Source: Endobacterium cereale
GTDB lineage: Bacteria > Pseudomonadota > Alphaproteobacteria > Rhizobiales > Rhizobiaceae
NCBI RefSeq assembly: GCF_009617585.1
Contig: NZ_WIXI01000047.1
Location: forward strand, 124,001-188,000
Length of the DNA: 64,000 nucleotides
Direction: 5' to 3'
Part shown: positions 1 to 64,000 of the stretch, one piece after another
How the letters are laid out: every line of letters starts with the position of its first letter
How positions within the stretch are numbered: position 1 is the first letter of the stretch
The notes under the pieces: model-generated
Seen by the model: the letters and a program-made list of their open reading frames with translations, nothing else
The model's database searches: none
Told to the model about the DNA's origin: nothing
Translations under genes and position numbers: made by a program

Positions 1-414
1 GCCCATGGAGCGGGCAGAGCCCTCAACCATCAGCATTGCGCCTTCGATATCGGCTGCGTTGAGATCCTTCATCTTACCTTCGGCGATCGCACGGACCTGA
101 GCCTTGGTGATGGTGCCGGCCTTGCCGCCCTTACCAGGCGTCTTGGAACCAGCAGTGATCTTTGCTTCCTTCTTCAGCCAGTAGGTAACCGGCGGCTGCT
201 TCATAGCGAAGGTGAAGGACTTGTCCTGGTAATAGGTGATGACGACCGGGATCGGCATACCCTTTTCCATTTCCTGCGTGGCAGCGTTGAACGCCTTGCA
301 GAATTCCATGATGTTGATGCCGCGCTGACCAAGCGCCGGGCCGATCGGCGGGGACGGGTTTGCCGATCCTGCCTTGACCTGAAGCTTGAGCTGGCCTGCT
401 ACTTTCTTAGCCAT
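1..414 (-). CDS. rplK: 50S ribosomal protein L11 (partial, C-terminus beyond window edge)
   Basis: L11 binds 23S rRNA at the GTPase-associated centre of the large subunit. The translation begins [20 protein letters not shown] and has the conserved [11 protein letters not shown] segment, which is typical of L11. The reading frame is open for 138 codons to the window edge and stops just short of the usual length of about 142 residues, so only the last few codons are missing. It is downstream of nusG and secE on the same strand, the standard bacterial order. The start is the ATG after an AGAAATGG-type leader near 414. Confidence 0.97.
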
Positions 415-595
415 TTCTCTGCCTTTCGTTATGGACCGGATGCCGGCCCGATATGCCGACCCCAGGGATCGGCGGCTGCGGTTGCGTGGTGCGGTCGGAA
501 CGTCCGGCTAAGACGCCTCCCCTCCCACGCGGTTGCGGCAAACGCCGCGCGAGGCCGATCGCCCGAAAGCAATCGACCCCAATTCGAAACTCTTG

Positions 596-1126
596 TCAGA
601 CCTTCTCGACCTGAGCGTATTCGAGCTCCACCGGAGTGGCGCGACCGAAGATCGAAACTTCGACCTTGAGGCGCGAACGCTCTTCATCGACATCCTGAAC
701 CACACCGTTGAACGATGCGAAGGGACCGTCGGAAACGCGGACCTGCTCGCCGATCTCGTAGGAGATCGAGGATTTTGGACGCTCGACGCCTTCCTGAACC
801 TGACCGAGGATACGGTCAGCTTCGAAGTCCGGGATCGGAACCGGCTTATTGTCGGAGCCGAGGAAACCCGTAACCTTGGGCGTATTCTTGATCAGGTGGT
901 AGGCTTCGTCGGTCAGGTTCGCACGAACCAGAACGTAGCCCGGGAAGAACTTGCGCTCGCTGTCGACCTTGCGGCCGCGACGCACTTCCGTCACCTTCTC
1001 TGTCGGCACCAGGATCTTTTCGAACAGGTGCTCAAGCCCCTTCTGGCGAGCCTTGTTCTCGATGTCCTCGGCAACCTTCTTTTCGAAATTCGAATATGCG
1101 TGGACGATGTACCAACGTGCCGCCAT
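596..1126 (-). CDS. nusG: Transcription termination/antitermination factor NusG
   Basis: NusG binds RNA polymerase and links it to Rho or the ribosome. The 176-residue product has the N-terminal NGN domain (MAARWYIVHAYSNFEKK) with FFPGYVLVR and the C-terminal KOW domain (GEQVRVSDGPFASFNGVV). Two in-frame starts lie upstream (a GTG at 1138 and an ATG at 1132). The ATG at 1126 was chosen because GGGTGG sits 8 bases before it and the product then matches the usual alphaproteobacterial length. secE lies 16 bases upstream, so the two are probably co-transcribed. Confidence 0.96.
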   Translation of the reverse strand: MAARWYIVHAYSNFEKKVAEDIENKARQKGLEHLFEKILVPTEKVTEVRRGRKVDSERKFFPGYVLVRANLTDEAYHLIKNTPKVTGFLGSDNKPVPIPDFEADRILGQVQEGVERPKSSISYEIGEQVRVSDGPFASFNGVVQDVDEERSRLKVEVSIFGRATPVELEYAQVEKV

Positions 1127-1142
1127 CTTCATTACCACCCAA

Positions 1143-1343
1143 TCAAACGCCGAAATTCATAACAAAGCCGAGAAGCCATCCGATAAGCTGGTCAGCGGCA
1201 AAAAAGAACAGGGCCGCAACAACAACCATGACCAGGACCATAGCGGTCGAGATCCCGGTTTCACGACGCGAAGGCCATGTGACCTTCTTCGTTTCGGTGC
1301 GAACCTGCTTCAGGAACGTAATCGGGTTGGTTTTGGATGCCAT
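1143..1343 (-). CDS. secE: Preprotein translocase subunit SecE
   Basis: SecE is the small essential clamp subunit of the SecYEG channel in the inner membrane. The 66-residue protein is the short, single-span form: an amphipathic stretch with the conserved KKVTWPSRRET motif, then one hydrophobic helix (about residues 34-58). It is followed closely by nusG on the same strand, and tRNA-Trp lies upstream. This arrangement is standard for the group. Confidence 0.96.
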   Translation of the reverse strand: MASKTNPITFLKQVRTETKKVTWPSRRETGISTAMVLVMVVVAALFFFAADQLIGWLLGFVMNFGV

Positions 1344-1538
1344 AACTGTCCACGCAATTACGGCGCGTAAAGCTGATCTTATTCAGCCCCACGCACCGCG
1401 TGTCTGTTTTTACCCTACATAGACACCGATCTCAGCTTTCACAAGAGAAAATCGCTATCCGATGAAGCCGGACTACCGGCAGACCATTTATTTCGACGAC
1501 CACGCTGCGGGCGAACCGCGCCCGTCAATCGAAGAAAA

Positions 1539-1614
<76 letters not shown>

Positions 1615-1749
1615 AAACCCTCTTTCGAAACGGCGCCGAAGCGCTGTCCGTCAAGGACGTGTGCGCTCTTTAAGGTGATGTACCGGAGTTGGCAAGTGGG
1701 TTTTTGCAAGAGATGCGACACTTTTATGGATGAACGGTGGAAAGATGGC

Positions 1750-2031
1750 CTAACCCTCCGATTTCGCCGCCTTGTCACCGAGCGCGCATTCGCGATTTTC
1801 GCCTGTGCCGCGCGCATTTTCAAATGTGCAGCGGGTTTCCGGCGGGCTACCACACACTTTGGCCAGCTGTTTAAAACCGACACAGCGGCCATCCGGATCA
1901 CGATAGCCCGGTCCACCCTTGCATCCACATCCCTTGCAGGCAGGCCTCTCCGGACAACGCGCCTCGGCCGATTTGGGAAGAACCACAAATGCAGAGAGAA
2001 TCGCAATCGCGACAACCAGATACCGAATCAA
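1750..2031 (-). CDS. Small secreted cysteine-rich protein, function unknown
   Basis: The 93-residue product starts with a clear signal peptide (MIRYLVVAIAILSAFVVLPK) and a likely cleavage site after SAEA. The mature part is short and polar, with six cysteines including a CKGCGCKGG cluster, so disulphide bonds or metal binding in the periplasm are plausible. The start is a TTG with a very strong G-rich ribosome-binding site (GGGGAGG) ahead of it. It sits between tRNA-Trp and tuf. I do not recognise the family; signal peptide and good initiation signal are the support. Confidence 0.7.
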   Translation of the reverse strand: MIRYLVVAIAILSAFVVLPKSAEARCPERPACKGCGCKGGPGYRDPDGRCVGFKQLAKVCGSPPETRCTFENARGTGENRECALGDKAAKSEG

Positions 2032-2064
2032 AGAAGCCCCCCCTCCCCGATAGAATCAGAAATG

Positions 2065-2095
2065 AAAAAGGCCCCGCTGTTTCCAGCGAGGCCTT
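2065..2095 (-). terminator. Rho-independent terminator after tuf
   Basis: On the minus strand a 12-bp stem, AAGGCCTCGCTG paired with CAGCGGGGCCTT (one T.G pair), closes a GAAA loop and is followed by a T run. It lies about 23 bases past the tuf stop codon. Confidence 0.9.
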
Positions 2096-2117
2096 CTTTA
2101 TTCAATGCGACGATCGA

Positions 2118-3083
<966 letters not shown>

Positions 3084-3285
3084 CTTCCTATAATCTGTAG
3101 GGATGATAGATCCGCAGTGAACGGATTTGGTGTCGCCGTTTAAGGCTTTCACTACGAATGCGCAAGACTTAATTGCTGCGCCCTATCTAGGGTGTCCTTC
3201 GCCGAACTCCAAGCCCTGCGAAGTGACTGTTTTCCTGATTGCTTATAAACATGCGGCCCGGGCGGCAAAGCGCCCTGCCCGGTTC

Positions 3286-3465
3286 TTACCGGCTCATGAC
3301 ATAAAGGCCGAAATTGACGGCGATGAGCAGAGCGATCGTGGCGATGAAGCCGCCGACGAAATACAGCATGCGCCGGCCAAACGGCTTGTGGCGGTTCTTG
3401 CCGGTAAAGGCTGCAAAAGCGGAAGCGCCGAGCGAAATGCCGACGATGGCGGGTAAAGACATCAT
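3286..3465 (-). CDS. Small membrane protein (59 aa), function unknown
   Basis: The start ATG at 3465 follows an excellent ribosome-binding site (AAGGAGAGG with 8 bases spacing). The product has two likely membrane helices (about residues 4-20 and 34-56) separated by a short basic loop, GKNRHKPFGRR. A GC-rich inverted repeat just after the stop (about 3250-3282) may end its transcript. It sits in the ~500 bases between the broken tuf end and the phage attachment site, so it may belong to the event that truncated tuf. No family recognised. Confidence 0.6.
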   Translation of the reverse strand: MMSLPAIVGISLGASAFAAFTGKNRHKPFGRRMLYFVGGFIATIALLIAVNFGLYVMSR

Positions 3466-3579
3466 GATAAAATCCTCTCCTTGGCGGCCAGCGCGACGGA
3501 AGACGTTCGCACGCTCGAAATCGGCCACCCCGGCGGGCTGCATCGTATGGAGAGAAGCAAAAATTGAGAGATTAAAAAT

Positions 3580-3627
3580 CTGGAGCGGGTAGCGGGAATC
3601 GAACCCGCGTATTCAGCTTGGAAGGCT
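3580..3627. repeat. Left prophage junction (attL), 48-bp core
   Basis: These 48 bases are identical to 54646-54693 and represent the displaced original 3' half of tRNA-Gly: anticodon stem-loop, T arm, acceptor strand, CCA and one further base. Identity ends sharply at both sides. The 5' half of the tRNA is absent here, so this copy is not a gene. Confidence 0.95.
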
Positions 3628-3752
3628 TCCAGAACATTCAACGATGTCAGCGCCGCGTGTCACTCTGTTTCTGTCTCGTTCACCTCAGAACATGCCCCCC
3701 ATACACGTGATGTTCTCTTGACGTTCCGCCCGATCTGCGGAATCCATCCCCC

Positions 3753-4061
3753 ATGGCATGGCAGAAGAAATACCGTTGGACGCGAACGTGGGGAGACGAG
3801 CCGGGATTGAACGGCAAGCCTCATGAGGATTACGTCGGCTGGGATGGCGGCTTTAACATCGGGCGAATCTATCTCGACGTTCAGACCCTCCACAAAAACG
3901 AATGGCGCTGGTGCGGGTATGGCCCGAAGCGTGTCCCGGTGCTCTTGCCGCATAATGGGTGGAAGCCTACTTCCGCCGAGGCGGCTAAGGCAGTGGAAGA
4001 CTATTATGATAGGATGGTCGCTCGGAGGGATGCCGACCATGGACGAGATCAAACCACCTAA
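3753..4061 (+). CDS. Hypothetical phage protein, first gene inside attL
   Basis: A 102-residue, tryptophan-rich soluble protein (MAWQKKYRWTRTWGDEPG at the start; later WDGGFNIGRIYLD and EWRWCGYGPKRVPVLLP). It is on the plus strand, opposite to the virion genes, and overlaps the next gene by 23 bases. The ribosome-binding site is weak. Its place at the prophage edge, transcribed away from the attachment site and not with the virion genes, fits a gene that could be expressed in the lysogen; that is inference. No family recognised. Confidence 0.6.
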   Translation: MAWQKKYRWTRTWGDEPGLNGKPHEDYVGWDGGFNIGRIYLDVQTLHKNEWRWCGYGPKRVPVLLPHNGWKPTSAEAAKAVEDYYDRMVARRDADHGRDQTT

Positions 4062-4287
4062 GCCAGGATTGCAGGACCGCTTCATCGAGTGTCAGGAAGC
4101 AATCGAGGACCGTGTGCAGCAGATCGTATCCGATGCCCATGTCGCGGGCTGGGAGCATGCGGAGACGCTGGCAGCGATCATTGAGGTTGCGGAGAACCTT
4201 GCATTGGGGCTTGGAGAGAATCAGGCGCTGGATGAATTGCTCGGACGCCTGAACGCACGAAAAGGCCCCTCACACCCGAAGGCATGA
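4039..4287 (+). CDS. Hypothetical phage protein, small helical
   Basis: An 82-residue protein with a central long helix (IVSDAHVAGWEHAETLAAII, then a segment rich in Ala, Glu and Leu). The ATG at 4039 has GGAGGGA nine bases ahead and starts inside the end of the previous gene, so the two are probably translated together. The stop codon lies inside the terminator hairpin that ends the converging virion operon. Function unknown. Confidence 0.6.
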   Translation: MDEIKPPKPGLQDRFIECQEAIEDRVQQIVSDAHVAGWEHAETLAAIIEVAENLALGLGENQALDELLGRLNARKGPSHPKA

Positions 4288-4292
4288 GGGGC
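4261..4292 (-). terminator. Terminator at the end of the virion/lysis operon
   Basis: A perfect 8-bp stem, GCCCCTCA with TGAGGGGC, is followed on the minus strand by CTTTTCG. It lies 23 bases beyond the stop of the last minus-strand gene. The same stem overlaps the end of the converging plus-strand gene, so it may also affect that transcript. Confidence 0.8.
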
Positions 4293-4314
4293 TAGGCGGG
4301 GAGAAGGATGGAGG

Positions 4315-5022
4315 TCAGGGCTGAGTGAGGCGCTGGCGCTCTACTCGATCGAGGCGTTCACGAAGATCAAGGATCACGTCGCGGGCGCCGTAGACGCTTC
4401 CTGCCGCCTGTTTCGATTCGTCCAGCTGGCGCTGATGATCTGCGAGGCGCTGATCGTATGCGGACCAAACTCGCTCAAGCTCTGCCCGCGGCACCTGAGC
4501 GTCACGGACATCCTTAATCGAGCCTTCCATGCGGTTTCTGTCCTCTGCGCCCCTCGCCTGTCTCCAGTCCATTTCCTGACGCGTCACCATCTTGTCGGTG
4601 AGCGCAGTAAACGCGATCTGCGTGGTTTCGGACAGTTTGGAAATTGAGGCCTGCTGCAGCTTCGAGCTTTCAATCATAGCGGTGTCCAAGCGGTCCTGCC
4701 GAGTCGACAACGTTCCATACACAAACGTGCCGGCCGCTATCAAAGCAGCCGTGCAGACGCCGGCAGCAGACCATATCACCGGCCATTGCGTGCGGCTTCG
4801 CTCCGCTAGGTTAGCCGACAGGGCAGAAACGGAAGCCCGCATCTCGTTCGCGAGAGTGGACATTCCGCTTTCCATAGCCTTGAAGCCAGCCCGCATCTCC
4901 GTTTCAAGATCGGTTTGGCGTCGGCCAAGGTTGGTCACACGCTCGCCCAGCTGCGCTGTCACGGCGTCGGTATAGCTGCGGTTCAGATCGTTTCCGTTCG
5001 CCATGTCATCGGTTCCTGGCAT
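4315..5022 (-). CDS. Phage membrane protein with coiled coils, function unknown
   Basis: A 235-residue protein with one membrane helix at about residues 82-106 between two long charged helical regions (heptad-like LGRRQTDLETEMRAGF before it; RAELERVWSAYDQRL after it). This layout resembles phage spanin or holin-accessory proteins. The start codon overlaps the stop of the previous gene (TGATG), which suggests coupled translation; a second start at 5004 (MANGND) is possible. It is the last gene of the late operon and lies with the lysis genes, so a role in host lysis is likely but not shown. Confidence 0.65.
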   Translation of the reverse strand: MPGTDDMANGNDLNRSYTDAVTAQLGERVTNLGRRQTDLETEMRAGFKAMESGMSTLANEMRASVSALSANLAERSRTQWPVIWSAAGVCTAALIAAGTFVYGTLSTRQDRLDTAMIESSKLQQASISKLSETTQIAFTALTDKMVTRQEMDWRQARGAEDRNRMEGSIKDVRDAQVPRAELERVWSAYDQRLADHQRQLDESKQAAGSVYGARDVILDLRERLDRVERQRLTQP

Positions 5023-5213
5023 CAGTCCCCATGCCCTTTCAATTCACTCACCATCGCCAGCGCGAAACCTTCCAGATTGGAAGAGGCAAGCGGCAGGAGA
5101 TGAATTCCCTCGATGCTGAAGTAAGCCCGCCCACTCTGTATCTCGCGGACGGTGAAGATGTTGCCGTGCCGATCCGCATAGGACCGGCCAGCGTGGATGT
5201 CGGGAACCTTCAT
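5022..5213 (-). CDS. Hypothetical phage protein in lysis cluster (63 aa)
   Basis: A small soluble protein (MKVPDIHAGRSYADRHGNIF at the start) with a predicted beta-rich N-terminal half, (I/V)-T-V-R-E-I and AYFSIEG strands, and no membrane segment. Its ATG overlaps the stop of the holin-like gene (ATGA) and its own stop overlaps the next start (TGATG). It is therefore one link in a coupled lysis gene chain. No family recognised. Confidence 0.65.
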   Translation of the reverse strand: MKVPDIHAGRSYADRHGNIFTVREIQSGRAYFSIEGIHLLPLASSNLEGFALAMVSELKGHGD

Positions 5214-5701
5214 CCGGTCGATGCCGTCTTGTCAGGCAGATCGGGGATCTTGCTCATGATGATCTCGCGCAGCCCATCACCGCTCACCTTGAGCTTGTCC
5301 AACGCCTCGGGGTTCTTGTCCTCGACATAGCGGACTGCTTCAGAGATAAGCGTCGAGCCGATCACCGCCGGCCCTCCCCCGGATTTTGCCAAGGCATATT
5401 TCAAGGCGTTCATCGCGGACTGGTGGAGAGCTTCACGCAATCGCGCTTCCACCTCTGCCTTCTTCGCGTCATCGGAAACCTTGAGCCATGAAATCAGCCG
5501 GGCACTGATCCACGTCACGAGCACCGGACCGACTGTGGAGACCAGCAGAACCACGACCGGCTGCACGATGCTCCAGAGGTCGAACCAGATGGACGACGGC
5601 GCGATGACAGGTGCAGCATCCTGGGCGAATGCCGGATAGGCGACGAAGGCCAGAATGGCAGCGATGACCACCACGAGGCCGATAGTGAAGTATGGTCGCA
5701 T
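5210..5701 (-). CDS. Holin-like membrane protein
   Basis: The 163-residue product has a cleavable-looking N-terminal hydrophobic segment (about residues 6-26, ending AFAQ), a second membrane helix (about 44-70), and a soluble C-terminal half with EVEARLREALHQSAMNALKY and ISEAVRYVEDKNPEALDKL. The AVRYVE-type tail resembles holins of the phage LL-H superfamily. Holins make the inner-membrane lesions that release the endolysin. It is in a cluster with the endolysin and a lipoprotein. The family link is from memory of the motif, so moderate. Confidence 0.65.
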   Translation of the reverse strand: MRPYFTIGLVVVIAAILAFVAYPAFAQDAAPVIAPSSIWFDLWSIVQPVVVLLVSTVGPVLVTWISARLISWLKVSDDAKKAEVEARLREALHQSAMNALKYALAKSGGGPAVIGSTLISEAVRYVEDKNPEALDKLKVSGDGLREIIMSKIPDLPDKTASTG

Positions 5702-5705
5702 GGGA

Positions 5706-6023
5706 TCAGTCCTTCGCGTTACGCAGAGCGACGGCCAGCGTCAGTCCGAACGATGAGATTTTGACGAGAGCGCCGGCAAGCGTGCCGGTCGGCTGCCCCA
5801 CGCAAAGGCCGGTAGGCTCAGAGAACAAAGCCGCACGCGCGGTCGAGACGTTGGCCGCGTCTTTGCCCTTGATGACACCTGCGTCAATCCAAGGCTGGAG
5901 GGCATCGCTCGTGTCCTGAGCGACAGAGCAGGTACGCTTGATGAGCGCGGCGGTATCTTCCGGTGAAGTCTGGCACGAGGCGAGCGAAAGCGCCGCCACG
6001 CAAAGGATTGCGATACGTTTCAT
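5706..6023 (-). CDS. Phage lipoprotein in lysis cluster, possible spanin
   Basis: A 105-residue protein with a signal peptide and lipobox (ALSLASC, Cys17), so it should be lipid-anchored, most likely in the outer membrane. The C-terminal 25 residues (GALVKISSFGLTLAVAL) are hydrophobic enough for a membrane helix. A lipobox plus a C-terminal membrane helix is the architecture of unimolecular spanins, which fuse inner and outer membranes at the end of lysis. It lies between the holin-like gene and the endolysin, as expected for that role. The spanin call is inference. Confidence 0.6.
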   Translation of the reverse strand: MKRIAILCVAALSLASCQTSPEDTAALIKRTCSVAQDTSDALQPWIDAGVIKGKDAANVSTARAALFSEPTGLCVGQPTGTLAGALVKISSFGLTLAVALRNAKD

Positions 6024-6048
6024 GTTCAGGTTCCGTTGTTGGAAAGGG

Positions 6049-6729
6049 TCAGGCTTCGTTCGTGGTAATGCTGGCGTTGATCGTCGTCATCGCGAGCGTG
6101 CCGGTCGGCAGCGGGTAGGAAGTCGGCCAGCGATAGCCGAGCAGCCGGTCCTTCGCGACACGCGCGACACTGACCTTGTCCGACTGATTTCCACCAAGGA
6201 TGTGCAGGTGCGTCTTGTCGTGACCGACGACGAACCCGACGTGGCCTTGCCATCCATCCTTGCCGCCGCGCCAGAAGACGGCAACGGCGCCGATCTGCGG
6301 AGAGCCTATCGTGTGGCCGAACTTCAGCCAGTTGCGCGATCCGAGCTGGTTGGCGATCATCGGCTCGGACGGCAGAGCAGTAGCCACGCACATGCCCACG
6401 AACGCCCCACACCACGCAATCTCGCTGGTGTCGAGGCGAAGCGCCTTGTCCAGCTTCTTCGCGTCCTTGACCTCGTGCAGGCCCAGCAGCTTTCGGGCTT
6501 CTGCGATCCACGGCAATTCCACGGGCTTGACGTTTTCCGAGCCGCTGAGCGCCGCCAGCGTCTTCGGCCCGATGGTGCCGGGGAACTGGATAGCCAGCCC
6601 CTTGTCCTTCTGGAACTGCGTAACAGCGGCGGTCGTGAACCGGCCGGGATAACCGTCCGCACCCGCAGGCCCCAGGTTATAGCCGAGCGCGATCAAGCGC
6701 CGCTGCACTTCCTGCAACGTCTTGTCCAT
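6049..6729 (-). CDS. Endolysin: peptidoglycan-binding domain plus CHAP/NlpC-like peptidase
   Basis: This enzyme should cut cell-wall peptide bonds at lysis. Residues 1-65 form a peptidoglycan-binding repeat (LQEVQRRLIALGYNLGPAG, GPKTLAALSG). Residues 70-215 are a cysteine peptidase of the TIGR02594/CHAP type, with the catalytic Cys107 in IAWCGAFVGMC and a His at about 163 in WQGHVGFVVG, then HILGGNQSDKV. There is no signal peptide, so export would depend on the holin. The start has AAGGA ten bases upstream. Confidence 0.9.
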   Translation of the reverse strand: MDKTLQEVQRRLIALGYNLGPAGADGYPGRFTTAAVTQFQKDKGLAIQFPGTIGPKTLAALSGSENVKPVELPWIAEARKLLGLHEVKDAKKLDKALRLDTSEIAWCGAFVGMCVATALPSEPMIANQLGSRNWLKFGHTIGSPQIGAVAVFWRGGKDGWQGHVGFVVGHDKTHLHILGGNQSDKVSVARVAKDRLLGYRWPTSYPLPTGTLAMTTINASITTNEA

Positions 6730-6781
6730 GTCCGATTTCCTTGTAAAGTGCAGCCCCCGCCCCCTCTACGAAGAGACGGTC

Positions 6782-6874
6782 ATGAAACCGCTGATTATAC
6801 TCATGAGTCTAGCTGGCGCCGTCTTGGTTGCAGCAGTAGCGTTACGCTTATTCGATTGGTCTGTGGGGTTGTGA
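6782..6874 (+). CDS. Putative 30-aa membrane peptide
   Basis: A short plus-strand frame, MKPLIILMSLAGAVLVAAVA followed by LRLFDWSVGL, makes one clean membrane helix with a charged end. It is antisense to the lysis operon and lies in the gap between the endolysin and the acyltransferase. The upstream GAAGAGACGG is only a fair ribosome-binding site. The regular hydrophobic pattern is the main support; it may not be expressed. Confidence 0.35.
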   Translation: MKPLIILMSLAGAVLVAAVALRLFDWSVGL

Positions 6875-7001
6875 AAGCGTTTAATCGCGCGCCGTGGAAA
6901 GGCATTCTGGTATAGGCCGTTGGTGGGGGCCGCCCCACCAACTTGCACGGCAATGCGCTGCGCTGGCTGCACAGTCATGGTGTTTCTCCGATGTTGGAAC
7001 G

Positions 7002-7028
7002 AAAAAGGCCCCGCGTGAGCGAGGCCTT
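7002..7028 (-). terminator. Terminator after the acyltransferase gene
   Basis: On the minus strand AAGGCCTCGC pairs with GCGGGGCCTT around a TCAC loop and is followed by TTTCG. It separates the acyltransferase from the lysis genes, so the lysis genes probably need read-through or their own promoter. Confidence 0.85.
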
Positions 7029-7061
7029 CAGAGGTTCGTGTTTATGGCGTTAAAGTGCGCA

Positions 7062-8999
7062 CTAATGATGTAAAGCGAGGTCTTTTCGTCCCTCGATCTT
7101 TTCCCACAGCGCTTTAAAGCCAGAAGAAAAGTGCAGTACGCCTTCGGGTGTAAGATGCTCCGTATCCCAATAATACATATCTTTGTTATCTGCTACGATC
7201 TCGCACCGCCCTTCGGGGCACACTAAGCTATAGGCGTCTACGAAATAGACACCGCTCGCATTCGCGTGGTCCGAAATAATGTTGTTCAGCTCCACGGCTG
7301 CTGGTTGGCGTGAAACATCGATAGACGAGATACGAGGGTGCAACGCATTCTGCGCCAGGAATTGCTGACCGTTCACGGAGATAGATTTTCGCCCGACGAT
7401 AACTATCGTCTTCACGCCAGCTTGCTTAAGGAAGCCGATCGTCTTCTCCATTTCAGGAACCCACCAATCTGACCACATCGCAGCAAGAACAACTGTCTCG
7501 GGATGCCTGTCGATTACGGCGTTGTTGAAACCAGCAGCTTCTTTGATGCAAAGATCAGCATACTTCGGGACGGCCGATGTGATGACATCGTCTGCAGCAA
7601 CAGGTGCTGGCAGGCATGGGTAAGGCATCGGATATGATTTGAGATCCAAACTCCTATCTATGCTGGCAGCGTGCAGGAGGTTCATGAAATCGCCGGTCAT
7701 ACTGTCACCGACAACCATGACTTTCGGCCTGCCGTCGTTATCAAACTGTGCGTTGGAGGAATTCTTCAGGGCATGAACGAAGTTGTTGATTGCGTCTTCT
7801 CGATAAGGACTCAGTTGCGCCGCAACATTATCGGCATACCTCCACATCCACCCCCCGTTATACCACGCGTGGAATGACGCCGCCGACAGTGCTAGCGCAC
7901 ATGTTGCCATGCCAGTCAGGTAAAGCTTATGCCGAGTGCCTTTCCTGAACGGGTTCTCGACGGAGTAGTAGAGCAGACTTGCCAATACCAAAGTAGCGGC
8001 GATGATCCAAACCTTGTCCAACCCGTTGAGGTCATCCATCGTGATGTAGGTGGCGAAAACAATCAGGGGCCAATGGACGAGGTACACCGAGTAGCTGATT
8101 TTTCCCAGAAACAGCGAAACCGGATTGCGCACCACGTATCCAAGGTGTCTGGCATTACCAGCGACAATCAGCAGGGCCGTTCCAATACAAGGGATCAGTG
8201 CGTTGAAAGAAGGGAAGACAGTCGTCGGCGTGAAGCTGAAGATTGAGTAGGCAATCATGAACAAGCCAACGGACGACAAGACCTCGGCCGTTGGCCCTGT
8301 CGTTCTCCCACGGATTGGCATCCAAGCAATTGCGGCGCCGATCGCAAATTCAAAAATCCTGAACGGCATGAGGTAGAATATGGTCGAAAGCCCGTCTGCG
8401 TTGATAGCACCGCCTGACACCGATACCAAAAAGTGATGCGTCCAACCGCCCCTGAAAAGCTCGTTCAGGCTTAGGCTAACGACGCCTAAAAGACCAAGGA
8501 AAAGGAGCGGCCGGATTTTCGATCGAACCATGAATGCAACAGTGGCTGGCCAAACCAGATAGAATTGCTCTTCGACGGACAGCGACCAGGTATGAAGCAT
8601 CGGCTTGAGGGTCGAGGCCGTATCAAAATACCGAACTTGAACCCAGAAGAAGATATTCGAAACTGACGCAACCGCTGCCGCGATAGATGCACAAAACTCA
8701 GTGAAGTGCCTTGGCCCAAAGACGGAGAACGCAACACCAAACGATGCCAGGGCGACAACGAAGAATGCTGGGAATAATCGTCTGAATCGCTTCACGTAGA
8801 ACCGCGAGTAGTTAAAACTCCCCGTTTCCTCGACTTCAGTTTTGATGATGTTGGTAATCAGGAAGCCGCTGATGACGAAGAAGACATCCACGCCAACATA
8901 GCCCCCGTGGAAGCCATCGACTCCTAGATGGTTTAAAACAACCGCCATCACGGCAATTGCTCTCAGTCCATCAACCTCAGGCAAATTTGGCAGTTTCAT
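7062..8999 (-). CDS. Integral membrane O-acyltransferase with C-terminal SGNH domain (probable LPS/O-antigen modification)
   Basis: The 645-residue protein is a two-part acyltransferase of the OafA type. The N-terminal half is the acyltransferase-3 membrane domain with about ten helices, the motif PEVDGLRAIAVMAVVLNH, GGYVGVDVFFVISGFLI, and the WSLSVEEQFYLVWP box. The C-terminal part is an SGNH-hydrolase-like domain starting MVVGDSMTGDF. Such enzymes acetylate surface polysaccharide. Directly next to the tail spike gene, it is a good candidate for altering the phage receptor in the lysogen. The ATG at 8999 has AAGGGG eight bases upstream; an upstream extension to 9110 overlaps the spike gene and is less likely. 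Confidence 0.9.
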   Translation of the reverse strand: MKLPNLPEVDGLRAIAVMAVVLNHLGVDGFHGGYVGVDVFFVISGFLITNIIKTEVEETGSFNYSRFYVKRFRRLFPAFFVVALASFGVAFSVFGPRHFTEFCASIAAAVASVSNIFFWVQVRYFDTASTLKPMLHTWSLSVEEQFYLVWPATVAFMVRSKIRPLLFLGLLGVVSLSLNELFRGGWTHHFLVSVSGGAINADGLSTIFYLMPFRIFEFAIGAAIAWMPIRGRTTGPTAEVLSSVGLFMIAYSIFSFTPTTVFPSFNALIPCIGTALLIVAGNARHLGYVVRNPVSLFLGKISYSVYLVHWPLIVFATYITMDDLNGLDKVWIIAATLVLASLLYYSVENPFRKGTRHKLYLTGMATCALALSAASFHAWYNGGWMWRYADNVAAQLSPYREDAINNFVHALKNSSNAQFDNDGRPKVMVVGDSMTGDFMNLLHAASIDRSLDLKSYPMPYPCLPAPVAADDVITSAVPKYADLCIKEAAGFNNAVIDRHPETVVLAAMWSDWWVPEMEKTIGFLKQAGVKTIVIVGRKSISVNGQQFLAQNALHPRISSIDVSRQPAAVELNNIISDHANASGVYFVDAYSLVCPEGRCEIVADNKDMYYWDTEHLTPEGVLHFSSGFKALWEKIEGRKDLALHH

Positions 9000-9063
9000 C
9001 GTCGGCCCCTTGAATTGAGGCCAACGAATAAACCCTGAATTGTGCGTTTGACAATGCGGTAAT

Positions 9064-11271
9064 TCAGGCTTCCAAGTAAACGTTAGCCTGAACGTTACCT
9101 GCTGTGACAAAGTTCTGGACCCGAACCTTGACCACGGACTGCGTCGAACTCACGGAAACGACCTGCATTGGGAGAAGGTCCATCGCGCCGGTAGCCGCTC
9201 GAACGGAAAACTGCACCTTGTCGATGTTTGGTACGACGCCAAGAGAATGGTTCAATGTGATGTTATAGTCACCGTTCGCCGATATCGCTCCCACACCTTT
9301 GAAGTTCCCGTAGGTGTTTTTCACGGTTACGTTTCCGCCATCTGCCGGGCCCGTCATCCGGTTCGTTACATCCTTGAATTGGTTGTCCAGAACCTTTGTA
9401 TTAGTGACGGAGCTTGGCAGGGAGATACCGAAGAGCATCGGCGTGTCGCTGGTGCCTCTGAGCACGTTGGACTGAACGAACCCGTTTCCACAGCCATTGA
9501 GGTCGATCCCCACCCGCTGAGTTCTGGTGGCGTTGAACGAACTGATAGTGTTGTCTTTGACCCAGAACTCGACAACATTGACCAGCGCAACACCTACCCA
9601 GTTGCCTGTTCCAACCTCCATTTCATAAAGCTCATTGTCGCGAATGTGTACTTGGCTGCCACCGTCAGCGAAGTACACGCACGTGCTGAAAGCAGAGATA
9701 TGGTTGTTGACAATGTGGAACAGGGGCCGAGAGTTGACATCCCCCGAACGGACAATGCCGGTCCGGGTGGCTACAAACTGGTTCTTCGCGATAAAGAAAC
9801 CTTCTTGCGCGCCGGTAATTTCCAGCCCCTTGTCCGTGAATACAGACCTGTTGTTCTCAATTATGTGATCGGTTGCGAGATTGTTGCCGCGAAGCCGTAT
9901 GAACGTGGCGTTATATTCATAAGAGCCCTGCCAGTTACCCAAGAATTCGTTATCTTTGATCGTGGACTTGGTGCTGTTGAGGATGTCGATACCATAGCCC
10001 CAGCCTTTGTTTGCATCATTTCCCCGCAGGAGATTTTCAGCAATCAGCAAGCCTGGATGGGTCATGCCCTCAGCATTGTTGCCATTGATCGAAATAGCCG
10101 TCCCAGCGAGGTTAGCCTGGCGCGTGGTCACAAAGGTGCATCCTTTGATCGTCAGCGTATTGCGCCCAGATCGAACCCCATTGTTCAGGGTGAAGTCAAA
10201 CCCACCGTTATCGCAGTCGAACACGAATGCGCTGACGTCACGGCCCCCTCCCTCGATTGAAAGTGGGGCCAAGCTCACCGGCATGTTGTATGTGACTTTG
10301 CCGGTAAGTCTGTAATAGCCACCGGTCAGAACGCCGCGAACTTTGCGCTTAACGCAATAGTCGAGCCATGAAATGACGGCCAAACTGTCATCGGACCCAG
10401 AAGAACCGTTCCAGTCGCCCTTGGCCCCAAACATCTTTGGAGACGGTGAGCTTTCAACAAGCTCCCACCAGCCTCCCCCAACTCGGGGCAACTTTCCAGG
10501 GTGCGACGGCTCAGACGCGACCCATGCATACTGAGACCGACCGCCGTCACCGGCAGATGCATACCCGCCGACAACCACAGACATGACCACCGCCGGAACT
10601 GCAGTCACAGCCAGTAGCGCGCGGGTGGCTACATTCGCCCAATTCGCAATGGAAGCTGCCACCGCTTGATCTCTGGCTTCCAGCGCATCTTCGACAAGCT
10701 CAGCCACCTGCTCAAGAGCGGGGGAGAGCGCACCATATCCGAAGAGAATTCTGAACTTGCCATCTTTGAAGATCAGGAGCGTCGGACGTCCCTGAAGAAA
10801 TTCACCGGTAGCGATCGGGTTTCCGTTTGGATAAACCGCTTGGAACGTACCCACACCAGCCACCGCGATCGTCACCGCGCCAGTACTCGTCAGATTTGGG
10901 GTGATGCTGTAGAGCCTGCTCTCGATCATGATTGGGGGCTGGCTTACGGTAATATTGTTCGCAGTTCCGCCGGTGACGGTGAGGACGGTGACAGCCGCAC
11001 GCTCAAAGATGCGCTCGAACGTCATCGGCATCCACGCCGAGCCGATGCTGTCCCATTCCTTCAGAACGGCCGGATCAGTGTTTTTGTCCAGCCACAGCCG
11101 ATTGGTCGCGGGCGGATCGACATCATCGACCATCCGGTCGAGTAGCCCTGCCGCACGCATGGTGGCGAGCGTGAACTCTGACGGCCGCACGTCATAAGCA
11201 TTGCCGGTTCTCATCGCACCAGGACCTTTGAAGGTCACGAAGTGCTGGCTGTCGTTGAGTTCGGTGGCCAT
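9064..11271 (-). CDS. Tail spike with right-handed beta-helix domain
   Basis: A 735-residue spike. The first ~230 residues should bind the tail (they include a short PPIMIESRLYSI beta domain and a helical ALEQVAELVEDALEARDQA linker). From about residue 290 the sequence shows the repeating short-strand pattern of a parallel beta-helix of the pectate-lyase type (AENLLRGNDA, IKDNEFLGN, IENNRSV, IAKNQFVATR, IVNNHISAF, IRDNELYEM, VKDNTISSF, VQSNVLRG, VLDNQFKD). These spikes bind and often cut surface polysaccharide. MAT at 11271 was preferred to the ATG at 11280 because a GGGATG lies upstream; the choice is not firm. Confidence 0.85.
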   Translation of the reverse strand: MATELNDSQHFVTFKGPGAMRTGNAYDVRPSEFTLATMRAAGLLDRMVDDVDPPATNRLWLDKNTDPAVLKEWDSIGSAWMPMTFERIFERAAVTVLTVTGGTANNITVSQPPIMIESRLYSITPNLTSTGAVTIAVAGVGTFQAVYPNGNPIATGEFLQGRPTLLIFKDGKFRILFGYGALSPALEQVAELVEDALEARDQAVAASIANWANVATRALLAVTAVPAVVMSVVVGGYASAGDGGRSQYAWVASEPSHPGKLPRVGGGWWELVESSPSPKMFGAKGDWNGSSGSDDSLAVISWLDYCVKRKVRGVLTGGYYRLTGKVTYNMPVSLAPLSIEGGGRDVSAFVFDCDNGGFDFTLNNGVRSGRNTLTIKGCTFVTTRQANLAGTAISINGNNAEGMTHPGLLIAENLLRGNDANKGWGYGIDILNSTKSTIKDNEFLGNWQGSYEYNATFIRLRGNNLATDHIIENNRSVFTDKGLEITGAQEGFFIAKNQFVATRTGIVRSGDVNSRPLFHIVNNHISAFSTCVYFADGGSQVHIRDNELYEMEVGTGNWVGVALVNVVEFWVKDNTISSFNATRTQRVGIDLNGCGNGFVQSNVLRGTSDTPMLFGISLPSSVTNTKVLDNQFKDVTNRMTGPADGGNVTVKNTYGNFKGVGAISANGDYNITLNHSLGVVPNIDKVQFSVRAATGAMDLLPMQVVSVSSTQSVVKVRVQNFVTAGNVQANVYLEA

Positions 11272-11287
11272 GCCATTCATCCCATAG

Positions 11288-11309
11288 AAAAAGGCCCCCG
11301 AAGGAGCCT
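11288..11309 (-). terminator. Terminator between ejection protein and tail spike genes
   Basis: On the minus strand AGGCTCC and GGGGGCCT pair around TTCG and are followed by a T run. It lies between the 865-residue virion gene and the tail spike, so the spike, acyltransferase and lysis genes may have separate transcription. Confidence 0.8.
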
Positions 11310-11349
11310 GTGATTGAGTATCTGCGAAGGATCGTGCTATTGCTCGCTC

Positions 11350-11631
11350 ATGAGCCGAGACACGCGCCAGTTCGCTTCATTCCTTGTGGTCTTATTGGTC
11401 CCGTCAGCTTTGGCCGGCGTGGTGATCGATACGCGTTGGGGTCAGCAAAATGCTTGGCTTATATTTGCTGTCTGGCTAGCCGCTATTCTCGGCGGCACAG
11501 GTTTCATCATCGACGGCAAGAAAGGTGCGGCAGATTCCATCATCGGCACTGGCCGCGCGTGGCTCATCACGCTCAGCGTAGGGCTTCTGATAGGGTCGCT
11601 GGCAGCGGCGAAGTTTGGCCATAGTCTTTGA
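11350..11631 (+). CDS. Small phage membrane protein on the opposite strand
   Basis: A 93-residue protein with three hydrophobic segments (about residues 8-26, 33-50 and 66-84) and positively charged loops (DGKKGAADSIIGTGRAW). It is transcribed against the virion operon and its last 59 bases overlap, antisense, the 3' end of the neighbouring ejection protein gene. The ribosome-binding site is weak. Its isolation from the lytic transcripts makes it a candidate for expression in the lysogen, for example to exclude other phages; this is inference. No family recognised. Confidence 0.5.
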   Translation: MSRDTRQFASFLVVLLVPSALAGVVIDTRWGQQNAWLIFAVWLAAILGGTGFIIDGKKGAADSIIGTGRAWLITLSVGLLIGSLAAAKFGHSL

Positions 11632-14170
11632 GGCGCGTCTTGCGCTGACGGTTGATGTAGCCGGGGCTTGCCCAATCCTTCATTGAGTTCAGAAACAGCA
11701 CATCGAGCGCCGGGCGGGTGTAAGCCAGGTTGATGAATGGCGTGTTGTTGAGTGCGAGATTGAGCAGGTCGCCCGCCATCTTCGGGCTTTCGCCCTTTTC
11801 AATCGCCGTGCGAGCTTTCAACGGTACGTTAATGATATCGCTGACAGTTCCGATGAACGGGCCAGAAAACGTCTCCAGCGCGCCAGAGCCAAACCGGTTG
11901 GCCTCACCAAACAGGAAGTCACCGTAAATGCCGAGCGCACCGCCTTGGGTCAGGGCAGCCGTCATCACCTTCGGATCGAGCGGGTCGCGTGGAGGCCAGT
12001 AACCTTTGGCTGCGTCCTTCATGGTCATGGCCATGTAACCGGCCACCGTCAGGCCCGCCATGAGCGCGCCGAGGTGCGGGGTGTTATTCATCACCCTTTC
12101 CCACTTCGTTGCCCCACGACCGCCGAACAGAGACCGGCCGAGGATGCGCTGGGAAAAGGCGATCGGGAAACCCTTGAACTGCATCACGAAGCGGACGCTT
12201 TCGCCGGCGAACGTTCCAGGCCGCGTTCCGAGGGTTGAGATGCGGCGGCTGGCGGCGTCTGTCTCGACAATGGCATAGTTCGTTTCGTCAGCCACGAACC
12301 GAAGAAGGGAAAGCTCGAGGTCACGCTTCCCATCGGCAAGGATTTCAGCCTTGCGCGCTTCAGTCTTCGCACCGGCCAACCGATCGGCAACCAATGGAGC
12401 TATGGCTTCATCCGAGATGTCCCGCACCGCGTCAGGGGTGATGTATCGCTTGCCGCCAATCTCTCGGCGGTCGACCTGCTGGATGGCCTTCCACTGCTCT
12501 TCACCGATGCCGTGCAGTCCCAGAACGTGCCGATAGTTTGCCGGCAGTTCCGCGTGCGCCACAGCGGCGCGCATGCCCATCTCAGCGGCGACCGTGCGGC
12601 CTACCACCGATCGACCCACATCTGTCCACCAGTTCAAACCGTTCCACTTGAAGAACGCCTCCTGCATGCGGCTCAGCTTCCCGACAGCGCCATCACTGGC
12701 CATGCCGCGGCTCATGACCTCCCCGATCAGGCTGTCGAAGCCCTCTCCGAACAAGAACGAAATTTCTGCCTGCTCGCCCTTCGGCCTGCCCTTGAAGATG
12801 CCGCTGATCTGCTTGACCATGCCGTTGAAGAAGCCATCGCCTCTGAACATGGACGCCTGAGCCGCACCCACCACGTCGGTCGGCATTGCCGTCAGGACGG
12901 CCCCACCGAGTTTCGCCATCGACTGAACGGCGCGGATATCGCCAGCGATCTTGGCGGCGTTGACATTACCGGGTCTGGAGACGGCGCCCGACATCACATC
13001 GAATGCACCGCGGAGCGCGCCGGCCTCACCATTCAGTGCGTCGAGCTGCTTGATCTTTTCCTTGTCGGAGAGCGTGGCGCTGTCGCGGATCTTGCGGCGT
13101 TCGGTATCGACGATCGAATTGAACATGATTTCGGGGTTTGGCCCGAAGGTCTCCATCTGGCCAGCCATCTGCGCAGCGCGGCGCTGGTGAGCCATGACGC
13201 CATAGATCGAGTTGCCGTAGCCGAATGCATCGCGATAGGCCAAGGCTGCTTCCGCGTCCTTGAAATGCAGAACGCGCGTCTTCCCGAGGCTCTTGGCGAG
13301 ATTGGCCGGATTGACGCGCTGTCCCTTCTCCTTCGCCGTCGCCTTATTCGGTATACCGGTGATCAGGGTATCGTAGACATCGCGCAGGATATCGCGCACC
13401 TCGTTGGCCGATCCGGCATCGGGGAAGGTCCGCTTCAGGTCCAGCCATGGGGCGATGGCTTCCACCCAACTATCCTTGCCAGCGGCCATCATTTTGAGGT
13501 CGTCGTGGACCTGAGCCCCAGCCCAACCGTCGAGCTTGCCGATCGATGCGCCCAGCCGGTTGAGTTCCGTGCGGCTCATCTCCGCATAGTTGGCGAAGAC
13601 CCCAGCGAGGTATCGAGCGTCATCATTGCCAGTCACGCCGGGATTGCCGCCCTCGCGCAGCTCGCCCATCTCGCGGAAGGTGTCATCCGATAGTCGCTTG
13701 TCCGAAAGGACGTTGACGAGATGCGGCCGGTTCTTCTGGATCTCCGACAGCATGCCGCCGACATAGCGGGCTTCATAGGCCAGCGTCTTGGCGGCGACAG
13801 AGTTCCGGGCGCCCGCCACGCCCTGCTGGCTTCCTTCCATCACTGCAAGGATGGCGTTGCGCGGCGATAGGCCAGCGGCCTTGAATGCTCCGATGGTCTG
13901 GTCGAGCCGATCGCGTGCGATGATGTTCAATGCGGCATGGCGCTTTTGGAGAGCAGCCGCAATGCGGGTCCGCTCGGCCAGACGCTCGGCAGCTTCCCTC
14001 ACCTTGGCGTCGACGTTGTCGCCGGCTCCCGATGCCTTGATGCTGTCACGCTCAGCCTGCGCCGCACGATACGCGGCAGCAAGGTCGCGATCATCCAGTT
14101 CTTGGCCGGCAGCCTTGGCCGCGTTTGCAGCGGCGGCATAACATGCAGAGTTTTTGAAATCGTCAGCCAT
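11573..14170 (-). CDS. Large internal virion (ejection) protein
   Basis: An 865-residue protein, Ala- and Gly-rich and mostly helical, with amphipathic hydrophobic stretches near the C-terminus (LGALMAGLTVAGYMAMT). Its position after two other internal proteins and before the tail spike corresponds to the gp16-type ejection proteins of T7-like phages, which leave the head and form a channel through the cell envelope. The start overlaps the previous stop (TGATG). The assignment rests on size, composition and gene order, not on a catalytic motif. Confidence 0.7.
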   Translation of the reverse strand: MADDFKNSACYAAAANAAKAAGQELDDRDLAAAYRAAQAERDSIKASGAGDNVDAKVREAAERLAERTRIAAALQKRHAALNIIARDRLDQTIGAFKAAGLSPRNAILAVMEGSQQGVAGARNSVAAKTLAYEARYVGGMLSEIQKNRPHLVNVLSDKRLSDDTFREMGELREGGNPGVTGNDDARYLAGVFANYAEMSRTELNRLGASIGKLDGWAGAQVHDDLKMMAAGKDSWVEAIAPWLDLKRTFPDAGSANEVRDILRDVYDTLITGIPNKATAKEKGQRVNPANLAKSLGKTRVLHFKDAEAALAYRDAFGYGNSIYGVMAHQRRAAQMAGQMETFGPNPEIMFNSIVDTERRKIRDSATLSDKEKIKQLDALNGEAGALRGAFDVMSGAVSRPGNVNAAKIAGDIRAVQSMAKLGGAVLTAMPTDVVGAAQASMFRGDGFFNGMVKQISGIFKGRPKGEQAEISFLFGEGFDSLIGEVMSRGMASDGAVGKLSRMQEAFFKWNGLNWWTDVGRSVVGRTVAAEMGMRAAVAHAELPANYRHVLGLHGIGEEQWKAIQQVDRREIGGKRYITPDAVRDISDEAIAPLVADRLAGAKTEARKAEILADGKRDLELSLLRFVADETNYAIVETDAASRRISTLGTRPGTFAGESVRFVMQFKGFPIAFSQRILGRSLFGGRGATKWERVMNNTPHLGALMAGLTVAGYMAMTMKDAAKGYWPPRDPLDPKVMTAALTQGGALGIYGDFLFGEANRFGSGALETFSGPFIGTVSDIINVPLKARTAIEKGESPKMAGDLLNLALNNTPFINLAYTRPALDVLFLNSMKDWASPGYINRQRKTRLKDYGQTSPLPATLSEALR

Positions 14171-15816
14171 CAGATTGCACAGCTCGCGAAGGCTTTGACA
14201 GCCTCACCGTAAGAGTTCGCCGCTTTGATTGTCTCGTCTGCTTCGGCGAGTGCAGCACGGTCTTCGTCCGTCAGCCGTCCTTCGGCAATCAGGCGATCAA
14301 GTTCAGCCATTTCCGCAAAGTCTCCGGTATCCGGATCGACGCGATACTGCTGGGCAATCTCCCGCGATGCCTCAGGCTTGCCCACTCTCACCTTTGCCGG
14401 AGCGAGTTCAGGGTCTGGTGCAATGACAGGGCTGGAGGTGTTGACCGCACGTCCCTGCTGGGCAGCATTACTCGCCGCCTGGCGTACCGTACGCGGGCGT
14501 TCTGCCCAATACTGGTCTCTGGCCTGCGATCGAAGTTGATCAGCACGCTCGCGAAGCTGTGCCCGTTCCAGCGCTACCGGCTCATTCGCTTGACGGCGCG
14601 ATGCCAGCGAGGCGTCGATATCTTCGATCTGCTGCACGACACCGTCGTCAATGGCGGCGAGATGAGCCCTCAGAACCTCGCGCGCGTCATCCCTTCGGGC
14701 CGTTCGGGTTGCTAATTCCTTGTCATTGGGAGCCTTGGAGAGGTTGTCCTCGGCTCGCTTAAGACGCTCTGCCAGCCGATCGGCCTCAATCATGGCGGCG
14801 CGCGTCGAGCCAAAGCGTTCGTTATTCATGGATTCGGACAACAGGCGCGAGATTTCGGCCTCGTTAATTTCTGCCGTTCGGCTCAGCGCGTCCAAACGAT
14901 CAAACGACGGCGCGTCCATATCGCGAGCCATGCGCTCTATAACGACCTTCGGCAGCTCGACGTCAGCCACCCGCGCGACCACGTCTGCTGTAGCCGACGA
15001 AACCGTTGCCTCCCCTCGGTGGATCATACCGTCCAGCGCGTCATTGAGCGCTACGCGGGCTTCCTGCACGTTCTGGAGTGTTGCCAGCTTGCGCTCTGCC
15101 TCGACGCGAAGCTCTGCCGGTGTCTGCCTGCTGAAGCGGCCAGCGACAGCGCCGAACGCCCCGCCAATAACCGCCGCCATGGCGACCTGTGAGATGGTCG
15201 ACTGCAGGGATACGTCGTCGCCCAGTTGCCGGCGCACCGGAGCCGTCACCACAGCGGCGGCGGCAGTATTCACTGCAGCGTCAATCGAGCTGGTCAGCGC
15301 TCTGCCCGCAACGCGCCCGAAACGCGCCGTGTTCGCTGCGACTACAGCCTCACCCGCAACAGGGATATAGTTGATCGGGTCCAGCGCCTGACCGCCAAGG
15401 TTGCCGAAGAACGCCGTCACTGGACGCTTGGAGGCGTAGAATTCCCGCACCTTGCGCAGGTCGTCTTGATCGGCCAACGCCGCCGCCCGCTCTTCCGAAA
15501 GCCCCTTCTGCCAAGGAATGTCTTTCCGGAATGATGGCGAGGCCTTGTACTGATCTTCAGACAAGGAACCAGCATAGGCGTCATATCGGCGTTGCCGTGC
15601 TTCGGGGTTCTCGCCGCGCGCCGGCCGATTGTTCAGGACAGGAGGGAGTTCTTCTTCCCTGATGATCGTGCCAAGGCCAAAGCTTTCCCGAACGCCACCC
15701 TTTGCCTGATCCCAGAAGGTGGATCCGAACGACATCGGCTGATCAAGCGCCGATGTGATCAGGTCCGTCTCGGTCATGGCGGCGCCGGTTGGGTTCTGGA
15801 TGAACTGAAAACTCAT
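14170..15816 (-). CDS. Internal virion protein
   Basis: A 548-residue protein with a hydrophobic, glycine-rich region at about residues 130-235 (FFGNLGGQALDPINYIPVAG; AAVIGGAFGAVAG) and long charged helices in the C-terminal half. It lies between the peptidoglycan-hydrolase virion protein and the largest ejection protein, with a 4-base overlap upstream and a TGATG link downstream. By position it is a gp15-like internal/ejection protein. No enzymatic motif seen. Confidence 0.7.
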   Translation of the reverse strand: MSFQFIQNPTGAAMTETDLITSALDQPMSFGSTFWDQAKGGVRESFGLGTIIREEELPPVLNNRPARGENPEARQRRYDAYAGSLSEDQYKASPSFRKDIPWQKGLSEERAAALADQDDLRKVREFYASKRPVTAFFGNLGGQALDPINYIPVAGEAVVAANTARFGRVAGRALTSSIDAAVNTAAAAVVTAPVRRQLGDDVSLQSTISQVAMAAVIGGAFGAVAGRFSRQTPAELRVEAERKLATLQNVQEARVALNDALDGMIHRGEATVSSATADVVARVADVELPKVVIERMARDMDAPSFDRLDALSRTAEINEAEISRLLSESMNNERFGSTRAAMIEADRLAERLKRAEDNLSKAPNDKELATRTARRDDAREVLRAHLAAIDDGVVQQIEDIDASLASRRQANEPVALERAQLRERADQLRSQARDQYWAERPRTVRQAASNAAQQGRAVNTSSPVIAPDPELAPAKVRVGKPEASREIAQQYRVDPDTGDFAEMAELDRLIAEGRLTDEDRAALAEADETIKAANSYGEAVKAFASCAI

Positions 15817-18800
15817 CGCCCACCCATGCTTTCAAAAGTCGGTGCGAACATATCGGATATGATCCCTTCACGGTTGCCGAGCGCTGGGGTGCTGGTTGTC
15901 GGCGCGGCGTTTGGCCGAGGCGCCGTCAGGCTTTCGAGGCTGACCGTCAGGGGCTTCCCATCGGGACCGGCCACGAACTGCCCGGTGTACGGGTCGCGCA
16001 GGCCGATGCCGTTGCCCGTCTGGACAAAGACGCCACTGTCGAGAATGTCGTCGATCCGGTTCTCGGTAGACGCGTCGATAACCGCTCGCTGACCGCCTTC
16101 AGTCGGGATGTCCCGCGCTACAATGGCGTTTCTCTGGCCGATCAGGGCTTCCCTGAAACGAGCCTTCGATGCTTCAAGACCATCGGTCACGGCCACTTGG
16201 TCAACATCAGGCGAAAGAGCTAGGTCTGCGTTGATACCGCGCCCGCCTGAATAGACGACCTTGTCGCCAAAGATATCCTTCTTCGCCCCTTCGACTGCAG
16301 CCGGCAGGTCTTCACCTCTGGACATGCGAAGCTTGACGGCGCGGTTCATCAGATCCGTGCCGCGCTGTGCCCTCTCAAGGCTAGAGGCATCACCGTAGGA
16401 CAGGCCGTAGGCGGTATAACCGATCTCACCCGGTGCCCATACGTCAGCATAAACCTGCTCGGTGATCTGGGCCGGCGTCGTCTCGCGGCTGTTCGGAAGC
16501 TTCGCAGGATCAACCGTGATGGCTTCCATCAGGCGGTTGGCAGCCCCTTGGTCACCGCGCGCCATTGCCTCAAAGACGCCATCCATTGAGGCTGGCATGC
16601 CTTCCTTGACAAGCTGATCATAGATCGCTGCACGCTGCCCTTGATCTGGCGTCGAGAAGACGAGGCCAGCGACTGATGCCATACGATCGGCACCAGAGGC
16701 GTTGGGATCGCCATAAGCCGCCACCGCCTGCGTGGCGATGTTCTTCGGCAAGAGCTGCGGGTTCTTGATGCCGAGCATCTGCTGAGTGGAGGCCGTGATC
16801 GACAAGGCGTCCTGATAGTTCCCGGTCGTGCCGGCGTGCACCCACGCTTGCGCCACGTCGGGGAATACCCGCTGGGCGTAGGTCGCTGGGTCAGCCTCGC
16901 GGGCCTTGATGGTTTCGGCGGCAGCTTTGCTCAGCGCTTCATACTTGCGGCTTTCCAGCGCCGCATTGTCGCCTGACGATACGGGCGAGGCTGCGCTCAC
17001 CGCTGCGGTTATTTCCGCTGCTGGCATGGTCTGGAAGCGATATGACTGCTCGCTGGTGTCCACTGCCGCACGGAACTGATCATAGCGTTGTGCGCCATCC
17101 TCTGGACCGTATGCGAACATGAACTGATCGGCAGTCGGCATTGCGTTCTGATATGAGCCGGTATTCTGGATTGCGGCCGGCGCGTTGTTAACGGCGACCT
17201 CGATTGATCCTCGCGCCTGCTGCTTCTGCTCGTTCGTCTGACGCGTCCAGTCGGACTGCGCCCAATCAGCGAGCTGCTGTCGGCGATTGTATGGGATGGC
17301 ATCAAGATCAGGGTCTACCGGACGGGCTTTGCCGCCGCGCGTGCCGGAATCCTCGATGTGCCAGTTTTCATTAGCCAGTGGGAATTTCAGACCGAAGCGT
17401 TCGGCGTTCTGGTGAACCCACTGAACGACCTCTTTCGGAGCGTTCTTCAGGGATTGTCCGTTGAACCCGAGATCTGCCGCGTTGCCGTGGTTGTGCTGAG
17501 AGTTGCCGGGAGGAGCGACCCAGCGGCGAGCCTCGTCAATAGATCCGTATTTCTTCAGAGCCTCCTGCCAAAGCTCGCGCTGTCGCTCGACGCTTCGGGC
17601 ACCGGAATAGATGCCAAGGCCTTCTTTGATGCCTGGAGGCGCGCTGTCCATGAGCCGCGAAAGCTTGACCGCGAAGCCATCCTGCAGCCCATCGATGTGG
17701 CTGGCGTCCTTGTCGGTGCGTCGAAGCAGGGCAACCTTGGCGCTCGACGCATCCTGGGACGTGAAGCTCTGGACCTTAGCGCGATCGAGAACCTTCTTGT
17801 AATAGTCGGCGGTCTCTTTTGGCAGCACGCTGTCGTCACGACCAGCGGCGATCCATGCGTCGGCGCGAGTCGGCCCACCGTTGTAAGCCACAAGCGCCGC
17901 CTCGCGGTCGCCTTCGTATCGGGTCAGCATCTCGTTATAATAGCTCTCGCCATAACGACGGCTGACCTCTGGGTTCTTGAGATAGGCTTTCTGCTCTTCG
18001 ACGGTGCCGTTCACCGGGAAATTCGCATCGCCCAGCTTGCGCGCGATACCAGCGCCGGTCTCCGGCATGACCTGCATGAGGCCAGATGCCCCCTTGCGCG
18101 ATTCCGCGCCGGCGAAACCTTCGCTCTCCACGCCCTCGATAGCGGCAAGCATGGCGTCCTGCCCGCCAGTGCCACGGATTTCGTCAATGGCCTGCTGCGG
18201 ATTGGCTGCATATTTCCAACGCCATTTGCTTTCTGCGGCATCACCATCCCAGATCGCGCGCCGTTCTGCCTTCCACGGCTCCGGCATATCCGCCTTGTCG
18301 ATCGCAGCGAGACCCTGACGCTTCAGCTCATCATAGGGAGCGGCATTGTTCCGGATCTGCGTGCGGATGCCGTCGAGGCCCTGGTTGGTCGTGCGATCAT
18401 AGAAACTGGTCTTAGCCTGCTGCTCATAGGCGTAGGACTTGCCGTACAAACTGTTGCCCAGCCCCATGAGGGTCTGGCGGCTTTGCGCGTCCTGAGCCTC
18501 AGACACGCCCTTGAAGTTTTCCTTGATGAAGCCGTTGACCCGCCCCTCGTACCCCTCGATGAAACCGCGAGTGAAGCCTATACCGCTTTCGTTTGAGCCT
18601 TCCTTGGCCGCGTTGAATGCCTGCTCCTCCTGATTGCGGAACTCGGCAATCTTGAGGTCGAGGTCATAGCCAGCCTTGGCGTTGAGGTCGCGGTTCTCCT
18701 GCGTGCGCAGATCGTTCAGATCATACGCAACGCGGGTCACATCCTGACCAAAGCCGGCAAGCGCCTGCCCGATGCCACTCGTCGGCGCGTTGGGCGCAAT

Positions 18801-18854
18801 ACGGCCAGACCGCGTGTTCGAGCGGTTGATATCCCGTGAAGTGGGAAGCTTCAT
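15813..18854 (-). CDS. Virion-associated peptidoglycan hydrolase with lytic transglycosylase and M15 peptidase domains
   Basis: A 1013-residue internal virion protein carrying two different wall-cutting domains. Residues ~232-350 are a soluble lytic transglycosylase domain: catalytic Glu243 in AIEGVESEGF, GASGLMQVMPETG, and LVAYNGGP. Residues ~395-505 match D-Ala-D-Ala carboxypeptidase/M15 enzymes: SxHxxGxAxD at 452-461 (SQHNHGNAAD) and the WH pair at 498-499 (ENWHIE). One domain cuts glycan strands and the other peptides. Such proteins open the wall locally as DNA enters. The long C-terminal part is helical and of unknown role. Confidence 0.88.
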   Translation of the reverse strand: MKLPTSRDINRSNTRSGRIAPNAPTSGIGQALAGFGQDVTRVAYDLNDLRTQENRDLNAKAGYDLDLKIAEFRNQEEQAFNAAKEGSNESGIGFTRGFIEGYEGRVNGFIKENFKGVSEAQDAQSRQTLMGLGNSLYGKSYAYEQQAKTSFYDRTTNQGLDGIRTQIRNNAAPYDELKRQGLAAIDKADMPEPWKAERRAIWDGDAAESKWRWKYAANPQQAIDEIRGTGGQDAMLAAIEGVESEGFAGAESRKGASGLMQVMPETGAGIARKLGDANFPVNGTVEEQKAYLKNPEVSRRYGESYYNEMLTRYEGDREAALVAYNGGPTRADAWIAAGRDDSVLPKETADYYKKVLDRAKVQSFTSQDASSAKVALLRRTDKDASHIDGLQDGFAVKLSRLMDSAPPGIKEGLGIYSGARSVERQRELWQEALKKYGSIDEARRWVAPPGNSQHNHGNAADLGFNGQSLKNAPKEVVQWVHQNAERFGLKFPLANENWHIEDSGTRGGKARPVDPDLDAIPYNRRQQLADWAQSDWTRQTNEQKQQARGSIEVAVNNAPAAIQNTGSYQNAMPTADQFMFAYGPEDGAQRYDQFRAAVDTSEQSYRFQTMPAAEITAAVSAASPVSSGDNAALESRKYEALSKAAAETIKAREADPATYAQRVFPDVAQAWVHAGTTGNYQDALSITASTQQMLGIKNPQLLPKNIATQAVAAYGDPNASGADRMASVAGLVFSTPDQGQRAAIYDQLVKEGMPASMDGVFEAMARGDQGAANRLMEAITVDPAKLPNSRETTPAQITEQVYADVWAPGEIGYTAYGLSYGDASSLERAQRGTDLMNRAVKLRMSRGEDLPAAVEGAKKDIFGDKVVYSGGRGINADLALSPDVDQVAVTDGLEASKARFREALIGQRNAIVARDIPTEGGQRAVIDASTENRIDDILDSGVFVQTGNGIGLRDPYTGQFVAGPDGKPLTVSLESLTAPRPNAAPTTSTPALGNREGIISDMFAPTFESMGGR

Positions 18855-18859
18855 TCAGA

Positions 18860-19381
18860 TCACCCGTAGAGCGGGCGCGTGCTGCCCGATGCCGTTGCTG
18901 TCGTTTTGGCCTGCGCACCGAAGCGCGAATACATGTTGGACACGCCGCTGAAGAGATTCCCGGCGGCGCTGATGAATGCTGCTTTCTGGGCGTTCTTGCC
19001 GCTAATCCGACTGTTGACCGCCGCGTCGTTGAGACCTCTCGCCTGCTGTTCGCCCCGATAGATGTCCGTGCGAGCGGCAAGGTCCGTCTCAAAATCCGTA
19101 TCGGCCATGATGTCGATGACAGATGGGTCCGTCAGATCACCCCCGGCGCCGGCCACCGCCGCCCGTTGCTGTGAGGCAATCAGGCGACCTTGGCGATACG
19201 TTGCGGCTGCATCACGCTGGGAGGCTGCCTGCGCCTCGTCGGCCTGCATCTCCTGCACCTTGGCCTGATAGTCGGCCTGTGCTTTTGCCTCACGTCCTGC
19301 CTGGATGGTGCCGAGCACGGAAATGCCTGTGCCGATGGCACCAAAGATCGGAGCGAGACCTGCTAACGCACCCATGCCCAC
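18860..19381 (-). CDS. Internal core protein, T7 gp14-like
   Basis: A 173-residue protein with a glycine-rich hydrophobic N-terminus (LAGLAPIFGAIGTGISVLGT) followed by a long Ala/Gln-rich helix (AQADYQAKVQEMQADEAQAA). This is the pattern of gp14-type inner core proteins, which insert in the outer membrane during DNA ejection. Gene position (after the gp13-like gene and before the large internal proteins) agrees. It overlaps the upstream gene by 19 bases. Confidence 0.75.
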   Translation of the reverse strand: MGMGALAGLAPIFGAIGTGISVLGTIQAGREAKAQADYQAKVQEMQADEAQAASQRDAAATYRQGRLIASQQRAAVAGAGGDLTDPSVIDIMADTDFETDLAARTDIYRGEQQARGLNDAAVNSRISGKNAQKAAFISAAGNLFSGVSNMYSRFGAQAKTTATASGSTRPLYG

Positions 19382-19728
19382 ACCACCTTGTCGTCAATCG
19401 TTTCATCTGTCGGCTTAAAGCCAAGCTTGAGCATCATCGCTTCGGCGCGAGGAATGCTGTCGTCGCACCATGTCTTGATCGTCGTTGCGCCGGATGCCTT
19501 GGCGGCGTCCAGCATTTCGATCACATGCCGGTACAGAGACGGCCGTCGCTCACCGGCGGGAACCTCAAGGAACCCAACCCAGACACCGGGTTCGACTTCC
19601 AGAACGCCGCCCATGCCCGCGACAAGCCTTCCTTTGCGCATCGCCTTCGCGTGCCATGCGCTGCTGAACTGGATGCCTCCATAGAAGCGCGCGACATCGT
19701 CATCCGTCGCTCGTGTCACTTCAGCCAT
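19363..19728 (-). CDS. GNAT-fold-like protein, T7 gp13-like position
   Basis: A 121-residue protein with an N-acetyltransferase-like layout: a central strand segment (VAGMGGVLEVEPGVWVGFLEV), then YRHVIEMLDAAKASGATTIKTWCD and a C-terminal MMLKLGFKPTDE that resembles the acetyl-CoA-fold end (GF.PT.E). Many T7-like phages have such a small protein between tail tube B and the gp14-like gene. Whether it acetylates anything is unknown. The ATG at 19728 overlaps the end of the tail tube B gene by 8 bases. Confidence 0.65.
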   Translation of the reverse strand: MAEVTRATDDDVARFYGGIQFSSAWHAKAMRKGRLVAGMGGVLEVEPGVWVGFLEVPAGERRPSLYRHVIEMLDAAKASGATTIKTWCDDSIPRAEAMMLKLGFKPTDETIDDKVVWAWVR

Positions 19729-22396
19729 TGGTCGTGGCGTCCAGCACCATGGCCGAAGCCGTGAACGGGTAAGGCGCCCGTTGCTCGAGGCAAACGCGGC
19801 TGTCCGTATTCCAATCCGAGCTAATCGGCAGAAGATCGAAATCAAACGCTTCCTGCAGTTGGCCTTTCGGCAGAGGCCCGCCGTTCTTGGTGCTCGTCAG
19901 TTGCCGAAGGGTTGCGAAGTCACGACCGGCCCTCAGGCCGTCAAGAACGGTATTCGTGAGGTACAGACCGAGCTGCGCGATCTTCTTACGCATGAACAAG
20001 GCAGTCCCCCCGCCTGCCCCATAGGCAAGCTTGGTGCTCTGCCAGCGGCCTATATACGGCAGCCCGATAACCACTGTCTGACCAGCGGGCACCGGCGTGG
20101 TAAGGGTCACGTTGCCCCCCGTCGCGGTGGCAAGGTTGTTCTGATCGTGGACCGCTTTGCCGTTCACCCAGACCGTCACCTGCTTGCCCGCCAATTGCGG
20201 GACCGAAAACACCGTCTGGTTTGCCGTAGCGGTGAAAGTCGTGAACCCATCGGCCAGGCAGTTAAGTGCGCCTCCGCGGCAGTCCTTGGCATCAGCCAGA
20301 CGCTCGAGCCGCTTCTTGCCGTTGCGGATGACGGCGAAGTAAACCGAGTCCTGCCCCTTGCCTCGCACCGCTGCCACGTTTGTGATCTGGCCATCGGTGA
20401 CAAACCGAGACCAAGCCACAACGTTTTCCGAAGGCTCATAGGTCAGTGCGCGTGCCTCGCCATTAGTGAGAACAAACCAAACGGTTGTGTCCGGCCGGCG
20501 CTGAACGGTGATATCCACGATCGGGGAACCGTCGCAAATCTCCTCATGCATAGCCATGAGGTTTGATGCGCCGTAGTTGCCCCCCTGATCCTGAGCCATC
20601 CGATATACCGAAACACCGGACGACTGGATGAAAATCCCGTCCTTGTCAGCCTTGACCGGGCGAATATCGGAGCATCCCAAGGTGGAGACGTCAACCGGGA
20701 ACCACGCATCTGGCGTCAGAGGCTCGTCGAAGCTCGACGCCTTGATGGATATCTCGGACACATCCGAGCCGGCAAAGAGCCTTTCCAGACCGAGCAGCCA
20801 AAGAATGCCGCGCTGCGACCCCGCTCCTACCGATCGAGCGATAGGCGCACTGGCACCCTCGATCGTGTCGTCAAAGCTCTTGAAGGCATCAGGTACCGAA
20901 CCATAGGCGATATCGCCCTTGCCCCAATACAGGCGCCCACCGAACCGCTCCACAGCGCTTGGCCATCCATCGTAGTCGGACCATGTCGAATAGTCCCAAT
21001 CCGACGTGGCCGTCGTGTTGAGGAACCGCTTCAGCACTTCCATGCTGGCATTGGTCGGGCTGTTCACCGCCGTAATCCGGCAGATACCGGACTGGCTCCC
21101 GCCGGAGTAAGCGATGGTCGTGACGATTGAGCCACTCGTGTAGTTCCCGGCCTTTACAGTGAACCGGAAGAACTTGATGACGTTGTCGTCTGAGTCCTTG
21201 TAGGTGGTGTTTATCGGAGCGGTGACGTTGACGACGTCGACCCAACCGGTCGGGTTTCCTGACCCGTCATCATTGGCGGACTGCAAGGTAACAATGCCAG
21301 AGAATGTGCCCGACACCTGATAGCCAATGCGACGAGCTTCACCCACTCCTGAAATTCGGACACGAGCGCCTTCCTGACCACCGGTGTTGAAGGTGTCAGT
21401 GACCAGCGCGCCATTGTGGAAAAGCCGGAACAGGCGCCCGACCATGCCCGCCTCAAAGTAGGGTTGGCTGGCAGTGATCGTTCCATTGCCTTCCGATACG
21501 CTGTTCTGCAGCTGGATGTTGCCGTCATAAAGCGAGAATGGGCCATCGCCCACCTTGTAACGCTGCATGCCCCATGACGTATCACCGCGGCGCTGGATTT
21601 CGCGCTGCTGGTAGGCCGTCGACGAGGCGTAGATCACGTCGGTCTTCTGACGGTATTTGACGAGGTTGCTGCTCAGATCGGCGGCATCCCACGGGGTGGG
21701 GATGACCATCGGGCCAGCGGCTTCGAATTGGCATGACTCTACCCGGCTTTGACGGGCTGCCGTGTTCGCGAGTTCGATGTAGATGGTAGAGGCGAAAGGC
21801 GTGAACGACAGCGAATGCACGCCGTCCTCGATGCCCAAGGCCTCCACCAGATCACCGCGCCCCGCTGATGTGCCAATGCGGACATCCACCGGGCCACGCT
21901 CGATATCCACGCGGAGGGCGTGCTCCTTCTCCTGATCACCTGACGCTACCGAGATGGTCTGCCGTGCGGCTGCTCTGTTCTGGAGCGTGCCAGCAAGGAC
22001 GAGGTCTCCTGCGCTGACAGACGCCGACGCCCCAGAACCACTTGCTTCGCTCCATCCGGCAAAAGAACCGAACTCGCCATTGACGACGGTTGTTGCCACA
22101 GCCTGACGAGCCACTACCGCCCGGTCCTTCACCACCCTCATCTCAAGGTTGGAGAGGATCGGGAGCAAGGTTGCTCCGCCCGAATAGGCATATTCGAGAA
22201 GCTGGACGGGTCCAAAGTCGATATCGGCGATGTGCTCAAGACCGGGGCGCAAGGACATCGAGCCGATGACCTTCGGCAGCATGTTGGAGTAGAGCGCACC
22301 GGCAAATTGCATGCGCTCCAGATCGAGGCGTGCAAGGGCTTCCTCTCCGACTTCGCCGCCATTGAGGGAAAAGATAGGCGCGTTGACGCGGGGCAT
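19721..22396 (-). CDS. Tail tubular protein B (nozzle)
   Basis: An 891-residue, beta-rich protein that starts MPRVNAPIFSLNGGEVGEEA and has MSLRPGLEHIADI early on, both typical of the T7 gp12 family that forms the tail nozzle. It is somewhat longer than T7 gp12. The C-terminal domain contains AYGAGGGTALFMRKKIAQLG and LPISSDWNTDSRVCLEQ. The start codon shares a base with the stop of tail tubular protein A, so the two are coupled. Confidence 0.88.
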   Translation of the reverse strand: MPRVNAPIFSLNGGEVGEEALARLDLERMQFAGALYSNMLPKVIGSMSLRPGLEHIADIDFGPVQLLEYAYSGGATLLPILSNLEMRVVKDRAVVARQAVATTVVNGEFGSFAGWSEASGSGASASVSAGDLVLAGTLQNRAAARQTISVASGDQEKEHALRVDIERGPVDVRIGTSAGRGDLVEALGIEDGVHSLSFTPFASTIYIELANTAARQSRVESCQFEAAGPMVIPTPWDAADLSSNLVKYRQKTDVIYASSTAYQQREIQRRGDTSWGMQRYKVGDGPFSLYDGNIQLQNSVSEGNGTITASQPYFEAGMVGRLFRLFHNGALVTDTFNTGGQEGARVRISGVGEARRIGYQVSGTFSGIVTLQSANDDGSGNPTGWVDVVNVTAPINTTYKDSDDNVIKFFRFTVKAGNYTSGSIVTTIAYSGGSQSGICRITAVNSPTNASMEVLKRFLNTTATSDWDYSTWSDYDGWPSAVERFGGRLYWGKGDIAYGSVPDAFKSFDDTIEGASAPIARSVGAGSQRGILWLLGLERLFAGSDVSEISIKASSFDEPLTPDAWFPVDVSTLGCSDIRPVKADKDGIFIQSSGVSVYRMAQDQGGNYGASNLMAMHEEICDGSPIVDITVQRRPDTTVWFVLTNGEARALTYEPSENVVAWSRFVTDGQITNVAAVRGKGQDSVYFAVIRNGKKRLERLADAKDCRGGALNCLADGFTTFTATANQTVFSVPQLAGKQVTVWVNGKAVHDQNNLATATGGNVTLTTPVPAGQTVVIGLPYIGRWQSTKLAYGAGGGTALFMRKKIAQLGLYLTNTVLDGLRAGRDFATLRQLTSTKNGGPLPKGQLQEAFDFDLLPISSDWNTDSRVCLEQRAPYPFTASAMVLDATTNG

Positions 22397-23052
22397 TAAA
22401 CGTCGCCCTCTTCCGGCACAATTTCACCGCCAAGGGTGGTGGCAATTCCGCCGTTCCCGAGATTGCCCCAGCCGCCACGCGAGCGGAGCCATGAACCGGG
22501 AGGCAGGCGCTTGTTGTTCTCGTTGCGAGCGTCGACGCTTTTGGCCTTGGCAAGGGCCTTCTTCATGCGGGCTTCGAGGTCCTGCTGCTTCGTGCTCCCG
22601 TTGGTCAGGGCCTCGCATGTCTCGTAGGCCAGTTTCAGCGCCACATAGCGCCAGAACATCGTAGGCCACACCTCAACCGTATTGATCAGATCCTTGCGAA
22701 TGTATCTGATCACGAGGTTGTCGGTGTTGGCGTAGATATTCCCAGCCTGATCGGCAAAGTCGTAGAAAGGCCCTGTCCAACGGGCGTATGGACCCACCGA
22801 TAGCGTCCGAAGGTAGTTCGACGGGTAGGTGAAGGAATACGACCAGCCGTCGATAGGCGCCTCTGCCGTGGCAGTAAGGCTCGACGTCTGCTTGGCAAAG
22901 TTCCAGTCACCCTCATTGAAGGCTTCCTCAACCACGCCAAGCCAAGCCTGATCGAACTTGTACCGGGCTTCGACATCATCCGACAGCGTCGAAATGGTGC
23001 CTTTGCCGATATGCAGTTCGGCCTGCTTGTAAACGTCGAGCTTTGTGACCAT
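22396..23052 (-). CDS. Tail tubular protein A (adaptor)
   Basis: A 218-residue protein of the T7 gp11 family, the ring that joins portal to nozzle. Recognisable parts are KLDVYKQAELHIGKGTI near the start, FAYP-type segment YSFTYPSNYLRTLSVG, and MFWRYVALKLAYETCEALTN. It lies directly upstream of tail tubular protein B, as in T7-like phages. Confidence 0.85.
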   Translation of the reverse strand: MVTKLDVYKQAELHIGKGTISTLSDDVEARYKFDQAWLGVVEEAFNEGDWNFAKQTSSLTATAEAPIDGWSYSFTYPSNYLRTLSVGPYARWTGPFYDFADQAGNIYANTDNLVIRYIRKDLINTVEVWPTMFWRYVALKLAYETCEALTNGSTKQQDLEARMKKALAKAKSVDARNENNKRLPPGSWLRSRGGWGNLGNGGIATTLGGEIVPEEGDV

Positions 23053-23609
23053 TACTCGGCAGCCTCACCGTTGACCTTGGCCAGGTATTTGTCGCGAGCA
23101 GCTTCGGCATCGGCCTTGGAGCCGAAACCCTGCTCGACGATCTTGTCGCCGTGCTTGAAACGCCAGCCCTGCGGACCACCGTGCGTGACCTCAAGGTCTT
23201 CGGCCTTCACCTTGCCGGTCAGCTGACCGCTGATAGTGCCAGAGCCTTCACCGCCTTTGCCTTCGGCCTCCTTGGCGCCGCTGCCCTTTGCAGGCTTCGG
23301 TTCCTTCTCCGGCTTGGAGTTCGTCTCCTTGGCGCCGCTGTAGTCGTCCAGAACGCGCAGGGATGCCGTGGTCTTCTCGACTGTCAGAACGCGCAGGCGG
23401 GCGTCGAGCTGGAAGTCATCCGACAGAACGGTGATTTCCATACCGGGCTTCATGCGGTCCAGATGGTTGGAGAAGAACTCCGGGTGCAGAATGTCTTCCA
23501 GCGTGGTGTCGTTGGACACCTTTGCTGCAAAGCGCTGGATGGAGAAATCGGATGGCTGGAAGCGGGTGTTGCCGCCCAGCTTCGGGGTCTTTGCGGGTTT
23601 GTCACTCAT
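23052..23609 (-). CDS. Phage structural-region protein with charged linker, function unknown
   Basis: A 185-residue protein in three parts: an N-terminal domain (to about 95) with EITVLSDDFQLDARLRVLTV, a Lys/Glu/Gly-rich linker (EKEPKPAKGSGAKEAEGKG), and a small C-terminal domain with GGPQGWRFKHGDKIVEQGF that looks like a short beta-sheet domain. The ATG at 23609 has GAGGTG at good spacing. Lying between capsid and tail tube genes, it may be a minor head or head-tail protein. Not recognised. Confidence 0.65.
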   Translation of the reverse strand: MSDKPAKTPKLGGNTRFQPSDFSIQRFAAKVSNDTTLEDILHPEFFSNHLDRMKPGMEITVLSDDFQLDARLRVLTVEKTTASLRVLDDYSGAKETNSKPEKEPKPAKGSGAKEAEGKGGEGSGTISGQLTGKVKAEDLEVTHGGPQGWRFKHGDKIVEQGFGSKADAEAARDKYLAKVNGEAAE

Positions 23610-23675
23610 CGTGATCACCTCTGAAATTTAAATGGAGGGGTGGAGGCCAGCCGAAGCCAGCCTCCGAGCGTGCCA

Positions 23676-23981
23676 TCAGTCGGTGTCGGTCGCGTCGACG
23701 ACAGTGCCGTCAGTGATATCGACGCCCATCAGGTCGGCACCGGTGCCAACGTCCTTGACCCATGCGATGAACATGGCAGACACGGCGCCAAGCGGCAGGG
23801 AGGCGCGAACCTTGACCTGCACTTCGTCACCCTGCTTCATGCCGCGGGTCACGCCATCGCTGATGTAGTTCGACGTATTGACCGTCGCGATGGCGTCAGT
23901 GGTGTTCAGTTCCCACTTGTTGTTGTTCGTGTTGGACATGCCAGCCTGAACAAGCTGGAGTCCGCTCTTGTCATAAGCCAT
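23676..23981 (-). CDS. Small phage structural-region protein, possible head decoration
   Basis: A 101-residue, beta-rich, lysine-poor protein (WELNTTDAIATVNTSNYISD; VQVKVRASLPLGAVSAMFIA). It follows the capsid gene by 13 bases on the same strand. Small acidic beta proteins in this place are often head decoration or stabilising proteins, but no family motif is recognised here. Confidence 0.6.
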   Translation of the reverse strand: MAYDKSGLQLVQAGMSNTNNNKWELNTTDAIATVNTSNYISDGVTRGMKQGDEVQVKVRASLPLGAVSAMFIAWVKDVGTGADLMGVDITDGTVVDATDTD

Positions 23982-23994
23982 TGCTCAGCGCTCC

Positions 23995-24828
23995 TTACGT
24001 GATGGCTGCAGAGTCGTCGTGGACGACCTTGAGAACGCCGGCCTGCTGGAGGATGAGCGCACGATGGTAGATCGTGGCGCGGTCCCAGGAATAATCCTGT
24101 TCCTCGTTGTAGCCGGCAGCGACCTTGATCTCGTCGGTCGCAAGCGCATGGCCAACGGCAGACTTGGCGTAGACGAACATCTGGGCAGTGGCGCCGGTGC
24201 GGCCGGGAAGGCCGTTGTGGAGCATGTGCCAGGCGTTCGCGTAGATGAGCGGGCGCGGAGCCTCGTCCATCAGGGGCTTGCGATCGACATAGTCCGAGCT
24301 GGTGAAGTTCGGCATGGTCAGCAGGCGTGCCCAGCTCTTCGGGGTATGAAGGAAGGTCACGCGCTCATCGACGTTGCCTTCCCAGAGGTCGGACACGATG
24401 TCGACCATGCGGCCCAGCGACATCGTGACGGCAGTGCCGCCATTGTAGACGTTGGTGGCGGTCGAGAGAGCACGGATGATCTCGTCGTCGATTTCACGAA
24501 CCGCGTCCATGCGGGAGCGCTTCTGCATCACTTCGCGCAGCTTGCCGCCCTGCGAGGTGAATACGTTGAAGCTCGTGTTGTTCTCGAGCGAGTGCATTTC
24601 CTTCAGTTCCGCCGTGACCTGACGGTCGTTGGCGTTGCGGGTCGGGATCAGGCCGTTGACGCCGCGTTCCGACATGCCGCTGGACTGTCCGGCGATGGCA
24701 AAGACTGCCGAGCTGTGGCCGTTGGTGATGGTTTCCTTGGAGACCGTATCCTTGAGGTAGGTTTCACCACGCTGAAACTCGTGGATCCACTCATCGCGAT
24801 ACTGAGCCGCCGTGACTGGATAAGCCAT
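23995..24828 (-). CDS. Major capsid protein
   Basis: A 277-residue protein with the features of a phage capsid: an N-arm (MAYPVTAAQYRDEWIHEFQR), an E-loop-like region (TAELKEMHSLENNTSFNVF), a long helix (MDAVREIDDEIIRALST) and a C-terminal P-domain-like stretch (LATDEIKVAAGYNEEQDYSW). It directly follows the scaffold gene, with the portal further upstream, which is the standard head gene order. The ATG has AAAGGAAAC ahead of it. Confidence 0.82.
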   Translation of the reverse strand: MAYPVTAAQYRDEWIHEFQRGETYLKDTVSKETITNGHSSAVFAIAGQSSGMSERGVNGLIPTRNANDRQVTAELKEMHSLENNTSFNVFTSQGGKLREVMQKRSRMDAVREIDDEIIRALSTATNVYNGGTAVTMSLGRMVDIVSDLWEGNVDERVTFLHTPKSWARLLTMPNFTSSDYVDRKPLMDEAPRPLIYANAWHMLHNGLPGRTGATAQMFVYAKSAVGHALATDEIKVAAGYNEEQDYSWDRATIYHRALILQQAGVLKVVHDDSAAIT

Positions 24829-25017
24829 GGTCGTTTCCTTTTCGGAGGATGGGAGGGTTCAGGTTCAGCCGCGTGGAAGGGTGCCGGGGCTTTCGAGCGG
24901 GGTGCTTTGGTCATGCCAAAGGGGCCGCTGGGTCGAAATCCATCGGGGGCTTACAGTCAGCTTTTCATGCTTTATTTCAGGTGCGGGGGCCGTTGCCGGG
25001 GTGCCGCGGTAGTCCCT

Positions 25018-25992
25018 TCAGCCCTTGCGGGCGTCGAGCTTTTCCTTCTGCGCATACAGGGCCGCAACGGCCTCCTGAACTGCGGGAGAGCGGTATTTCG
25101 CGGGGTCATCGGTCTGCATTTTCCGATAGTCCGCAATCTTCTCGTCGATGGTCTTCGACGTGGTCTCGATGTCGCCATTGAAAATGGCGTTCGAGCCGTA
25201 ATAGTCGGTGGCGATCTGGGCCATCATCTTGACGAAGCCGGGATGATCCTGGAGGCGCGAGCCGTCCATCATCCGCATTTCCATCATGTCGCCGAAACCA
25301 TCCTTGCCAAGGTGGGTGGTCATCAGTTCCTGCACAGCGCTGATGTTGCCGTCGTATTCGCCGCCCCATTCGGAGCGGAGAGCGCCCTGCGTTTCCTTGG
25401 CGACCTTGACCATGTTGCCGTCCAGCTCTTGCTGCTGGGCGGTGGCGAAGTCCTGATACCAGTCGAGAGCGGCGGCAGCGGCGGCCGGCGGCACGTTCTT
25501 GGAATGCATCGCGGCCTTGAACTCACCAAGGATGGCGGTGTCCGCTTCGGATGCCTTGAAGTCATTCCGGAAATCGCCGGGATAAGCGGCAGCGTCTTCA
25601 GGGATGCCGTAGGCCTCGCGGAAGGCCTTGACCTCTTCAGGCGTGGATTTGTCGGTCAGTGTAACAGGCTTGCCAGCGGACGCCGCTGCCTGTCGGGCTT
25701 CCTTGAAGGCCTTGCTGATCGAGTCGACGGACTTGTAGCGGCCGAGATGGTTCAGGAATTTTTCGTCGCCGCCGGCCAGCTGCTCGCGAAGTCGCTGGAG
25801 ATCACCTGCGTCTGCGGCGCCGGTTTCCTTGCCTGCCGTCGCGTCTGTGAGCGTACCGCCATCGCCGCTGCCCTGCGTACCCTGATCAGCACCCTGCTGA
25901 GAGGAGGCAGCCGCATCACTGCTTTGACCGGTCTGCGTTGCGTCCGTCTGCTGGCTTGCCTGTGCGTCGGTCGTGTTGGCTTCGTCCGCCAT
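25018..25992 (-). CDS. Scaffolding protein
   Basis: A 324-residue acidic protein. The first ~65 residues are low-complexity (Gln, Ser, Thr, Ala, Gly). The rest is helical, with VSIR-type repeats such as YKSVDSISKAFKEARQAA and STPEEVKAFREAYGIPEDA, and a charged C-terminus (EKLDARKG) of the kind that binds capsid. This composition plus position between portal and capsid identifies it as the scaffold of a T7-like head. AGGAG is ideally placed before the ATG at 25992. Confidence 0.85.
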   Translation of the reverse strand: MADEANTTDAQASQQTDATQTGQSSDAAASSQQGADQGTQGSGDGGTLTDATAGKETGAADAGDLQRLREQLAGGDEKFLNHLGRYKSVDSISKAFKEARQAAASAGKPVTLTDKSTPEEVKAFREAYGIPEDAAAYPGDFRNDFKASEADTAILGEFKAAMHSKNVPPAAAAAALDWYQDFATAQQQELDGNMVKVAKETQGALRSEWGGEYDGNISAVQELMTTHLGKDGFGDMMEMRMMDGSRLQDHPGFVKMMAQIATDYYGSNAIFNGDIETTSKTIDEKIADYRKMQTDDPAKYRSPAVQEAVAALYAQKEKLDARKG

Positions 25993-26302
25993 CTGTGTCT
26001 CCTGCGAGAATATCGAGTGAATGGGTGAGCAGCTTGCGAAGCTGGAGGCCTACGTGGCGCATACCGCCTTTGAACGTGGAGCCTCGTTCGCCGCCGTGCT
26101 CATCGGGAACAAATTCAAGATCGGCCACCGCAGCGATGTGGAGCACCGCAGCGATTGCCTGCTTCTGCTGCCCCTCGTTTGCGACACCGGCCTGCACAGC
26201 CTGAAGGGCCGCAACATCGGACTTGCGCAATTCGAGGTGGCTGGTGGGCTGGCCCTCTACGATCTGGACCGGGAGCCATGGAAGGTATTTGCGGTCAGCC
26301 AT
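25916..26302 (-). CDS. Phage protein resembling the Bbp19 family
   Basis: A 128-residue protein. The centre (ADLEFVPDEHGGERGSTFKG then GMRHVGLQLRKLLTHSL) resembles the small Bbp19-type phage proteins found next to portal genes, where a GRR-VGL motif follows a mixed beta segment. Its last 77 bases overlap the scaffold gene in a different frame. The start at 26302 overlaps the end of the gene before it by 8 bases. Its role is unknown. Confidence 0.6.
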   Translation of the reverse strand: MADRKYLPWLPVQIVEGQPTSHLELRKSDVAALQAVQAGVANEGQQKQAIAAVLHIAAVADLEFVPDEHGGERGSTFKGGMRHVGLQLRKLLTHSLDILAGDTDGGRSQHDRRTGKPADGRNADRSKQ

Positions 26303-26645
26303 CAGCGCCGATCTCTGGCCGATACCACCGGTCCTGTTCGGCATGGTATTGATATCCTTCGGCGGCAAGCTTTGAACGGGCATCATTGCGCGCCTCGACA
26401 GCAAGGCGCTGAGATTCTTGCCTCAGAGCCGGCGCCGCTTCTGCTTCGCGCATACCATCAGGGCTTTCGGCGTGCTCAGTGCGGACTATCCATTCATCAC
26501 ACTCGGCAATTGTCGCCGCTGAAAACCTCGCCCCCCACGACCAATTCTTGAATGGCCAAGGACCGAGTGCGCGCCGAACGTAAAAACGCCCCTCGATATT
26601 CTCGATCCTGAACTGCCCGGAAGGGCTATCTTTTACGACTGGCAT
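26295..26645 (-). CDS. Hypothetical phage protein in head gene cluster
   Basis: A 116-residue protein with an N-terminal beta-rich part (GQFRIENIEGRFYVRRALGP; WSWGARFSAATIAECDEWI) and a helical C-terminal part rich in Glu, Ala and Arg. It lies in a chain of small genes between portal and scaffold, three bases from the next gene on one side and overlapping on the other. No family recognised. Confidence 0.6.
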   Translation of the reverse strand: MPVVKDSPSGQFRIENIEGRFYVRRALGPWPFKNWSWGARFSAATIAECDEWIVRTEHAESPDGMREAEAAPALRQESQRLAVEARNDARSKLAAEGYQYHAEQDRWYRPEIGADG

Positions 26646-26648
26646 GCC

Positions 26649-26957
26649 TCACGCCTCCGGCACAGAGGCGCGGTAGGCGGCATCGTCGCCAGACGTCCGG
26701 TACGTCTCCAACTGCCGCTCGCTGATCTCGCCGCGGGACTCGCTGACGCTGGAAGCCGGGAAGAGCACGCCCATGTCGCCGGGTTCAAGGCCAAGGCGCT
26801 CGCGCTCATCGCGGGCCAGAGCCGTGGCGACCTCGTAAGCCTGTTCGAACGAGGGGTAATCAGGCCCCTTCTGCTGGGTGGAGCCGGTGCCGCCCGTGTC
26901 CTCATGTCTGGTCACGATGAAACGCTCCACGCTTTTGACGCGGTATTCTACGGTCAT
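26649..26957 (-). CDS. Hypothetical phage protein in head gene cluster
   Basis: A 102-residue protein with a short beta segment at the start (MTVEYRVKSVERFIVTRHED) and a central helix (FEQAYEVATALARDERERLG). The ATG at 26957 has GAGGA eight bases upstream and was preferred to an upstream start at 26990. It lies between portal and scaffold genes. Not recognised. Confidence 0.6.
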   Translation of the reverse strand: MTVEYRVKSVERFIVTRHEDTGGTGSTQQKGPDYPSFEQAYEVATALARDERERLGLEPGDMGVLFPASSVSESRGEISERQLETYRTSGDDAAYRASVPEA

Positions 26958-27013
26958 ATCGATGTCCTCTTGTGAAAGCGGCGCCCGCAAGCGCCTATCC
27001 GGTCATTCGGATT

Positions 27014-27319
27014 TCAGTCGGGCGATCCGCCCTTGAGTGTCAGGTTCGGTCGCCAGTCGTCGGCGACATCGGCCTGACAAATGTCTTCGCGTAGGACGTG
27101 GGCGACAGTGTCAGCAAAGGCCCACATAGGCAGAACAGCCCCGGTGTCCCATCTGGCGTAGGCCGTGCCATCGGCAGCGATGGCCACGAAGGCGTAGGCG
27201 CGAACGTCCTTTTCTCGGATGAGAGCCTCAACCTGCGCCTTGGCGTCCTTCGCCAGTTCACGTTTGCGGCGGTTCTCGACCTTGTTGCGATGGACGCTGA
27301 GCGACACGGACTTGGTCAT
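27014..27319 (-). CDS. Hypothetical phage protein downstream of the portal gene
   Basis: A 101-residue protein: a basic N-terminal helix (VHRNKVENRRKRELAKDAKA) followed by a compact domain (VRAYAFVAIAADGTAYARWD; MWAFADTVAHVLREDI). Its ATG overlaps the portal stop codon (ATGA), so it is coupled to portal translation. Not recognised. Confidence 0.65.
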   Translation of the reverse strand: MTKSVSLSVHRNKVENRRKRELAKDAKAQVEALIREKDVRAYAFVAIAADGTAYARWDTGAVLPMWAFADTVAHVLREDICQADVADDWRPNLTLKGGSPD

Positions 27320-28986
27320 CCTGCCAACACCTGCTGGATCTGCTGAGCCGCCGACGCTGCCTGACCGGCAACCGCTGCGCCCTGCCCTACCTCTGCCATC
27401 TCCTGCTGGCCCGCCTGCTGCTCTTGGATGGCAGCGCGAGACTGCTGGGCAGCCTTGTCATCGACGAGCCAGTCGGCGCGCGCGTTCGGCACCGCGGCGA
27501 ATGCATCGCGGAACGCTGTCCGCATATCCACCTCTGCCACCAGTGACGGATCGAACTGTGCCGCTTGAGCGATAAGCTGGCCGCTCTCCATGAAGCCGGT
27601 GATGACCTGGCGGTCGCGGGCTTCCTTCAGGCTGTTGTTGAATTCATACGTGATGTTCTGCCCGAGCAGGATGTCGGGCATATCCTCGGGAATGCCATTG
27701 CGATCCACCGGACCATAGCCCCCGGCGCGCATGACCTTCTCGGTGACGAGATCCAGCGTGCGTCCGGTCCATTCATCCTCGATCGGTTCGAACAGCGGAA
27801 GAGCGTTGCGGATGTACTCCTGCACGATCTGCGAGGTTTCGTAGGCCGTTTTGGTCTGCTGAGCCGTCGCCATCGGCTGCAGCTTGTTGATGTAGAAGGC
27901 ATCGGCAAGCATGCGGCGGGCATCGGTGATCAGGTCCACGCCCAGACCGACGTTCTTGCCAAGCTCCAGAGGGCGCAGAGCAGCACCAAGGCGCTCGTCA
28001 TACTCGCTGTCCACATAGGTGATGCCGCCGGCCGTGATATCCACCGGTCCGGTAATGGCGTCTTCGGTGCCGATCAGCGGCGGGTCAACCTGCTTTTCAC
28101 CTGCCTCGATGATGGTCATCATCATACGCTGGATCATGCGGGCCTGCGGCAGGGCAATGATCGTGGCAGGGCTGAAGGCGTAGAAGTGGCCACTCACCGT
28201 CTGCCAGCGTGGCACGATGTAGTCGAACGTGAAGGCCGGCGTTTCCTGGAGGATTGTTCCGTCTTCAGTCACATAGATTTCTGCCCACTTGGCGCCCTTG
28301 GGGAACTTGCGGTGCGGGCTGTAAAGCTCAACCGGGATGAAGATGTGGCGCAGTTTGAAGGAGGTTTTGACGTCCTTCTCGTTGAGCGCGTTCTTCACAG
28401 CCTGCGGAAGCTTTGCCTCTCCGAACCAGTGCGCCATCACGTGGGCCGTCATGTCGCATTTGCGATGGACGTGCCAGACCTGACCGTCAGGCCCTTCGGC
28501 GCCGGCGCAGTTCTTCGGGTGATGTGTGCGAAACATCAGATTGTCGCGGGTCTTGTTGTAGCTGACCTGCGTCCAGCCCATGCCGAACGTTGCGAAATCG
28601 TGCTCGTTCTCCTTGGCCGCACGACGATAGCCGCTGTCTCTCGAATAGAGGATCGAGCGGTTCACATTGGTCATGAACTCAAGGAACGAGGCAGCCGAAC
28701 GGTCGCGCGAGATATCCTCGTTCGACGCGGCAGCCTTGAACCAGGGCCGGTCAGCGGGTCGCACCATCGTGCCGATCTGGTCACCAAGCTCACGACGAAC
28801 CAGCGTCGGGTAGAAGTCCGTCAGGTGTGACGCGAACTCCTCCCCATAGGTGATCTCGCTCGTGAAATTGGCGCGTTCGACATAGAAAAACTCGGCAATC
28901 TCCTGGTGGAGACTGTCCATGCTCCCCTTTGCGGAGAACATGCGACCATCCATGTCGATCAGATCGCGGCCTTGGCTGTCAGTCAT
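27316..28986 (-). CDS. Portal (head-to-tail connector) protein
   Basis: A 556-residue portal of the T7 gp8 type, which forms the dodecameric DNA channel at one head vertex. Supporting parts are DFYPTLVRRELGDQIGTMVR and the region around FATFGMGWTQVSYNKTRDN, then VPRWQTVSGHFYAFSPATIIALP, typical of these connectors, and a C-terminal Gln/Ala-rich tail (QEQQAGQQEMAEVGQGAAV). It lies just after the terminase genes. Confidence 0.87.
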   Translation of the reverse strand: MTDSQGRDLIDMDGRMFSAKGSMDSLHQEIAEFFYVERANFTSEITYGEEFASHLTDFYPTLVRRELGDQIGTMVRPADRPWFKAAASNEDISRDRSAASFLEFMTNVNRSILYSRDSGYRRAAKENEHDFATFGMGWTQVSYNKTRDNLMFRTHHPKNCAGAEGPDGQVWHVHRKCDMTAHVMAHWFGEAKLPQAVKNALNEKDVKTSFKLRHIFIPVELYSPHRKFPKGAKWAEIYVTEDGTILQETPAFTFDYIVPRWQTVSGHFYAFSPATIIALPQARMIQRMMMTIIEAGEKQVDPPLIGTEDAITGPVDITAGGITYVDSEYDERLGAALRPLELGKNVGLGVDLITDARRMLADAFYINKLQPMATAQQTKTAYETSQIVQEYIRNALPLFEPIEDEWTGRTLDLVTEKVMRAGGYGPVDRNGIPEDMPDILLGQNITYEFNNSLKEARDRQVITGFMESGQLIAQAAQFDPSLVAEVDMRTAFRDAFAAVPNARADWLVDDKAAQQSRAAIQEQQAGQQEMAEVGQGAAVAGQAASAAQQIQQVLAG

Positions 28987-29192
28987 TACTTGGCACCGAG
29001 CGTCGTGCGAGAGAATTCACGGCCGATCGTGCCCGGTACCGGTGCAAGGCGCGTTTGTGCCGAGGAGCTTTCACCAGCTGTTGATGCGACCTTCCGGCGG
29101 CGTGCGCGCAGAGCAAGAGGGTCATCCGCATCCGGCATAGTGGCCGGCGGGGTAGGCTCTGGCATTTTAGGTTTGGAGAACAGACCGCCCAT
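28986..29192 (-). CDS. Small phage protein between terminase and portal
   Basis: A 68-residue, proline- and arginine-rich protein (MGGLFSKPKMPEPTPPATMP; LALRARRRKVASTAGE). AAGGAG lies seven bases before the ATG and its stop shares a base with the portal start. Short disordered proteins like this commonly sit between terminase and portal in podoviruses. Function unknown. Confidence 0.7.
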   Translation of the reverse strand: MGGLFSKPKMPEPTPPATMPDADDPLALRARRRKVASTAGESSSAQTRLAPVPGTIGREFSRTTLGAK

Positions 29193-29207
29193 GGGAGGCT
29201 CCTTCGT

Positions 29208-30785
29208 TTAACGCTTCTTGCCGCGCAGTTTGTCTTTCAGCGCGGTATTAGACGTGACCGCCTTGAACGATCGCCGCTTCTCGTCTCTGCGCTCCTGCGC
29301 TGCCTTGGGCCGCTTCAGGCCACCGGCATTCGAAGCGTGGAGCATGATGGTCGTGTCGCCCTTGTCGGGGGAGCGGCCTAGTTTCTCCTTCATGTCCTCC
29401 TTGGGAAGGACGAGTATTTCACCCCGGCGCTCTTCAAAACGATAGGCGCACAGATCGACCAGCATTTCAGGATCAGGCGGCAGCGCGATCTTGCTGCCGT
29501 AGGTAGGGTCGAGAGCTTCACGGAATTGCCAGACGGCTTGGGCGCGAAAGTTCACGAACCCGAATATCCCGTCTCTCGTCCGACTGGCCGACCCGGTGCT
29601 GCCCTTGAAGCCGAAACAATCGATGTCAGCATGGGCAAGCTGCGTCAGCGTATCGCCGCCATAGCCGCCGCCAGCGTCCACAACCACCCGGCAGCGGTCT
29701 CGCATCACCTTCGTAATCAGAGCCGCTACAGACGGGCCGTCAGGCGTCTCACTGCCCTTGTGGCTGTCGAAGCGGGAATACCACCAGTCGTAGCGGGTCT
29801 GGATTTGCGTCTTATCCGATCCACCTTGCGCCACGTCTGCAGCAACAGCGGTCATCGGCACATTGTCAGGCGGCGTATCGGTCCAGCGCGCCATAGCTGC
29901 CTGGATCCACATCGTCGGGATGACCTGCCAAGGATCGTCAGTGGTGGCCACATCGAACCGGCCTTCGCGCATCATAGTGCGCAGTGGCTCAGGCATGGCC
30001 TCGATGACGGAAGCATATCCAGTCTCTGCGAGGTCTGGGTTGTCCTCAAGCAGAGCCGGAATGAAGGTGCGAGACCGTGGGCGCTGACCATTTGGCCCAA
30101 CGTAGTCCTGCGTCACCTCAGTGTCTTCGCCGTCAATCGTCGTATACCAGCGCAATTCACCGGGCTTTGCCGGGTTGTGGTGGGTCTTGTCCAGCCATGC
30201 GGCCCAGCGCCTGATTACCCATTGACCTTCGGCACTTGTCGGCGGGTTGCCGGTAGCGATTACCCTGCACCGCTGGTTCGGATCAGCCGAACGATTCCAG
30301 CCGATGACGTAGGCGTACTGGCTCTCGGTGAACTGCGTGATTTCATCGAAACCCTTCAGGTCATGCGGTACGCCCTGATAGTTCTCCTTGTCGCCTTCGT
30401 GCTCACAATGGCCAAGGTCGATGACGCCAGCCCCATGACGCCAGACGCCTGCCTGATCATTAAAGCCGTCGTATGATCCGAGGATGCCATGCAGCTCGCG
30501 CTTGATGCCCTTCAGGTTCTTGGAGATGCGGCGAAGGATCAGAGCGTTCTTGTGCTCATTGATCGCCACGCCACAGAGGAGAGCAGATTTCCCGCCTCCA
30601 GCGCCACCGCCGTAGAACAGTTCATCGGCCTCGGAGAAATAGGCCATGGTCTGCGGGCCGGGGTTCGGCAGCCAACGGCGACCGTCCCGAAGCTGATGTG
30701 CCGCCTCCAATATCTTATGCTGGTCGCCCTCCGGCAGAGCATTGTAGCTCCGCAGGATATCGTCCAGCGTCGATGATGCGCTCAT
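29208..30785 (-). CDS. terL: Terminase large subunit
   Basis: The 525-residue packaging motor. Walker A is at residues 59-67 (GGGAGGGKS); the ATPase domain goes on with NALILRRISKNLKGIKRELH, and RVIATGNPP is the coupling motif. The nuclease domain has acidic residues in AVAADVAQGGSDKT and VVVDAGGGYGGD, then a KEDMKEKLGRSPDKGD tail. Its start overlaps the end of the small subunit gene by 4 bases. Confidence 0.93.
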   Translation of the reverse strand: MSASSTLDDILRSYNALPEGDQHKILEAAHQLRDGRRWLPNPGPQTMAYFSEADELFYGGGAGGGKSALLCGVAINEHKNALILRRISKNLKGIKRELHGILGSYDGFNDQAGVWRHGAGVIDLGHCEHEGDKENYQGVPHDLKGFDEITQFTESQYAYVIGWNRSADPNQRCRVIATGNPPTSAEGQWVIRRWAAWLDKTHHNPAKPGELRWYTTIDGEDTEVTQDYVGPNGQRPRSRTFIPALLEDNPDLAETGYASVIEAMPEPLRTMMREGRFDVATTDDPWQVIPTMWIQAAMARWTDTPPDNVPMTAVAADVAQGGSDKTQIQTRYDWWYSRFDSHKGSETPDGPSVAALITKVMRDRCRVVVDAGGGYGGDTLTQLAHADIDCFGFKGSTGSASRTRDGIFGFVNFRAQAVWQFREALDPTYGSKIALPPDPEMLVDLCAYRFEERRGEILVLPKEDMKEKLGRSPDKGDTTIMLHASNAGGLKRPKAAQERRDEKRRSFKAVTSNTALKDKLRGKKR

Positions 30786-31219
30786 TCCTCGGAAGAATCC
30801 TTTGCGGCCTTCTGCCCGGCAGCCAAAGCGAAGGCGATTTCACGAGCAAGATTGCGCGGTGTGGCGCTCTTGTCCTCGATCGGTATTGCTCCACCGGCCG
30901 GCCCAGAAAGCTCCATAGAGGTCCGCTCACGCCAATCTTCGCCCGCCATGTTCTTCAGCCCGAAGATGACGAGCGTTGCGTTCCCGCCCCCGTTGACGGC
31001 GTTTTTACGGCCCAATGCCTCCCACCAAGAGGCGCAGCGAGCCTTGCCTCTTTTTACGGCTTCCGAAAATTCGTAGTTCTGATCGATCCATTCGTTAATG
31101 GTCGACCGCGCTACTCCGATTTCAGCAGCGAAAGAGGTGAGGCTTGCGCCTTCCTTCATGTGTTCGACAACCGCATCGCAATAGGACGGGTCGTACTTCG
31201 TGGGGCGACCGGCTGCCAT
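30782..31219 (-). CDS. terS: Terminase small subunit
   Basis: A 145-residue DNA-recognition subunit. The N-terminal part has a helix-turn-helix (GASLTSFAAEIGVARSTINE) preceded by MAAGRPTKYDPSYCDAVV, a common opening for this family. The middle forms an oligomerisation helix and the C-terminus (ARE-IAFALAAGQKAAK) likely contacts the large subunit. It overlaps terL by 4 bases. Confidence 0.87.
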   Translation of the reverse strand: MAAGRPTKYDPSYCDAVVEHMKEGASLTSFAAEIGVARSTINEWIDQNYEFSEAVKRGKARCASWWEALGRKNAVNGGGNATLVIFGLKNMAGEDWRERTSMELSGPAGGAIPIEDKSATPRNLAREIAFALAAGQKAAKDSSEE

Positions 31220-31234
31220 TACGCGAATTCCTTG

Positions 31235-31978
31235 TTACCGGTCATAGGTGTACCCGAGCGAATAGATGGTGAGGCTGCCAGAAAGGATTGCGAGGATTGA
31301 ACCAAGCAGCCCATTGGCAGAGAGAATTGCTGTCATGCGCTGGCTGTCGTCCAGCATGATATCGGCGATGGGACATGCCGACGGTCCTGCCATCACCTGA
31401 AAATTGGTCACGCTTGGATCAGCCATACCGGGACGTGAGATGTAGACGAACCGGTTCGACATGTTGACGATCTGGCAGATGGCTTCCTTGGCGGTGAGCG
31501 GAAGAATGGGGTTGAGCGCGATCGTCTGCACAGTGGTGGCGACGAGACCGCTCAGGAGCGGGTTGGGGACACTGCCGGCAGTCGTGCTGGCATCGAACAG
31601 AATGCGGTTGCCAATATCCCCGGCGATCGTGTGGCGGAATGGCCTGATCTTGCCGTTCGATCCTACATACATCGAGCCGAGGTAACGGCGGGTCGTGTCA
31701 CCGGTCTTTGTGCGGGCCGTGCCCAGATACGGGGCAGACGGGGCGGTCGTCACGACCTCAAGAGCAAGTGTGCCGTCTGCGCCTTGATAGGCGTAGGCGT
31801 GATACCACGTGCTGATCGTCGGGCTTGCAAGGGTCAAGGAGGCGGTGCCATCGCTGATCAGGCGGATGGTGTCAGGCGTGTAACAGACACCAGGGCCTAC
31901 CGAGACCGTCAGCCCATCAAAGGCCACGGCGATCTGCAGTCGGCGGATGACGCTATTGGCCGGGTTGAGCGCGGGCAT
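31235..31978 (-). CDS. Phage structural protein, probably tail/fibre-associated
   Basis: A 247-residue, beta-rich protein with many Ser/Thr/Gly strands (LTVSVGPGVCYTPDTIRLIS; RRYLGSMYVGSNGKIRPF; FVYISRPGMADPSVTN) and a hydrophobic C-terminus. It is coupled to the preceding gene by TAATG. Unusually for the order it lies before terminase, so the pair may be a separate host-recognition module. The fibre call is inference from composition and partner gene. Confidence 0.55.
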   Translation of the reverse strand: MPALNPANSVIRRLQIAVAFDGLTVSVGPGVCYTPDTIRLISDGTASLTLASPTISTWYHAYAYQGADGTLALEVVTTAPSAPYLGTARTKTGDTTRRYLGSMYVGSNGKIRPFRHTIAGDIGNRILFDASTTAGSVPNPLLSGLVATTVQTIALNPILPLTAKEAICQIVNMSNRFVYISRPGMADPSVTNFQVMAGPSACPIADIMLDDSQRMTAILSANGLLGSILAILSGSLTIYSLGYTYDR

Positions 31979-32490
31979 TAGTTCGCAATGCTCCGGTCAG
32001 ACATGCGGCGCCAGTTGCTCCCGTCGCTATAACAGAACTCAGCCCCGCCGGTCAGATCGGTCACATAGACCATCGACCGAGCGAAGGTTGCGACATTCGG
32101 TAGCGAGGCCTTGGCATATGCAGGCTGGATGAGAGGGCCCGTCATTGTGTCGCCACTCTTGGCGACCTTACCTGCCGCCGTTGTGGAGAGGCCAGACAGC
32201 GACGAGGATAGCCCGGTGACGTCGTTGATCGACACCGCCGCCCAGACCTTGTCGCCACGATAGAATTGCGCTGCCGTGCCTGCGGCGACTTTTGGCTCGT
32301 ACAGGAGCGAGAGTGACGTGCCGAACGATGCAATCCGCTGGTCGACGTAGGAGTTGCTATCCGTGTTTGTCGCGCGCAGCGATGCCGTTACAGTTTCTTG
32401 CGATGTTGCTTGCCCTGAGAACGATGCGAGTGTGGCCGGTTCCCGCCCTTGGCGGCGCGCCTGGCTGCGGATCTGTTCAGCGAGAAGCAT
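31978..32490 (-). CDS. Tail fibre-like protein
   Basis: A 170-residue protein. The N-terminal helix (LLAEQIRSQARRQGREPATL) leads to a fibre-like Ser/Thr/Gly part with SINDVTGLSSSLSGLSTTAA and KSGDTMTGPLIQPAYAKA, a motif common in phage tail fibres, then EFCYSDGSNWRRMSDRSI. The ATG at 32490 has GGAG nine bases upstream; the ATG at 32499 is also possible. The longer frame to 32604 would overlap a plus-strand gene and looks wrong. Confidence 0.65.
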   Translation of the reverse strand: MLLAEQIRSQARRQGREPATLASFSGQATSQETVTASLRATNTDSNSYVDQRIASFGTSLSLLYEPKVAAGTAAQFYRGDKVWAAVSINDVTGLSSSLSGLSTTAAGKVAKSGDTMTGPLIQPAYAKASLPNVATFARSMVYVTDLTGGAEFCYSDGSNWRRMSDRSIAN

Positions 32491-32547
32491 GCTTGCCATC
32501 TCCGGCCATGACGTGCTCCTATGCGGGTTCAACCTTGGGAGGATGGG

Positions 32548-32724
32548 ATGGCTATAGAGAAACCAACCGAAGAACAGTTGAACGAAGTTCTCGATATCAT
32601 CCATGACATTGCAGCGCGGGTCTCAAGCGAAGAGGATATCCCTCGCGAAGTCGCCGTTGCCTTGGACGAAATAATTGCACTGTCGCGCTACGAGTCGAAC
32701 GTGACGAACAGTAAGCGGAGATAA
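32548..32724 (+). CDS. Small acidic phage protein on the plus strand
   Basis: A 58-residue, helical, acidic protein (MAIEKPTEEQLNEVLDIIHD; EVAVALDEIIALSRYES). The ATG has GGGAGGATGGG directly upstream, a strong ribosome-binding site. It runs against the virion operon, between the fibre-like genes and a small membrane gene. Function unknown. Confidence 0.55.
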   Translation: MAIEKPTEEQLNEVLDIIHDIAARVSSEEDIPREVAVALDEIIALSRYESNVTNSKRR

Positions 32725-32749
32725 CCTGCCTCACGCTCGCGGGCGGTGG

Positions 32750-32893
32750 TCATGCGGCTAAATTCAGCGCTGCTGCTCCGGCAAAGAGCGCTGCGGCGGA
32801 GACATATGCGGGACCGTGCCCGGAGATGATCGCCGCAACCAACATGATCACGCCCAGCCCCAGAACGAAGTAGATGCCTTGGCGCTTGCTCAT
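32750..32893 (-). CDS. Two-helix membrane protein (47 aa)
   Basis: A short gene whose product has two hydrophobic segments (FVLGLGVIMLVAAIISG; YVSAAALFAGAAALNLAA) joined by a short HGP turn, preceded by MSKRQG. AAAGG lies seven bases before the ATG. It is next to another small membrane gene at the head of the late region. Small two-helix proteins in phages can be holins or antiholins; no motif decides this. Confidence 0.5.
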   Translation of the reverse strand: MSKRQGIYFVLGLGVIMLVAAIISGHGPAYVSAAALFAGAAALNLAA

Positions 32894-32919
32894 GGTCTGC
32901 CTTTCGGGCTAGGCGGCGG

Positions 32920-33117
32920 TCAGGCGACAAGCGCCCAGATCAGCCATGCGATGAGAGTGGCAACCAATCCTGCGCCATAGATTATCAAGCTGATGAAAGC
33001 GCCGGCACCATACGGACCGGGCGAATTGTCGCGATCGGCATATGCCGCAAGAGAGAAAGCCACGATCATTATGGCGGTGGGTACCATCCACCATCCAAGG
33101 CTGATTGTGATCGTCAT
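32920..33117 (-). CDS. Small membrane protein (65 aa) at the start of the late region
   Basis: Two to three hydrophobic helices (LGWWMVPTAIMIVAFSLAAY; FISLIIYGAGLVATLIAWLI) with a short polar loop (ADRDNSPGPYG). GAGGAG lies six to seven bases before the ATG, a strong signal. It is the first gene after the terminator at 33134-33166. Function unknown. Confidence 0.6.
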   Translation of the reverse strand: MTITISLGWWMVPTAIMIVAFSLAAYADRDNSPGPYGAGAFISLIIYGAGLVATLIAWLIWALVA

Positions 33118-33133
33118 CTTTCACTCCTCAAAC

Positions 33134-33166
33134 TAAAGCCCCGCAACCTTTACGGCGACGGGGCTT
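33134..33166 (-). terminator. Terminator at the end of the leftward early operon
   Basis: On the minus strand AAGCCCCG pairs with CGGGGCTT around a longer imperfect loop and is followed by TAGTTT. It lies between the tRNA-like element and the virion genes. In the 344-base stretch 33118-33461 only this hairpin and the tRNA-like element are recognisable; in 33167-33375 I see no gene. Confidence 0.7.
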
Positions 33167-33375
33167 ATGGGCGATATACCCTGTAGGAAGAACGGAAAGG
33201 CTACTCACAGCCACAGTGAACGGTGGCATGCTGTCTGCCCCGCAGCGTTTCGAACCACTGCTTTGGGACGCCCTAAGGGTAAACCCGTTGTGGTTTCGCC
33301 TTCCCGATCAATGACCCACCTGGGTGCGCATCGTTGAGAGGCGTTGGCGGGTTCTGTTCTCTTGCCCCAGAGGCA

Positions 33376-33444
33376 GGCCACCGGCAGGCTTTGAACCTGC
33401 GACCTCGCCATACAGCGCGCTCTGACCTGCTGAGCTACGGCGAC
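33376..33444 (-). ncRNA. tRNA-like element with shortened anticodon arm
   Basis: On the minus strand 69 bases fold almost as a tRNA. The acceptor stem is GTCGCCG/CGGTGGC (seven pairs, two wobble). The D arm is TA-GCTC-AGCAGGTCA-GAGC with the loop GG. The T arm is GCAGG-TTCAAAG-CCTGC with a canonical T loop. Between D arm and variable loop there are only 12 bases (CGCTGTATGGCG) instead of 17, giving at best a 3-bp stem and a 6-base loop, so no standard anticodon. No CCA is encoded, unlike the four host tRNAs in this window. It lies 18 bases after the last gene of the leftward operon. Confidence 0.6.
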
Positions 33445-33461
33445 CTGTTGGCCCTCTGAGA

Positions 33462-34082
33462 TTATGCTGCCTTTCGGCGTGCCTCGCGCTCGCGGCGCCT
33501 GGCGTTCTGAGCTTCGGCCCAGGAGAAGTCTTGAAGGGCGCCGTCGAAACCGCAGACCGGCTTGCTTTCCTCTGGGCGCCAAACTCCGATGATGGACCTT
33601 TTATCCTCGATTTCGGGGTGATTTGTAAAGTCCGCTTCATCGGTGTTTTCGTTATGCTGCAATGGCTTGCGGTCGAAAGCTCGTGCAATTTGTAAAATAG
33701 CCGTGTCTTTTCGATAATTTCCGAGCTGTCGGCTGATGCCTTCCTCGCTCTTGCACCACTTGGCGAAAGCCTTGCCGCCGGCTTCCGATCGTGCCCATGC
33801 CCATAGTGCTCGTCGCTGGGTCTCGCTGGGGCAGAGCTTGATCACCTCCATGGCGGCTGCCCATATGCCCATGTCATTCGTGGTGTTGCGGAGGTTCTTC
33901 GGGTCTAGCCACGCCCAGTTGGCAGCCTTCTTGTCCTCTTCGAACCACTGGTTCATGTCTGCCCGGTCGTGAACATAGCCGACGTTCATGGCCTTCATGG
34001 CTGCCGGCTTCGCTGTGTTGGGAAGCTTTCGATCCGCCTCAGCAGCTCGAATGAATAGCTCTGCGATCTGCGCCTCGTTCAT
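33462..34082 (-). CDS. Hypothetical phage protein, possible DNA-binding
   Basis: A 206-residue protein. It has an N-terminal helical region (MNEAQIAELFIRAAEADRKL; KAMNVGYVHDRADMNQWFEE) and a segment at about 90-130 (QRRALWAWARSEAGGKAFAK; EEGISRQLGNYRKDTAILQI) that could form a helix-turn-helix. The C-terminal tail is Arg/Ala-rich. It is the last protein gene of the leftward operon and is coupled upstream by ATGA. Not confidently assigned. Confidence 0.6.
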   Translation of the reverse strand: MNEAQIAELFIRAAEADRKLPNTAKPAAMKAMNVGYVHDRADMNQWFEEDKKAANWAWLDPKNLRNTTNDMGIWAAAMEVIKLCPSETQRRALWAWARSEAGGKAFAKWCKSEEGISRQLGNYRKDTAILQIARAFDRKPLQHNENTDEADFTNHPEIEDKRSIIGVWRPEESKPVCGFDGALQDFSWAEAQNARRREREARRKAA

Positions 34083-34534
34083 GCCGTCATCCTTCTATCG
34101 TCGAGGAGTTCCATCTGGCCCTTACGGAATACTCGGCAGGCCCTTTCCCAAATGAGGCCGACGAGGGCCGCACGCTTGTTCGTAATCCCGTCGAGACCAT
34201 AACACCAAAGCTGCAGTCTTCCGACTGGCACCCTGTCAAAGAATGAGAGGAAGCGATCGATGTCGTTTTCCATCAGGTCGGGGAAATTCTTCCTGAATGC
34301 CAGGATGATATCGCTCGTCGCCCACAGTCCCGTCTCGTCAAGCGCTGTATTGTTGTTGGCGGTCTCCACAAGGGTGAGAATGACAAAACGAGCGTGTGCC
34401 TCTCCATGGCGGCGCCTGATGCGGTCGATCGAGGCGACAGCCCTCGTCTGTCCGTGCTTGGGCATCACGTTCTTGGCGACAATCTCCACGCCGAACTCAG
34501 CCAGTATCTGCTCCGCTTCAGGGTGAGGTGTCAT
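34079..34534 (-). CDS. Hypothetical phage protein
   Basis: A 151-residue helical protein (AEQILAEFGVEIVAKNVMPK; RRRHGEAHARFVILTLVETA; LWATSDIILAFRKNFPDLME). Both ends overlap neighbours by 4 bases. It sits with the GcrA-like regulator and may be a regulatory partner; no motif supports a specific role. Confidence 0.6.
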   Translation of the reverse strand: MTPHPEAEQILAEFGVEIVAKNVMPKHGQTRAVASIDRIRRRHGEAHARFVILTLVETANNNTALDETGLWATSDIILAFRKNFPDLMENDIDRFLSFFDRVPVGRLQLWCYGLDGITNKRAALVGLIWERACRVFRKGQMELLDDRRMTA

Positions 34535-34806
34535 TCTTGGGCCCTCAAGTGGCTGACAACTTCTGTCCTTATTCCCTGTTGCGAAAAGGTCCCTCTGGTA
34601 GGGCTGAACTCATCGAGCACCAATTCGACAAGGTGCTTGATCTGCTTCGGCTTGGTGACACCCATGCGGACAAAGTTGTCGACCACGGTGAATCCGTAAT
34701 CGTGGACAAGCTCTCGCAAAGCGGGCGGCAATTGGTCAATCCGATCCATGCGAGCAGCCCGCTTACGCTGAACCATTACATCGAAAGGCTCTTGATGCTC
34801 AATCAT
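34531..34806 (-). CDS. Hypothetical phage protein, possible small DNA-binding
   Basis: A 91-residue, basic helical protein (MIEHQEPFDVMVQRKRAARM; DYGFTVVDNFVRMGVTKPKQ) whose middle resembles a helix-turn-helix. The ATG at 34806 follows GAGGGTGG and overlaps the end of the GcrA-like gene (ATGA at 34803-34806). Function unknown. Confidence 0.6.
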   Translation of the reverse strand: MIEHQEPFDVMVQRKRAARMDRIDQLPPALRELVHDYGFTVVDNFVRMGVTKPKQIKHLVELVLDEFSPTRGTFSQQGIRTEVVSHLRAQE

Positions 34807-35429
34807 TCCACCCTCGCCTTCACCGATCGCACCCGATGGTGCTCGCAATACCCGTTGATGACTTGCGTAGGAGCCGCGCAGAAGATGAACGGACCACCGT
34901 TGTTCAGTGGCCAGTGGCAGCACCGCCGCGTCAGTTCGTGCAGTTCCTTGCCGTGAGACAGCCGGTCAGCGTCATAGCCAGCCGGTGGCAGGAAGATGCT
35001 GGGATCGATGCAATCCGGCGCCGGTTCAGCCGATGGTGCGCGCTTGACTTTGTAGTTCGTCCTGCCGCGAGGTCTGGCCGGGAAAATATCGCGGTTGCTG
35101 TAGGCATAGTTCAGCAACTGGGAGACCGACTTGCCGATGGCTTCCGCGATCTCCTTTGCAGGCCTCTTTTCAGCCCATAGCCTTGACGCCTTCTTGACCA
35201 TCTCAGGCGTCATCGGGTTGACGGCGCGCTTCGGCGGGGCTGGCTCCTCTACCCCCTTCACCGGAGGCTTCACGAAAGACAGGTCAGGTGTTCGGTTGAT
35301 CTTGCTGATGACCGAGTTGCGCGAGATGCCCATGCGCTCACCGATCATGCGAGCCGTCAGACCTTCGGCGCTGAGCTTTGCCAGTCTGGCTGTGTTTTCG
35401 TCCGTCCATTTGAAGTTCTGGATGTTCAT
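34803..35429 (-). CDS. GcrA-like cell-cycle regulator
   Basis: A 208-residue homologue of the alphaproteobacterial transcription factor GcrA, which works with sigma-70 polymerase at methylated promoters. Residues 8-45 match the GcrA DNA-binding helix-turn-helix: WTDENTARLAKLSAEGLTAR then MIGERMGISRNSVISKINR. Residues 170-200 match the C-terminal Cys-rich end (CCHWPL, FCAAP, YCEHH). Between them is a second helix-turn-helix-like segment (MVKKASRLWAEKRPAKEIAE; IGKSVSQLL) that host GcrA lacks as far as I know. It lies in the same operon as two DNA methyltransferases and a CtrA-like protein. Confidence 0.8.
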   Translation of the reverse strand: MNIQNFKWTDENTARLAKLSAEGLTARMIGERMGISRNSVISKINRTPDLSFVKPPVKGVEEPAPPKRAVNPMTPEMVKKASRLWAEKRPAKEIAEAIGKSVSQLLNYAYSNRDIFPARPRGRTNYKVKRAPSAEPAPDCIDPSIFLPPAGYDADRLSHGKELHELTRRCCHWPLNNGGPFIFCAAPTQVINGYCEHHRVRSVKARVE

Positions 35430-35755
35430 GCCTCTGCCCTCCTCTCGACTTCCACTACCTTGCCGCCGCCGAGGAAGAGCTTGCGATCAGCCGCGGCAAA
35501 CTTGGCCTTTTTGGCAGGTGTCATCCCGTCGATAGCTGACTTGGCCGCGAAGATGATCTCGCCATCCCGGTTCATCACCCTTCTCTCGATCGAGTAAAGG
35601 AAGCGCCAAGCGGCGACCTCGGCAGCCAGTGCCGATGTGAAATAGGCTGTCACGCCCTTGTTCTTGACCTTGCGGAAGCTCGCGGCCCATACGGGGCGAT
35701 AGTGCGCCTCGTAGCCGTTGATCGTCCCTACCGCTTCAACTGCTGACTGGTTCAT
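35426..35755 (-). CDS. Hypothetical phage protein
   Basis: A 109-residue basic protein with an N-terminal beta part (GTINGYEAHYRPVWAASFRK; GVTAYFTSALAAEVAAWRFL) and a lysine-rich middle (MTPAKKAKFAAADRKLFLGG). It overlaps both neighbours by 4 bases, between the cytosine methyltransferase and the GcrA-like gene. Not recognised. Confidence 0.6.
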   Translation of the reverse strand: MNQSAVEAVGTINGYEAHYRPVWAASFRKVKNKGVTAYFTSALAAEVAAWRFLYSIERRVMNRDGEIIFAAKSAIDGMTPAKKAKFAAADRKLFLGGGKVVEVERRAEA

Positions 35756-36750
35756 GCTGCAATCTCCATGTAAGCGCCGATCACTTCTGCCGCGACTTGC
35801 GGGACGATGGCATTGCCGTAGGCGCGCAGCTTTCCCACTCGGGCTGGAACCCCATGAGCCAGCAGACGAATGCTGGATTCAGCGCGCCGGGCTTTTCCGT
35901 CTGCTCCCGCAATCCAGTCACATTCTCCCCAAGGCCCAGAGCGTCGGTTGCTTCCGTGGTTAGGGACTTCTGCGATCCTTTTGCATCCCCCATCCGGCGC
36001 TGGTAGCCAAGGCGCGCTTCGTGAGCCATTGGCGTCGGCCAGAGGCTCACATGAACACTCTGGATTAGGTCCTGCGGAGACCCTTTCCGGGCTATTTCGC
36101 GCATCGTCCCGGCCGAAGTTCGCACATTCTTCTCCCCGTCCGCCGTCCGAGGTGTCGGCCAAAGAGAGCAGCCCTGCACCGCCTGCTTTAATGCCAGACC
36201 ACCTTGCCTGTTCGGCGGCACCTTCGCGCCGGTCCCCTCGTTCGCCCGCGGCGTCGGCCACAAACCAAAGTCGATCTCTTCGATGGGGCGTATCGACGGC
36301 ACAAGCCGGAACAACAGCCGACCAGCAGGAGTAACGGATGCTTTCCATGTCAGAATGCACTCTGTCGAGCCAATCCTTGCCAGCCGCAGCCGCAACCTGT
36401 TCTCCCACATAGACAGCCGGTCGTCGTGCAGCGATGAGGCGGTGGACGTGCGGTCGGAGATAACGGTCGTCGGCTTCGCCAAGGCCCTTGCCTGCGACAC
36501 TGTACGGCTGGCATGGCTCGCTTCCGCTCCAGAGTTCCCGATCGTCAGGAAATCCAGCCAGTCTAGCTGCATAGGACCATCCACCGATGCCCGCGAAGAA
36601 GTGGACCTGCGTGTAGCCCTTGAGGTCATCCGGTTGGACATCCACGATACTCCTTTCATCGACATCACCAGGTGCGATGAGGTTCTTGCTGATGAGGTTG
36701 CGAAGCCACTGGGCCGCGTATGGATCAAATTCGTTGTAATACGCGCTCAA
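35752..36750 (-). CDS. DNA cytosine-5 methyltransferase
   Basis: A 332-residue C5-methyltransferase that should transfer methyl from S-adenosylmethionine to cytosine. Motif I is VHFFAGIGGWSYAARLAGFP (49-68); the catalytic Cys80 is in SEPCQPYSVAGKG; motif VI reads GEQVAA in place of the more common ENV; motif VIII is HRRDRLWFVA; motif X is LRAYGNAIVPQVAAEVI. The target-recognition region has repeated LAD(T/A) units. No restriction gene is nearby, so it is an orphan enzyme, probably for protection or regulation. A second long open frame overlaps almost all of it. Confidence 0.87.
   Translation of the reverse strand: MSAYYNEFDPYAAQWLRNLISKNLIAPGDVDERSIVDVQPDDLKGYTQVHFFAGIGGWSYAARLAGFPDDRELWSGSEPCQPYSVAGKGLGEADDRYLRPHVHRLIAARRPAVYVGEQVAAAAGKDWLDRVHSDMESIRYSCWSAVVPACAVDTPHRRDRLWFVADAAGERGDRREGAAEQARWSGIKAGGAGLLSLADTSDGGRGEECANFGRDDARNSPERVSAGPNPECSCEPLADANGSRSAPWLPAPDGGCKRIAEVPNHGSNRRSGPWGECDWIAGADGKARRAESSIRLLAHGVPARVGKLRAYGNAIVPQVAAEVIGAYMEIAA
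35781..36728 (-). other. Long open frame overlapping the cytosine methyltransferase in another frame
   Basis: This frame, on the same strand as the methyltransferase, stays open for 315 codons. It contains LTWKASVTPAGRLLFRLVPS, three LWPTP units, and LNPAFVCWLMGFQPEW followed by ESCAPTAMPSSRKSRQK. I remember the same motifs from many phage proteins annotated as hypothetical or methylase. Reading the bases shows why: LWPTP is the shifted reading of LADT/LADA, and the WLMGF block is the shifted reading of LLAHGVPARVG-LRAYGNA. It may be a true overlapping gene or a shadow held by constraint on the methyltransferase. A start at 36572 (MQLDW) is one candidate. Confidence 0.3.
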
Positions 36751-38231
36751 AGCCCCAACTCCTGCTGGTTCCGCTTGGGTTTGGGGGAGACGTAGCGGGT
36801 GAACTCCGCTTCGAAGTTGACGAACTCCTGAATGGTCGGATCACCGAAGCGCACCTTGATCGATGCCAGCTCGGCAACGCCTTCGACCTCGGAGCCGAAC
36901 ACGCTGTTGATGGTCTTCCAGTCGCTTGCGGTGGCCGCGACCTTCTCCCGTTCCTTCTTGTATTTCTCGGGCCGGTAGAGGGTCATGACGGCGTCGTAGT
37001 CAGCTCGGGCACCCTCCCCGCCGTAAAGGTCGGCAGCGATCGGACGCGGGTTGTCACGCTTGGAGCCAAGGCCGTTACGCTGGTTGAGGATGAGGACCGC
37101 TGATTGCGTCTCGTAGGCTAGAGACTTCAGCTCGACGGTTACCTCACCGGAGATGCGGTCTGGTGAGAGCTTTGGGTCGCGAGGCTTAACCTTGCCGATA
37201 TGATCGATCACGATGAATGGCGTCTTGCCGTTGGCCTGCTTCTTGATGAAACGGCGGGCGTAGGCGACGAGCTTGTCCACGCCCTCGCGCTGGCAGCGGA
37301 TGATATCGAGCGGCCGATTGTTGATGGCCGTGGCGAACATCACGCAGGTATCACGCTCCCGATCACTCATCAGTCGGGTCGGCTCGCGCTGCTTCTTCAT
37401 GCTGATGCCGTGAACCTGGGCAATCATCTGCCCGATGCACTGATCCGAGGATTGGTCGTAGGAGAGGAACAGAACCGGATGGCCTTCCTCGACAGCATGA
37501 TAGATGAGCTGCATGGTCAGGCTGGATTTGCCCTCACCCGATGATGACAGGAGGCCATAGAGGTTTCCAGCCTCGAATGCTGGCTCCGAAAGCACCCGCT
37601 GAATTTCGGGCAGAGCGATCGGCACCCCGACCACGCCATCACGCCGCGAGGATGCCTCAAACTTAGCGAGATACGAAGCGCCGGGGGACGCGCCGGACTT
37701 AAGGGCTGACAGCCGCTGACGGCGCTCCTTGAGGCGCTTCTCAAGCTGTTCGATCTCATCGTCCAGCGTCAGGAGGTTATGGCCTTCCTTGGCTATCTCC
37801 GCGGCGATGGTGGCTTCTCTGGCCAGTTGGCGACCGAGGGACATGCCCTTGATGATGTGCAGGGAAGGATCAAGCCGGCGCATGGTGGATGGCTCAAAGC
37901 CGAGGCTCATCAGGCGCGACATATAAAGCGCCGGAGACATGCCGCCCTCATCACCGGCATAGTCGGCCCTACCGCTGCGCGACTTGCTGAGAGTCTTCGG
38001 AAGGAAAGGCTTCAGCGATATGGCGGTAACCGGCTGCCCGCTCCGGAACAGCTCGATCGCTTCCTTGAAAACCAATTGGTGTATCTCTTCGGCGAAGTCC
38101 TCGAACTCCAGACCGCAATCGGTCAGGATGGAATTATTCGTCAGCATGCAGGCCAAGAACACTTCGGAAGCCTCAAAGGCATCGTCCTCGGTGATACGGT
38201 CGAACTGGCTGCGATCTACGGGGCCGCTCAT
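36747..38231 (-). CDS. Replicative DNA helicase, DnaB family
   Basis: A 494-residue hexameric helicase for phage replication. The N-terminal domain (to about 120) contains EASEVFLACMLTNNSILTDC, a DnaB-like opening. The RecA-like domain has Walker A at 230-237 (SSGEGKSS), Walker B-like PFIVIDHIGKV, and the DnaB motif AVLILNQRNGLGSKRDNPRP then LYGGEGARADYDAVMTLYRP. A charged linker with EIEQLEKRLKERRQRL joins the two. It overlaps both neighbours by 4 bases. Confidence 0.9.
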   Translation of the reverse strand: MSGPVDRSQFDRITEDDAFEASEVFLACMLTNNSILTDCGLEFEDFAEEIHQLVFKEAIELFRSGQPVTAISLKPFLPKTLSKSRSGRADYAGDEGGMSPALYMSRLMSLGFEPSTMRRLDPSLHIIKGMSLGRQLAREATIAAEIAKEGHNLLTLDDEIEQLEKRLKERRQRLSALKSGASPGASYLAKFEASSRRDGVVGVPIALPEIQRVLSEPAFEAGNLYGLLSSSGEGKSSLTMQLIYHAVEEGHPVLFLSYDQSSDQCIGQMIAQVHGISMKKQREPTRLMSDRERDTCVMFATAINNRPLDIIRCQREGVDKLVAYARRFIKKQANGKTPFIVIDHIGKVKPRDPKLSPDRISGEVTVELKSLAYETQSAVLILNQRNGLGSKRDNPRPIAADLYGGEGARADYDAVMTLYRPEKYKKEREKVAATASDWKTINSVFGSEVEGVAELASIKVRFGDPTIQEFVNFEAEFTRYVSPKPKRNQQELGL

Positions 38232-39388
38232 GCTGCTTCCTCATTCTCGATCGAGGAAAGCCCGCCAGTAATCCGGCGCTCGGCAATGTCCGCGTATTCG
38301 GGGTTCAGTTCGATCATGACGCTGCGAAGGCCGAGCTGCTCGGCTACGAGCGAGACCGTACCGGCACCACCGAAGGGATCGAAGACGATGCCAGGTTCGG
38401 TACCGAAGACTTCACAGATTGGACCACAGCCAGCGGCAGATCCGCAGCACGCGCATATCTGCTTCGGCGTACCTGCCTTCATGCAACGTTCGGCAAGTGC
38501 CGGCGGGAACGTGGCGAAGTGCGCTTCGCGAAAAGCCTTTGGCGCGATCGACCAGACGTTTCGAGCGTTGCGAGTTTCGACCAGATCGCCAGTAGCGGCG
38601 GCAAATGATGGCTTGTTCTTGCGAAACGGGTCGTTTTCATCAGCCATCTTGCTGATACGATCGCGTCCTCGATCGGATTCCGCAGGATTGATCTTGTCCA
38701 GTCTGCCCCAGCCAACGCCCGTTTGTGATTTCTTGCGAGACACGGGAACTCGATCGACGTTCTGTCGACTGTTAGGCCCCGGCTTGCGAGCATGTGCGGT
38801 ACCGGTGACCGGCTCGCGGATCTCCTCGTGCGCATAGAAGTAATCTTCTCCCTTGGTCAGGAGCCAGATTTTCTCGTGCGATGTGGTCGGACGGTCGTAA
38901 ACCGATTCCGGCATGGGATTTGGCTTATGCCAGATGATCTCAGATCGGACGTACCAGCCATCCTCCTGCAGCGCGATCGCCAACCGGTTCGGTATCATGC
39001 AGAGGTCTTTTGACTTCAGCACGCCGCCAATCGTTGAGAATGGCTTGTCGCGAAACGTACGATCGTCTGTTCCGTCTGCCTTATAGGCTGCCGCCGACTT
39101 TCCATTTGGCGTCGTGGCATAGCAGTCACCATAGTTCAGCCAGAGCGTCCCGGCGGGCTTCAGCACGCGCCAGACCTCACGGAAGACGTTGACCATAACC
39201 TCGAGGTGTTCGCCCAGCGTCGGCTCGAGACCGATCTGACCGACAACGCCATAGTCGCGCAGTCCCCAATAGGGTGGCGATGTCACGACGCAATCGACCG
39301 AGTTCGCCGGCATAGACCGCATGACCTCAATGCAGTCACCAACATGCATGGTGCAGCGCCCGTCGAGAAGAGTTCGTGTCTGGCTCAT
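38228..39388 (-). CDS. Amino-group DNA methyltransferase (N4-cytosine or N6-adenine, beta class)
   Basis: A 386-residue enzyme with motif IV TSPPYW at 36-41 and motif I DPFGGAGTVSLVAEQ at 337 onward. The order IV before I marks the beta class, which includes CcrM. The SPPYW form is more common in N4-cytosine enzymes, although some N6-adenine enzymes have it. An insert with CACCGSAAGCGPIC may bind zinc. No cognate nuclease is adjacent. It sits in the operon with CtrA-like and GcrA-like regulators, so it may mark promoters as well as protect phage DNA; the latter idea is inference. Confidence 0.87.
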   Translation of the reverse strand: MSQTRTLLDGRCTMHVGDCIEVMRSMPANSVDCVVTSPPYWGLRDYGVVGQIGLEPTLGEHLEVMVNVFREVWRVLKPAGTLWLNYGDCYATTPNGKSAAAYKADGTDDRTFRDKPFSTIGGVLKSKDLCMIPNRLAIALQEDGWYVRSEIIWHKPNPMPESVYDRPTTSHEKIWLLTKGEDYFYAHEEIREPVTGTAHARKPGPNSRQNVDRVPVSRKKSQTGVGWGRLDKINPAESDRGRDRISKMADENDPFRKNKPSFAAATGDLVETRNARNVWSIAPKAFREAHFATFPPALAERCMKAGTPKQICACCGSAAGCGPICEVFGTEPGIVFDPFGGAGTVSLVAEQLGLRSVMIELNPEYADIAERRITGGLSSIENEEAA

Positions 39389-40011
39389 GCTGCCACCGAT
39401 GGGCGCTCATTGCGCTGCTGGATGAGTTTCAGCCAAGGCTCGTGATACCGGCCGGCGTGGACCTTCATGTCGCGGACGCCCCAGCAAATCGCGAGAGCGC
39501 ATGCTTCGGCCGCGTTGTGGCCAAGAGCCTTCTGCTTAGGAAGCTGGATGCCCAGACGCTCGCATTCATCGACCGCGGCTGACTTCCAGTCCTTCTTGCC
39601 TTTCTTATCGACAGGAGGCTTGAAGCCTTCACCGAAGAACGACTTGCGCCAGGAGGCGGGCATTAGCGTGCCGTAGGGGATGCCGAAGTTGGCGAGCGTG
39701 GCGACGATGGCAGAGGTCGCGACCCAAGGATAAATCATGGCGTCGGCGCTGGTGTTGCCGACCTTGGCGAGGATCTGCTGCTCAAGCACTGCGAACTTCG
39801 GATATGCGCCATGCGCTTCCTTGTGCGCCCGCAGGAGCGCCGTGGTCTTCAATCCGATCTGGTCGCCAGTATAGTAGTGGTCAGCGCCGTCAGGCATCTG
39901 GAAGACGCCGCATTCGATGTGGGAGAAGTTACCGTCTGCCTTGCGGCGATCTGGGCTGTAGAGGCACCAACCAGTGCTCTTGGAGGGGTCGAAGCCGATG
40001 ATGTAGGTCAT
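39385..40011 (-). CDS. RuvC-like Holliday junction resolvase
   Basis: A 208-residue RNase H-fold nuclease. Expected acidic residues appear in IIGFDPSKSTGW (first Asp), FAVLEQQILAK (Glu) and GHNAAEACALAIC (C-terminal His/Glu pair in place of the common D-x-x-D). The spacing is that of phage RuvC-like resolvases, which clear branched DNA before packaging. It overlaps both neighbours by 4 bases, within the replication gene group. Confidence 0.8.
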   Translation of the reverse strand: MTYIIGFDPSKSTGWCLYSPDRRKADGNFSHIECGVFQMPDGADHYYTGDQIGLKTTALLRAHKEAHGAYPKFAVLEQQILAKVGNTSADAMIYPWVATSAIVATLANFGIPYGTLMPASWRKSFFGEGFKPPVDKKGKKDWKSAAVDECERLGIQLPKQKALGHNAAEACALAICWGVRDMKVHAGRYHEPWLKLIQQRNERPSVAA

Positions 40012-40589
40012 GCCGCCGACTCCAGCAGAGGCTTGAGCTTCTTGTAGTGCCGCTCAACGGCCATGTACGGCATCTTGAGGATTGAGGCGCACTGAGCGAC
40101 CTTCATCTTGCGGCGCATAAGGCCAAGCAACTCGTTGTCGAGATCGTCGCTCCATCGGCGCGTGGTGCCGGCCGCGCGGTTGCGAATGCTCGCCTCTTTG
40201 ATCAGCAGCGCTTCCGACGCATCAGCCTCGACAAGCTTGTAGCCCTTGCCCCATACGGTTTCCACGACGAGACCGACGTCGGCCATAGCCGGTCTGATCT
40301 TGCACACAATGACATCCACAATCTTGATGTCTGGGCCTTCGCCGTTCTCGCCCATAAACACTGCGTCATAGATAGCCTCTTTGGTGGCCATGCGAGGGAA
40401 GCAGTCGGTCAGATACTTCGCTAGATTGAACTGCTGACGAGAGAGCTTGATAGTCTTGTCGCCGTTCGTGATCTGGCATGTGTTCGGATCGACCAGAAAC
40501 CGCACATCCTCGACAAACTGGAGGCAGCAAGGGCAGATCAACGCATTACGCTTGGCGGGGATTTCAGGAAAGCTTTTTTCGGCCTGCAT
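40008..40589 (-). CDS. CtrA-like winged-helix regulator with zinc-ribbon start and second helix-turn-helix
   Basis: A 193-residue DNA-binding protein. A Cys cluster (ICPCCLQF) at 18-25 could bind zinc. Residues ~40-125 are an OmpR-type winged helix close to the DNA-binding domain of the master cell-cycle regulator CtrA: ATKEAIYDAVFMG, DIKIVDVIVCKIR and VVETVWGKGYKLV parallel CtrA's LTKEMFLNHLYGG, ELKIIDVFICKLR and YIETVWGRGYVLR (from memory). Residues ~145-193 (RRWSDDLDNELLGLMRRKMK; KMPYMAVERHYKKL) look like a GcrA/Myb-type helix-turn-helix. There is no receiver domain, so it cannot be phosphorylated like CtrA. Confidence 0.78.
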   Translation of the reverse strand: MQAEKSFPEIPAKRNALICPCCLQFVEDVRFLVDPNTCQITNGDKTIKLSRQQFNLAKYLTDCFPRMATKEAIYDAVFMGENGEGPDIKIVDVIVCKIRPAMADVGLVVETVWGKGYKLVEADASEALLIKEASIRNRAAGTTRRWSDDLDNELLGLMRRKMKVAQCASILKMPYMAVERHYKKLKPLLESAA

Positions 40590-40679
40590 GGAATGCGCTC
40601 CATATTGAGGGAAAGAGAGCGCCGCATTTGCGCGGCTAGTTGGGCGGCTTGCGGGGATGAAAAGCCGCCGGGAGGAACT

Positions 40680-41243
40680 TCAGTGAACAGTGTCAGCGTC
40701 GGGGAATGGGTCCTCTTCAGACGCTGGCTCTTCCTTGTTCGACACCGCCTTGGCCGCGTTGCGCTTGTTCATCGCGCTTTCAAGGTTCTCGCGAACGATG
40801 CGCTGGCCATCATCCCAGCCGGAGAGCCACGTCTTGTCGTCCACGCTGCCGGCGTCGTAATTCGACACCCGATCGCGCGCCATGAGGCCTGCCGCCTGCC
40901 CTGCGGCGAAAATCTTCTGTTCCTTGGTGGCGCGGTCCGCCAGCAGATCGCCGTTCGGGTCTTCGTGGATCAGGCCAAGCCAGATGAGATTTTCCTTCTC
41001 CGACCGGTGCTTATCGACCGGCTTCTGCTTGTCTTCGGCTTGCAGGGCCTTGGTGTAGTGATCGATCTTGGCAGAGGGGAAGCCGTCATTCTGGGCCAGC
41101 TTCCGGTTCGCCTTCTTCTGCTCCCGCAGCTCGGCAATCTTGGCCTCGATGCTGATGTCCGTGCGGACGTGGTGAGCAAACAGAGCTTGGCGCTCCTTGT
41201 CCGTCAGTTCGTTTGAATTATGCCCTGCTGTCGCCATCGTCAT
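40680..41243 (-). CDS. Phage protein with RMF-like C-terminal motif
   Basis: A 187-residue charged protein. The N-terminal half is helical (AKIAELREQKKANRKLAQND; AKIDHYTKALQAEDKQKP). The part at about 115-160 (AAGQAAGLMARDRVSNYDAG; TWLSGWDDGQRIVRENL) resembles the ribosome modulation factor motif, with its AG...WL.GW..G pattern. That likeness is suggestive only. The ATG overlaps the preceding stop. The 90 bases after it (40590-40679) contain two GC-rich hairpins without T runs. Confidence 0.6.
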   Translation of the reverse strand: MTMATAGHNSNELTDKERQALFAHHVRTDISIEAKIAELREQKKANRKLAQNDGFPSAKIDHYTKALQAEDKQKPVDKHRSEKENLIWLGLIHEDPNGDLLADRATKEQKIFAAGQAAGLMARDRVSNYDAGSVDDKTWLSGWDDGQRIVRENLESAMNKRNAAKAVSNKEEPASEEDPFPDADTVH

Positions 41244-41656
41244 TTTCCTTTCGCTTGTCTGACCTTCTCAGCCAGTGTTTGAATCTCGCGACCAAGATCT
41301 GCAAAAGCAGCATCGCCGTACCTCGCCTTGTCGATTTCGACCTCGTGTTTCAGTCTGCTTATCTGCCGCTCGCACAGGTCTAAGTATGCGGAGCGGACGC
41401 GCCCGAAGACGCTGATGCTTGGGTCTTTCGTCTCACCGTTCATGAGACGCCGGAGAGCACGTGTGCCAATGCCGCAATGCCTGGCGACTCTCTCAATTGC
41501 GTTGAGCTGATCGCCATTGCCGCGGCTCTCAAGCTCAACCATTCGACGCGCGTAACTCGCTGTCAGATCGTTTGAAAATTCGAGGGTACTCATCAACTTG
41601 GCCCTGTTTTCGTTTTCGCTAATTGTCTTCTGGTGGTCTGAAGTTTGACGCGTCAT
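41240..41656 (-). CDS. Helix-turn-helix regulator
   Basis: A 138-residue protein with a helix-turn-helix at about 55-80 (NAIERVARHCGIGTRALRRL) and a helical C-terminal part with repeating Arg/Lys and Glu (RQISRLKHEVEIDKARYGDA). It could be a CII-type or early gene regulator. A gap of 117 bases separates it from the gene before, so it may have its own promoter. ATGs at 41656 and further in (MSTLEFS) are both possible starts. Confidence 0.65.
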   Translation of the reverse strand: MTRQTSDHQKTISENENRAKLMSTLEFSNDLTASYARRMVELESRGNGDQLNAIERVARHCGIGTRALRRLMNGETKDPSISVFGRVRSAYLDLCERQISRLKHEVEIDKARYGDAAFADLGREIQTLAEKVRQAKGK

Positions 41657-41773
41657 GTTCCGCCATCCTGTTAGGTTTGCCCTTGTCGGACGGCGGGATT
41701 GCCTTTCGGCGGTATGCTCATGGAGGACAGCGCGACATGCTTGCAGGCTGCGGCGCGCGTCCCTCTTTGGCTT

Positions 41774-41878
41774 TCAGACCGAGGGTTCCCGGTTCCGATG
41801 TTTGAGAAATTTGCCGACAGCGACGGCCAGAGGCAGCGTTGTCAGGAACCAGCCAGTGAGGGCGAGGAAGATTGTCAT
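41774..41878 (-). CDS. Single-helix membrane peptide (34 aa)
   Basis: The product MTIFLALTGWFLTTLPLAVA continues VGKFLKHRNREPSV: one membrane helix and a basic tail. Its ATG overlaps the stop of the upstream gene (ATGA at 41875-41878), the same coupling used across this operon, which supports it as a real gene despite its size. Function unknown; small phage membrane peptides can interfere with host division or signalling. Confidence 0.5.
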   Translation of the reverse strand: MTIFLALTGWFLTTLPLAVAVGKFLKHRNREPSV

Positions 41879-42207
41879 GCTGACACCGGCTGTTTGGATG
41901 GGGTGAGCAGAGACTTGAAGATCGAGATATCGGTCTTGCGATCGACAACCGGACGGAACCGGTACGATTCGAAGGCCGGCTCCAACATCAGGTTCAGAAC
42001 CTTGCAGATCGGCGTGTTGTCGATTTCCTGCAGATGGATCATCTCCACACCGGTAATCGAATGATAGACAATGCCTCTGACTGTGTAGACGGCGTTCTGG
42101 TCAGGATAGATCGCTCCAGCCATCTCCCACTGCTTCCGGGTTTCCCCACCGTCTCTGCTCGAAACATCAACCAGAACGACCTTCTGGCCCACTCGGAAAA
42201 TGCTCAT
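41875..42207 (-). CDS. Hypothetical phage protein, SH3-like beta domain
   Basis: A 110-residue protein with a beta-rich core (SIFRVGQKVVLVDVSSRDGG; AVYTVRGIVYHSITGVEMIH) of the kind found in small barrel domains, and a basic C-terminus (FRPVVDRKTDISIFKSLL). GAGGAACAGGG precedes the ATG at 42207, which overlaps the previous stop. Similar small proteins are common in rhizobial genomes and phages; role unknown. Confidence 0.6.
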   Translation of the reverse strand: MSIFRVGQKVVLVDVSSRDGGETRKQWEMAGAIYPDQNAVYTVRGIVYHSITGVEMIHLQEIDNTPICKVLNLMLEPAFESYRFRPVVDRKTDISIFKSLLTPSKQPVSA

Positions 42208-42398
42208 GCCCTGTTCCTCTTCGTGTCTTTCCGTTCCCACACAGGCGAGCGAGGAGTGGCTTCGACTGCCATCTGCGCGTCTAGGTCGCCTTGGGCTGCT
42301 TTCGTGTCTGCTGGGTCTTCTGTGGGGCCGCGATGGCCGAAGTCCTCGCGGGGCTGGCGCATAATGCGGAGAACGTCGGGGTTGGTGACGGTGCGCAT
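42204..42398 (-). CDS. Small hypothetical phage protein (64 aa)
   Basis: A polar, disordered-looking protein (MRTVTNPDVLRIMRQPREDF; GPTEDPADTKAAQGDLDAQM) with no hydrophobic core. It begins one base after the previous stop and overlaps the next start by 4 bases. Its place in an unbroken chain of coupled genes is the main support. Confidence 0.5.
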   Translation of the reverse strand: MRTVTNPDVLRIMRQPREDFGHRGPTEDPADTKAAQGDLDAQMAVEATPRSPVWERKDTKRNRA

Positions 42399-42399
42399 G

Positions 42400-42756
42400 T
42401 CAGTCGTCCTCGTATTTCGGAGGAGCTGGAAGCGGTCGCCACATCGTTGGCAGGAACGGTATGTCGATCCTGCTTTCGCAGACCGGCCATCTCGCGCCGG
42501 GTATCTGGCTATCGACCCACTGAAGGGTCACCCATTCGTCAGCAGAGATATTATGGGTCAGGCAGACGAGGATCTCGGTCCCATCCTTCGGAGCCGTGGC
42601 GATGTCCTGCCACTGGTCGCGCTGGCGCTCTGCGAGGATGGCTTCGGAGAGACCGACGACGACGCCCGCACCTTCCCAGCCTTCCTCGCGGATCTTCTTC
42701 ACGATCGATCGCGCCGCCTCTACGATATCCGCCGGCATGTCGGTGAGAGAGGTCAT
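42400..42756 (-). CDS. DUF551-like phage protein
   Basis: A 118-residue protein. The C-terminal half carries QWQDIATAPKDGTEILVCLT and a closing TMWRPLPAPP, the hallmark of the DUF551 type of small phage proteins. The N-terminal half is a helix (PADIVEAARSIVKKIREEGW). The ATG at 42756 overlaps the stop of the PP-loop gene. Function of the family is not known. Confidence 0.7.
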   Translation of the reverse strand: MTSLTDMPADIVEAARSIVKKIREEGWEGAGVVVGLSEAILAERQRDQWQDIATAPKDGTEILVCLTHNISADEWVTLQWVDSQIPGARWPVCESRIDIPFLPTMWRPLPAPPKYEDD

Positions 42757-43658
42757 GCGGCCTCGCTTTCGGGTGCGCAATGAAGGCCGCACTCCACGTC
42801 AAACTCGTAATTTTCATCATCCAGAAGACCGGGCATGAACGGCTGAGCCGCTACTTCGCGCTCAAGATCGGCATAGCTGTATTCCGTGGTGAAGCGGCGA
42901 CCAGCTTCCGTGGCTTTGGCGCTGCGCATGGTGATGGATGCTTCACGCTCCTGCCACCAATCGGAAATGCCTGGGTTGTCGCGGATCAGCCGCTTAAGAG
43001 CGCCGCGCGATTTGAGCATGCAAAGATCACAGTTGCCCTCGTAGTCTCGGATACCGAGATCGAACCCTTGGGGCAGATCGTGCGTCAGGTTGATAGGGTC
43101 GGCGTTCTCGCCCAGCCAGAAAGGCAGTACGTGACCACGCTTCGTGTGATGCGCCTTCGCCATTGGCATGGAGGTCGTCCAGCGTTCCTTGCGCGCGTCA
43201 TTTGCCGCAAGTTGCTTGAGAACTCGGTGCCCCTCGTCGTAACGAAGGCCAATGACATTCGTCCAATGGGTCCAGCCAAGGTTGAGGCAGAACTGCTTCA
43301 TCACGCGGACCTTGAGTTCGCTTGTGCAGAAGCGGGTGACTGCGTTCGGCAAATAGCCCTTCTTGTCGATAAGAGCCTTGAATGGCTCACCGAGGCGAGC
43401 GGCGCTGTTGAAGCCGACCTCGTCGTAGCCATCGGCGGTATACTCAAGCCAATGGATCTTCACATTCCAGCGCGATCCGCACTCATGGACGAACCTCAGC
43501 GTCTCTTCGCGCTCCTTGCCGGTGTTTGCGAAGACAACCACCACATCATCAGGCAGCTTGCCATCATACGCTTTGAGTATCTCGTGGAGCATGAAGGCCG
43601 AGGTGCGACCGCCGGAGAACGAGATCAGCGCTGGGCCGGTGATGAGGTACGGGTTCAT
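42753..43658 (-). CDS. PP-loop (adenine nucleotide alpha-hydrolase) protein, PAPS reductase-like
   Basis: A 301-residue enzyme. The PP-loop SFSGGRTSAFML lies at residues 13-24, then VVVFANTGKEREETLRFVHE, both typical of PAPS reductase/DndC-like proteins that activate a substrate with ATP. Cysteines in TRFCTSELK and NCDLCMLKSR are spaced as in members that bind iron-sulphur or carry sulphur. Phage members are common but their substrate is mostly unknown; sulphur transfer to a nucleic acid is one option. It is the second gene of the leftward operon, coupled to the Cro-like gene by ATGA. Confidence 0.75.
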   Translation of the reverse strand: MNPYLITGPALISFSGGRTSAFMLHEILKAYDGKLPDDVVVVFANTGKEREETLRFVHECGSRWNVKIHWLEYTADGYDEVGFNSAARLGEPFKALIDKKGYLPNAVTRFCTSELKVRVMKQFCLNLGWTHWTNVIGLRYDEGHRVLKQLAANDARKERWTTSMPMAKAHHTKRGHVLPFWLGENADPINLTHDLPQGFDLGIRDYEGNCDLCMLKSRGALKRLIRDNPGISDWWQEREASITMRSAKATEAGRRFTTEYSYADLEREVAAQPFMPGLLDDENYEFDVECGLHCAPESEAA

Positions 43659-43900
43659 GCCGACACCTGTTCGGTCTGGTGTTTCTGCTCGGCTTCGTTC
43701 AGCCACTCGACCATCCGCTGGTACGTCTTGATGTTGAAACCCAGCTCGGGGTTCTCGACGCGCGAAAGGAACTTGCTATCGTTCACGGCAGCGATGCTCA
43801 TTGCCGAGAAGCTTGTCTTGGTCGCCTTGCGGAACGCTTCGGCGCGAGCGATCAGGCTAGTCCTGATCTCGTGTGCGGTGATTTCTGGTTGCTGGGTCAT
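43655..43900 (-). CDS. Cro-like repressor
   Basis: An 81-residue helix-turn-helix protein (SFSAMSIAAVNDSKFLSRVE; NIKTYQRMVEWLNEAEQ). It is divergent from the S24-type repressor with the palindromic operator between them, the place of Cro. Two starts are possible: ATG at 43909 (MNVM) and ATG at 43900 (MTQQPE). The promoter -10 lies right before the latter, so a leaderless message from 43900 is the better fit. It is the first gene of the leftward operon. Confidence 0.75.
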   Translation of the reverse strand: MTQQPEITAHEIRTSLIARAEAFRKATKTSFSAMSIAAVNDSKFLSRVENPELGFNIKTYQRMVEWLNEAEQKHQTEQVSA

Positions 43901-43904
43901 GACG

Positions 43905-43950
43905 TTCATATTCGGGATTTGTCCCGAATTGTCAAGGGATACTTCCCGAT
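43905..43950 (-). promoter_or_regulatory. Leftward (cro) promoter with two operators
   Basis: On the minus strand TTGACA at 43935-43930 is a perfect -35. A -10 (AATATG or TATGAA) follows at 43912-43905. The spacer is the 18-base palindrome TTCGGGATTTGTCCCGAA (43911-43928). A second, imperfect copy with GGGATACTTCCCGA is at 43933-43950, and a lone half-site TTCCCGAA is at 43962-43969. Repressor bound at the first site would block this promoter. Confidence 0.8.
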
Positions 43951-43984
43951 GGACGTGATATTTCCCGAAATGCGATACTCCGGT

Positions 43985-44656
43985 ATGGAAACGTCTCTGC
44001 AAAAACGCCTGAAAATCCGAATGGATTTGATGAACATGAATGCGCTTCAGACCGCCAAGAAGGCTGGACTGGGCGAAAGCTTTGTGCGCGATATCCTTCG
44101 CGGGAAGTCGAAGAACCCCGGCGTCGAGAAGCTTGAACGCCTTGCGGCCGCACTCGATACCAACCTCGACTGGTTCACCTCATCGGCCGAATTCGACAAG
44201 TCGCCGGCCAAGCCAAAGACCGTCGAAGGTCTGGATGTCGTCGGGTCCATTCAAGCTGGCAACTGGATCGATCGCAGCGTCATCGACGAGGAAAGCGAGA
44301 GAGAAATCATCCCTGTGGCCCGCGATCAGCGTTTCCCACACGCAAAGCAGTATGCGCTTGAGGTGATCGGGGACTCGATGGACCTGGAATATCCTGACGG
44401 GTGTTTCGTGACCTGCGTCGATTTCTGGGATAGCGGCCTAAGCCTGAAGGACGGGCACATCATACACGTCGAGCGCCATAACGGCCCACTGGTCGAGATG
44501 ACGCTGAAAGCCGTGGAAACGATCGATGGCGTCCAGATGCTTGTCCCGCGCAGCTCCAATGCTCGCCACAAGGCCATCCCATTGGAAGGTGACGGCGGGA
44601 CAGAAATCCTCGTGAAGGGCATCGTCACAGGCAGCTACAAGCGCGCAATCCTCTGA
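43985..44656 (+). CDS. Phage repressor, LexA/S24 autocleaving type
   Basis: A 223-residue lysogeny repressor. Residues 1-65 are a helix-turn-helix domain (NALQTAKKAGLGESFVRDIL; VEKLERLAAALDTNLDW). The C-terminal half is an S24 peptidase: cleavage site Ala91-Gly92 (SIQAGNW), catalytic Ser131 in VIGDSMDLEYPDG, and Lys175 in MTLKAVE. Damage-activated RecA should trigger self-cleavage and induction. No clear ribosome-binding site precedes the ATG at 43985; GATACT lies six bases before it, so the message may be leaderless. In-frame ATGs at 43949 and 43970 lie within the operators. Confidence 0.88.
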   Translation: METSLQKRLKIRMDLMNMNALQTAKKAGLGESFVRDILRGKSKNPGVEKLERLAAALDTNLDWFTSSAEFDKSPAKPKTVEGLDVVGSIQAGNWIDRSVIDEESEREIIPVARDQRFPHAKQYALEVIGDSMDLEYPDGCFVTCVDFWDSGLSLKDGHIIHVERHNGPLVEMTLKAVETIDGVQMLVPRSSNARHKAIPLEGDGGTEILVKGIVTGSYKRAIL

Positions 44657-44657
44657 A

Positions 44658-44719
44658 ATTCATATGGACACCCGTGGTCCCTATGATTTGAGCGATTCAT
44701 ATGGACACCCGTGGTCCCT
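44658..44719. repeat. Two 25-bp direct repeats, possible replication origin iterons
   Basis: Identical 25-bp units at 44658-44682 and 44695-44719 start 37 bases apart. Each holds ATGGACACCCGTGGTCC, which contains an interrupted palindrome (GGAC...GTCC). They follow the repressor stop codon by one base and lie near the end of a gene for a winged-helix protein. In 44720-44889 no gene is recognised. Repeats like these are often bound by replication initiators or regulators. Confidence 0.75.
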
Positions 44720-44889
44720 CCTTACGCGTGCGCGCGCAGCGTAGCTTTCATGGGGTTCCACCCCACACCCCGCAAGGAGCTTCGCCCCTTGACCCAAAGC
44801 GAGCGCATTCGCGCCCGCCGTAACCACGATTGATCCTTGCATCCGTGGATAGCTCACAGGCTTTTGCTTTTGAGGATGGTCTTAAAAAA

Positions 44890-45312
44890 TCAGCGGACGT
44901 GTATGCCACTAAGGTCAGAAGGGACAGATAGCCGGATGCGGCGTCCCTTCGTCATCTTCCCAGACTTTTCGATCCAGCCAGGTTCTGCCGTTATCAGGCC
45001 GAAGCCCTTAAGCACGCCCAACTCACGCGAGACAGTTTTTGTCGTGCAGTGACCGCCAGCTAGGGCGAACTCCTCGTTCGTCTCCCAGCACTCGCACGCG
45101 TCGAAATCAAAGACCTCTTCCAATATCGCGATGATCCTGAATGAGCCACCGCGCTTGTTCAGCACCTGCATGGCGACGTAGCGCCAATCCTTGAATTGCT
45201 GGTGCCGCTCTGATGCCGATGGCGCCCATCGGTTCGGGTATCGAATCGCCCGCGTCTCCACGGCCTTACGATGCTTTCCCGTCAATGCTGGCTGAAAATT
45301 TTCCGGCTTCAT
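44890..45312 (-). CDS. Winged-helix protein, possible replication initiator
   Basis: A 140-residue protein with a helix-turn-helix/winged-helix at about 85-125 (HCTTKTVSRELGVLKGFGLI then TAEPGW and a basic wing GKMTKGRRIRLSV). A basic N-terminus (ALTGKHRKAVETRAIRYPNR) precedes it. The ATG at 45312 lies about seven bases after the promoter -10, so the message is probably leaderless; an ATG at 45336 would be upstream of the -10. It is transcribed toward the direct repeats, which suggests that it acts on them; this is inference. Confidence 0.6.
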   Translation of the reverse strand: MKPENFQPALTGKHRKAVETRAIRYPNRWAPSASERHQQFKDWRYVAMQVLNKRGGSFRIIAILEEVFDFDACECWETNEEFALAGGHCTTKTVSRELGVLKGFGLITAEPGWIEKSGKMTKGRRIRLSVPSDLSGIHVR

Positions 45313-45319
45313 TTCCAAT

Positions 45320-45348
45320 GCTATACGGGACATTTCCCGACTAGGCAA
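45320..45348 (-). promoter_or_regulatory. Promoter for the winged-helix gene
   Basis: On the minus strand TTGCCT (45348-45343) and TATAGC (45325-45320) are separated by exactly 17 bases. The spacer holds an operator copy (45324-45341). The predicted transcript start falls on or next to the ATG at 45312. Confidence 0.7.
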
Positions 45349-45392
45349 TAATTATTCGGGATTATTCCCTTGCATTCGGGATTTGTCCCGAG
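45324..45392. promoter_or_regulatory. Three-site operator region between the divergent early promoters
   Basis: Three copies of the repressor palindrome lie at 45324-45341 (TACGGGACATTTCCCGAC), 45355-45372 (TTCGGGATTATTCCCTTG) and 45375-45392 (TTCGGGATTTGTCCCGAG). The last matches the cro operator at 17 of 18 positions. Two are in promoter spacers and one lies between the promoters, like the triple operators of lambda. Confidence 0.8.
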
Positions 45393-45398
45393 TATAAA
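45370..45398 (+). promoter_or_regulatory. Rightward early promoter
   Basis: TTGCAT (45370-45375) and TATAAA (45393-45398) have a 17-base spacer that is almost exactly the operator 45375-45392. It should start the long transcript through the recombination genes to the integrase. The leader to the first gene is about 100 bases. Confidence 0.8.
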
Positions 45399-45508
45399 AG
45401 GATCAGACAGCGAGACGAAGAAGAGCATCTTGGCTCCGATCTCTTGCTCACACCAGCAGCGAACTAACGGCTCACCTGAGCTTCGCTGAGAGAGAGGATG
45501 GGATCAGT

Positions 45509-45826
45509 ATGGCAAAGATTGAAGTCAGGCATTTGGATCTCGAGAAGGCAGCTTGCCGGAAGGCAATACAGCTACTCGACGCAAAGAAAATAGACACTGC
45601 TTGGGGCGCAAACGGTCTTGTCGGCGAAACGGCGATCCAGCTCCTGAAAACAGAAGAATTTCTGATCCCACGCGACATCATGGGTCTGCAGAAAACGCCA
45701 GCCACCCGTGAAGAAGCAGATCTCACGGCCCGCCTGATCATGGCCGGCATGTGCGGCGATTGGCCTGAAAAGTACGGCTATTACCCCGACGATCCGCGCG
45801 CCAAAGCAATCCTCCGCGCCGCCTGA
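45509..45826 (+). CDS. First gene of the rightward early operon, unknown
   Basis: A 105-residue protein (MAKIEVRHLDLEKAACRKAI; EEADLTARLIMAGMCGDWPE; YYPDDPRAKAILRAA). It is mostly helical and lacks membrane segments. GAGGATGGGA precedes the ATG. As first gene after the repressed promoter it should be made early after induction. A GC-rich hairpin (about 45840-45872) lies in the gap after it. Not recognised. Confidence 0.65.
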   Translation: MAKIEVRHLDLEKAACRKAIQLLDAKKIDTAWGANGLVGETAIQLLKTEEFLIPRDIMGLQKTPATREEADLTARLIMAGMCGDWPEKYGYYPDDPRAKAILRAA

Positions 45827-45928
45827 CCGCCTTCGGCATCGCCTCCCCGTCGAGGCGATATCGAAAGCTATCCGTCGCAAGGCCCGACGCCAAAGGCCCA
45901 CCCAATTCGACCTCATGGAGGCATGACA

Positions 45929-46273
45929 ATGACAGACACAGTGAAGCATACGCCGGGGCCTTGGAAGGTATTCAATAGCACGGATGTTTTCCCAGACGAC
46001 AATGACCGCGAAGGCGAGCGTCAGATCGCAGACTGCGCGATGTCACACGCTATGCCGTTTAGTGAAGAGCAAGCCAACGCTCTCCTTATCGCCGCCGCCC
46101 CTGAGTTCCTGCTTGCCGCAAAAAAGCTAATTGGTGCTTTTGACGATCTGAAGTCCAAGACGACTTTGGAGAGGATTGTCACAGGACGTTCGGACGCCGA
46201 GTTGCGGAAGGCTAGCGACGAAGCAATCTCTGAACTGCGCGCCGCCATCGCGAAAGCGGAGGGCCGGTCATGA
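45929..46273 (+). CDS. Phage protein of the HTPGPW type, unknown function
   Basis: A 114-residue protein that starts MTDTVKHTPGPWKVFN, an opening found in many phage early proteins, and continues with EEQANALLIAAAPEFLLAAK, the second typical block. The ATG at 45929 has GGAGG seven bases upstream; the ATG at 45923 is too close. It overlaps the next gene by 4 bases. Confidence 0.7.
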   Translation: MTDTVKHTPGPWKVFNSTDVFPDDNDREGERQIADCAMSHAMPFSEEQANALLIAAAPEFLLAAKKLIGAFDDLKSKTTLERIVTGRSDAELRKASDEAISELRAAIAKAEGRS

Positions 46274-46695
46274 CCCGCACCCACACCATTCAGGCGGACG
46301 AGACCCTTATTGCCGTCGTCTGCAGCCAGACCATCAAGCGCAGCTACGTCCGCGAAAGCTCGTTCTTCGGCAAGTCGATGACGCCGGCAGAAATTCTGGA
46401 CGAACTGGCGGATGACGAGATTGTCGCCGTTCGCCGCCTGAATGTCGAGACATGGGTTTCCGAGGACATCACCGAGGAATGCGCCCGCCTTTGGCTTTAT
46501 GCCCGCGAAGAAAAGATGGGCGTCGAGCTGAATGATGCACCCGATTTCCCGGCCTTCGTCACCGGCAGCCGCGCATGGAAGCTCTGGAAGGACGATCTGG
46601 AAGCAGAAGCCCGCCAGCCGGTCACCCGTCCCTATTCCACCCTTAACAACCGCACGCAAGGCACTGGCCGAGCTTATGGGGAGGCAGTTCGATGA
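46270..46695 (+). CDS. Hypothetical phage early protein
   Basis: A 141-residue protein with MTRTHTIQADETLIAVVCSQ at the start, a central acidic helix (PAEILDELADDEIVAVRRLN) and REEKMGVELNDAPDFPAFVT. It is coupled on both sides by 4-base overlaps. No motif recognised. Confidence 0.65.
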   Translation: MTRTHTIQADETLIAVVCSQTIKRSYVRESSFFGKSMTPAEILDELADDEIVAVRRLNVETWVSEDITEECARLWLYAREEKMGVELNDAPDFPAFVTGSRAWKLWKDDLEAEARQPVTRPYSTLNNRTQGTGRAYGEAVR

Positions 46696-46958
46696 ACACG
46701 ATCGAGATTTACCGGGCCGCAGCGGCTGCCCGCGCCATGAGCAAGGAATTGGATGTAGCTCTGGCTTTTGCAGATGCCGGTATGACCAAGCATGCAGAGA
46801 CACGAGTTTGCATGGCATTGGCCGCGCTTCCGATGCTTGCTCACGAGATCGGCTACCGCGTCGAGAAAGTCTCGCCAGACACGGCATCTTCTCCCCGCAC
46901 CGACGTTCCCATGTTCAAGCCCTGCGCTGGCCTCTCCGATGCAGGAGTGCCGGTATGA
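46692..46958 (+). CDS. Hypothetical phage early protein (88 aa)
   Basis: An alanine-rich helical protein (IYRAAAAARAMSKELDVALA; HAETRVCMALAALPMLAHEI) with a short proline-rich tail. Both ends overlap neighbours by 4 bases. Function unknown. Confidence 0.6.
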   Translation: MNTIEIYRAAAAARAMSKELDVALAFADAGMTKHAETRVCMALAALPMLAHEIGYRVEKVSPDTASSPRTDVPMFKPCAGLSDAGVPV

Positions 46959-47581
46959 GCGAGATCGAAAAACTCACCGCAGAGCGGAATCTGTTTAAGG
47001 GCAAATATCGCTCGATCATCACTCTTCTCGATGAAGCCCGCGTGGCCATTCAGGAAGTCGTTGATCACGTAGCAGACGAAGGCGACCGCCGTTACTTCGG
47101 CAGCACGAACCACGCCGACCGACTGCATGACCTCGTCAACGACATGGATGGGTGGTCCTTCGATGCCATGTTGCCCAAGGGCGACATCAACAAGATGGAG
47201 CGCGATCCATACGAGGTATGTCGTGATCTGCGCGCCGCACTTGCCGCCAAGGATGCCGAGATCGAGGCAGCGAACGCCGAACTGGCTCGCCTTCGTCGCG
47301 AGTGCAGCGATGGTCTAGATGCCCTGTCGGATATCGATGACTTCTGGGAAGCGTGCCCGTACCCGGAAAACCGGAAGCACCTTTCGCCGGCAGAGCAGAT
47401 TTCCAGCCTCGACAACGAACTGAACGCCGCCCGAGACGAGATCGAGAAGCTGAAGGCGGCGCTGAAACATATCGCAGGTGAAAGCGGCCAGTTCGGCTTT
47501 CCATGGCCTGAAACTCACGTCGATTATCCGGCCTTCGCGCTTCTCACCGCCCGCGCAGCTCTCAAGGGAGACGCGGCATGA
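46955..47581 (+). CDS. Coiled-coil phage early protein
   Basis: A 208-residue protein with two coiled-coil segments (CRDLRAALAAKDAEIEAANA; ISSLDNELNAARDEIEKLKA) and a start MSEIEKLTAERNLFKGKYRS. The C-terminal FGFPWPETHVDYPAFALLTA is followed by a short helix. The true start is the ATG at 46955 overlapping the previous stop; the frame is open further upstream but only as overlap with other genes. Function unknown. Confidence 0.65.
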   Translation: MSEIEKLTAERNLFKGKYRSIITLLDEARVAIQEVVDHVADEGDRRYFGSTNHADRLHDLVNDMDGWSFDAMLPKGDINKMERDPYEVCRDLRAALAAKDAEIEAANAELARLRRECSDGLDALSDIDDFWEACPYPENRKHLSPAEQISSLDNELNAARDEIEKLKAALKHIAGESGQFGFPWPETHVDYPAFALLTARAALKGDAA

Positions 47582-47916
47582 GCAAGAAGTATCGCGCCGA
47601 ACAGACCGTAGCCATCAGTGGATGGGAATGCGGCACCGAGATAGAAATCAACATGGTGATCACCTTCACGGTCCATCCGGGCAGCAAGGCCACCGAGATC
47701 GATCCGGCAGAAGAACCCGCCGTCGAGGTCGATAAGGTCCGCTTCTTCGACGGCACCGACGAGATCCAGCTTCCTTGGTCTATCGAGGACCGCATGACCA
47801 GCCGTTCCGAGTTCAAGAACTGGCTCATGGGTGAAGCTGCCGATCAGCACGAAATGGCCTTCGCCGACGCCGCTGACCACAAGCGCGAGATGATGCGGGA
47901 GGCTTACGATGGCTGA
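47578..47916 (+). CDS. Hypothetical phage early protein
   Basis: A 112-residue protein: an N-terminal beta domain (TVAISGWECGTEIEINMVIT; VRFFDGTDEIQLPWSIEDRM) and a helical end rich in His, Ala and Met (EAADQHEMAFADAADHKREM). Coupled on both sides by short overlaps. Not recognised. Confidence 0.6.
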   Translation: MSKKYRAEQTVAISGWECGTEIEINMVITFTVHPGSKATEIDPAEEPAVEVDKVRFFDGTDEIQLPWSIEDRMTSRSEFKNWLMGEAADQHEMAFADAADHKREMMREAYDG

Positions 47917-48199
47917 AGACCACCCCTGCATGATCCGCGAGTTCGACGGCTGCCTCTGCCAGTCTGCCGCTGATTGCCAGAGCTTCGCCGCTGAACAGAA
48001 GCGCAAAGGCCGCGACCTCGGAACTTTCAAGAAGGAACGGCCGGCTCCAGTCGTAGGGCCGACAGCGCGAGACACCATCGTCGTCGCCATCGCGATCTGC
48101 GGCGTTGTCGGATCGGCTTGGGGAGCCATTCATCTCGACCGGCACTACAAGGCCGATGATCTCCGCACGCAAGAAAGCCGGGTGACATGGCTGAGATAA
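47909..48199 (+). CDS. Small phage membrane protein
   Basis: A 96-residue protein with a cysteine-containing polar start (HPCMIREFDGCLCQSAADCQ), one membrane helix (DTIVVAIAICGVVGSAWGAI) and a short charged end. Overlaps the previous gene by 8 bases and the HNH gene by 13. Function unknown. Confidence 0.6.
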   Translation: MAEDHPCMIREFDGCLCQSAADCQSFAAEQKRKGRDLGTFKKERPAPVVGPTARDTIVVAIAICGVVGSAWGAIHLDRHYKADDLRTQESRVTWLR

Positions 48200-48792
48200 T
48201 TGACCCACTCGGCAATGAAAGATCAATCGGCGGCTTGGCGCTCGGCGTCGTCGCTCAGGCAAGACAGAAAATGGAGGCACGACAGGCATTCATATTTCGT
48301 GTCGCAAACTATTGGTTCGAATATGAGCCTGAGACTGGCCTGGTTAGGTGGAAGAGAAAGCCAAGTGGTATTGTTCGTGTAGGTCAGATCGCAGGCCGTA
48401 AAAGTAAAAATGGCAAAAATACCTACATCCGCATCAAGGTGGAGGGGAAGGACGTCCTTGCCCACCAGATAGCCTACGTCATCCATACCGGGACTCTGCC
48501 AAATGGTCCAATAGATCATGAGAATGGTGACGGTACCGACAATAGGTTCGTCAATATTCGCGTCACTTCTTTCGAAGGCAACGCCAAGAACAAGCGCTTA
48601 GACCAACGAAATGCTTCTGGCGTCATGGGCGTCTCTTTCCTACCCCGCATAGGTAAATGGCGGGCTCGGATAGGTTCCAAGAAAAAGCTTCATCACATCG
48701 GAAACTTCGACACTCGAGAGCAGGCTATCGCCGCTCGACTTGCCGCAGAACGTGATCACGGATTCCATTCAGGACATGGGAGAAAAAAATGA
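48187..48792 (+). CDS. HNH endonuclease with AP2 DNA-binding domain (homing-type)
   Basis: A 201-residue protein with an HNH nuclease core (LAHQIAYVIHTGTLPNGPID then HENGDGTDNRFVNIR) followed by an AP2 domain (NASGVMGVSFLPRIGKWRAR; GNFDTREQAIAARLAAERDH). This pair is typical of free-standing homing endonucleases. The bases at about 48280-48620 are visibly richer in A and T than the genes around it, which suggests recent arrival. It nevertheless ends with the same ATGA overlap to the next gene as its neighbours. Confidence 0.82.
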   Translation: MAEIIDPLGNERSIGGLALGVVAQARQKMEARQAFIFRVANYWFEYEPETGLVRWKRKPSGIVRVGQIAGRKSKNGKNTYIRIKVEGKDVLAHQIAYVIHTGTLPNGPIDHENGDGTDNRFVNIRVTSFEGNAKNKRLDQRNASGVMGVSFLPRIGKWRARIGSKKKLHHIGNFDTREQAIAARLAAERDHGFHSGHGRKK

Positions 48793-49535
48793 CCACCGCA
48801 ATCGATATCCAGCGCACAGAGAACATGCCTGCACAGGCAGCCGCACCGATGACACCCATGGAGATGGTGGGCCGCGCTCTGGAGATGGGCGTGTCAGCCG
48901 ACATCCTCAAGCAGATGATGGACCTTCGCGACCGGGAAGATGCCAAGCAGGCCCGCAAGGCATTCGATGCTGCCATTTCCAAGGCCAAGTCCCGCATGTC
49001 GCCTGTGGTCAAGAATGCGACCGGCCACAACAGCAAGCGCTATGCTGACTTCTCCGCAATCGCCCGCATGGTCGATCCGATCCTTTCGGAATACGGCCTG
49101 TCCTATCGCTTCAAGACCACTCAGATCGATAAGATCACCGTGACCTGCGTTCTATCCCACGAGGATGGCCACTCAGAGGAAACGACGCTTTCGGCACCCT
49201 CGGACACCACCGGCAATAAGAACGCTATCCAGGCCATCGGCAGCACGATCACGTATCTGTCGCGCTATTCACTTATGGCTTCGCTCGGTCTTTCCGCATC
49301 GGAAGACGATGACGGCCGCGCTGCCGGCCGGTCGGACGACCAGAACCGCACGATCACGCCCGAACAGGTAAAGACGGTCCTGCAGCTCATCGAAGAGACT
49401 GAATCGGACATCGCTCAGTTCTGCCAAATGGGCAAGATCGACTCCGTTGCCGACATGCTGGCCAGCCAGTTCGATAGCGCCGTGCGCCTGCTCAATCAGA
49501 AGAAAGCAAAGCTGGGTCAGAGGGTCGCGTCATGA
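48789..49535 (+). CDS. ERF-family single-strand annealing protein
   Basis: A 248-residue recombination protein that anneals complementary single strands. The ERF core runs from about residue 45 (DAKQARKAFDAAISKAKSRM; GHNSKRYADFSAIARMVDPI) to GSTITYLSRYSLMASLGLSA followed by SEDDDG, the signature of the family. It lies directly before a YqaJ exonuclease, forming a lambda Red-like pair. Confidence 0.88.
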   Translation: MTTAIDIQRTENMPAQAAAPMTPMEMVGRALEMGVSADILKQMMDLRDREDAKQARKAFDAAISKAKSRMSPVVKNATGHNSKRYADFSAIARMVDPILSEYGLSYRFKTTQIDKITVTCVLSHEDGHSEETTLSAPSDTTGNKNAIQAIGSTITYLSRYSLMASLGLSASEDDDGRAAGRSDDQNRTITPEQVKTVLQLIEETESDIAQFCQMGKIDSVADMLASQFDSAVRLLNQKKAKLGQRVAS

Positions 49536-50143
49536 TGCAGGTCTTTGATTTCGAGCAGGGAGAGGGAGAATGGTTCCGTGCCCGCATGGGCATCCCCACA
49601 GCAAGCAAGTTTGCCACGGTGATGGCCAAGGGCGAGGGAAAGACCCGCAGCGAGTACATGCGCAAGCTGGCCGGGGAAATCCTCACTGGTGAACCGCAGG
49701 AGAGCTTTTCCAACGGCCACACCGAACGTGGCAACCAGATGGAAGATGAAGCCCGTCAGACGTATGCGTTCGTGGAGAGCGCTGAAATACGGCGGGTCGG
49801 ATTCATCCGCAATGGCGACAAGGGAGCAAGCCCTGATAGTCTGGTGGGGAACAACGGAGGCTTAGAGATCAAGACCGCTCTGCCTCATATCCAGATCGAT
49901 CGCCTTGAGCGCGACCGCCTGCCGCCAGAGCATAAGGCTCAGGTTCATGGCAACATATGGCTGTCCGAGCGGGATTGGTGGGACTTCGTTTCCTACTGGC
50001 CAAAGCTGCCGATACTGACCGTCCGCGTGTACCGTGACGAGGATTACATCAAGACCATGGCTGACGAGATCGACCGGTTCAACGACGAACTGGCTGCGCT
50101 TGTCGAGCGGATCCAGCGCTATGGCGTGAAGGAGGCGGCATGA
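49532..50143 (+). CDS. YqaJ-type (lambda exonuclease-like) recombination nuclease
   Basis: A 203-residue exonuclease that should resect duplex DNA for the annealing protein. It has EWFRARMGIPTASKFATVMA, GHTERGNQMEDEARQTYAF, the catalytic acidic residues in GASPDSLVG and GGLEIKTALP (D...E-x-K), and HKAQVHGNIWLSERDWWDFV. Start and stop overlap neighbours by 4 bases. Confidence 0.9.
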   Translation: MMQVFDFEQGEGEWFRARMGIPTASKFATVMAKGEGKTRSEYMRKLAGEILTGEPQESFSNGHTERGNQMEDEARQTYAFVESAEIRRVGFIRNGDKGASPDSLVGNNGGLEIKTALPHIQIDRLERDRLPPEHKAQVHGNIWLSERDWWDFVSYWPKLPILTVRVYRDEDYIKTMADEIDRFNDELAALVERIQRYGVKEAA

Positions 50144-50919
50144 TGAACCGCCAGACAGTCACCATCAACGGGCCGGAAGATCGCCAACGGATCGCTACAT
50201 GGGCGCGAAACGTCGATGAAGGCACGATTGTCGAGTTCCGCAAGAAGACCCGCAGCCACGAACAGAGCGCCAAGATGCACGCCATGCTTGGCGAGGTGGC
50301 AAACCAAGTCGTCTGGTACGGCACAAAGCTGAAGGTCGAAGACTGGAAGAACATGTTCACCGCCTCGCTCCGCAAGGCTCAGGTGGTTCCAGGCATCGAC
50401 CCCGGCACCGTTGTCCCGCTCGGCATCCACACATCGACCATGACCGTGGACGAGATGAGCAACATGATCGAGGCCATCTATGCCTTCGGCGCCGATCCAG
50501 AGCACCCGGTCACATTCAAGGAACCGCAGCCAGACACCAATTCCGGCAGCCCCTCGCCGGAAGCTGATGACGCCCCCATCACGTCGTCAGCAAAGCCGGA
50601 GGTTTCCCCCGCCTCCGGCTCACCCATATCTCCGCTGAATAAGGCGGAGCTGATCGAGTGCTGCCGCAAGCTCATGGAAATACCAGCTATCAAAGAACTT
50701 GAGCCCCAGGCCAAGAGATCTGTGCTGGAAGCGGCGAAGGACGGTTGGAAGGAAACACTACACCCCGACCTTCACGACCACCTGAAATCGTTCTTCGTGT
50801 CTGCTGACGCTCAGATCAAGGCGGACCCGAAGGTTTACCCATCATTGCGAGCCAGCGCGTTCCAGCACTTCGCTGAGGTGCTCGACTGCAAGGCCGCTGA
50901 TATCGGAGGCGAGGCATGA
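50140..50919 (+). CDS. NinB-like recombination protein with C-terminal extension
   Basis: A 259-residue protein. Residues 1-130 match NinB, a single-strand DNA-binding recombination mediator: RSHEQSAKMHAMLGEVANQV, then DWKNMFTASLRKAQVVPGID and DEMSNMIEAIYAFGADPEHP. A Pro/Ser-rich linker (about 125-165) joins a second helical domain (LIECCRKLMEIPAIKELEPQ; VYPSLRASAFQHFAEVLDC) that NinB of lambda does not have. It follows the annealing protein and exonuclease genes. Confidence 0.8.
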   Translation: MMNRQTVTINGPEDRQRIATWARNVDEGTIVEFRKKTRSHEQSAKMHAMLGEVANQVVWYGTKLKVEDWKNMFTASLRKAQVVPGIDPGTVVPLGIHTSTMTVDEMSNMIEAIYAFGADPEHPVTFKEPQPDTNSGSPSPEADDAPITSSAKPEVSPASGSPISPLNKAELIECCRKLMEIPAIKELEPQAKRSVLEAAKDGWKETLHPDLHDHLKSFFVSADAQIKADPKVYPSLRASAFQHFAEVLDCKAADIGGEA

Positions 50920-51500
50920 TTGAGGCGTTCCCACTTTCATGGCCGCACGGATGGCCGCGCACCAAGCAGCCGACGCGTTCTCGCTTCGATGTACCATTCA
51001 CCTCGGCACGCGACGGGCTCATGGAGCAAATCCGTTTGCTTGGTGGCCGGCTGCCAATCCTCTCTAGCGATCTTGAGCTTCGCCGTGATGGCCTGCCCTA
51101 CGCCAATCAACGCGAACCGGCAGACAAAGGCGTTGCCGTCTACTTCGAATGGAAGGGCCAGCAGCGGGTGTTCGCCTGTGACCGGTGGGACCGGATCAAG
51201 GACAATATTCGGGCGCTGGAGAAGACCATCGAGGCCATTCGCGGCATTGAGCGATGGGGCGCTTCCGACATGCTGGAGCGTGCCTTTACCGGATTCACGG
51301 CTTTGCCCTCTCCTGGCGCCAAGAAAACATGGCGCGAAGTGCTTGGCTTCCCGGCCGGTGCCAACCCTGACCGAGAAGGCATTGATATCGAGTTTCGCCG
51401 AAAGGCCAAGGCTGCTCACCCAGACGCCGGCGGCAGCACGGAAGCAATGGCCGAACTGAATGCCGCTCGCGCAGAAGCCCTTAAGGAGATCAAGGCATGA
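50916..51500 (+). CDS. Phage protein ending in a J-domain-like segment
   Basis: A 194-residue protein. The first 130 residues include DKGVAVYFEWKGQQRVFACD then RIKDNIRALEKTIEAIRGIE, seen in many phage and rhizobial proteins of unknown role. The last ~40 residues (FRRKAKAAHPDAGGSTEAMA then ELNAARAEALKEI) contain HPD, the essential J-domain motif that stimulates DnaK, but the domain looks shortened. It may recruit host chaperones to recombination or replication complexes; inference. Confidence 0.65.
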   Translation: MIEAFPLSWPHGWPRTKQPTRSRFDVPFTSARDGLMEQIRLLGGRLPILSSDLELRRDGLPYANQREPADKGVAVYFEWKGQQRVFACDRWDRIKDNIRALEKTIEAIRGIERWGASDMLERAFTGFTALPSPGAKKTWREVLGFPAGANPDREGIDIEFRRKAKAAHPDAGGSTEAMAELNAARAEALKEIKA

Positions 51501-51880
51501 CAGACGTTGGCACCACAAAGCGCCGATCAATGTCTCCGACCCGTCGCCTTCGCATATGGGAGGCTCATGGCGGCGTTTGTTGCCTCTGCCAGACCAAGAT
51601 CGACGGTGTGCGCGAGGCGTGGACCGTTGAGCATCTGAGGGCCTTGGGGCTGGGCGGTGAAGACGAGGACGCGAACTGCGCACCGGCCCACGAAACCTGC
51701 CGCCGCAAGAAGGACAAGGTGGACGTTTCCGCCATCGCGAAGGCGAAGCGGGTCAAGGCCAAGCACATCGGCGTGGCAAAGGCCAAGTCATCACTCTCCC
51801 ATCCACAATTCAAGCGCCTGATGGACGGCACCGTAGTGCGCCGGGACACAGGAGAAATCGTCGGAGGGAACCGGACATGA
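51497..51880 (+). CDS. HNH endonuclease (small)
   Basis: A 127-residue protein with an HNH fold: RLRIWEAHGGVCCLCQTKID, AWTVEHLRALGLGGEDEDAN, CAPAHETCRRKKDK. The Cys pairs (CCLC; C...C) probably bind zinc. The C-terminal basic region has MDGTVVRRDTGEIVG. Small HNH proteins in phages can serve packaging or recombination. It lies within the coupled chain of the rightward operon. Confidence 0.8.
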   Translation: MTDVGTTKRRSMSPTRRLRIWEAHGGVCCLCQTKIDGVREAWTVEHLRALGLGGEDEDANCAPAHETCRRKKDKVDVSAIAKAKRVKAKHIGVAKAKSSLSHPQFKRLMDGTVVRRDTGEIVGGNRT

Positions 51881-52281
51881 CCACCGAAGCACTCACCGCA
51901 ATCGACGTTGACGCACTTGCTCAAGAAATCCGTCGCGTGGACGGCAATCATTCTCTTGGGGCCGGCGCACTTGCTGAGGCACTGCTGCCGTTCCTCTCCC
52001 AATCTCAGACGGTAGGTACACCATCGCCCCAGGATCATTTGCGGGTGAAGCCGCTCGAATGGAGAGCGTTGGCTGTCACGGATCGCGAAGCCGCCGTAGC
52101 CGATAGCATCCTTGGTAAGTGGGAAGTCTGGCATTTCCCAGGTGGTGGAACCTACATCATGAAGCCCGGCGAGCATCAGGGCACGATCTACGAAGACAGC
52201 TATGACGAGGCGAAAGCCTATTTGGAGCGTGTCTATCAGCGCCGGATTGCTCCAGCACTCACCACGGAGGGCCAGCCATGA
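51877..52281 (+). CDS. Hypothetical phage early protein
   Basis: A 134-residue protein: a helical start (TAIDVDALAQEIRRVDGNHS), and a beta-rich part with VKPLEWRALAVTDREAAVAD and KWEVWHFPGGGTYIMKP, closing with a helix (SYDEAKAYLERVYQRRIAPA). This arrangement, VKPLEW then EAK...Y..RI, is common in rhizobial phage proteins but has no known function. Coupled to both neighbours by 4-base overlaps. Confidence 0.65.
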   Translation: MTTEALTAIDVDALAQEIRRVDGNHSLGAGALAEALLPFLSQSQTVGTPSPQDHLRVKPLEWRALAVTDREAAVADSILGKWEVWHFPGGGTYIMKPGEHQGTIYEDSYDEAKAYLERVYQRRIAPALTTEGQP

Positions 52282-52703
52282 GCAAGCAGGTCAACCGTTC
52301 CCTCAAAGACAAGGCGATGGATCACATCGATCACGCCCTTGGCCGTCCGGTAGATCCCACCGGTGAGACATATCGCAACCACTTCGCAACGGATGCCGAT
52401 AGCAAAGAAGGAAAAGCCTTCGACGCATCGCCCTATTGGGACAGGCATCCCAGCGCAGATCCGGGACGGCTGACATTCTTCTTTGTCAACCAGGCCGGTC
52501 GTGAAGCGCTCAAGCGCCACTTGATAGAGATTGGCGACAAGCATCGTATTTTCGACGTCTCATTCAATGGATTCACCCAGCCCGTCGTCGCTGAGAGCGC
52601 GTCGAAAGCTCGATACAGCCTTTGGCTCGATATCTCGGATTGCTTCGCCGACCTCAGCTTCAAAAAGTTCTGCCAATCCGCAACTGTGAGGGTCGCAGCG
52701 TGA
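52278..52703 (+). CDS. Hypothetical phage early protein
   Basis: A 141-residue protein with a basic helical start (MSKQVNRSLKDKAMDHIDHA) and a mixed region (RLTFFFVNQAGREALKRHLI; IFDVSFNGFTQPVVAESASK). It ends in a GTGA overlap with the next gene. Not recognised. Confidence 0.6.
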   Translation: MSKQVNRSLKDKAMDHIDHALGRPVDPTGETYRNHFATDADSKEGKAFDASPYWDRHPSADPGRLTFFFVNQAGREALKRHLIEIGDKHRIFDVSFNGFTQPVVAESASKARYSLWLDISDCFADLSFKKFCQSATVRVAA

Positions 52704-53089
52704 CAAATCCTGACATCCACAACTGCCCGATCTGCGCCGAGCCGTTCAAGCCGGACGATATCTGTGCCAGCGACATCACCGAAGGCACCTGCCACGCGGC
52801 ATGCCTGGAAGGCTCGCCCGTCGTCGACCTCGAAACCGGCGAAGAGACCGGCGGCACGGTCGATACCTACCCTTACAGCGACGTCATGGAACCGCCGCCG
52901 CCCGAAACGAATACAACGGGCTGGGAAGACGAGTTCAACGCGCTGTCACCCGAAGAGCAAGGCAAGATCAGGCACTGTGCTGATACGTTCGGCGTTCCAT
53001 TGATCGCCGCATACCACCGGGCGAAGGATTTGGATGTCATCGAAGCCTCGCCATCCCCGCAAACGAGGACGCTTGGGGGTGGCGAATGA
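52700..53089 (+). CDS. Zinc-finger-like phage protein
   Basis: A 129-residue protein with a likely zinc site (NCPICAEPFKPDDICASDIT then GTCHAACLEG: CxxC...C...HxxC) and an acidic, proline-rich C-terminal part. The start is a GTG at 52700 overlapping the previous stop codon; the frame extends upstream, but only across the preceding gene. Function unknown. Confidence 0.6.
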   Translation: MTNPDIHNCPICAEPFKPDDICASDITEGTCHAACLEGSPVVDLETGEETGGTVDTYPYSDVMEPPPPETNTTGWEDEFNALSPEEQGKIRHCADTFGVPLIAAYHRAKDLDVIEASPSPQTRTLGGGE

Positions 53090-53253
53090 GACCAGAAGCA
53101 TTGATGAAGATGGGTGCTGCGACGGCGCTGGTTGGATTTGTCGGCGTCCTGTTCCCGCCCGAGGGGACGGGCGTAATGGCGGCAATACTCATGGCCATGG
53201 GCGCATGCCTGTTCGGCAAGGGCTATGGAGTGTGGGAGGAGAGGAACAGATGA
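53086..53253 (+). CDS. Small membrane protein (55 aa)
   Basis: A short gene linked at both ends by overlaps (ATGA at 53086-53089 and ATGA at 53250-53253). The product (MRPEALMKMGAATALVGFVG; GTGVMAAILMAMGACLFGKG) has two hydrophobic stretches around a PPEGTG turn and a charged C-terminal tail. Function unknown. Confidence 0.6.
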   Translation: MRPEALMKMGAATALVGFVGVLFPPEGTGVMAAILMAMGACLFGKGYGVWEERNR

Positions 53254-53465
53254 CCCGAGCCGCATTCCGGCAAGCTGACATGGAGCGCATATTCCGGGCA
53301 GCCAAAAGCCAGGGTATGGCGGTAACGATTGATATCAGATCACTGGTTGTTACCGCTATTCCAGATATCCACAGGCCAGAGGCGGTTGACGTCGACCATG
53401 GCCGGCCCCGCATTCTCCCGCTGGGCAATCTCGCCCCAGATGGAGAAGAGAACTTTGAGGACTGA
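53250..53465 (+). CDS. Small protein before the integrase, possible excisionase-like
   Basis: A 71-residue protein (MTRAAFRQADMERIFRAAKS then QGMAVTIDIRSLVVTAIPD). The FRQAD..R..RAAK opening is common in short proteins encoded just upstream of rhizobial phage integrases. A DNA-bending excisionase role fits the location but no winged-helix motif is clear. It overlaps the integrase start by about 11 bases. Confidence 0.6.
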   Translation: MTRAAFRQADMERIFRAAKSQGMAVTIDIRSLVVTAIPDIHRPEAVDVDHGRPRILPLGNLAPDGEENFED

Positions 53466-54597
53466 TAGGCCCGGATACCAGTACCGGGCGAACAAGGACG
53501 GCACGATCGTCCACTACTGGAACCCGCGCAGAGCGGTTAAGGGCTGCTCACCCAGCCTTTCCACGATAAGACTGCCCGACGACAGCACCGACGAGCAGAT
53601 CGCAGCAGAGTGCCAGCGTCTCACGAATCAGTTGCGTGAGGAATTCCGCCTACTGGACGCACCTGTCGAGTTCGACGGAACAATCTCGTCTCTGATCAAG
53701 TGCTACCGCTACGACAAGACGAGCTCGCTGCACAGCGTCAAGCACTCCACCAAGATCCGTGACTACGAGCCGAGCCTGCGCGTTCTCGACAAGAGCGTTG
53801 GGAAAAGGCGTATCGACCGTTTGGTCGCATCTGACTTCAAGCGGTGGTACGCGGACTGGCGCAGGAAAGGCCACAGACGAGCGTCAGGCGCAATTAAGCT
53901 TCTGCGGGTGATAATCTCCTACGGAGCAGGAGAACGCCTCCACGGATGCGCTCAGGCCAGAATGATCCTATCCGACATGCGCTTTGAACAGCCCGCTCCT
54001 CGTACGGTCGCAATGACCTACGAGCAATGCCAGGCGATCGTGAGGCAAAGCATTGAGATGGGCTGCCCCTCGATAGGATTTGTCGAAGCTCTGAAGTTCG
54101 AGACAGCTTTGCGCCGTATCGACGTAATCGGGGAATGGGCACCTACGCCTGAAGGTGGGGAGTTCCGCTGGTCAGGCCTAATGGCCAAGGACATTTCAAA
54201 AGAAATGATCCTGACACTCAAGACGAGCAAGACAGGTGCCGCGGTAGCGAGAGATTTGAAAAGCTATGCCCTAGTCGGGGAAGCCATGGCGGCTTATCGT
54301 ATACCGGACATTGGTCCGGTGGTGATCGATGAGGATCACGGAAAGCCGTACTGGGAGAATCGTTACACCGAGAAATTCAAGAAGGTGCGCGATGCGGCCG
54401 GCGTTCCATCGGACGTGTGGTCTATGGACTCTCGGGCTGGTGCCGTTTCGGAGACGGTCGAAGCGACAGGGTCTCTTGAGGCAGCCAGGGAATTAGCAAC
54501 CCACACCACGACAAAGACCACCCGACGCTACAGCAGAGGCGACGGATTGGAGGCGAGCCGCAAGGTGGCCGAAGCACGTGCTGAAAAGCGCAAGTGA
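53455..54597 (+). CDS. int: Tyrosine-type site-specific integrase
   Basis: A 380-residue recombinase that inserts the phage into tRNA-Gly. The catalytic domain shows Arg in FETALRRIDVIGEW, Lys in LTLKTSKTG, MDSRAGAVSE (the box is usually HxxR; here the His is replaced, as in several rhizobial phage integrases), a second His in ATHTTTKTTRRY, and the Tyr nucleophile in RRYSRG. An N-terminal core-binding domain has KRWYADWRRKGHR. The TTG at 53455 follows GGAGAAGAG; an ATG at 53440 is also possible. attR begins 49 bases after the stop. Confidence 0.93.
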   Translation: MRTDRPGYQYRANKDGTIVHYWNPRRAVKGCSPSLSTIRLPDDSTDEQIAAECQRLTNQLREEFRLLDAPVEFDGTISSLIKCYRYDKTSSLHSVKHSTKIRDYEPSLRVLDKSVGKRRIDRLVASDFKRWYADWRRKGHRRASGAIKLLRVIISYGAGERLHGCAQARMILSDMRFEQPAPRTVAMTYEQCQAIVRQSIEMGCPSIGFVEALKFETALRRIDVIGEWAPTPEGGEFRWSGLMAKDISKEMILTLKTSKTGAAVARDLKSYALVGEAMAAYRIPDIGPVVIDEDHGKPYWENRYTEKFKKVRDAAGVPSDVWSMDSRAGAVSETVEATGSLEAARELATHTTTKTTRRYSRGDGLEASRKVAEARAEKRK

Positions 54598-54645
54598 CAT
54601 GATCTGACACGAGTGACACGCGGTATAGCTAAGTGGTTGAGTTTA

Positions 54646-54693
54646 CTGGAGCGGGTAGCGGGAATCGAACCCGCGTATTCAGCTTGGAAGGCT
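54646..54693. repeat. Right prophage junction (attR), 48-bp core
   Basis: This is identical to 3580-3627. It supplies the 3' half of an intact tRNA-Gly, so the phage rebuilds the gene on integration. The core reaches from one base past the CCA end to within the 5' strand of the anticodon stem, so the anticodon loop, the usual crossover place for such integrases, is inside it. Confidence 0.95.
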
Positions 54694-54720
54694 GCTGCTC
54701 TACCATTGAGCTATACCCGC
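54647..54720 (-). tRNA. tRNA-Gly (anticodon TCC), rebuilt by the prophage
   Basis: A 74-nt minus-strand cloverleaf: acceptor GCGGGTA/TACCCGC, D arm TAGCTCAATGGTAGAGC, anticodon loop CTTCCAA, T arm with GGTTCGATTCC, CCA encoded. The 5' part is host DNA and the 3' part (to 54693) is phage-derived. Confidence 0.97.
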
Positions 54721-54748
54721 GGGGTCTGGTTCGATCCATGCAACGAAA

Positions 54749-54833
54749 TGGTGGAGGGAGTTGGATTTGAACCAACGTAGGCGTAGCCAACGGATTTACA
54801 GTCCGTCCCCTTTAACCACTCGGGCATCCCTCC
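54749..54833 (-). tRNA. tRNA-Tyr (anticodon GTA)
   Basis: An 85-nt class II tRNA on the minus strand with a long variable arm (GTTGGCTACGCCTACG region), acceptor GGAGGGA/TCCCTCC, anticodon loop CTGTAAA, T arm GGTTCAAATCC and CCA encoded. It lies 28 bases before tRNA-Gly and is probably co-transcribed with it. In 54834-55090 I see no gene. Confidence 0.96.
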
Positions 54834-55090
54834 AGTATTTCGTCTGGATCGAGAACCAAGCTCTTCAGAACGTTGGGCGAAACCGCCGTCTCGTTCTGTG
54901 CGGCGTATATGACGGCCACTTTCGCTGCTGTCAACACGGGGAGAAACGAAAAGTTCGGAAAAAACACAGATTGATGTGTCAGGCTGATGAATGCCCCCTA
55001 ACCCTGTGGATAGCGCCGGCTACTGCCAAACCGGGTGAAACCCGTGCATGTGGGGCTTTGCCGGACCATCGGCTGGCGCTATAAGGCGTC

Positions 55091-55972
55091 ATGACAAAAA
55101 ACGATCCAAACGACAAAGCCGGCCGCGACAGCCATTACGCCACCCTGCGCCGCAATGTGCGCGATGCCAAGCGCGAGCGTGGCGAGATCCCGACACCGGA
55201 TCCGCGCAAGCGCCCGAAACCCGCGCATGAGAACTGGAAGGCGCCGCAACTGCAGCCCGACCAGGTCTTTCTCTATGGCCTGCACACCGTGCGCGCCGTC
55301 ATCGACAACCCCGAGCGCCAAATCGTCAAACTGACGGTCACGCAGAACGCCTTCGTGCGCCTCGACATCGGTGAGTCCCACGCACTGCCCTTCCCGGTCG
55401 AGTTCGTGTCGCCGCAGGATATCGACAAACATCTCGGCCCCGACGCCATCCACCAGGGCGCGATGATCGAAACGAAGCCGCTGCCGGTGCGTCGCCTGGA
55501 AGCCTTGAAGGAAAGCAATCTCATTCTCGTGCTCGATCAGGTCACCGATCCGCACAATGTCGGCGCCGTCATGCGTTCGGCGGTTGCCTTCGAGGCCGGC
55601 GCCCTGATCACCACGCAGCGACACAGCCCGACCGAGTCCGGCGTGATGGCGAAGTCTGCCTCCGGCGCGCTTGAAATGATCCCATACATCCAGATCGGCA
55701 ATCTGGCCGATGCGCTGGGCGAACTGCGGAAGCTCGGCTTCCAGACAATCGGGCTTGATTCGGAAGGGCCGGCTCCGCTCGAAGGCACATTTGCCGGGGC
55801 TAAGGTTGCGCTGGTGCTCGGTTCAGAGGGTAAGGGCCTGCGCCAGAAGACGCGCGAAACCGTCGACGCGCTGGCACGTCTCGACATGCCAGGCGCCATC
55901 AAGTCGCTGAACGTTTCGAATGCGGCGGCTATCGCGCTTTATGCGGCGCGTCAGCATCTCGCCAAGGCTTGA
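55091..55972 (+). CDS. rlmB: 23S rRNA 2'-O-methyltransferase RlmB (SpoU/TrmH family)
   Basis: A 293-residue SPOUT-class enzyme that methylates a guanosine ribose in 23S rRNA. The N-terminal ~60 residues are basic and disordered; then comes the substrate-binding domain (FLYGLHTVRAVIDNPERQIV) and the SPOUT domain with DQVTDPHNVGAVMRSAVAFE (motif 1), ALVLGSEGKGLRQKTRETVD (motif 2) and SLNVSNAAAIALYAARQHL (motif 3). AAGG precedes the ATG. It is divergent from the tRNA genes. Confidence 0.93.
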   Translation: MTKNDPNDKAGRDSHYATLRRNVRDAKRERGEIPTPDPRKRPKPAHENWKAPQLQPDQVFLYGLHTVRAVIDNPERQIVKLTVTQNAFVRLDIGESHALPFPVEFVSPQDIDKHLGPDAIHQGAMIETKPLPVRRLEALKESNLILVLDQVTDPHNVGAVMRSAVAFEAGALITTQRHSPTESGVMAKSASGALEMIPYIQIGNLADALGELRKLGFQTIGLDSEGPAPLEGTFAGAKVALVLGSEGKGLRQKTRETVDALARLDMPGAIKSLNVSNAAAIALYAARQHLAKA

Positions 55973-55979
55973 TCCGGCC

Positions 55980-56396
55980 TTAGTGCAAAGCCGTCGCCCG
56001 TCTGTCGAAACAGCGCATGCGCTCGGGCGGCGTCGCATTGCCGCCATCGCGCACGTCAGCGGCAAACTGGATCGAGCCGATCAGTTCGAGATCGAATAGC
56101 GGCTTGGAAATAACGCCAAGGGTGCCGGGAATACCGCTAGCGATCGCTTCCGGATTGGCGGTCATGAAAATGACCGTCAGCCCGCGCGCCGCCAGTTCCC
56201 GGCCGATATCCGGCCCGGTCGCTCCATCCTGAAGATGAACATCGACAAGTATGATGTCGGCGTCATCGCCGGCATCGAGTGCATCGGCCTGATTGGCCGC
56301 TATGCCTGCCACTTCATGACCAAGGGCCAGCACGGCGTCCTCGATATGTAGCGCGATCAACAGCTGGTCTTCTACGACGAGAATCCGATGCGGCAT
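55980..56396 (-). CDS. Single-domain response regulator
   Basis: A 138-residue CheY-like receiver without an output domain. The phosphoacceptor is Asp52 (IILVDVHLQDG), with the acidic pair in VVEDQ near the N-terminus, the switch Thr in IFMTAN and the Lys in GVISKPLF. Such proteins act in phosphorelays or by binding a partner. AGAGGGG precedes the ATG. It converges on rlmB. The cognate kinase is not in this window. Confidence 0.9.
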   Translation of the reverse strand: MPHRILVVEDQLLIALHIEDAVLALGHEVAGIAANQADALDAGDDADIILVDVHLQDGATGPDIGRELAARGLTVIFMTANPEAIASGIPGTLGVISKPLFDLELIGSIQFAADVRDGGNATPPERMRCFDRRATALH

Positions 56397-56563
56397 GTGC
56401 CCCTCTTCGTTTTATGACTAGGTACAATGACGCGCACGCGGTTTTGTTCCACAACCTCTAATAATTGATGCGCGCGTGAGTGGAGGTCACCAAGGCCTTT
56501 CTCAAAAGGCTGCGCGTCATAAAGCGAATCGGATAGACAGGATCGCATGATTCGGAACCGCCC

Positions 56564-58633
56564 ATGAGCCTCGCCTATCTCGATAAACTCAACGATGCCC
56601 AGCGCCGCGCCGTCGAGCATGGCGCGGCCGATGCAAAAACCGGCGACAGCGGCCCGCTTCTGGTGATTGCCGGCGCTGGCTCTGGCAAGACCAACACACT
56701 GGCGCACCGCGTCGCTCACCTGATCGTCAACGGCGCCGATCCGCGCCGTATCCTGCTGATGACCTTTTCCCGCCGCGCCGCCTCCGAAATGGGCAAACGC
56801 GTCGAGCGCATCTGCGGACAGGTGCTCGGCGCCAATGCCGGCGTGATGACCGATGCACTGGCATGGGCCGGCACGTTCCACGGTATCGGCGCGCGACTGA
56901 TGCGCATCTATGCGGAACAGATCGGCCTCGATCCGGATTTCACCATCCACGACCGCGAAGACAGTGCCGACCTGATGAACCTCATCCGGCATGAGCTCGG
57001 TTTTTCCAAGACCGAAAGCCGGTTTCCCACCAAGGGCACCTGCCTCGCCATCTATTCACGCGTGGTGAATTCGGAAGCCGCGCTCGGTGAAGTGCTGAAG
57101 ACGTATTTTCCATGGTGCGCCGCATGGGAAGCGCAGCTGCGCGAACTGTTTGGCTGTTATGTCGAAGCCAAGCAGACCCAGAACGTCCTCGATTACGACG
57201 ATCTTCTGCTCTATTGGGCGCAGACCATGTCGGAACCGCTGCTGGCTGCCGATATCGGTGCGCGCTTCGATCACGTTCTCGTCGACGAATATCAGGACAC
57301 CAACCGTCTGCAATCGAGCATCCTGATGGGCTTAAAACCCGGTGGCCGCGGCCTGACCGTCGTCGGCGACGATGCGCAGTCGATCTATTCGTTTCGCGCC
57401 GCCACCATCCGCAACATTCTGGATTTTCCAAAATCCTTCGAGCCGCCCGCCGATATCATCACACTCGACCGCAATTACCGCTCCACCACGACGATCCTTG
57501 CCGCCGCCAATGGCGTCATCGATCTCGCCCGCGAGCGGTTCACCAAGAACCTGTGGACCGAACGGCAATCGGCCGAGCGCCCTCGCCTCGTTTCCGTGCG
57601 CGATGAAACCGAGCAGGCCAACTACGTCTGCGAAACGATTCTCGAAAACCGCGAAACTGGCATGACCTTGAAAAATCAGGCCGTGCTGTTCCGCTCCTCC
57701 AACCATTCCGGCCCGCTGGAAGTGGAGCTTACCCGCCGCAACATTCCTTTCGTGAAATTCGGCGGCCTGAAATTTTTGGACAGCGCCCACGTGAAGGATC
57801 TGCTGGCAGCATTGCGTTTTGCCCAGAACCCGCGCGACCGCGTCGCCGGTTTCCGGCTGATGCAGTTGATCCCCGGCGTCGGCCCACAAACCGCTGGAAA
57901 AATCCTCGACGCCATCGCGACCGATCCCGAACCGCTGGCGGCATTACAGGAAATCCCTGCCCCGCCCCGCAGCGGCGAGGACTGGACGACATTTGTCGCG
58001 ATGCTGGCCTCGGTACGTCGCGGCGAAGGCTGGCCATCGGAAATCGGCACGGCGCGCAACTGGTACGAACCGCACCTGGAGCGCATCCACGAGGATGCCG
58101 ACACCCGCAAGGCCGACCTGCTGCAACTGGAACAGATCGCCTCCGGTTATGCATCCCGCGAGCGGTTCCTCACCGAACTGACGCTCGATCCGCCCAGCGC
58201 CACCAGCGATCAGGCCGGCGTACCGCTGCTCGACGACGATTACCTGATCCTCTCGACCATCCATTCGGCCAAGGGGCAGGAATGGCGCTCGGTCTTCGTG
58301 CTGAACTGCGTCGACGGCTGCATTCCCTCCGATCTCGGTGTCGGCACCAGCGCCGAAATCGAGGAGGAACGCCGTCTGCTCTATGTGGCTATGACGCGGG
58401 CCAAGGACAGCCTGCATTTGGTGACGCCGCAGCGCTTCTTCACCCACGGCCAGCATTCACAGGGCGACCGGCATGTCTACGCCGCCCGCACCCGCTTCAT
58501 CCCGGCAACGCTTCTGCAGTTTTTCGAAACCACCGCTTGGCCGGTGGTGGAGCCGATGTCGGAAGCGGAAAAGGCGGCGCGCAAACAGGTGCGCATAGAT
58601 GTGACGGCGCGGATGCGCGGCATGTGGCGGTGA
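56564..58633 (+). CDS. UvrD/Rep-type ATP-dependent DNA helicase
   Basis: A 689-residue superfamily 1A 3'-5' helicase. Motifs appear in order: Q motif LNDAQRRAVEH, Walker A AGAGSGKTN (36-44), motif Ia LLMTFSRRAASEM, motif II VDEYQDTN, motif III VVGDDAQSIYSFRAA, motif IV LDRNYRST, motif V LSTIHSAKGQEW, motif VI LLYVAMTRAKDSL. It is shorter in the C-terminus than UvrD, and is probably one of several such helicases in the host. Confidence 0.93.
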   Translation: MSLAYLDKLNDAQRRAVEHGAADAKTGDSGPLLVIAGAGSGKTNTLAHRVAHLIVNGADPRRILLMTFSRRAASEMGKRVERICGQVLGANAGVMTDALAWAGTFHGIGARLMRIYAEQIGLDPDFTIHDREDSADLMNLIRHELGFSKTESRFPTKGTCLAIYSRVVNSEAALGEVLKTYFPWCAAWEAQLRELFGCYVEAKQTQNVLDYDDLLLYWAQTMSEPLLAADIGARFDHVLVDEYQDTNRLQSSILMGLKPGGRGLTVVGDDAQSIYSFRAATIRNILDFPKSFEPPADIITLDRNYRSTTTILAAANGVIDLARERFTKNLWTERQSAERPRLVSVRDETEQANYVCETILENRETGMTLKNQAVLFRSSNHSGPLEVELTRRNIPFVKFGGLKFLDSAHVKDLLAALRFAQNPRDRVAGFRLMQLIPGVGPQTAGKILDAIATDPEPLAALQEIPAPPRSGEDWTTFVAMLASVRRGEGWPSEIGTARNWYEPHLERIHEDADTRKADLLQLEQIASGYASRERFLTELTLDPPSATSDQAGVPLLDDDYLILSTIHSAKGQEWRSVFVLNCVDGCIPSDLGVGTSAEIEEERRLLYVAMTRAKDSLHLVTPQRFFTHGQHSQGDRHVYAARTRFIPATLLQFFETTAWPVVEPMSEAEKAARKQVRIDVTARMRGMWR

Positions 58634-58656
58634 TTTGAGCCTGGACTAAAGGCTTT

Positions 58657-59064
58657 TCATTCACGGCAACGCCATGACCACCATTGAGGATGGCCATTTT
58701 GTGTAATTACCCAAGTTAGGATGCCTTTGTGAGAAAGCGCAAAGGAATGTGCGACGTCACCAATGACACCACCCCCAACAATCCCGGCTGACGTATTTTT
58801 GACGGAAAACGTATCGGTCCCAAGCGCACTTTTCCGACTTGTGAAAATCCAATTTACCGGCTCGGTCGTTCCTATTGTACGAGCAACTCGAAGCTCTACC
58901 AGACTCCCCACCACATCAACTTTTACTTGATCTACCTCCTCAAAGCGGTTGAGCTGGCTAGAGCTTTCTTGAAAATGGCAAGCCAGCATCTGTCCGTCTG
59001 CCGCTTCTGCCGTTCCAGCTGCGATAAAGAGCAACGCGATCATCGATAAGATTGTGAAGCGCAT
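58657..59064 (-). CDS. Secreted protein of unknown function
   Basis: A 135-residue protein with a signal peptide (MRFTILSMIALLFIAAGTAE, cleavage likely after AEA). The mature domain is beta-rich (LACHFQESSSQLNRFEEVDQ; GSLVELRVARTIGTTEPVNW) with two cysteines, one near each end. The ATG at 59064 starts the signal peptide and was preferred to an extended start at 59130. No family recognised. Confidence 0.65.
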   Translation of the reverse strand: MRFTILSMIALLFIAAGTAEAADGQMLACHFQESSSQLNRFEEVDQVKVDVVGSLVELRVARTIGTTEPVNWIFTSRKSALGTDTFSVKNTSAGIVGGGVIGDVAHSFALSHKGILTWVITQNGHPQWWSWRCRE

Positions 59065-59113
59065 ATTGGGTCCCACATCAAAAGTTGGGCTGACAGTCGC
59101 TTTCATTAGGCAT

Positions 59114-61159
59114 TTACGCGTCCGGCACATTTTCCTCCAGCTCCTTCAGCCAAACCCGCGCATTGCCATCGGACGGCGCGCGCCAGTCGCCACGCGGCGA
59201 CAACGAGCCCCCGGATGTGACTTTGGGCCCATTCGGCGAGGCCGAGCGCTTGAACTGGCTGATGGTGAAGAATCGAAACAAAAACGTCTGCAGCCATTTG
59301 CGGATGGTCGCCAAATCGTATGCGCGGCGTTTTTCATCCGGGAAATGGGACGGCCATGCGCCGGCCGCCACGTCGCTCCAGGCGTGATGGGCCAGATAGG
59401 CGATCTTCGATGGTTTCAAACCATAGCGCGTCAGATAATAGAGCGTGAAATCGTGCAGGTCATAAGGGCCGATCTTGTCCTCGGTGCTCTGGATCACGCC
59501 GTCTTCACCGGCCGGCACAAGTTCCGGCGAGATAATCGTGGCGAGCACGCGCTCCAGCGTCGCATTCGCCTCGGCATCGAAACTGCCGCTGTTGATCACC
59601 CAGCGGATCAGATGCTGGATCAGCGTCTTGGAGACCGAACCGTTGACATTGTAATGGCTCATCTGGTCGCCGACGCCATAGGTGCACCAGCCCAGCCCGA
59701 TTTCCGAAAGATCACCGGTACCGAGCACGATGCCGTTGCGCTGGTTGGCGGCGCGGAACAGAAAGTCGGTGCGCAGGCCCGCCTGCACGTTTTCAAACGT
59801 CACGTCATAGACCGGCTCGCCACCGGAAAACGGATGGCCGAGATCCTTCAGCAGTTGCAACGCCAGCGGCTTGATATCCACCTCTTCCGCCGTGATGCCA
59901 ATGCTGCGCATCAGCGACCATGCATTGCCGAGCGTTTCGTCACCGGTGGCAAAACCCGGCATGGTGAAGCCCAGAATATCAGTGCGCGGCCAGCCGAGAC
60001 GGTCAAACGCCCGCGCCGCCACCAACAAGGCATGGGTGCTGTCGAGACCACCGGAAATGCCGATGCACAGTCGTTTGATGCCGGTGGCCTTCAGGCGCTT
60101 CATCAGCCCCTGAACCTGAATGTTGAATGTCTCGTAGCAATCCTGATCGAGACGGGCCGGATCGGAGGGCACGAAGGGATAACGCGCCACAGACCGCTTC
60201 AGGCCGATATCACCCTGCGGAGCATCGAACTCGAAGCTGACACGACGGAACGGCTGATCTGTGCGCAGAACACGCTCCGCCGCATCCTCGAATGTCACGG
60301 TCCGCAGACGCTCCAGCGCCAGCCGCTCGACATCGATATCGGCCACGCACATCTGCGAGCCTTCCGGGAAACGTTCTGTTTCCGCCAGCAGATCGCCAAG
60401 CTCATAGATACAGGCCTGACCGTCCCAGGCGAGATCGGTGGTCGATTCGCCCGGTCCTGCCGCGGAATAGAGATAGGCGGCGATATTGCGCGACGACTGG
60501 TTGGCGCAAAGCTGCTTTCTGACATCCGCCTTGCCGACGGTGACATTGCTGGCCGACAGGTTGGTGAGAATGGTTGCACCCGCCAAAGCGCCAAAATCGC
60601 TCGGCGGTGCCGGCACCCAGACGTCCTCACAGACTTCCACATGGAAAACGAAATCGGCAATGCGGCTGTCGGCAAACAGAAGATCGATGCCGAAAGGCAC
60701 GATCTGTCCCGCAACCGAAATTTCCTGCCCGCGAACAGTGCGACCCGAGGCGAACCAGCGCTTTTCATAGAACTCGCGATAATTCGGCAGATGCGCCTTC
60801 GGCACCACTCCGAGGATCTTTCCCGTATGGATGACAATGGCGCAGTTATAAAGCCGGCCGCAATGACGCAGAGGCGCGCCGACCAGCAGAACGGGGACAA
60901 GGTCGCGGCTCGCCTCGACCAATGTCTTCAGCGCTGTCTCAACGGATTCAAGCAGCGCCGCCTGCCCGAGAAGGTCATCGATCGAGTAACCGGAGATACC
61001 GAGTTCCGGGAACACCATCAGCGCCACGCCCTGATCATGGCCCTCACGCGCCAGTTCCAGCACCGCCTTTGCATTAAAGACCGGGTCACCGATCTCGCAG
61101 GCCGGCGTGGCCGTGGCGACGCGGACAAAACCGTGGGCATAGGCAGAATGAAAATTCAT
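59114..61159 (-). CDS. nadE: Glutamine-dependent NAD(+) synthase
   Basis: A 681-residue enzyme that converts nicotinic acid adenine dinucleotide to NAD, the last step of NAD synthesis. The N-terminal ~290 residues are a nitrilase-fold glutaminase with catalytic Glu ([12 protein letters not shown]), Lys (VPKAHLPNY) and Cys ([11 protein letters not shown]). The C-terminal synthetase has the PP-loop [16 protein letters not shown]. The length is that of the large, two-domain form. The ATG at 61159 ([11 protein letters not shown]) has GGAG at proper spacing and was preferred to 61189. Confidence 0.93.
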
Positions 61160-61409
61160 CAGGCACTCCGTCTTCTCAAGCTGCGCCATAAGTAATTGGC
61201 TAGCGCGGCGTGGTCGAGAGCGTTTTGCCGATTCTTGGTTCGGGAAAGGTTTCAGAGCCGAAAGCCCATACTGCGGATCGCGTCAACGCGTGCCGGCCGC
61301 CGATATCCACACCGATAACCCGAATTATCAACCGTCAAATCCTCTTCTTCCCCATTCGCGACAATTTCCTCTTTACAGACAATGAGAATATGGTACTTCG
61401 CACCACATT

Positions 61410-61485
<76 letters not shown>

Positions 61486-61743
61486 CTTTTCGATTTTCCG
61501 ACTTTCGGCATAAACATGTCGTCAGTCGGAAATTTCGCAAAGCATCGAACGACCATCCCGACATCGCAGTCGATACCAGGCGTTCACCTACCCTAGGGCG
61601 CAACCATTCTTTTCCACAGTCTTTGACATTTCTGCGTAAGCCGCACCGCCATCGGTGTTTGGCTTCTCTCAAGCCGCCTTGCGGCCTTGTCGCCCTCCTC
61701 GCTTTTCATGTACCAAGGACGGCCATTAAAGAAGGTGCCGTTG

Positions 61744-62514
61744 ATGTCGCAGAAGAAAAGCCTCGCATTCCTGGCGTCCATTGCGCCCGAAGCGCAGGCC
61801 GCCCTTGAAGAACTTACCCGCATGTACGGCCAGACGCCGGTGGATGAGGCTGATGTGATCGTGGCGCTCGGCGGCGACGGTTTTATGCTGCAGACGCTGC
61901 ATGACAGCATAAATTCGGGAAAACGCGTTTACGGCATGAATTGCGGTTCCGTCGGCTTTCTGATGAACGACTATCACGCAGACAACCTGAATCAGCGTGT
62001 GTCGGCCTCCGTCGAAAACGCCATCCATCCGTTGCGGATGACGACGACGAATACCGACGGTACGACATCGGTGGCGCTTGCCATCAACGAGGTCTATCTC
62101 TTCCGCCAGAGCTATCAGGCCGCAAAACTGCGCGTCGAGATCGACGGCAAGGTTCGCCTGGAAGAACTGATCTGCGACGGTCTGATGGTGGCGACGCCGG
62201 CGGGCTCCACCGCCTACAATCTTTCCGCCCACGGCCCGATCCTGCCGCTGGAAGCACCGCTTCTCGCCATGACGCCTGTCAGCGCCTTTCGCCCACGTCG
62301 CTGGCGTGGTGCGCTGCTGCCGAACCGGGTCTGTGTCGATATCCATATCCTCGAGCCGGAAAAACGCCCGGTCAACGCGGTGGCCGATAATACCGAGGTC
62401 AAGACGGTGCTGCATATCCGCGTCGCGCAGTCGCAGGACATGAAGGCGCGCATCCTGTCCGATCCCGATCATTCCTGGTCCGACCGCATTCTCGCCGAGC
62501 AGTTTTCGGACTGA
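61744..62514 (+). CDS. nadK: NAD kinase
   Basis: A 256-residue cytoplasmic enzyme that phosphorylates NAD to NADP. The GGDG motif is at 43-46 (IVALGGDGFMLQTLHD), followed by YGMNCGSVGFLMNDY, the conserved INEVYLFR and the substrate motif TPAGSTAYNLSAHGPILPL. The length fits the compact alphaproteobacterial form. GAAGG lies eight bases before the ATG at 61744; an upstream TTG in the same frame is not needed. Confidence 0.94.
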   Translation: MSQKKSLAFLASIAPEAQAALEELTRMYGQTPVDEADVIVALGGDGFMLQTLHDSINSGKRVYGMNCGSVGFLMNDYHADNLNQRVSASVENAIHPLRMTTTNTDGTTSVALAINEVYLFRQSYQAAKLRVEIDGKVRLEELICDGLMVATPAGSTAYNLSAHGPILPLEAPLLAMTPVSAFRPRRWRGALLPNRVCVDIHILEPEKRPVNAVADNTEVKTVLHIRVAQSQDMKARILSDPDHSWSDRILAEQFSD

Positions 62515-62523
62515 TCCCCAACC

Positions 62524-62555
62524 AAAAAAGGCGGCCTCCGAAGAACCCGCCTTTT
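62524..62555. terminator. Bidirectional terminator between nadK and prfB
   Basis: AAAAGGCGG and CCGCCTTTT form a stem around an 11-13 base loop. Runs of A before it and T after it allow termination in both directions between the converging genes. Confidence 0.85.
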
Positions 62556-62578
62556 GTCTTTTCAGCACATCCGCCCGA

Positions 62579-63710
62579 TCAGTCGAGGTCGGCGCCGGCG
62601 ACATCCGCCTTGCCGCTGATGCGGTGGGCGAGTGCGGCTTCCATGAACGCGTTGAGATCACCGTCAAGCACATCGCCCGGCGCCGTGCTTTCGACGCCGG
62701 TGCGCGTATCCTTGACCAGCTGATACGGCTGCAGCACGTAGGAGCGAATCTGGTGACCCCAGCCGATGTCGCTCTTGGAGGCGGCTTCCGCGTTGGCGGC
62801 CGCTTCGCGCTTCATCAGTTCCGCTTCGTACATACGGGCGCGCAGCATGTCCCACGCCTTGGCGCGGTTCTTATGCTGCGAACGTTCCTGCTGGCAGGAC
62901 ACCACGATGCCGGTCGGGATATGCGTGATACGCACGGCCGAGTCGGTCGTATTGACGTGCTGACCACCGGCGCCCGAGGCGCGGTACGTATCGATACGGC
63001 AATCGCTTTCGTTCACCTCGATGTTGATCGAGTCGTCGACGACCGGGTAAACCCAGATCGACGAGAACGACGTGTGGCGACGCGCGTTCGAATCGTAAGG
63101 CGAAATGCGCACGAGACGATGCACACCCGATTCGGTCTTCAACCAGCCAAAGGCATTGTGGCCCTTGACCAGAATGGTCGCCGATTTGATGCCGGCTTCT
63201 TCGCCGTCATGCATTTCGAGGATTTCGACCTTGAAACCCTGGCGTTCGGCCCAGCGGGTATACATACGCAACAGAATGTTGGCCCAGTCCTGGCTTTCCG
63301 TGCCGCCGGCGCCGGAATGCACTTCGACATAGGTGTCGTTGCTATCGGCTTCACCGGACAGCATGGCTTCGACCTGACGACGGTTGGCTTCGGCGCGCAG
63401 TGCCCGCAGCGCATCCTCGGCGTCCTTGATGATCGCCTCGTCGCCCTCGTCCTCACCCATTTCGATGAGTTCGATATTGTCGTTGAGCTGCTGCTCCAGC
63501 GCTTTCACGCCGTTGATGCTGTCATCCAGCTGCTGGCGCTCGCGCATCAGCTTCTGGGCTTCGGTGGCATCGTTCCAGAGGTTCGGATCCTCTGCCTTGT
63601 TGTTCAACCAGTCCAGTCGTCTTACCGCCTGATCCCAGTCAAAGATGCCTCCTCAGCAGGCTTATGGCCTGCTTGATTTCGTCGGTGACGTTGAGCATTT
63701 CGTTGCGCAT
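62579..63710 (-). CDS. prfB: Peptide chain release factor 2, with programmed +1 frameshift
   Basis: RF2 ends translation at UGA and UAA. The main frame (63640 down to 62579) has the tripeptide region and the catalytic GGQ in [19 protein letters not shown]. The first 23 codons (63710-63642: [20 protein letters not shown] then RHL) are in another frame and end at TGA. The junction is AGGAGG-CAT-CTT-TGA-C: an internal ribosome-binding-like AGGAGG and a CTT-T slip site, so a +1 shift at 63641 skips one T and continues with [11 protein letters not shown]. Together they give 376 residues. This is the classical autoregulation of RF2. Confidence 0.95.
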
Positions 63711-63814
63711 ATGCGTAGCTGCTTCCCGTATTCTACTTGGAAATAAGGCCTGACATAGTGGCGGCGGGCAAGGATGTAAACCCGCCCGCCGCGTGAGAAC
63801 CCGTCAGGATTGGA

Positions 63815-64000
63815 TCAGAACAGACCGCCGGCACCGGAGGTCACAGCCTGCTGCGCCTGCGGCGAGGTGCGCAGGATTTCCTCGGCCGGCATCGTGTCGT
63901 CCATGCCGATCACGCTGAATGTGTCGGAGGGGCCGGTGCCGGGTTTGAAGGCTTCCACGATCGTATCCGGCTCGCCTTCATTGGCGAACATGCCGGTCTT
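63815..64000 (-). CDS. mrcA: Class A penicillin-binding protein (C-terminal end only)
   Basis: The last 61 residues of a minus-strand gene that runs off the window: KTGMFANEGEPDTIVEAFKP, then MPAEEILRTSPQAQQAVTSG and AGGLF at the stop. A Gln/Gly-rich tail of this kind, directly upstream of prfB, matches penicillin-binding protein 1A of Agrobacterium/Rhizobium as I remember it. No catalytic motif is visible in the fragment, so the name rests on tail and context. A GC-rich hairpin (about 63761-63794) lies after the stop. Confidence 0.65.
   Translation of the reverse strand, partial: KTGMFANEGEPDTIVEAFKPGTGPSDTFSVIGMDDTMPAEEILRTSPQAQQAVTSGAGGLF

Follow-up and report, generated by a model that had tools for sequence, protein, structure and literature searches.

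Homologues of alphaproteobacterial cell cycle regulators have been recorded in phages before. A phage GcrA protein is published: gp222 of the lytic Caulobacter phage phiCbK was proposed to alter the replicative state of the host (Gill et al. 2012, PMC3556154), and the excerpted text of that paper mentions no CtrA-like partner. Five ORFs of phiLM21-like prophages of Sinorhizobium meliloti are annotated as GcrA cell cycle regulator (PMC12429752), a likeness of annotation, and the excerpts mention no CtrA-like partner here either. On the side of CtrA, gp37 of Roseobacter phage RDJL Phi 1, annotated ctrA, and gp59 of Rhodobacter phage RcKeef, annotated as a helix-turn-helix protein, are receiver-less proteins whose DNA-binding domain is of the CtrA type (87.2 and 51.3 bits, respectively, with a profile of the CtrA DNA-binding domain). 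GcrA was not found in 49 kb of RDJL Phi 1 and 12 kb of RcKeef, and a term search of the RDJL Phi 1 genome paper (PMC3070671) returned no passage mentioning CtrA. Neither a receiver-less CtrA of a phage nor a phage pair of CtrA and GcrA was named in the titles and opening lines of abstracts among the matches listed in open-licence PMC.

The locus described here lies in a window of 64,000 nucleotides from Endobacterium cereale, which is the whole stretch of DNA that was analyzed. The window contains a 51-kb prophage bounded by a 48-bp att repeat in tRNA-Gly: attL (3580..3627) is the 3' part of tRNA-Gly, and attR (54646..54693) lies over the 3' part of the tRNA-Gly gene at 54647-54720. A CI/LexA-type repressor with HTH_3 and Peptidase_S24 (43985..44656, plus strand) is encoded divergently from the early operon. 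The minus strand between 34803 and 40589 holds seven genes in the order winged-helix protein (wHTH), RuvC-like Holliday junction resolvase (39385..40011; PHROG 159 and 1770), amino-methyltransferase, DnaB-like replicative helicase (36747..38231; Pfam DnaB_C and DnaB), C5-methyltransferase, orf109 of unknown product (35426..35755; PHROG 32205), and GcrA. Because successive genes overlap by 4 bp at each junction, orf109 with both of its neighbors included, the block fits a single predicted transcript. This had been proposed from the letters alone, and the four ORFs singled out there, for wHTH, GcrA, and two methyltransferases, have the coordinates then given and all lie on the minus strand.

The wHTH gene (40008..40589, minus strand) encodes 193 amino acids with a CPCC motif (residues 19-22), an OmpR-type DNA-binding domain (approximately residues 28-122; Pfam Trans_reg_C, 37.9 bits at a cut-off of 26.2), and an extra C-terminal helical region (approximately residues 141-192). 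No Pfam receiver family matched the protein, as its earlier description as receiver-less implied; the DNA-binding domain starts at about residue 28, and the CPxC motif occupies the receiver's place. When the family profile of wHTH was compared with 19 OmpR-type proteins of the host, CtrA (G000:C46) ranked first with 45.0 bits (next, 23.8 bits), and with the single sequence CtrA scored 36.9 bits (next, 13.2 bits). CtrA was also the best of 17 NCBIfam families matched (34.9 bits versus 25.7 bits for the runner-up). The equivalog cut-off of 350, set for a model that spans the receiver, was missed by wHTH and passed by the control, the CtrA encoded in the host genome (422.8 bits). In a tree built from 15 of 29 CtrA, 14 of 34 wHTH, and 20 of 120 listed short proteins, a branch with support of 100/99 parted 18 host OmpR domains from CtrA and the receiver-less proteins; one CtrA locus of 30 (L100) had been left out of the CtrA set, having been missed by the motif filter. 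The profile of the CtrA DNA-binding domain outscored the pooled host OmpR profile in 140 of 154 receiver-less proteins, with 40.1 versus 30.6 bits for the phage protein itself. The helix K-I-x-D-V-x-x-C-K-x-R and the wing E-T-V-W-G-[KR]-G-Y are common to wHTH and host CtrA.

That wHTH is a run-of-the-mill OmpR-type regulator without any particular tie to CtrA is very improbable, since the sequence profiles and the tree prefer CtrA. It could be argued from a fold search, whose best 50 of 914 matches included no CtrA but SaeR, CadC, ToxR, PhoB, and further proteins (a search with no power to separate CtrA from other OmpR domains), from a sequence search of solved structures, which returned other response regulators at weak E-values, and from the 14 of the 154 receiver-less proteins for which the CtrA profile was no better. 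The AF2 model (pLDDT 83) predicted an OmpR/PhoB-type fold. Judged by sequence, wHTH is a CtrA-type DNA-binding domain. It differs from host CtrA in the missing receiver, the CPxC N terminus, and the extra C-terminal region, and from RDJL Phi 1 gp37 and RcKeef gp59, which have no CPxC motif and carry other partner regions. Identity with host CtrA is 31% across 97 residues, and the recognition-helix 16-mer does not discriminate, 7 of 16 positions being identical to CtrA and likewise 7 of 16 to the host protein L006; wHTH may therefore bind a sequence differing from that of CtrA. Short CtrA-like proteins gave 203 matches at E up to 1e-4, with 120 among the matches listed. Some of them are named OmpR-family or CtrA regulators in the databases.

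The last gene of the block (34803..35429, minus strand) encodes a protein of 208 amino acids, which had been read as a GcrA homologue with both the N-terminal helix-turn-helix (HTH) and the C terminus of that family. Pfam GcrA scored 56.1 bits on it (cut-off 26.9; host GcrA, 196.7 bits), and its family profile matched both solved domains, GcrA-DBD (5yiu) and GcrA-SID (5yix_B), the isolated SID at E 7e-7. The SID match was carried only by the family profile, the single sequence matching the SID part of 7ye1 weakly (3.5 bits). There are two N-terminal HTH units (approximately residues 7-49 and 75-112), whose profiles align with each other (hhalign 98.3%); the C-terminal HTH of wHTH matched the GcrA HTH weakly (hhalign 40.8%). 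The C-terminal sigma-interaction region reads C-x-W-P...F-C...Y-C-x-x-H, and the AF2 model had low confidence across the C-terminal half. On the NCBIfam GcrA equivalog (cut-off 280), the phage protein scored 32.9 bits and the host's own GcrA 150.2 bits; this cut-off and that for CcrM are useless as tests, as the host's own proteins fall below both. The protein is thus a member of the GcrA family with predicted DNA-binding and sigma-interacting domains. On both proteins, the comparisons favored the sequence-only reading: the first was placed with CtrA rather than among generic OmpR-type domains, the second inside GcrA.

The two regulators recur together in other phages. Rhizobium phage RHph_X2_30 (MW980061) encodes both, a wHTH that is 54% identical and a GcrA-like protein whose HTH is likewise doubled; this differs in being a Casjensviridae genome, with the two genes approximately 6.4 kb apart, and no amino-methyltransferase was found in it with PF01555. 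The GcrA gene lies directly downstream of wHTH in L031, L032, L034, L037/L046, and L047, and both are present in L038 and L044, the wHTH of L044 being a distant relative. GcrA was found in only 7 of the 17 viral records holding a wHTH relative. Neither gene was seen in the stretches read of the sister prophage L061 (88% TerL) and of L104. In the shared set (wHTH counted from 100 bits and GcrA from 50 bits), GcrA was present in 3 of 7 loci that have wHTH and in 3 of the 34 that do not (Fisher p 0.051; 0.11 with near-copies merged), a weak enrichment. These figures cover the loci with at least about 6.5 kb upstream and thus leave aside 7 of 48 (L105, L109, L114, L121, L130, L145, and L146), of which L114 has a GcrA match of 89 bits; weaker GcrA matches of 21-27 bits in L111, L125, L131, and L133, among the 34, were not counted. 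Twelve of the 34 hold a weaker CtrA-like match (28-85 bits), and none of these 12 has GcrA at 50 bits or more. A second set of 14 wHTH loci excluded the distant relatives L042-L045, and pairs of near-identical score (L030/L033, L035/L036, L037/L046, L039/L050, and L041/L049) were merged by hand. GcrA occurred in 8 of them (the window, L003, L031, L032, L034, L037, L038, and L047) and was missing from L030, L035, L039, L040, L041, and L048. The comparison of 8 of 14 with 3 of 34 (Fisher p 0.0008) involves lineages that are not independent, two sets found differently, and some loci of only 10 kb on each side. In chromosomes the wHTH gene is rare: of 394 genomes in the family, 2 have it, that of the window included.

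The two methyltransferases do have different chemistry, as had been claimed: one is a beta-class amino-methyltransferase with an SPPY motif (38228..39388, minus strand; N6_N4_Mtase, 136.1 bits), the other a C5-cytosine methyltransferase with a TTG start and a PCQ motif (35752..36750, minus strand; C-5 DNA_methylase, 51.5 bits). The sequence-only reading had joined them with both regulators into a mirror of the CtrA-GcrA-methylation circuit. The CtrA and GcrA arms of that proposal were supported and the methylation arm was not. The amino-methyltransferase shares the beta-class fold of CcrM, but its catalytic motif is TSPPY versus DPPY in host CcrM, it gave no match to the RAMA domain (PF18755; host CcrM, 66.5 bits), and it scored 72.2 bits on the NCBIfam CcrM model (cut-off 830), on which host CcrM also fell short at 628.1 bits. 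Both families are generic, with 256 phage-record relatives for the amino- and 368 for the C5-methyltransferase, all below 60% identity, and Mycobacterium and Escherichia phages are the largest host groups among the records bearing them. Of the 17 viral records that hold a wHTH relative, only 3 have an N6_N4 methyltransferase; in L104 and L118 an amino-methyltransferase occurs with neither regulator, as does the C5-methyltransferase in L061, the co-occurrence of the C5 enzyme being judged from a single-sequence search of the fetched loci only. One epigenetic clock of all four proteins, copying CtrA-GcrA-CcrM, might be argued from their common overlapping operon, from L047 and L032, where wHTH, GcrA, and an amino-methyltransferase are all present, and from CcrM analogues in Sinorhizobium phages, as given in excerpts of PMC9437464. 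Against the breadth of the families, the SPPY motif, the missing RAMA domain, and the separate occurrence, it has very little credibility, and on the same grounds a part for the methyltransferases in a cell cycle circuit was rejected. Both are common phage enzymes, the amino-methyltransferase being judged to lie outside any cell cycle module; most likely they would serve self-protection against restriction, separately from the regulators.

The absence of GANTC noted earlier held for the switch region and for 33118-33375 but not for other gaps of the same region, where sites occur at 32692 and 34690; a further one lies at 44694, just beyond the repressor gene. The prophage contains 50 GANTC sites versus 131 expected (0.38); an order-1 background enlarges the apparent depletion (50 versus 269). 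As 19 host loci pooled (61 kb) show a similar figure (69 observed, 148 expected; 0.47), GANTC depletion is not clearly peculiar to the phage, and it was rejected as a phage signature; the 12.6-kb host flank in the window is more mildly depleted (23 of 32 expected; 0.72). No exact TTAA-N7-TTAA, the CtrA box, occurs in the prophage, and with at most one mismatch there is 1 versus 2.9 expected. Intergenic GANTC sites are few as well, and the canonical targets would therefore be host promoters. Direct-repeat operators within the phage were also rejected: 11 intergenic gaps yielded a single direct 7-mer repeat with OmpR-type spacing, in the tRNA-like region.

The same scarcity of sites is open to another explanation, which is a serious contender, if a tentative one. 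Both proteins may be phage-internal regulators that recruit the host sigma70 polymerase to middle or late phage promoters via diverged sites; that they are akin to CtrA and GcrA would then reflect the host as a pool of parts and no attack on the cell cycle. This would agree with the early operon being placed between the repressor and terminase genes, a usual site of phage stage regulators, with the second HTH of the GcrA protein, and with variation across the wHTH family at the helix position that presumably corresponds to PhoB H198. It accords less well with the lone direct repeat and with the RN-x-V-I stretch of host GcrA, which is kept in the first HTH of the phage protein, though absent from some relatives.

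The reading we prefer, with a probability of about 0.42, is that a phosphorylation-independent CtrA-like protein and a GcrA-like protein may act as a pair mainly on host cell cycle promoters. The early replication operon of a temperate phage would thus carry two regulators akin to host cell cycle switches. Because it has no receiver, the CtrA-like protein should evade the CckA-ChpT phosphorelay, and after induction it would sit unphosphorylated on CtrA-type promoters, blocking or replacing host CtrA. The GcrA-like protein, as a putative sigma70 cofactor with a doubled HTH, would draw sigma70 RNA polymerase to S-phase-type promoters, and jointly they may hold the cell replicating and non-dividing while the phage is copied; the methyltransferases would stand apart from both. 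The host's own CtrA (422.8 bits), GcrA (150.2 bits), and CcrM (628.1 bits, with RAMA) are available for interference. According to excerpts of PMC4433202, depletion of CtrA in S. meliloti leads to elongation and genome amplification, a state that would favor a phage. What speaks against this reading is the low identity with host CtrA and the uninformative recognition helix, the patchy and weakly enriched presence of GcrA beside wHTH, the weak single-sequence match to the SID, and the rarity of the wHTH gene in chromosomes.

A wider and rather unlikely extension is that alphaproteobacterial phages repeatedly freed the CtrA DNA-binding domain from its receiver and fused it to other modules (CPxC, a coiled-coil-like N terminus, DUF6456, and a C-terminal HTH), yielding phosphorylation-independent, possibly zinc-linked dimers; in some lineages a sigma70 cofactor of the GcrA type would be added to this domain, the two genes together forcing the host to replicate without dividing. 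If the preferred reading is true, phages would possess constitutively active forms of both master regulators by which the cell cycle of alphaproteobacteria is split into phases. The short CtrA-like proteins would gain a meaning, and the way phages handle non-replicating alphaproteobacterial cells would become directly testable.

The window holds a temperate prophage whose ends are marked by two direct copies of a 48-bp sequence (3580-3627 and 54646-54693), which corresponds to the 3' part of a tRNA-Gly. A CI/LexA-type repressor gene (43985-44656) and the ERF, YqaJ, and NinB genes are located on the plus strand, and an integrase gene (53398-54597) was assigned by a weak match (25.4 bits). The minus strand carries the early operon, the small and large terminase subunits, a head-tail adaptor, and the tail and other virion genes. 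Seven early genes, from 40589 down to 34803, are joined by successive 4-bp overlaps in the order CtrA-like winged-helix protein, RuvC-like protein, amino-methyltransferase, DnaB, C5-methyltransferase, orf109, and GcrA-like protein. A gap of 90 bp precedes the first gene and 268 bp separate the block from the following orf151; the seven genes probably form a single transcript.

Several further elements were observed. A 25-bp perfect direct repeat (44658-44719) lies directly 3' of the repressor gene. A PAPS-reductase-like protein (42753-43706, minus strand) matches SspD of phosphorothioate defence systems (40 bits), and an annotated PAPS reductase gene is also present in Rhizobium phage RHph_X2_30. 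Near attL, an EF-Tu gene (2118-3152, minus strand) lacks its first part, its Pfam GTP_EFTU match beginning at profile position 68 of 188. An Rfam abiF RNA was found at 33314-33351 (minus strand; 42.4 bits, cut-off 37), and no Abi_2 (AbiF) protein was matched in the host genome sequence searched; it is a solitary antitoxin-like RNA and perhaps acts as a decoy. Directly upstream of it lies a tRNA-like element (33376-33444, minus strand; Rfam tRNA, 40.8 bits) whose anticodon arm is shortened and which was missed by ARAGORN and the first Rfam scan. In two relatives, an abiF RNA (L047, 10429-10465) and a tRNA (L040, at the equivalent place) follow the respective orf206, the former directly.

The first early gene (40008-40589, minus strand) encodes a protein of 193 residues, in which Trans_reg_C was the sole Pfam domain above cut-off. 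A CPxC motif stands where the receiver would be; a protein search gave 34 relatives, 33 of which share it. The host genome gave 20 Trans_reg_C matches, one of them the phage gene. When the remaining 19 proteins were scored with a profile built from the 34 relatives, host CtrA reached 45.0 bits and the runner-up 23.8 (36.9 versus 13.2 bits with the single sequence). Seventeen NCBIfam families matched, all of them response regulators and none near its equivalog cut-off, with CtrA on top (34.9 bits) followed by RpaB (25.7 bits); host CtrA scored 422.8 bits with the CtrA model. A 67-domain tree, comprising 99 columns only and drawing every non-CtrA OmpR row from this single host, placed CtrA and the receiver-less proteins on one side of a branch (support 100/99) and the other 18 host OmpR domains on the opposite side. 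A CtrA profile (29 domains) outscored a pooled profile of those 18 for 140 of 154 receiver-less proteins, including the phage one. Because these four comparisons all favour CtrA, they do not place the protein among generic OmpR-type domains without a CtrA preference, and the sequence-only reading of a CtrA-related winged helix devoid of a receiver is upheld. Two points speak against the CtrA link: overall identity to host CtrA is 31%, and the recognition helix alone is equally close to CtrA and the host OmpR-type protein L006 (7/16 each). The wing sides with CtrA, agreeing at 8/10 positions, and no other row printed exceeds 6/10. The AlphaFold model displays an OmpR/PhoB-type fold with an extra C-terminal helical region.

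A profile of the receiver-less form, searched with length limits that exclude full response regulators, retrieved 203 proteins (E up to 1e-4); among the matches listed, CPxC occurs in 108 of 120 short receiver-less proteins. Of 394 genomes searched in the host's family, only 2 contained a match to the protein of the window (E up to 1e-15), one of them being the host's own genome. Thirty-two phage-collection records match the short protein P0117 (21 Rhodobacter, 6 Roseobacter, 2 Paracoccus, 1 Rhizobium, and 2 unassigned), of which two proteins, plus that of RHph_X2_30, were examined. Gp37 of Roseobacter phage RDJL Phi 1 is annotated as ctrA and has no receiver. Gp59 of the R. capsulatus phage RcKeef (L153:5638-6243) is a fusion of DUF6456, which is known from gene-transfer-agent activators, with a CtrA-type DNA-binding domain. 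The DNA-binding domain is conserved across the family and the partner region variable; the partner regions may form dimers.

The last gene of the block (34803-35429, minus strand; 208 residues) had been proposed to encode a GcrA homologue with an N-terminal helix-turn-helix and the Cys-rich C-terminal region, which the profile searches support. It scored 56.1 bits with Pfam GcrA (cut-off 26.9), and a profile of 13 phage forms matched two solved GcrA domains individually: the DNA-binding domain (5yiu) and the sigma-interacting domain (5yix_B, E 7e-7). With the NCBIfam model (cut-off 280), both the phage protein (32.9 bits) and the host's own GcrA (150.2 bits) remained below threshold. Two N-terminal helix-turn-helix copies were detected (hhalign probability 98.3%), and Cys171, Pro180, Cys184, Tyr194, Cys195, and His198 are invariant in 13/13 rows.

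The GcrA gene is directly downstream of the winged-helix gene in L031, L032, L034, L037/L046, and L047, and away from it in RHph_X2_30, L038, and L044. GcrA was found in 7 of 17 viral records, possibly partial ones, that carry a winged-helix relative. L061, a near sister prophage (88% TerL), has neither gene in the 21.6 kb examined. Among loci gathered via the neighbouring orf151, GcrA occurs in 3/7 with the winged-helix gene versus 3/34 without (Fisher p 0.051; 0.11 once near-copies were merged). It was absent at 50 bits from all 12 loci of this set having only a weaker CtrA-like match, so that the wider family does not share the pairing in these loci. The pairing is recurrent, with modest statistics; in our judgement the independent cases number perhaps three or four.

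The two methyltransferases had been proposed as an arm of a phage cell-cycle circuit, a view that the data do not support. The amino-methyltransferase (38228-39388, minus strand) carries TSPPY versus DPPY in host CcrM. Its top NCBIfam family is CcrM, though at 72.2 bits (host CcrM, 628.1 bits), and its solved-structure relatives include CcrM and N4-cytosine enzymes. A domain search detected no RAMA domain in it, whereas host CcrM has one. Relatives are spread over 256 phage records, Mycobacterium and Gordonia phages being the biggest groups; those of the C5-methyltransferase (35752-36750, minus strand) over 368, with Escherichia and Paenibacillus phages foremost. In relatives, both enzymes occur apart from the regulators: the amino-methyltransferase after RuvC in L104 and L118, and the C5-methyltransferase in L061. 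Of the 17 viral records that have a winged-helix relative, only 3 contain an N6_N4 methyltransferase. On the other side, L047 and L032 combine an amino-methyltransferase with both regulators. By the habit of their families, both enzymes would serve in restriction protection.

In the prophage, no exact TTAA-N7-TTAA box was found, and one with up to one mismatch versus 2.9 expected. GANTC is depleted to 0.38 of expectation (19 host loci, 0.47; the window's host flank, 0.72; RHph_X2_30, 0.82), and 10 of 51 sites are intergenic by our gene list, two of them in att repeats. Thus, an m6A-reading GcrA-like protein would meet few canonical sites on the phage genome. This absence is the main point against the regulators serving phage-internal control, an alternative that consequently stays close in probability to action on the host.

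Phage-encoded GcrA has been published (portions of PMC3556154), and a receiver-less phage CtrA is already known as a database annotation; among the open-licence literature matches listed, no paper dealt with the receiver-less family or the CtrA-GcrA pair. According to passages of PMC7403470, sigma domain 2 and m6A promoters are both bound by GcrA in Caulobacter. In S. meliloti, depletion of CtrA leads to elongation and genome amplification, as stated in part of PMC4433202. We propose that CtrA- and GcrA-related regulators, encoded beside phage replication genes, may act on the host cell cycle, their DNA targets being decisive. The CtrA-like protein would do so without the domain that links CtrA to the phosphorelay. 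Given the outcome of CtrA depletion, phage replication would benefit from a competitor of CtrA acting together with an activator of the GcrA type.
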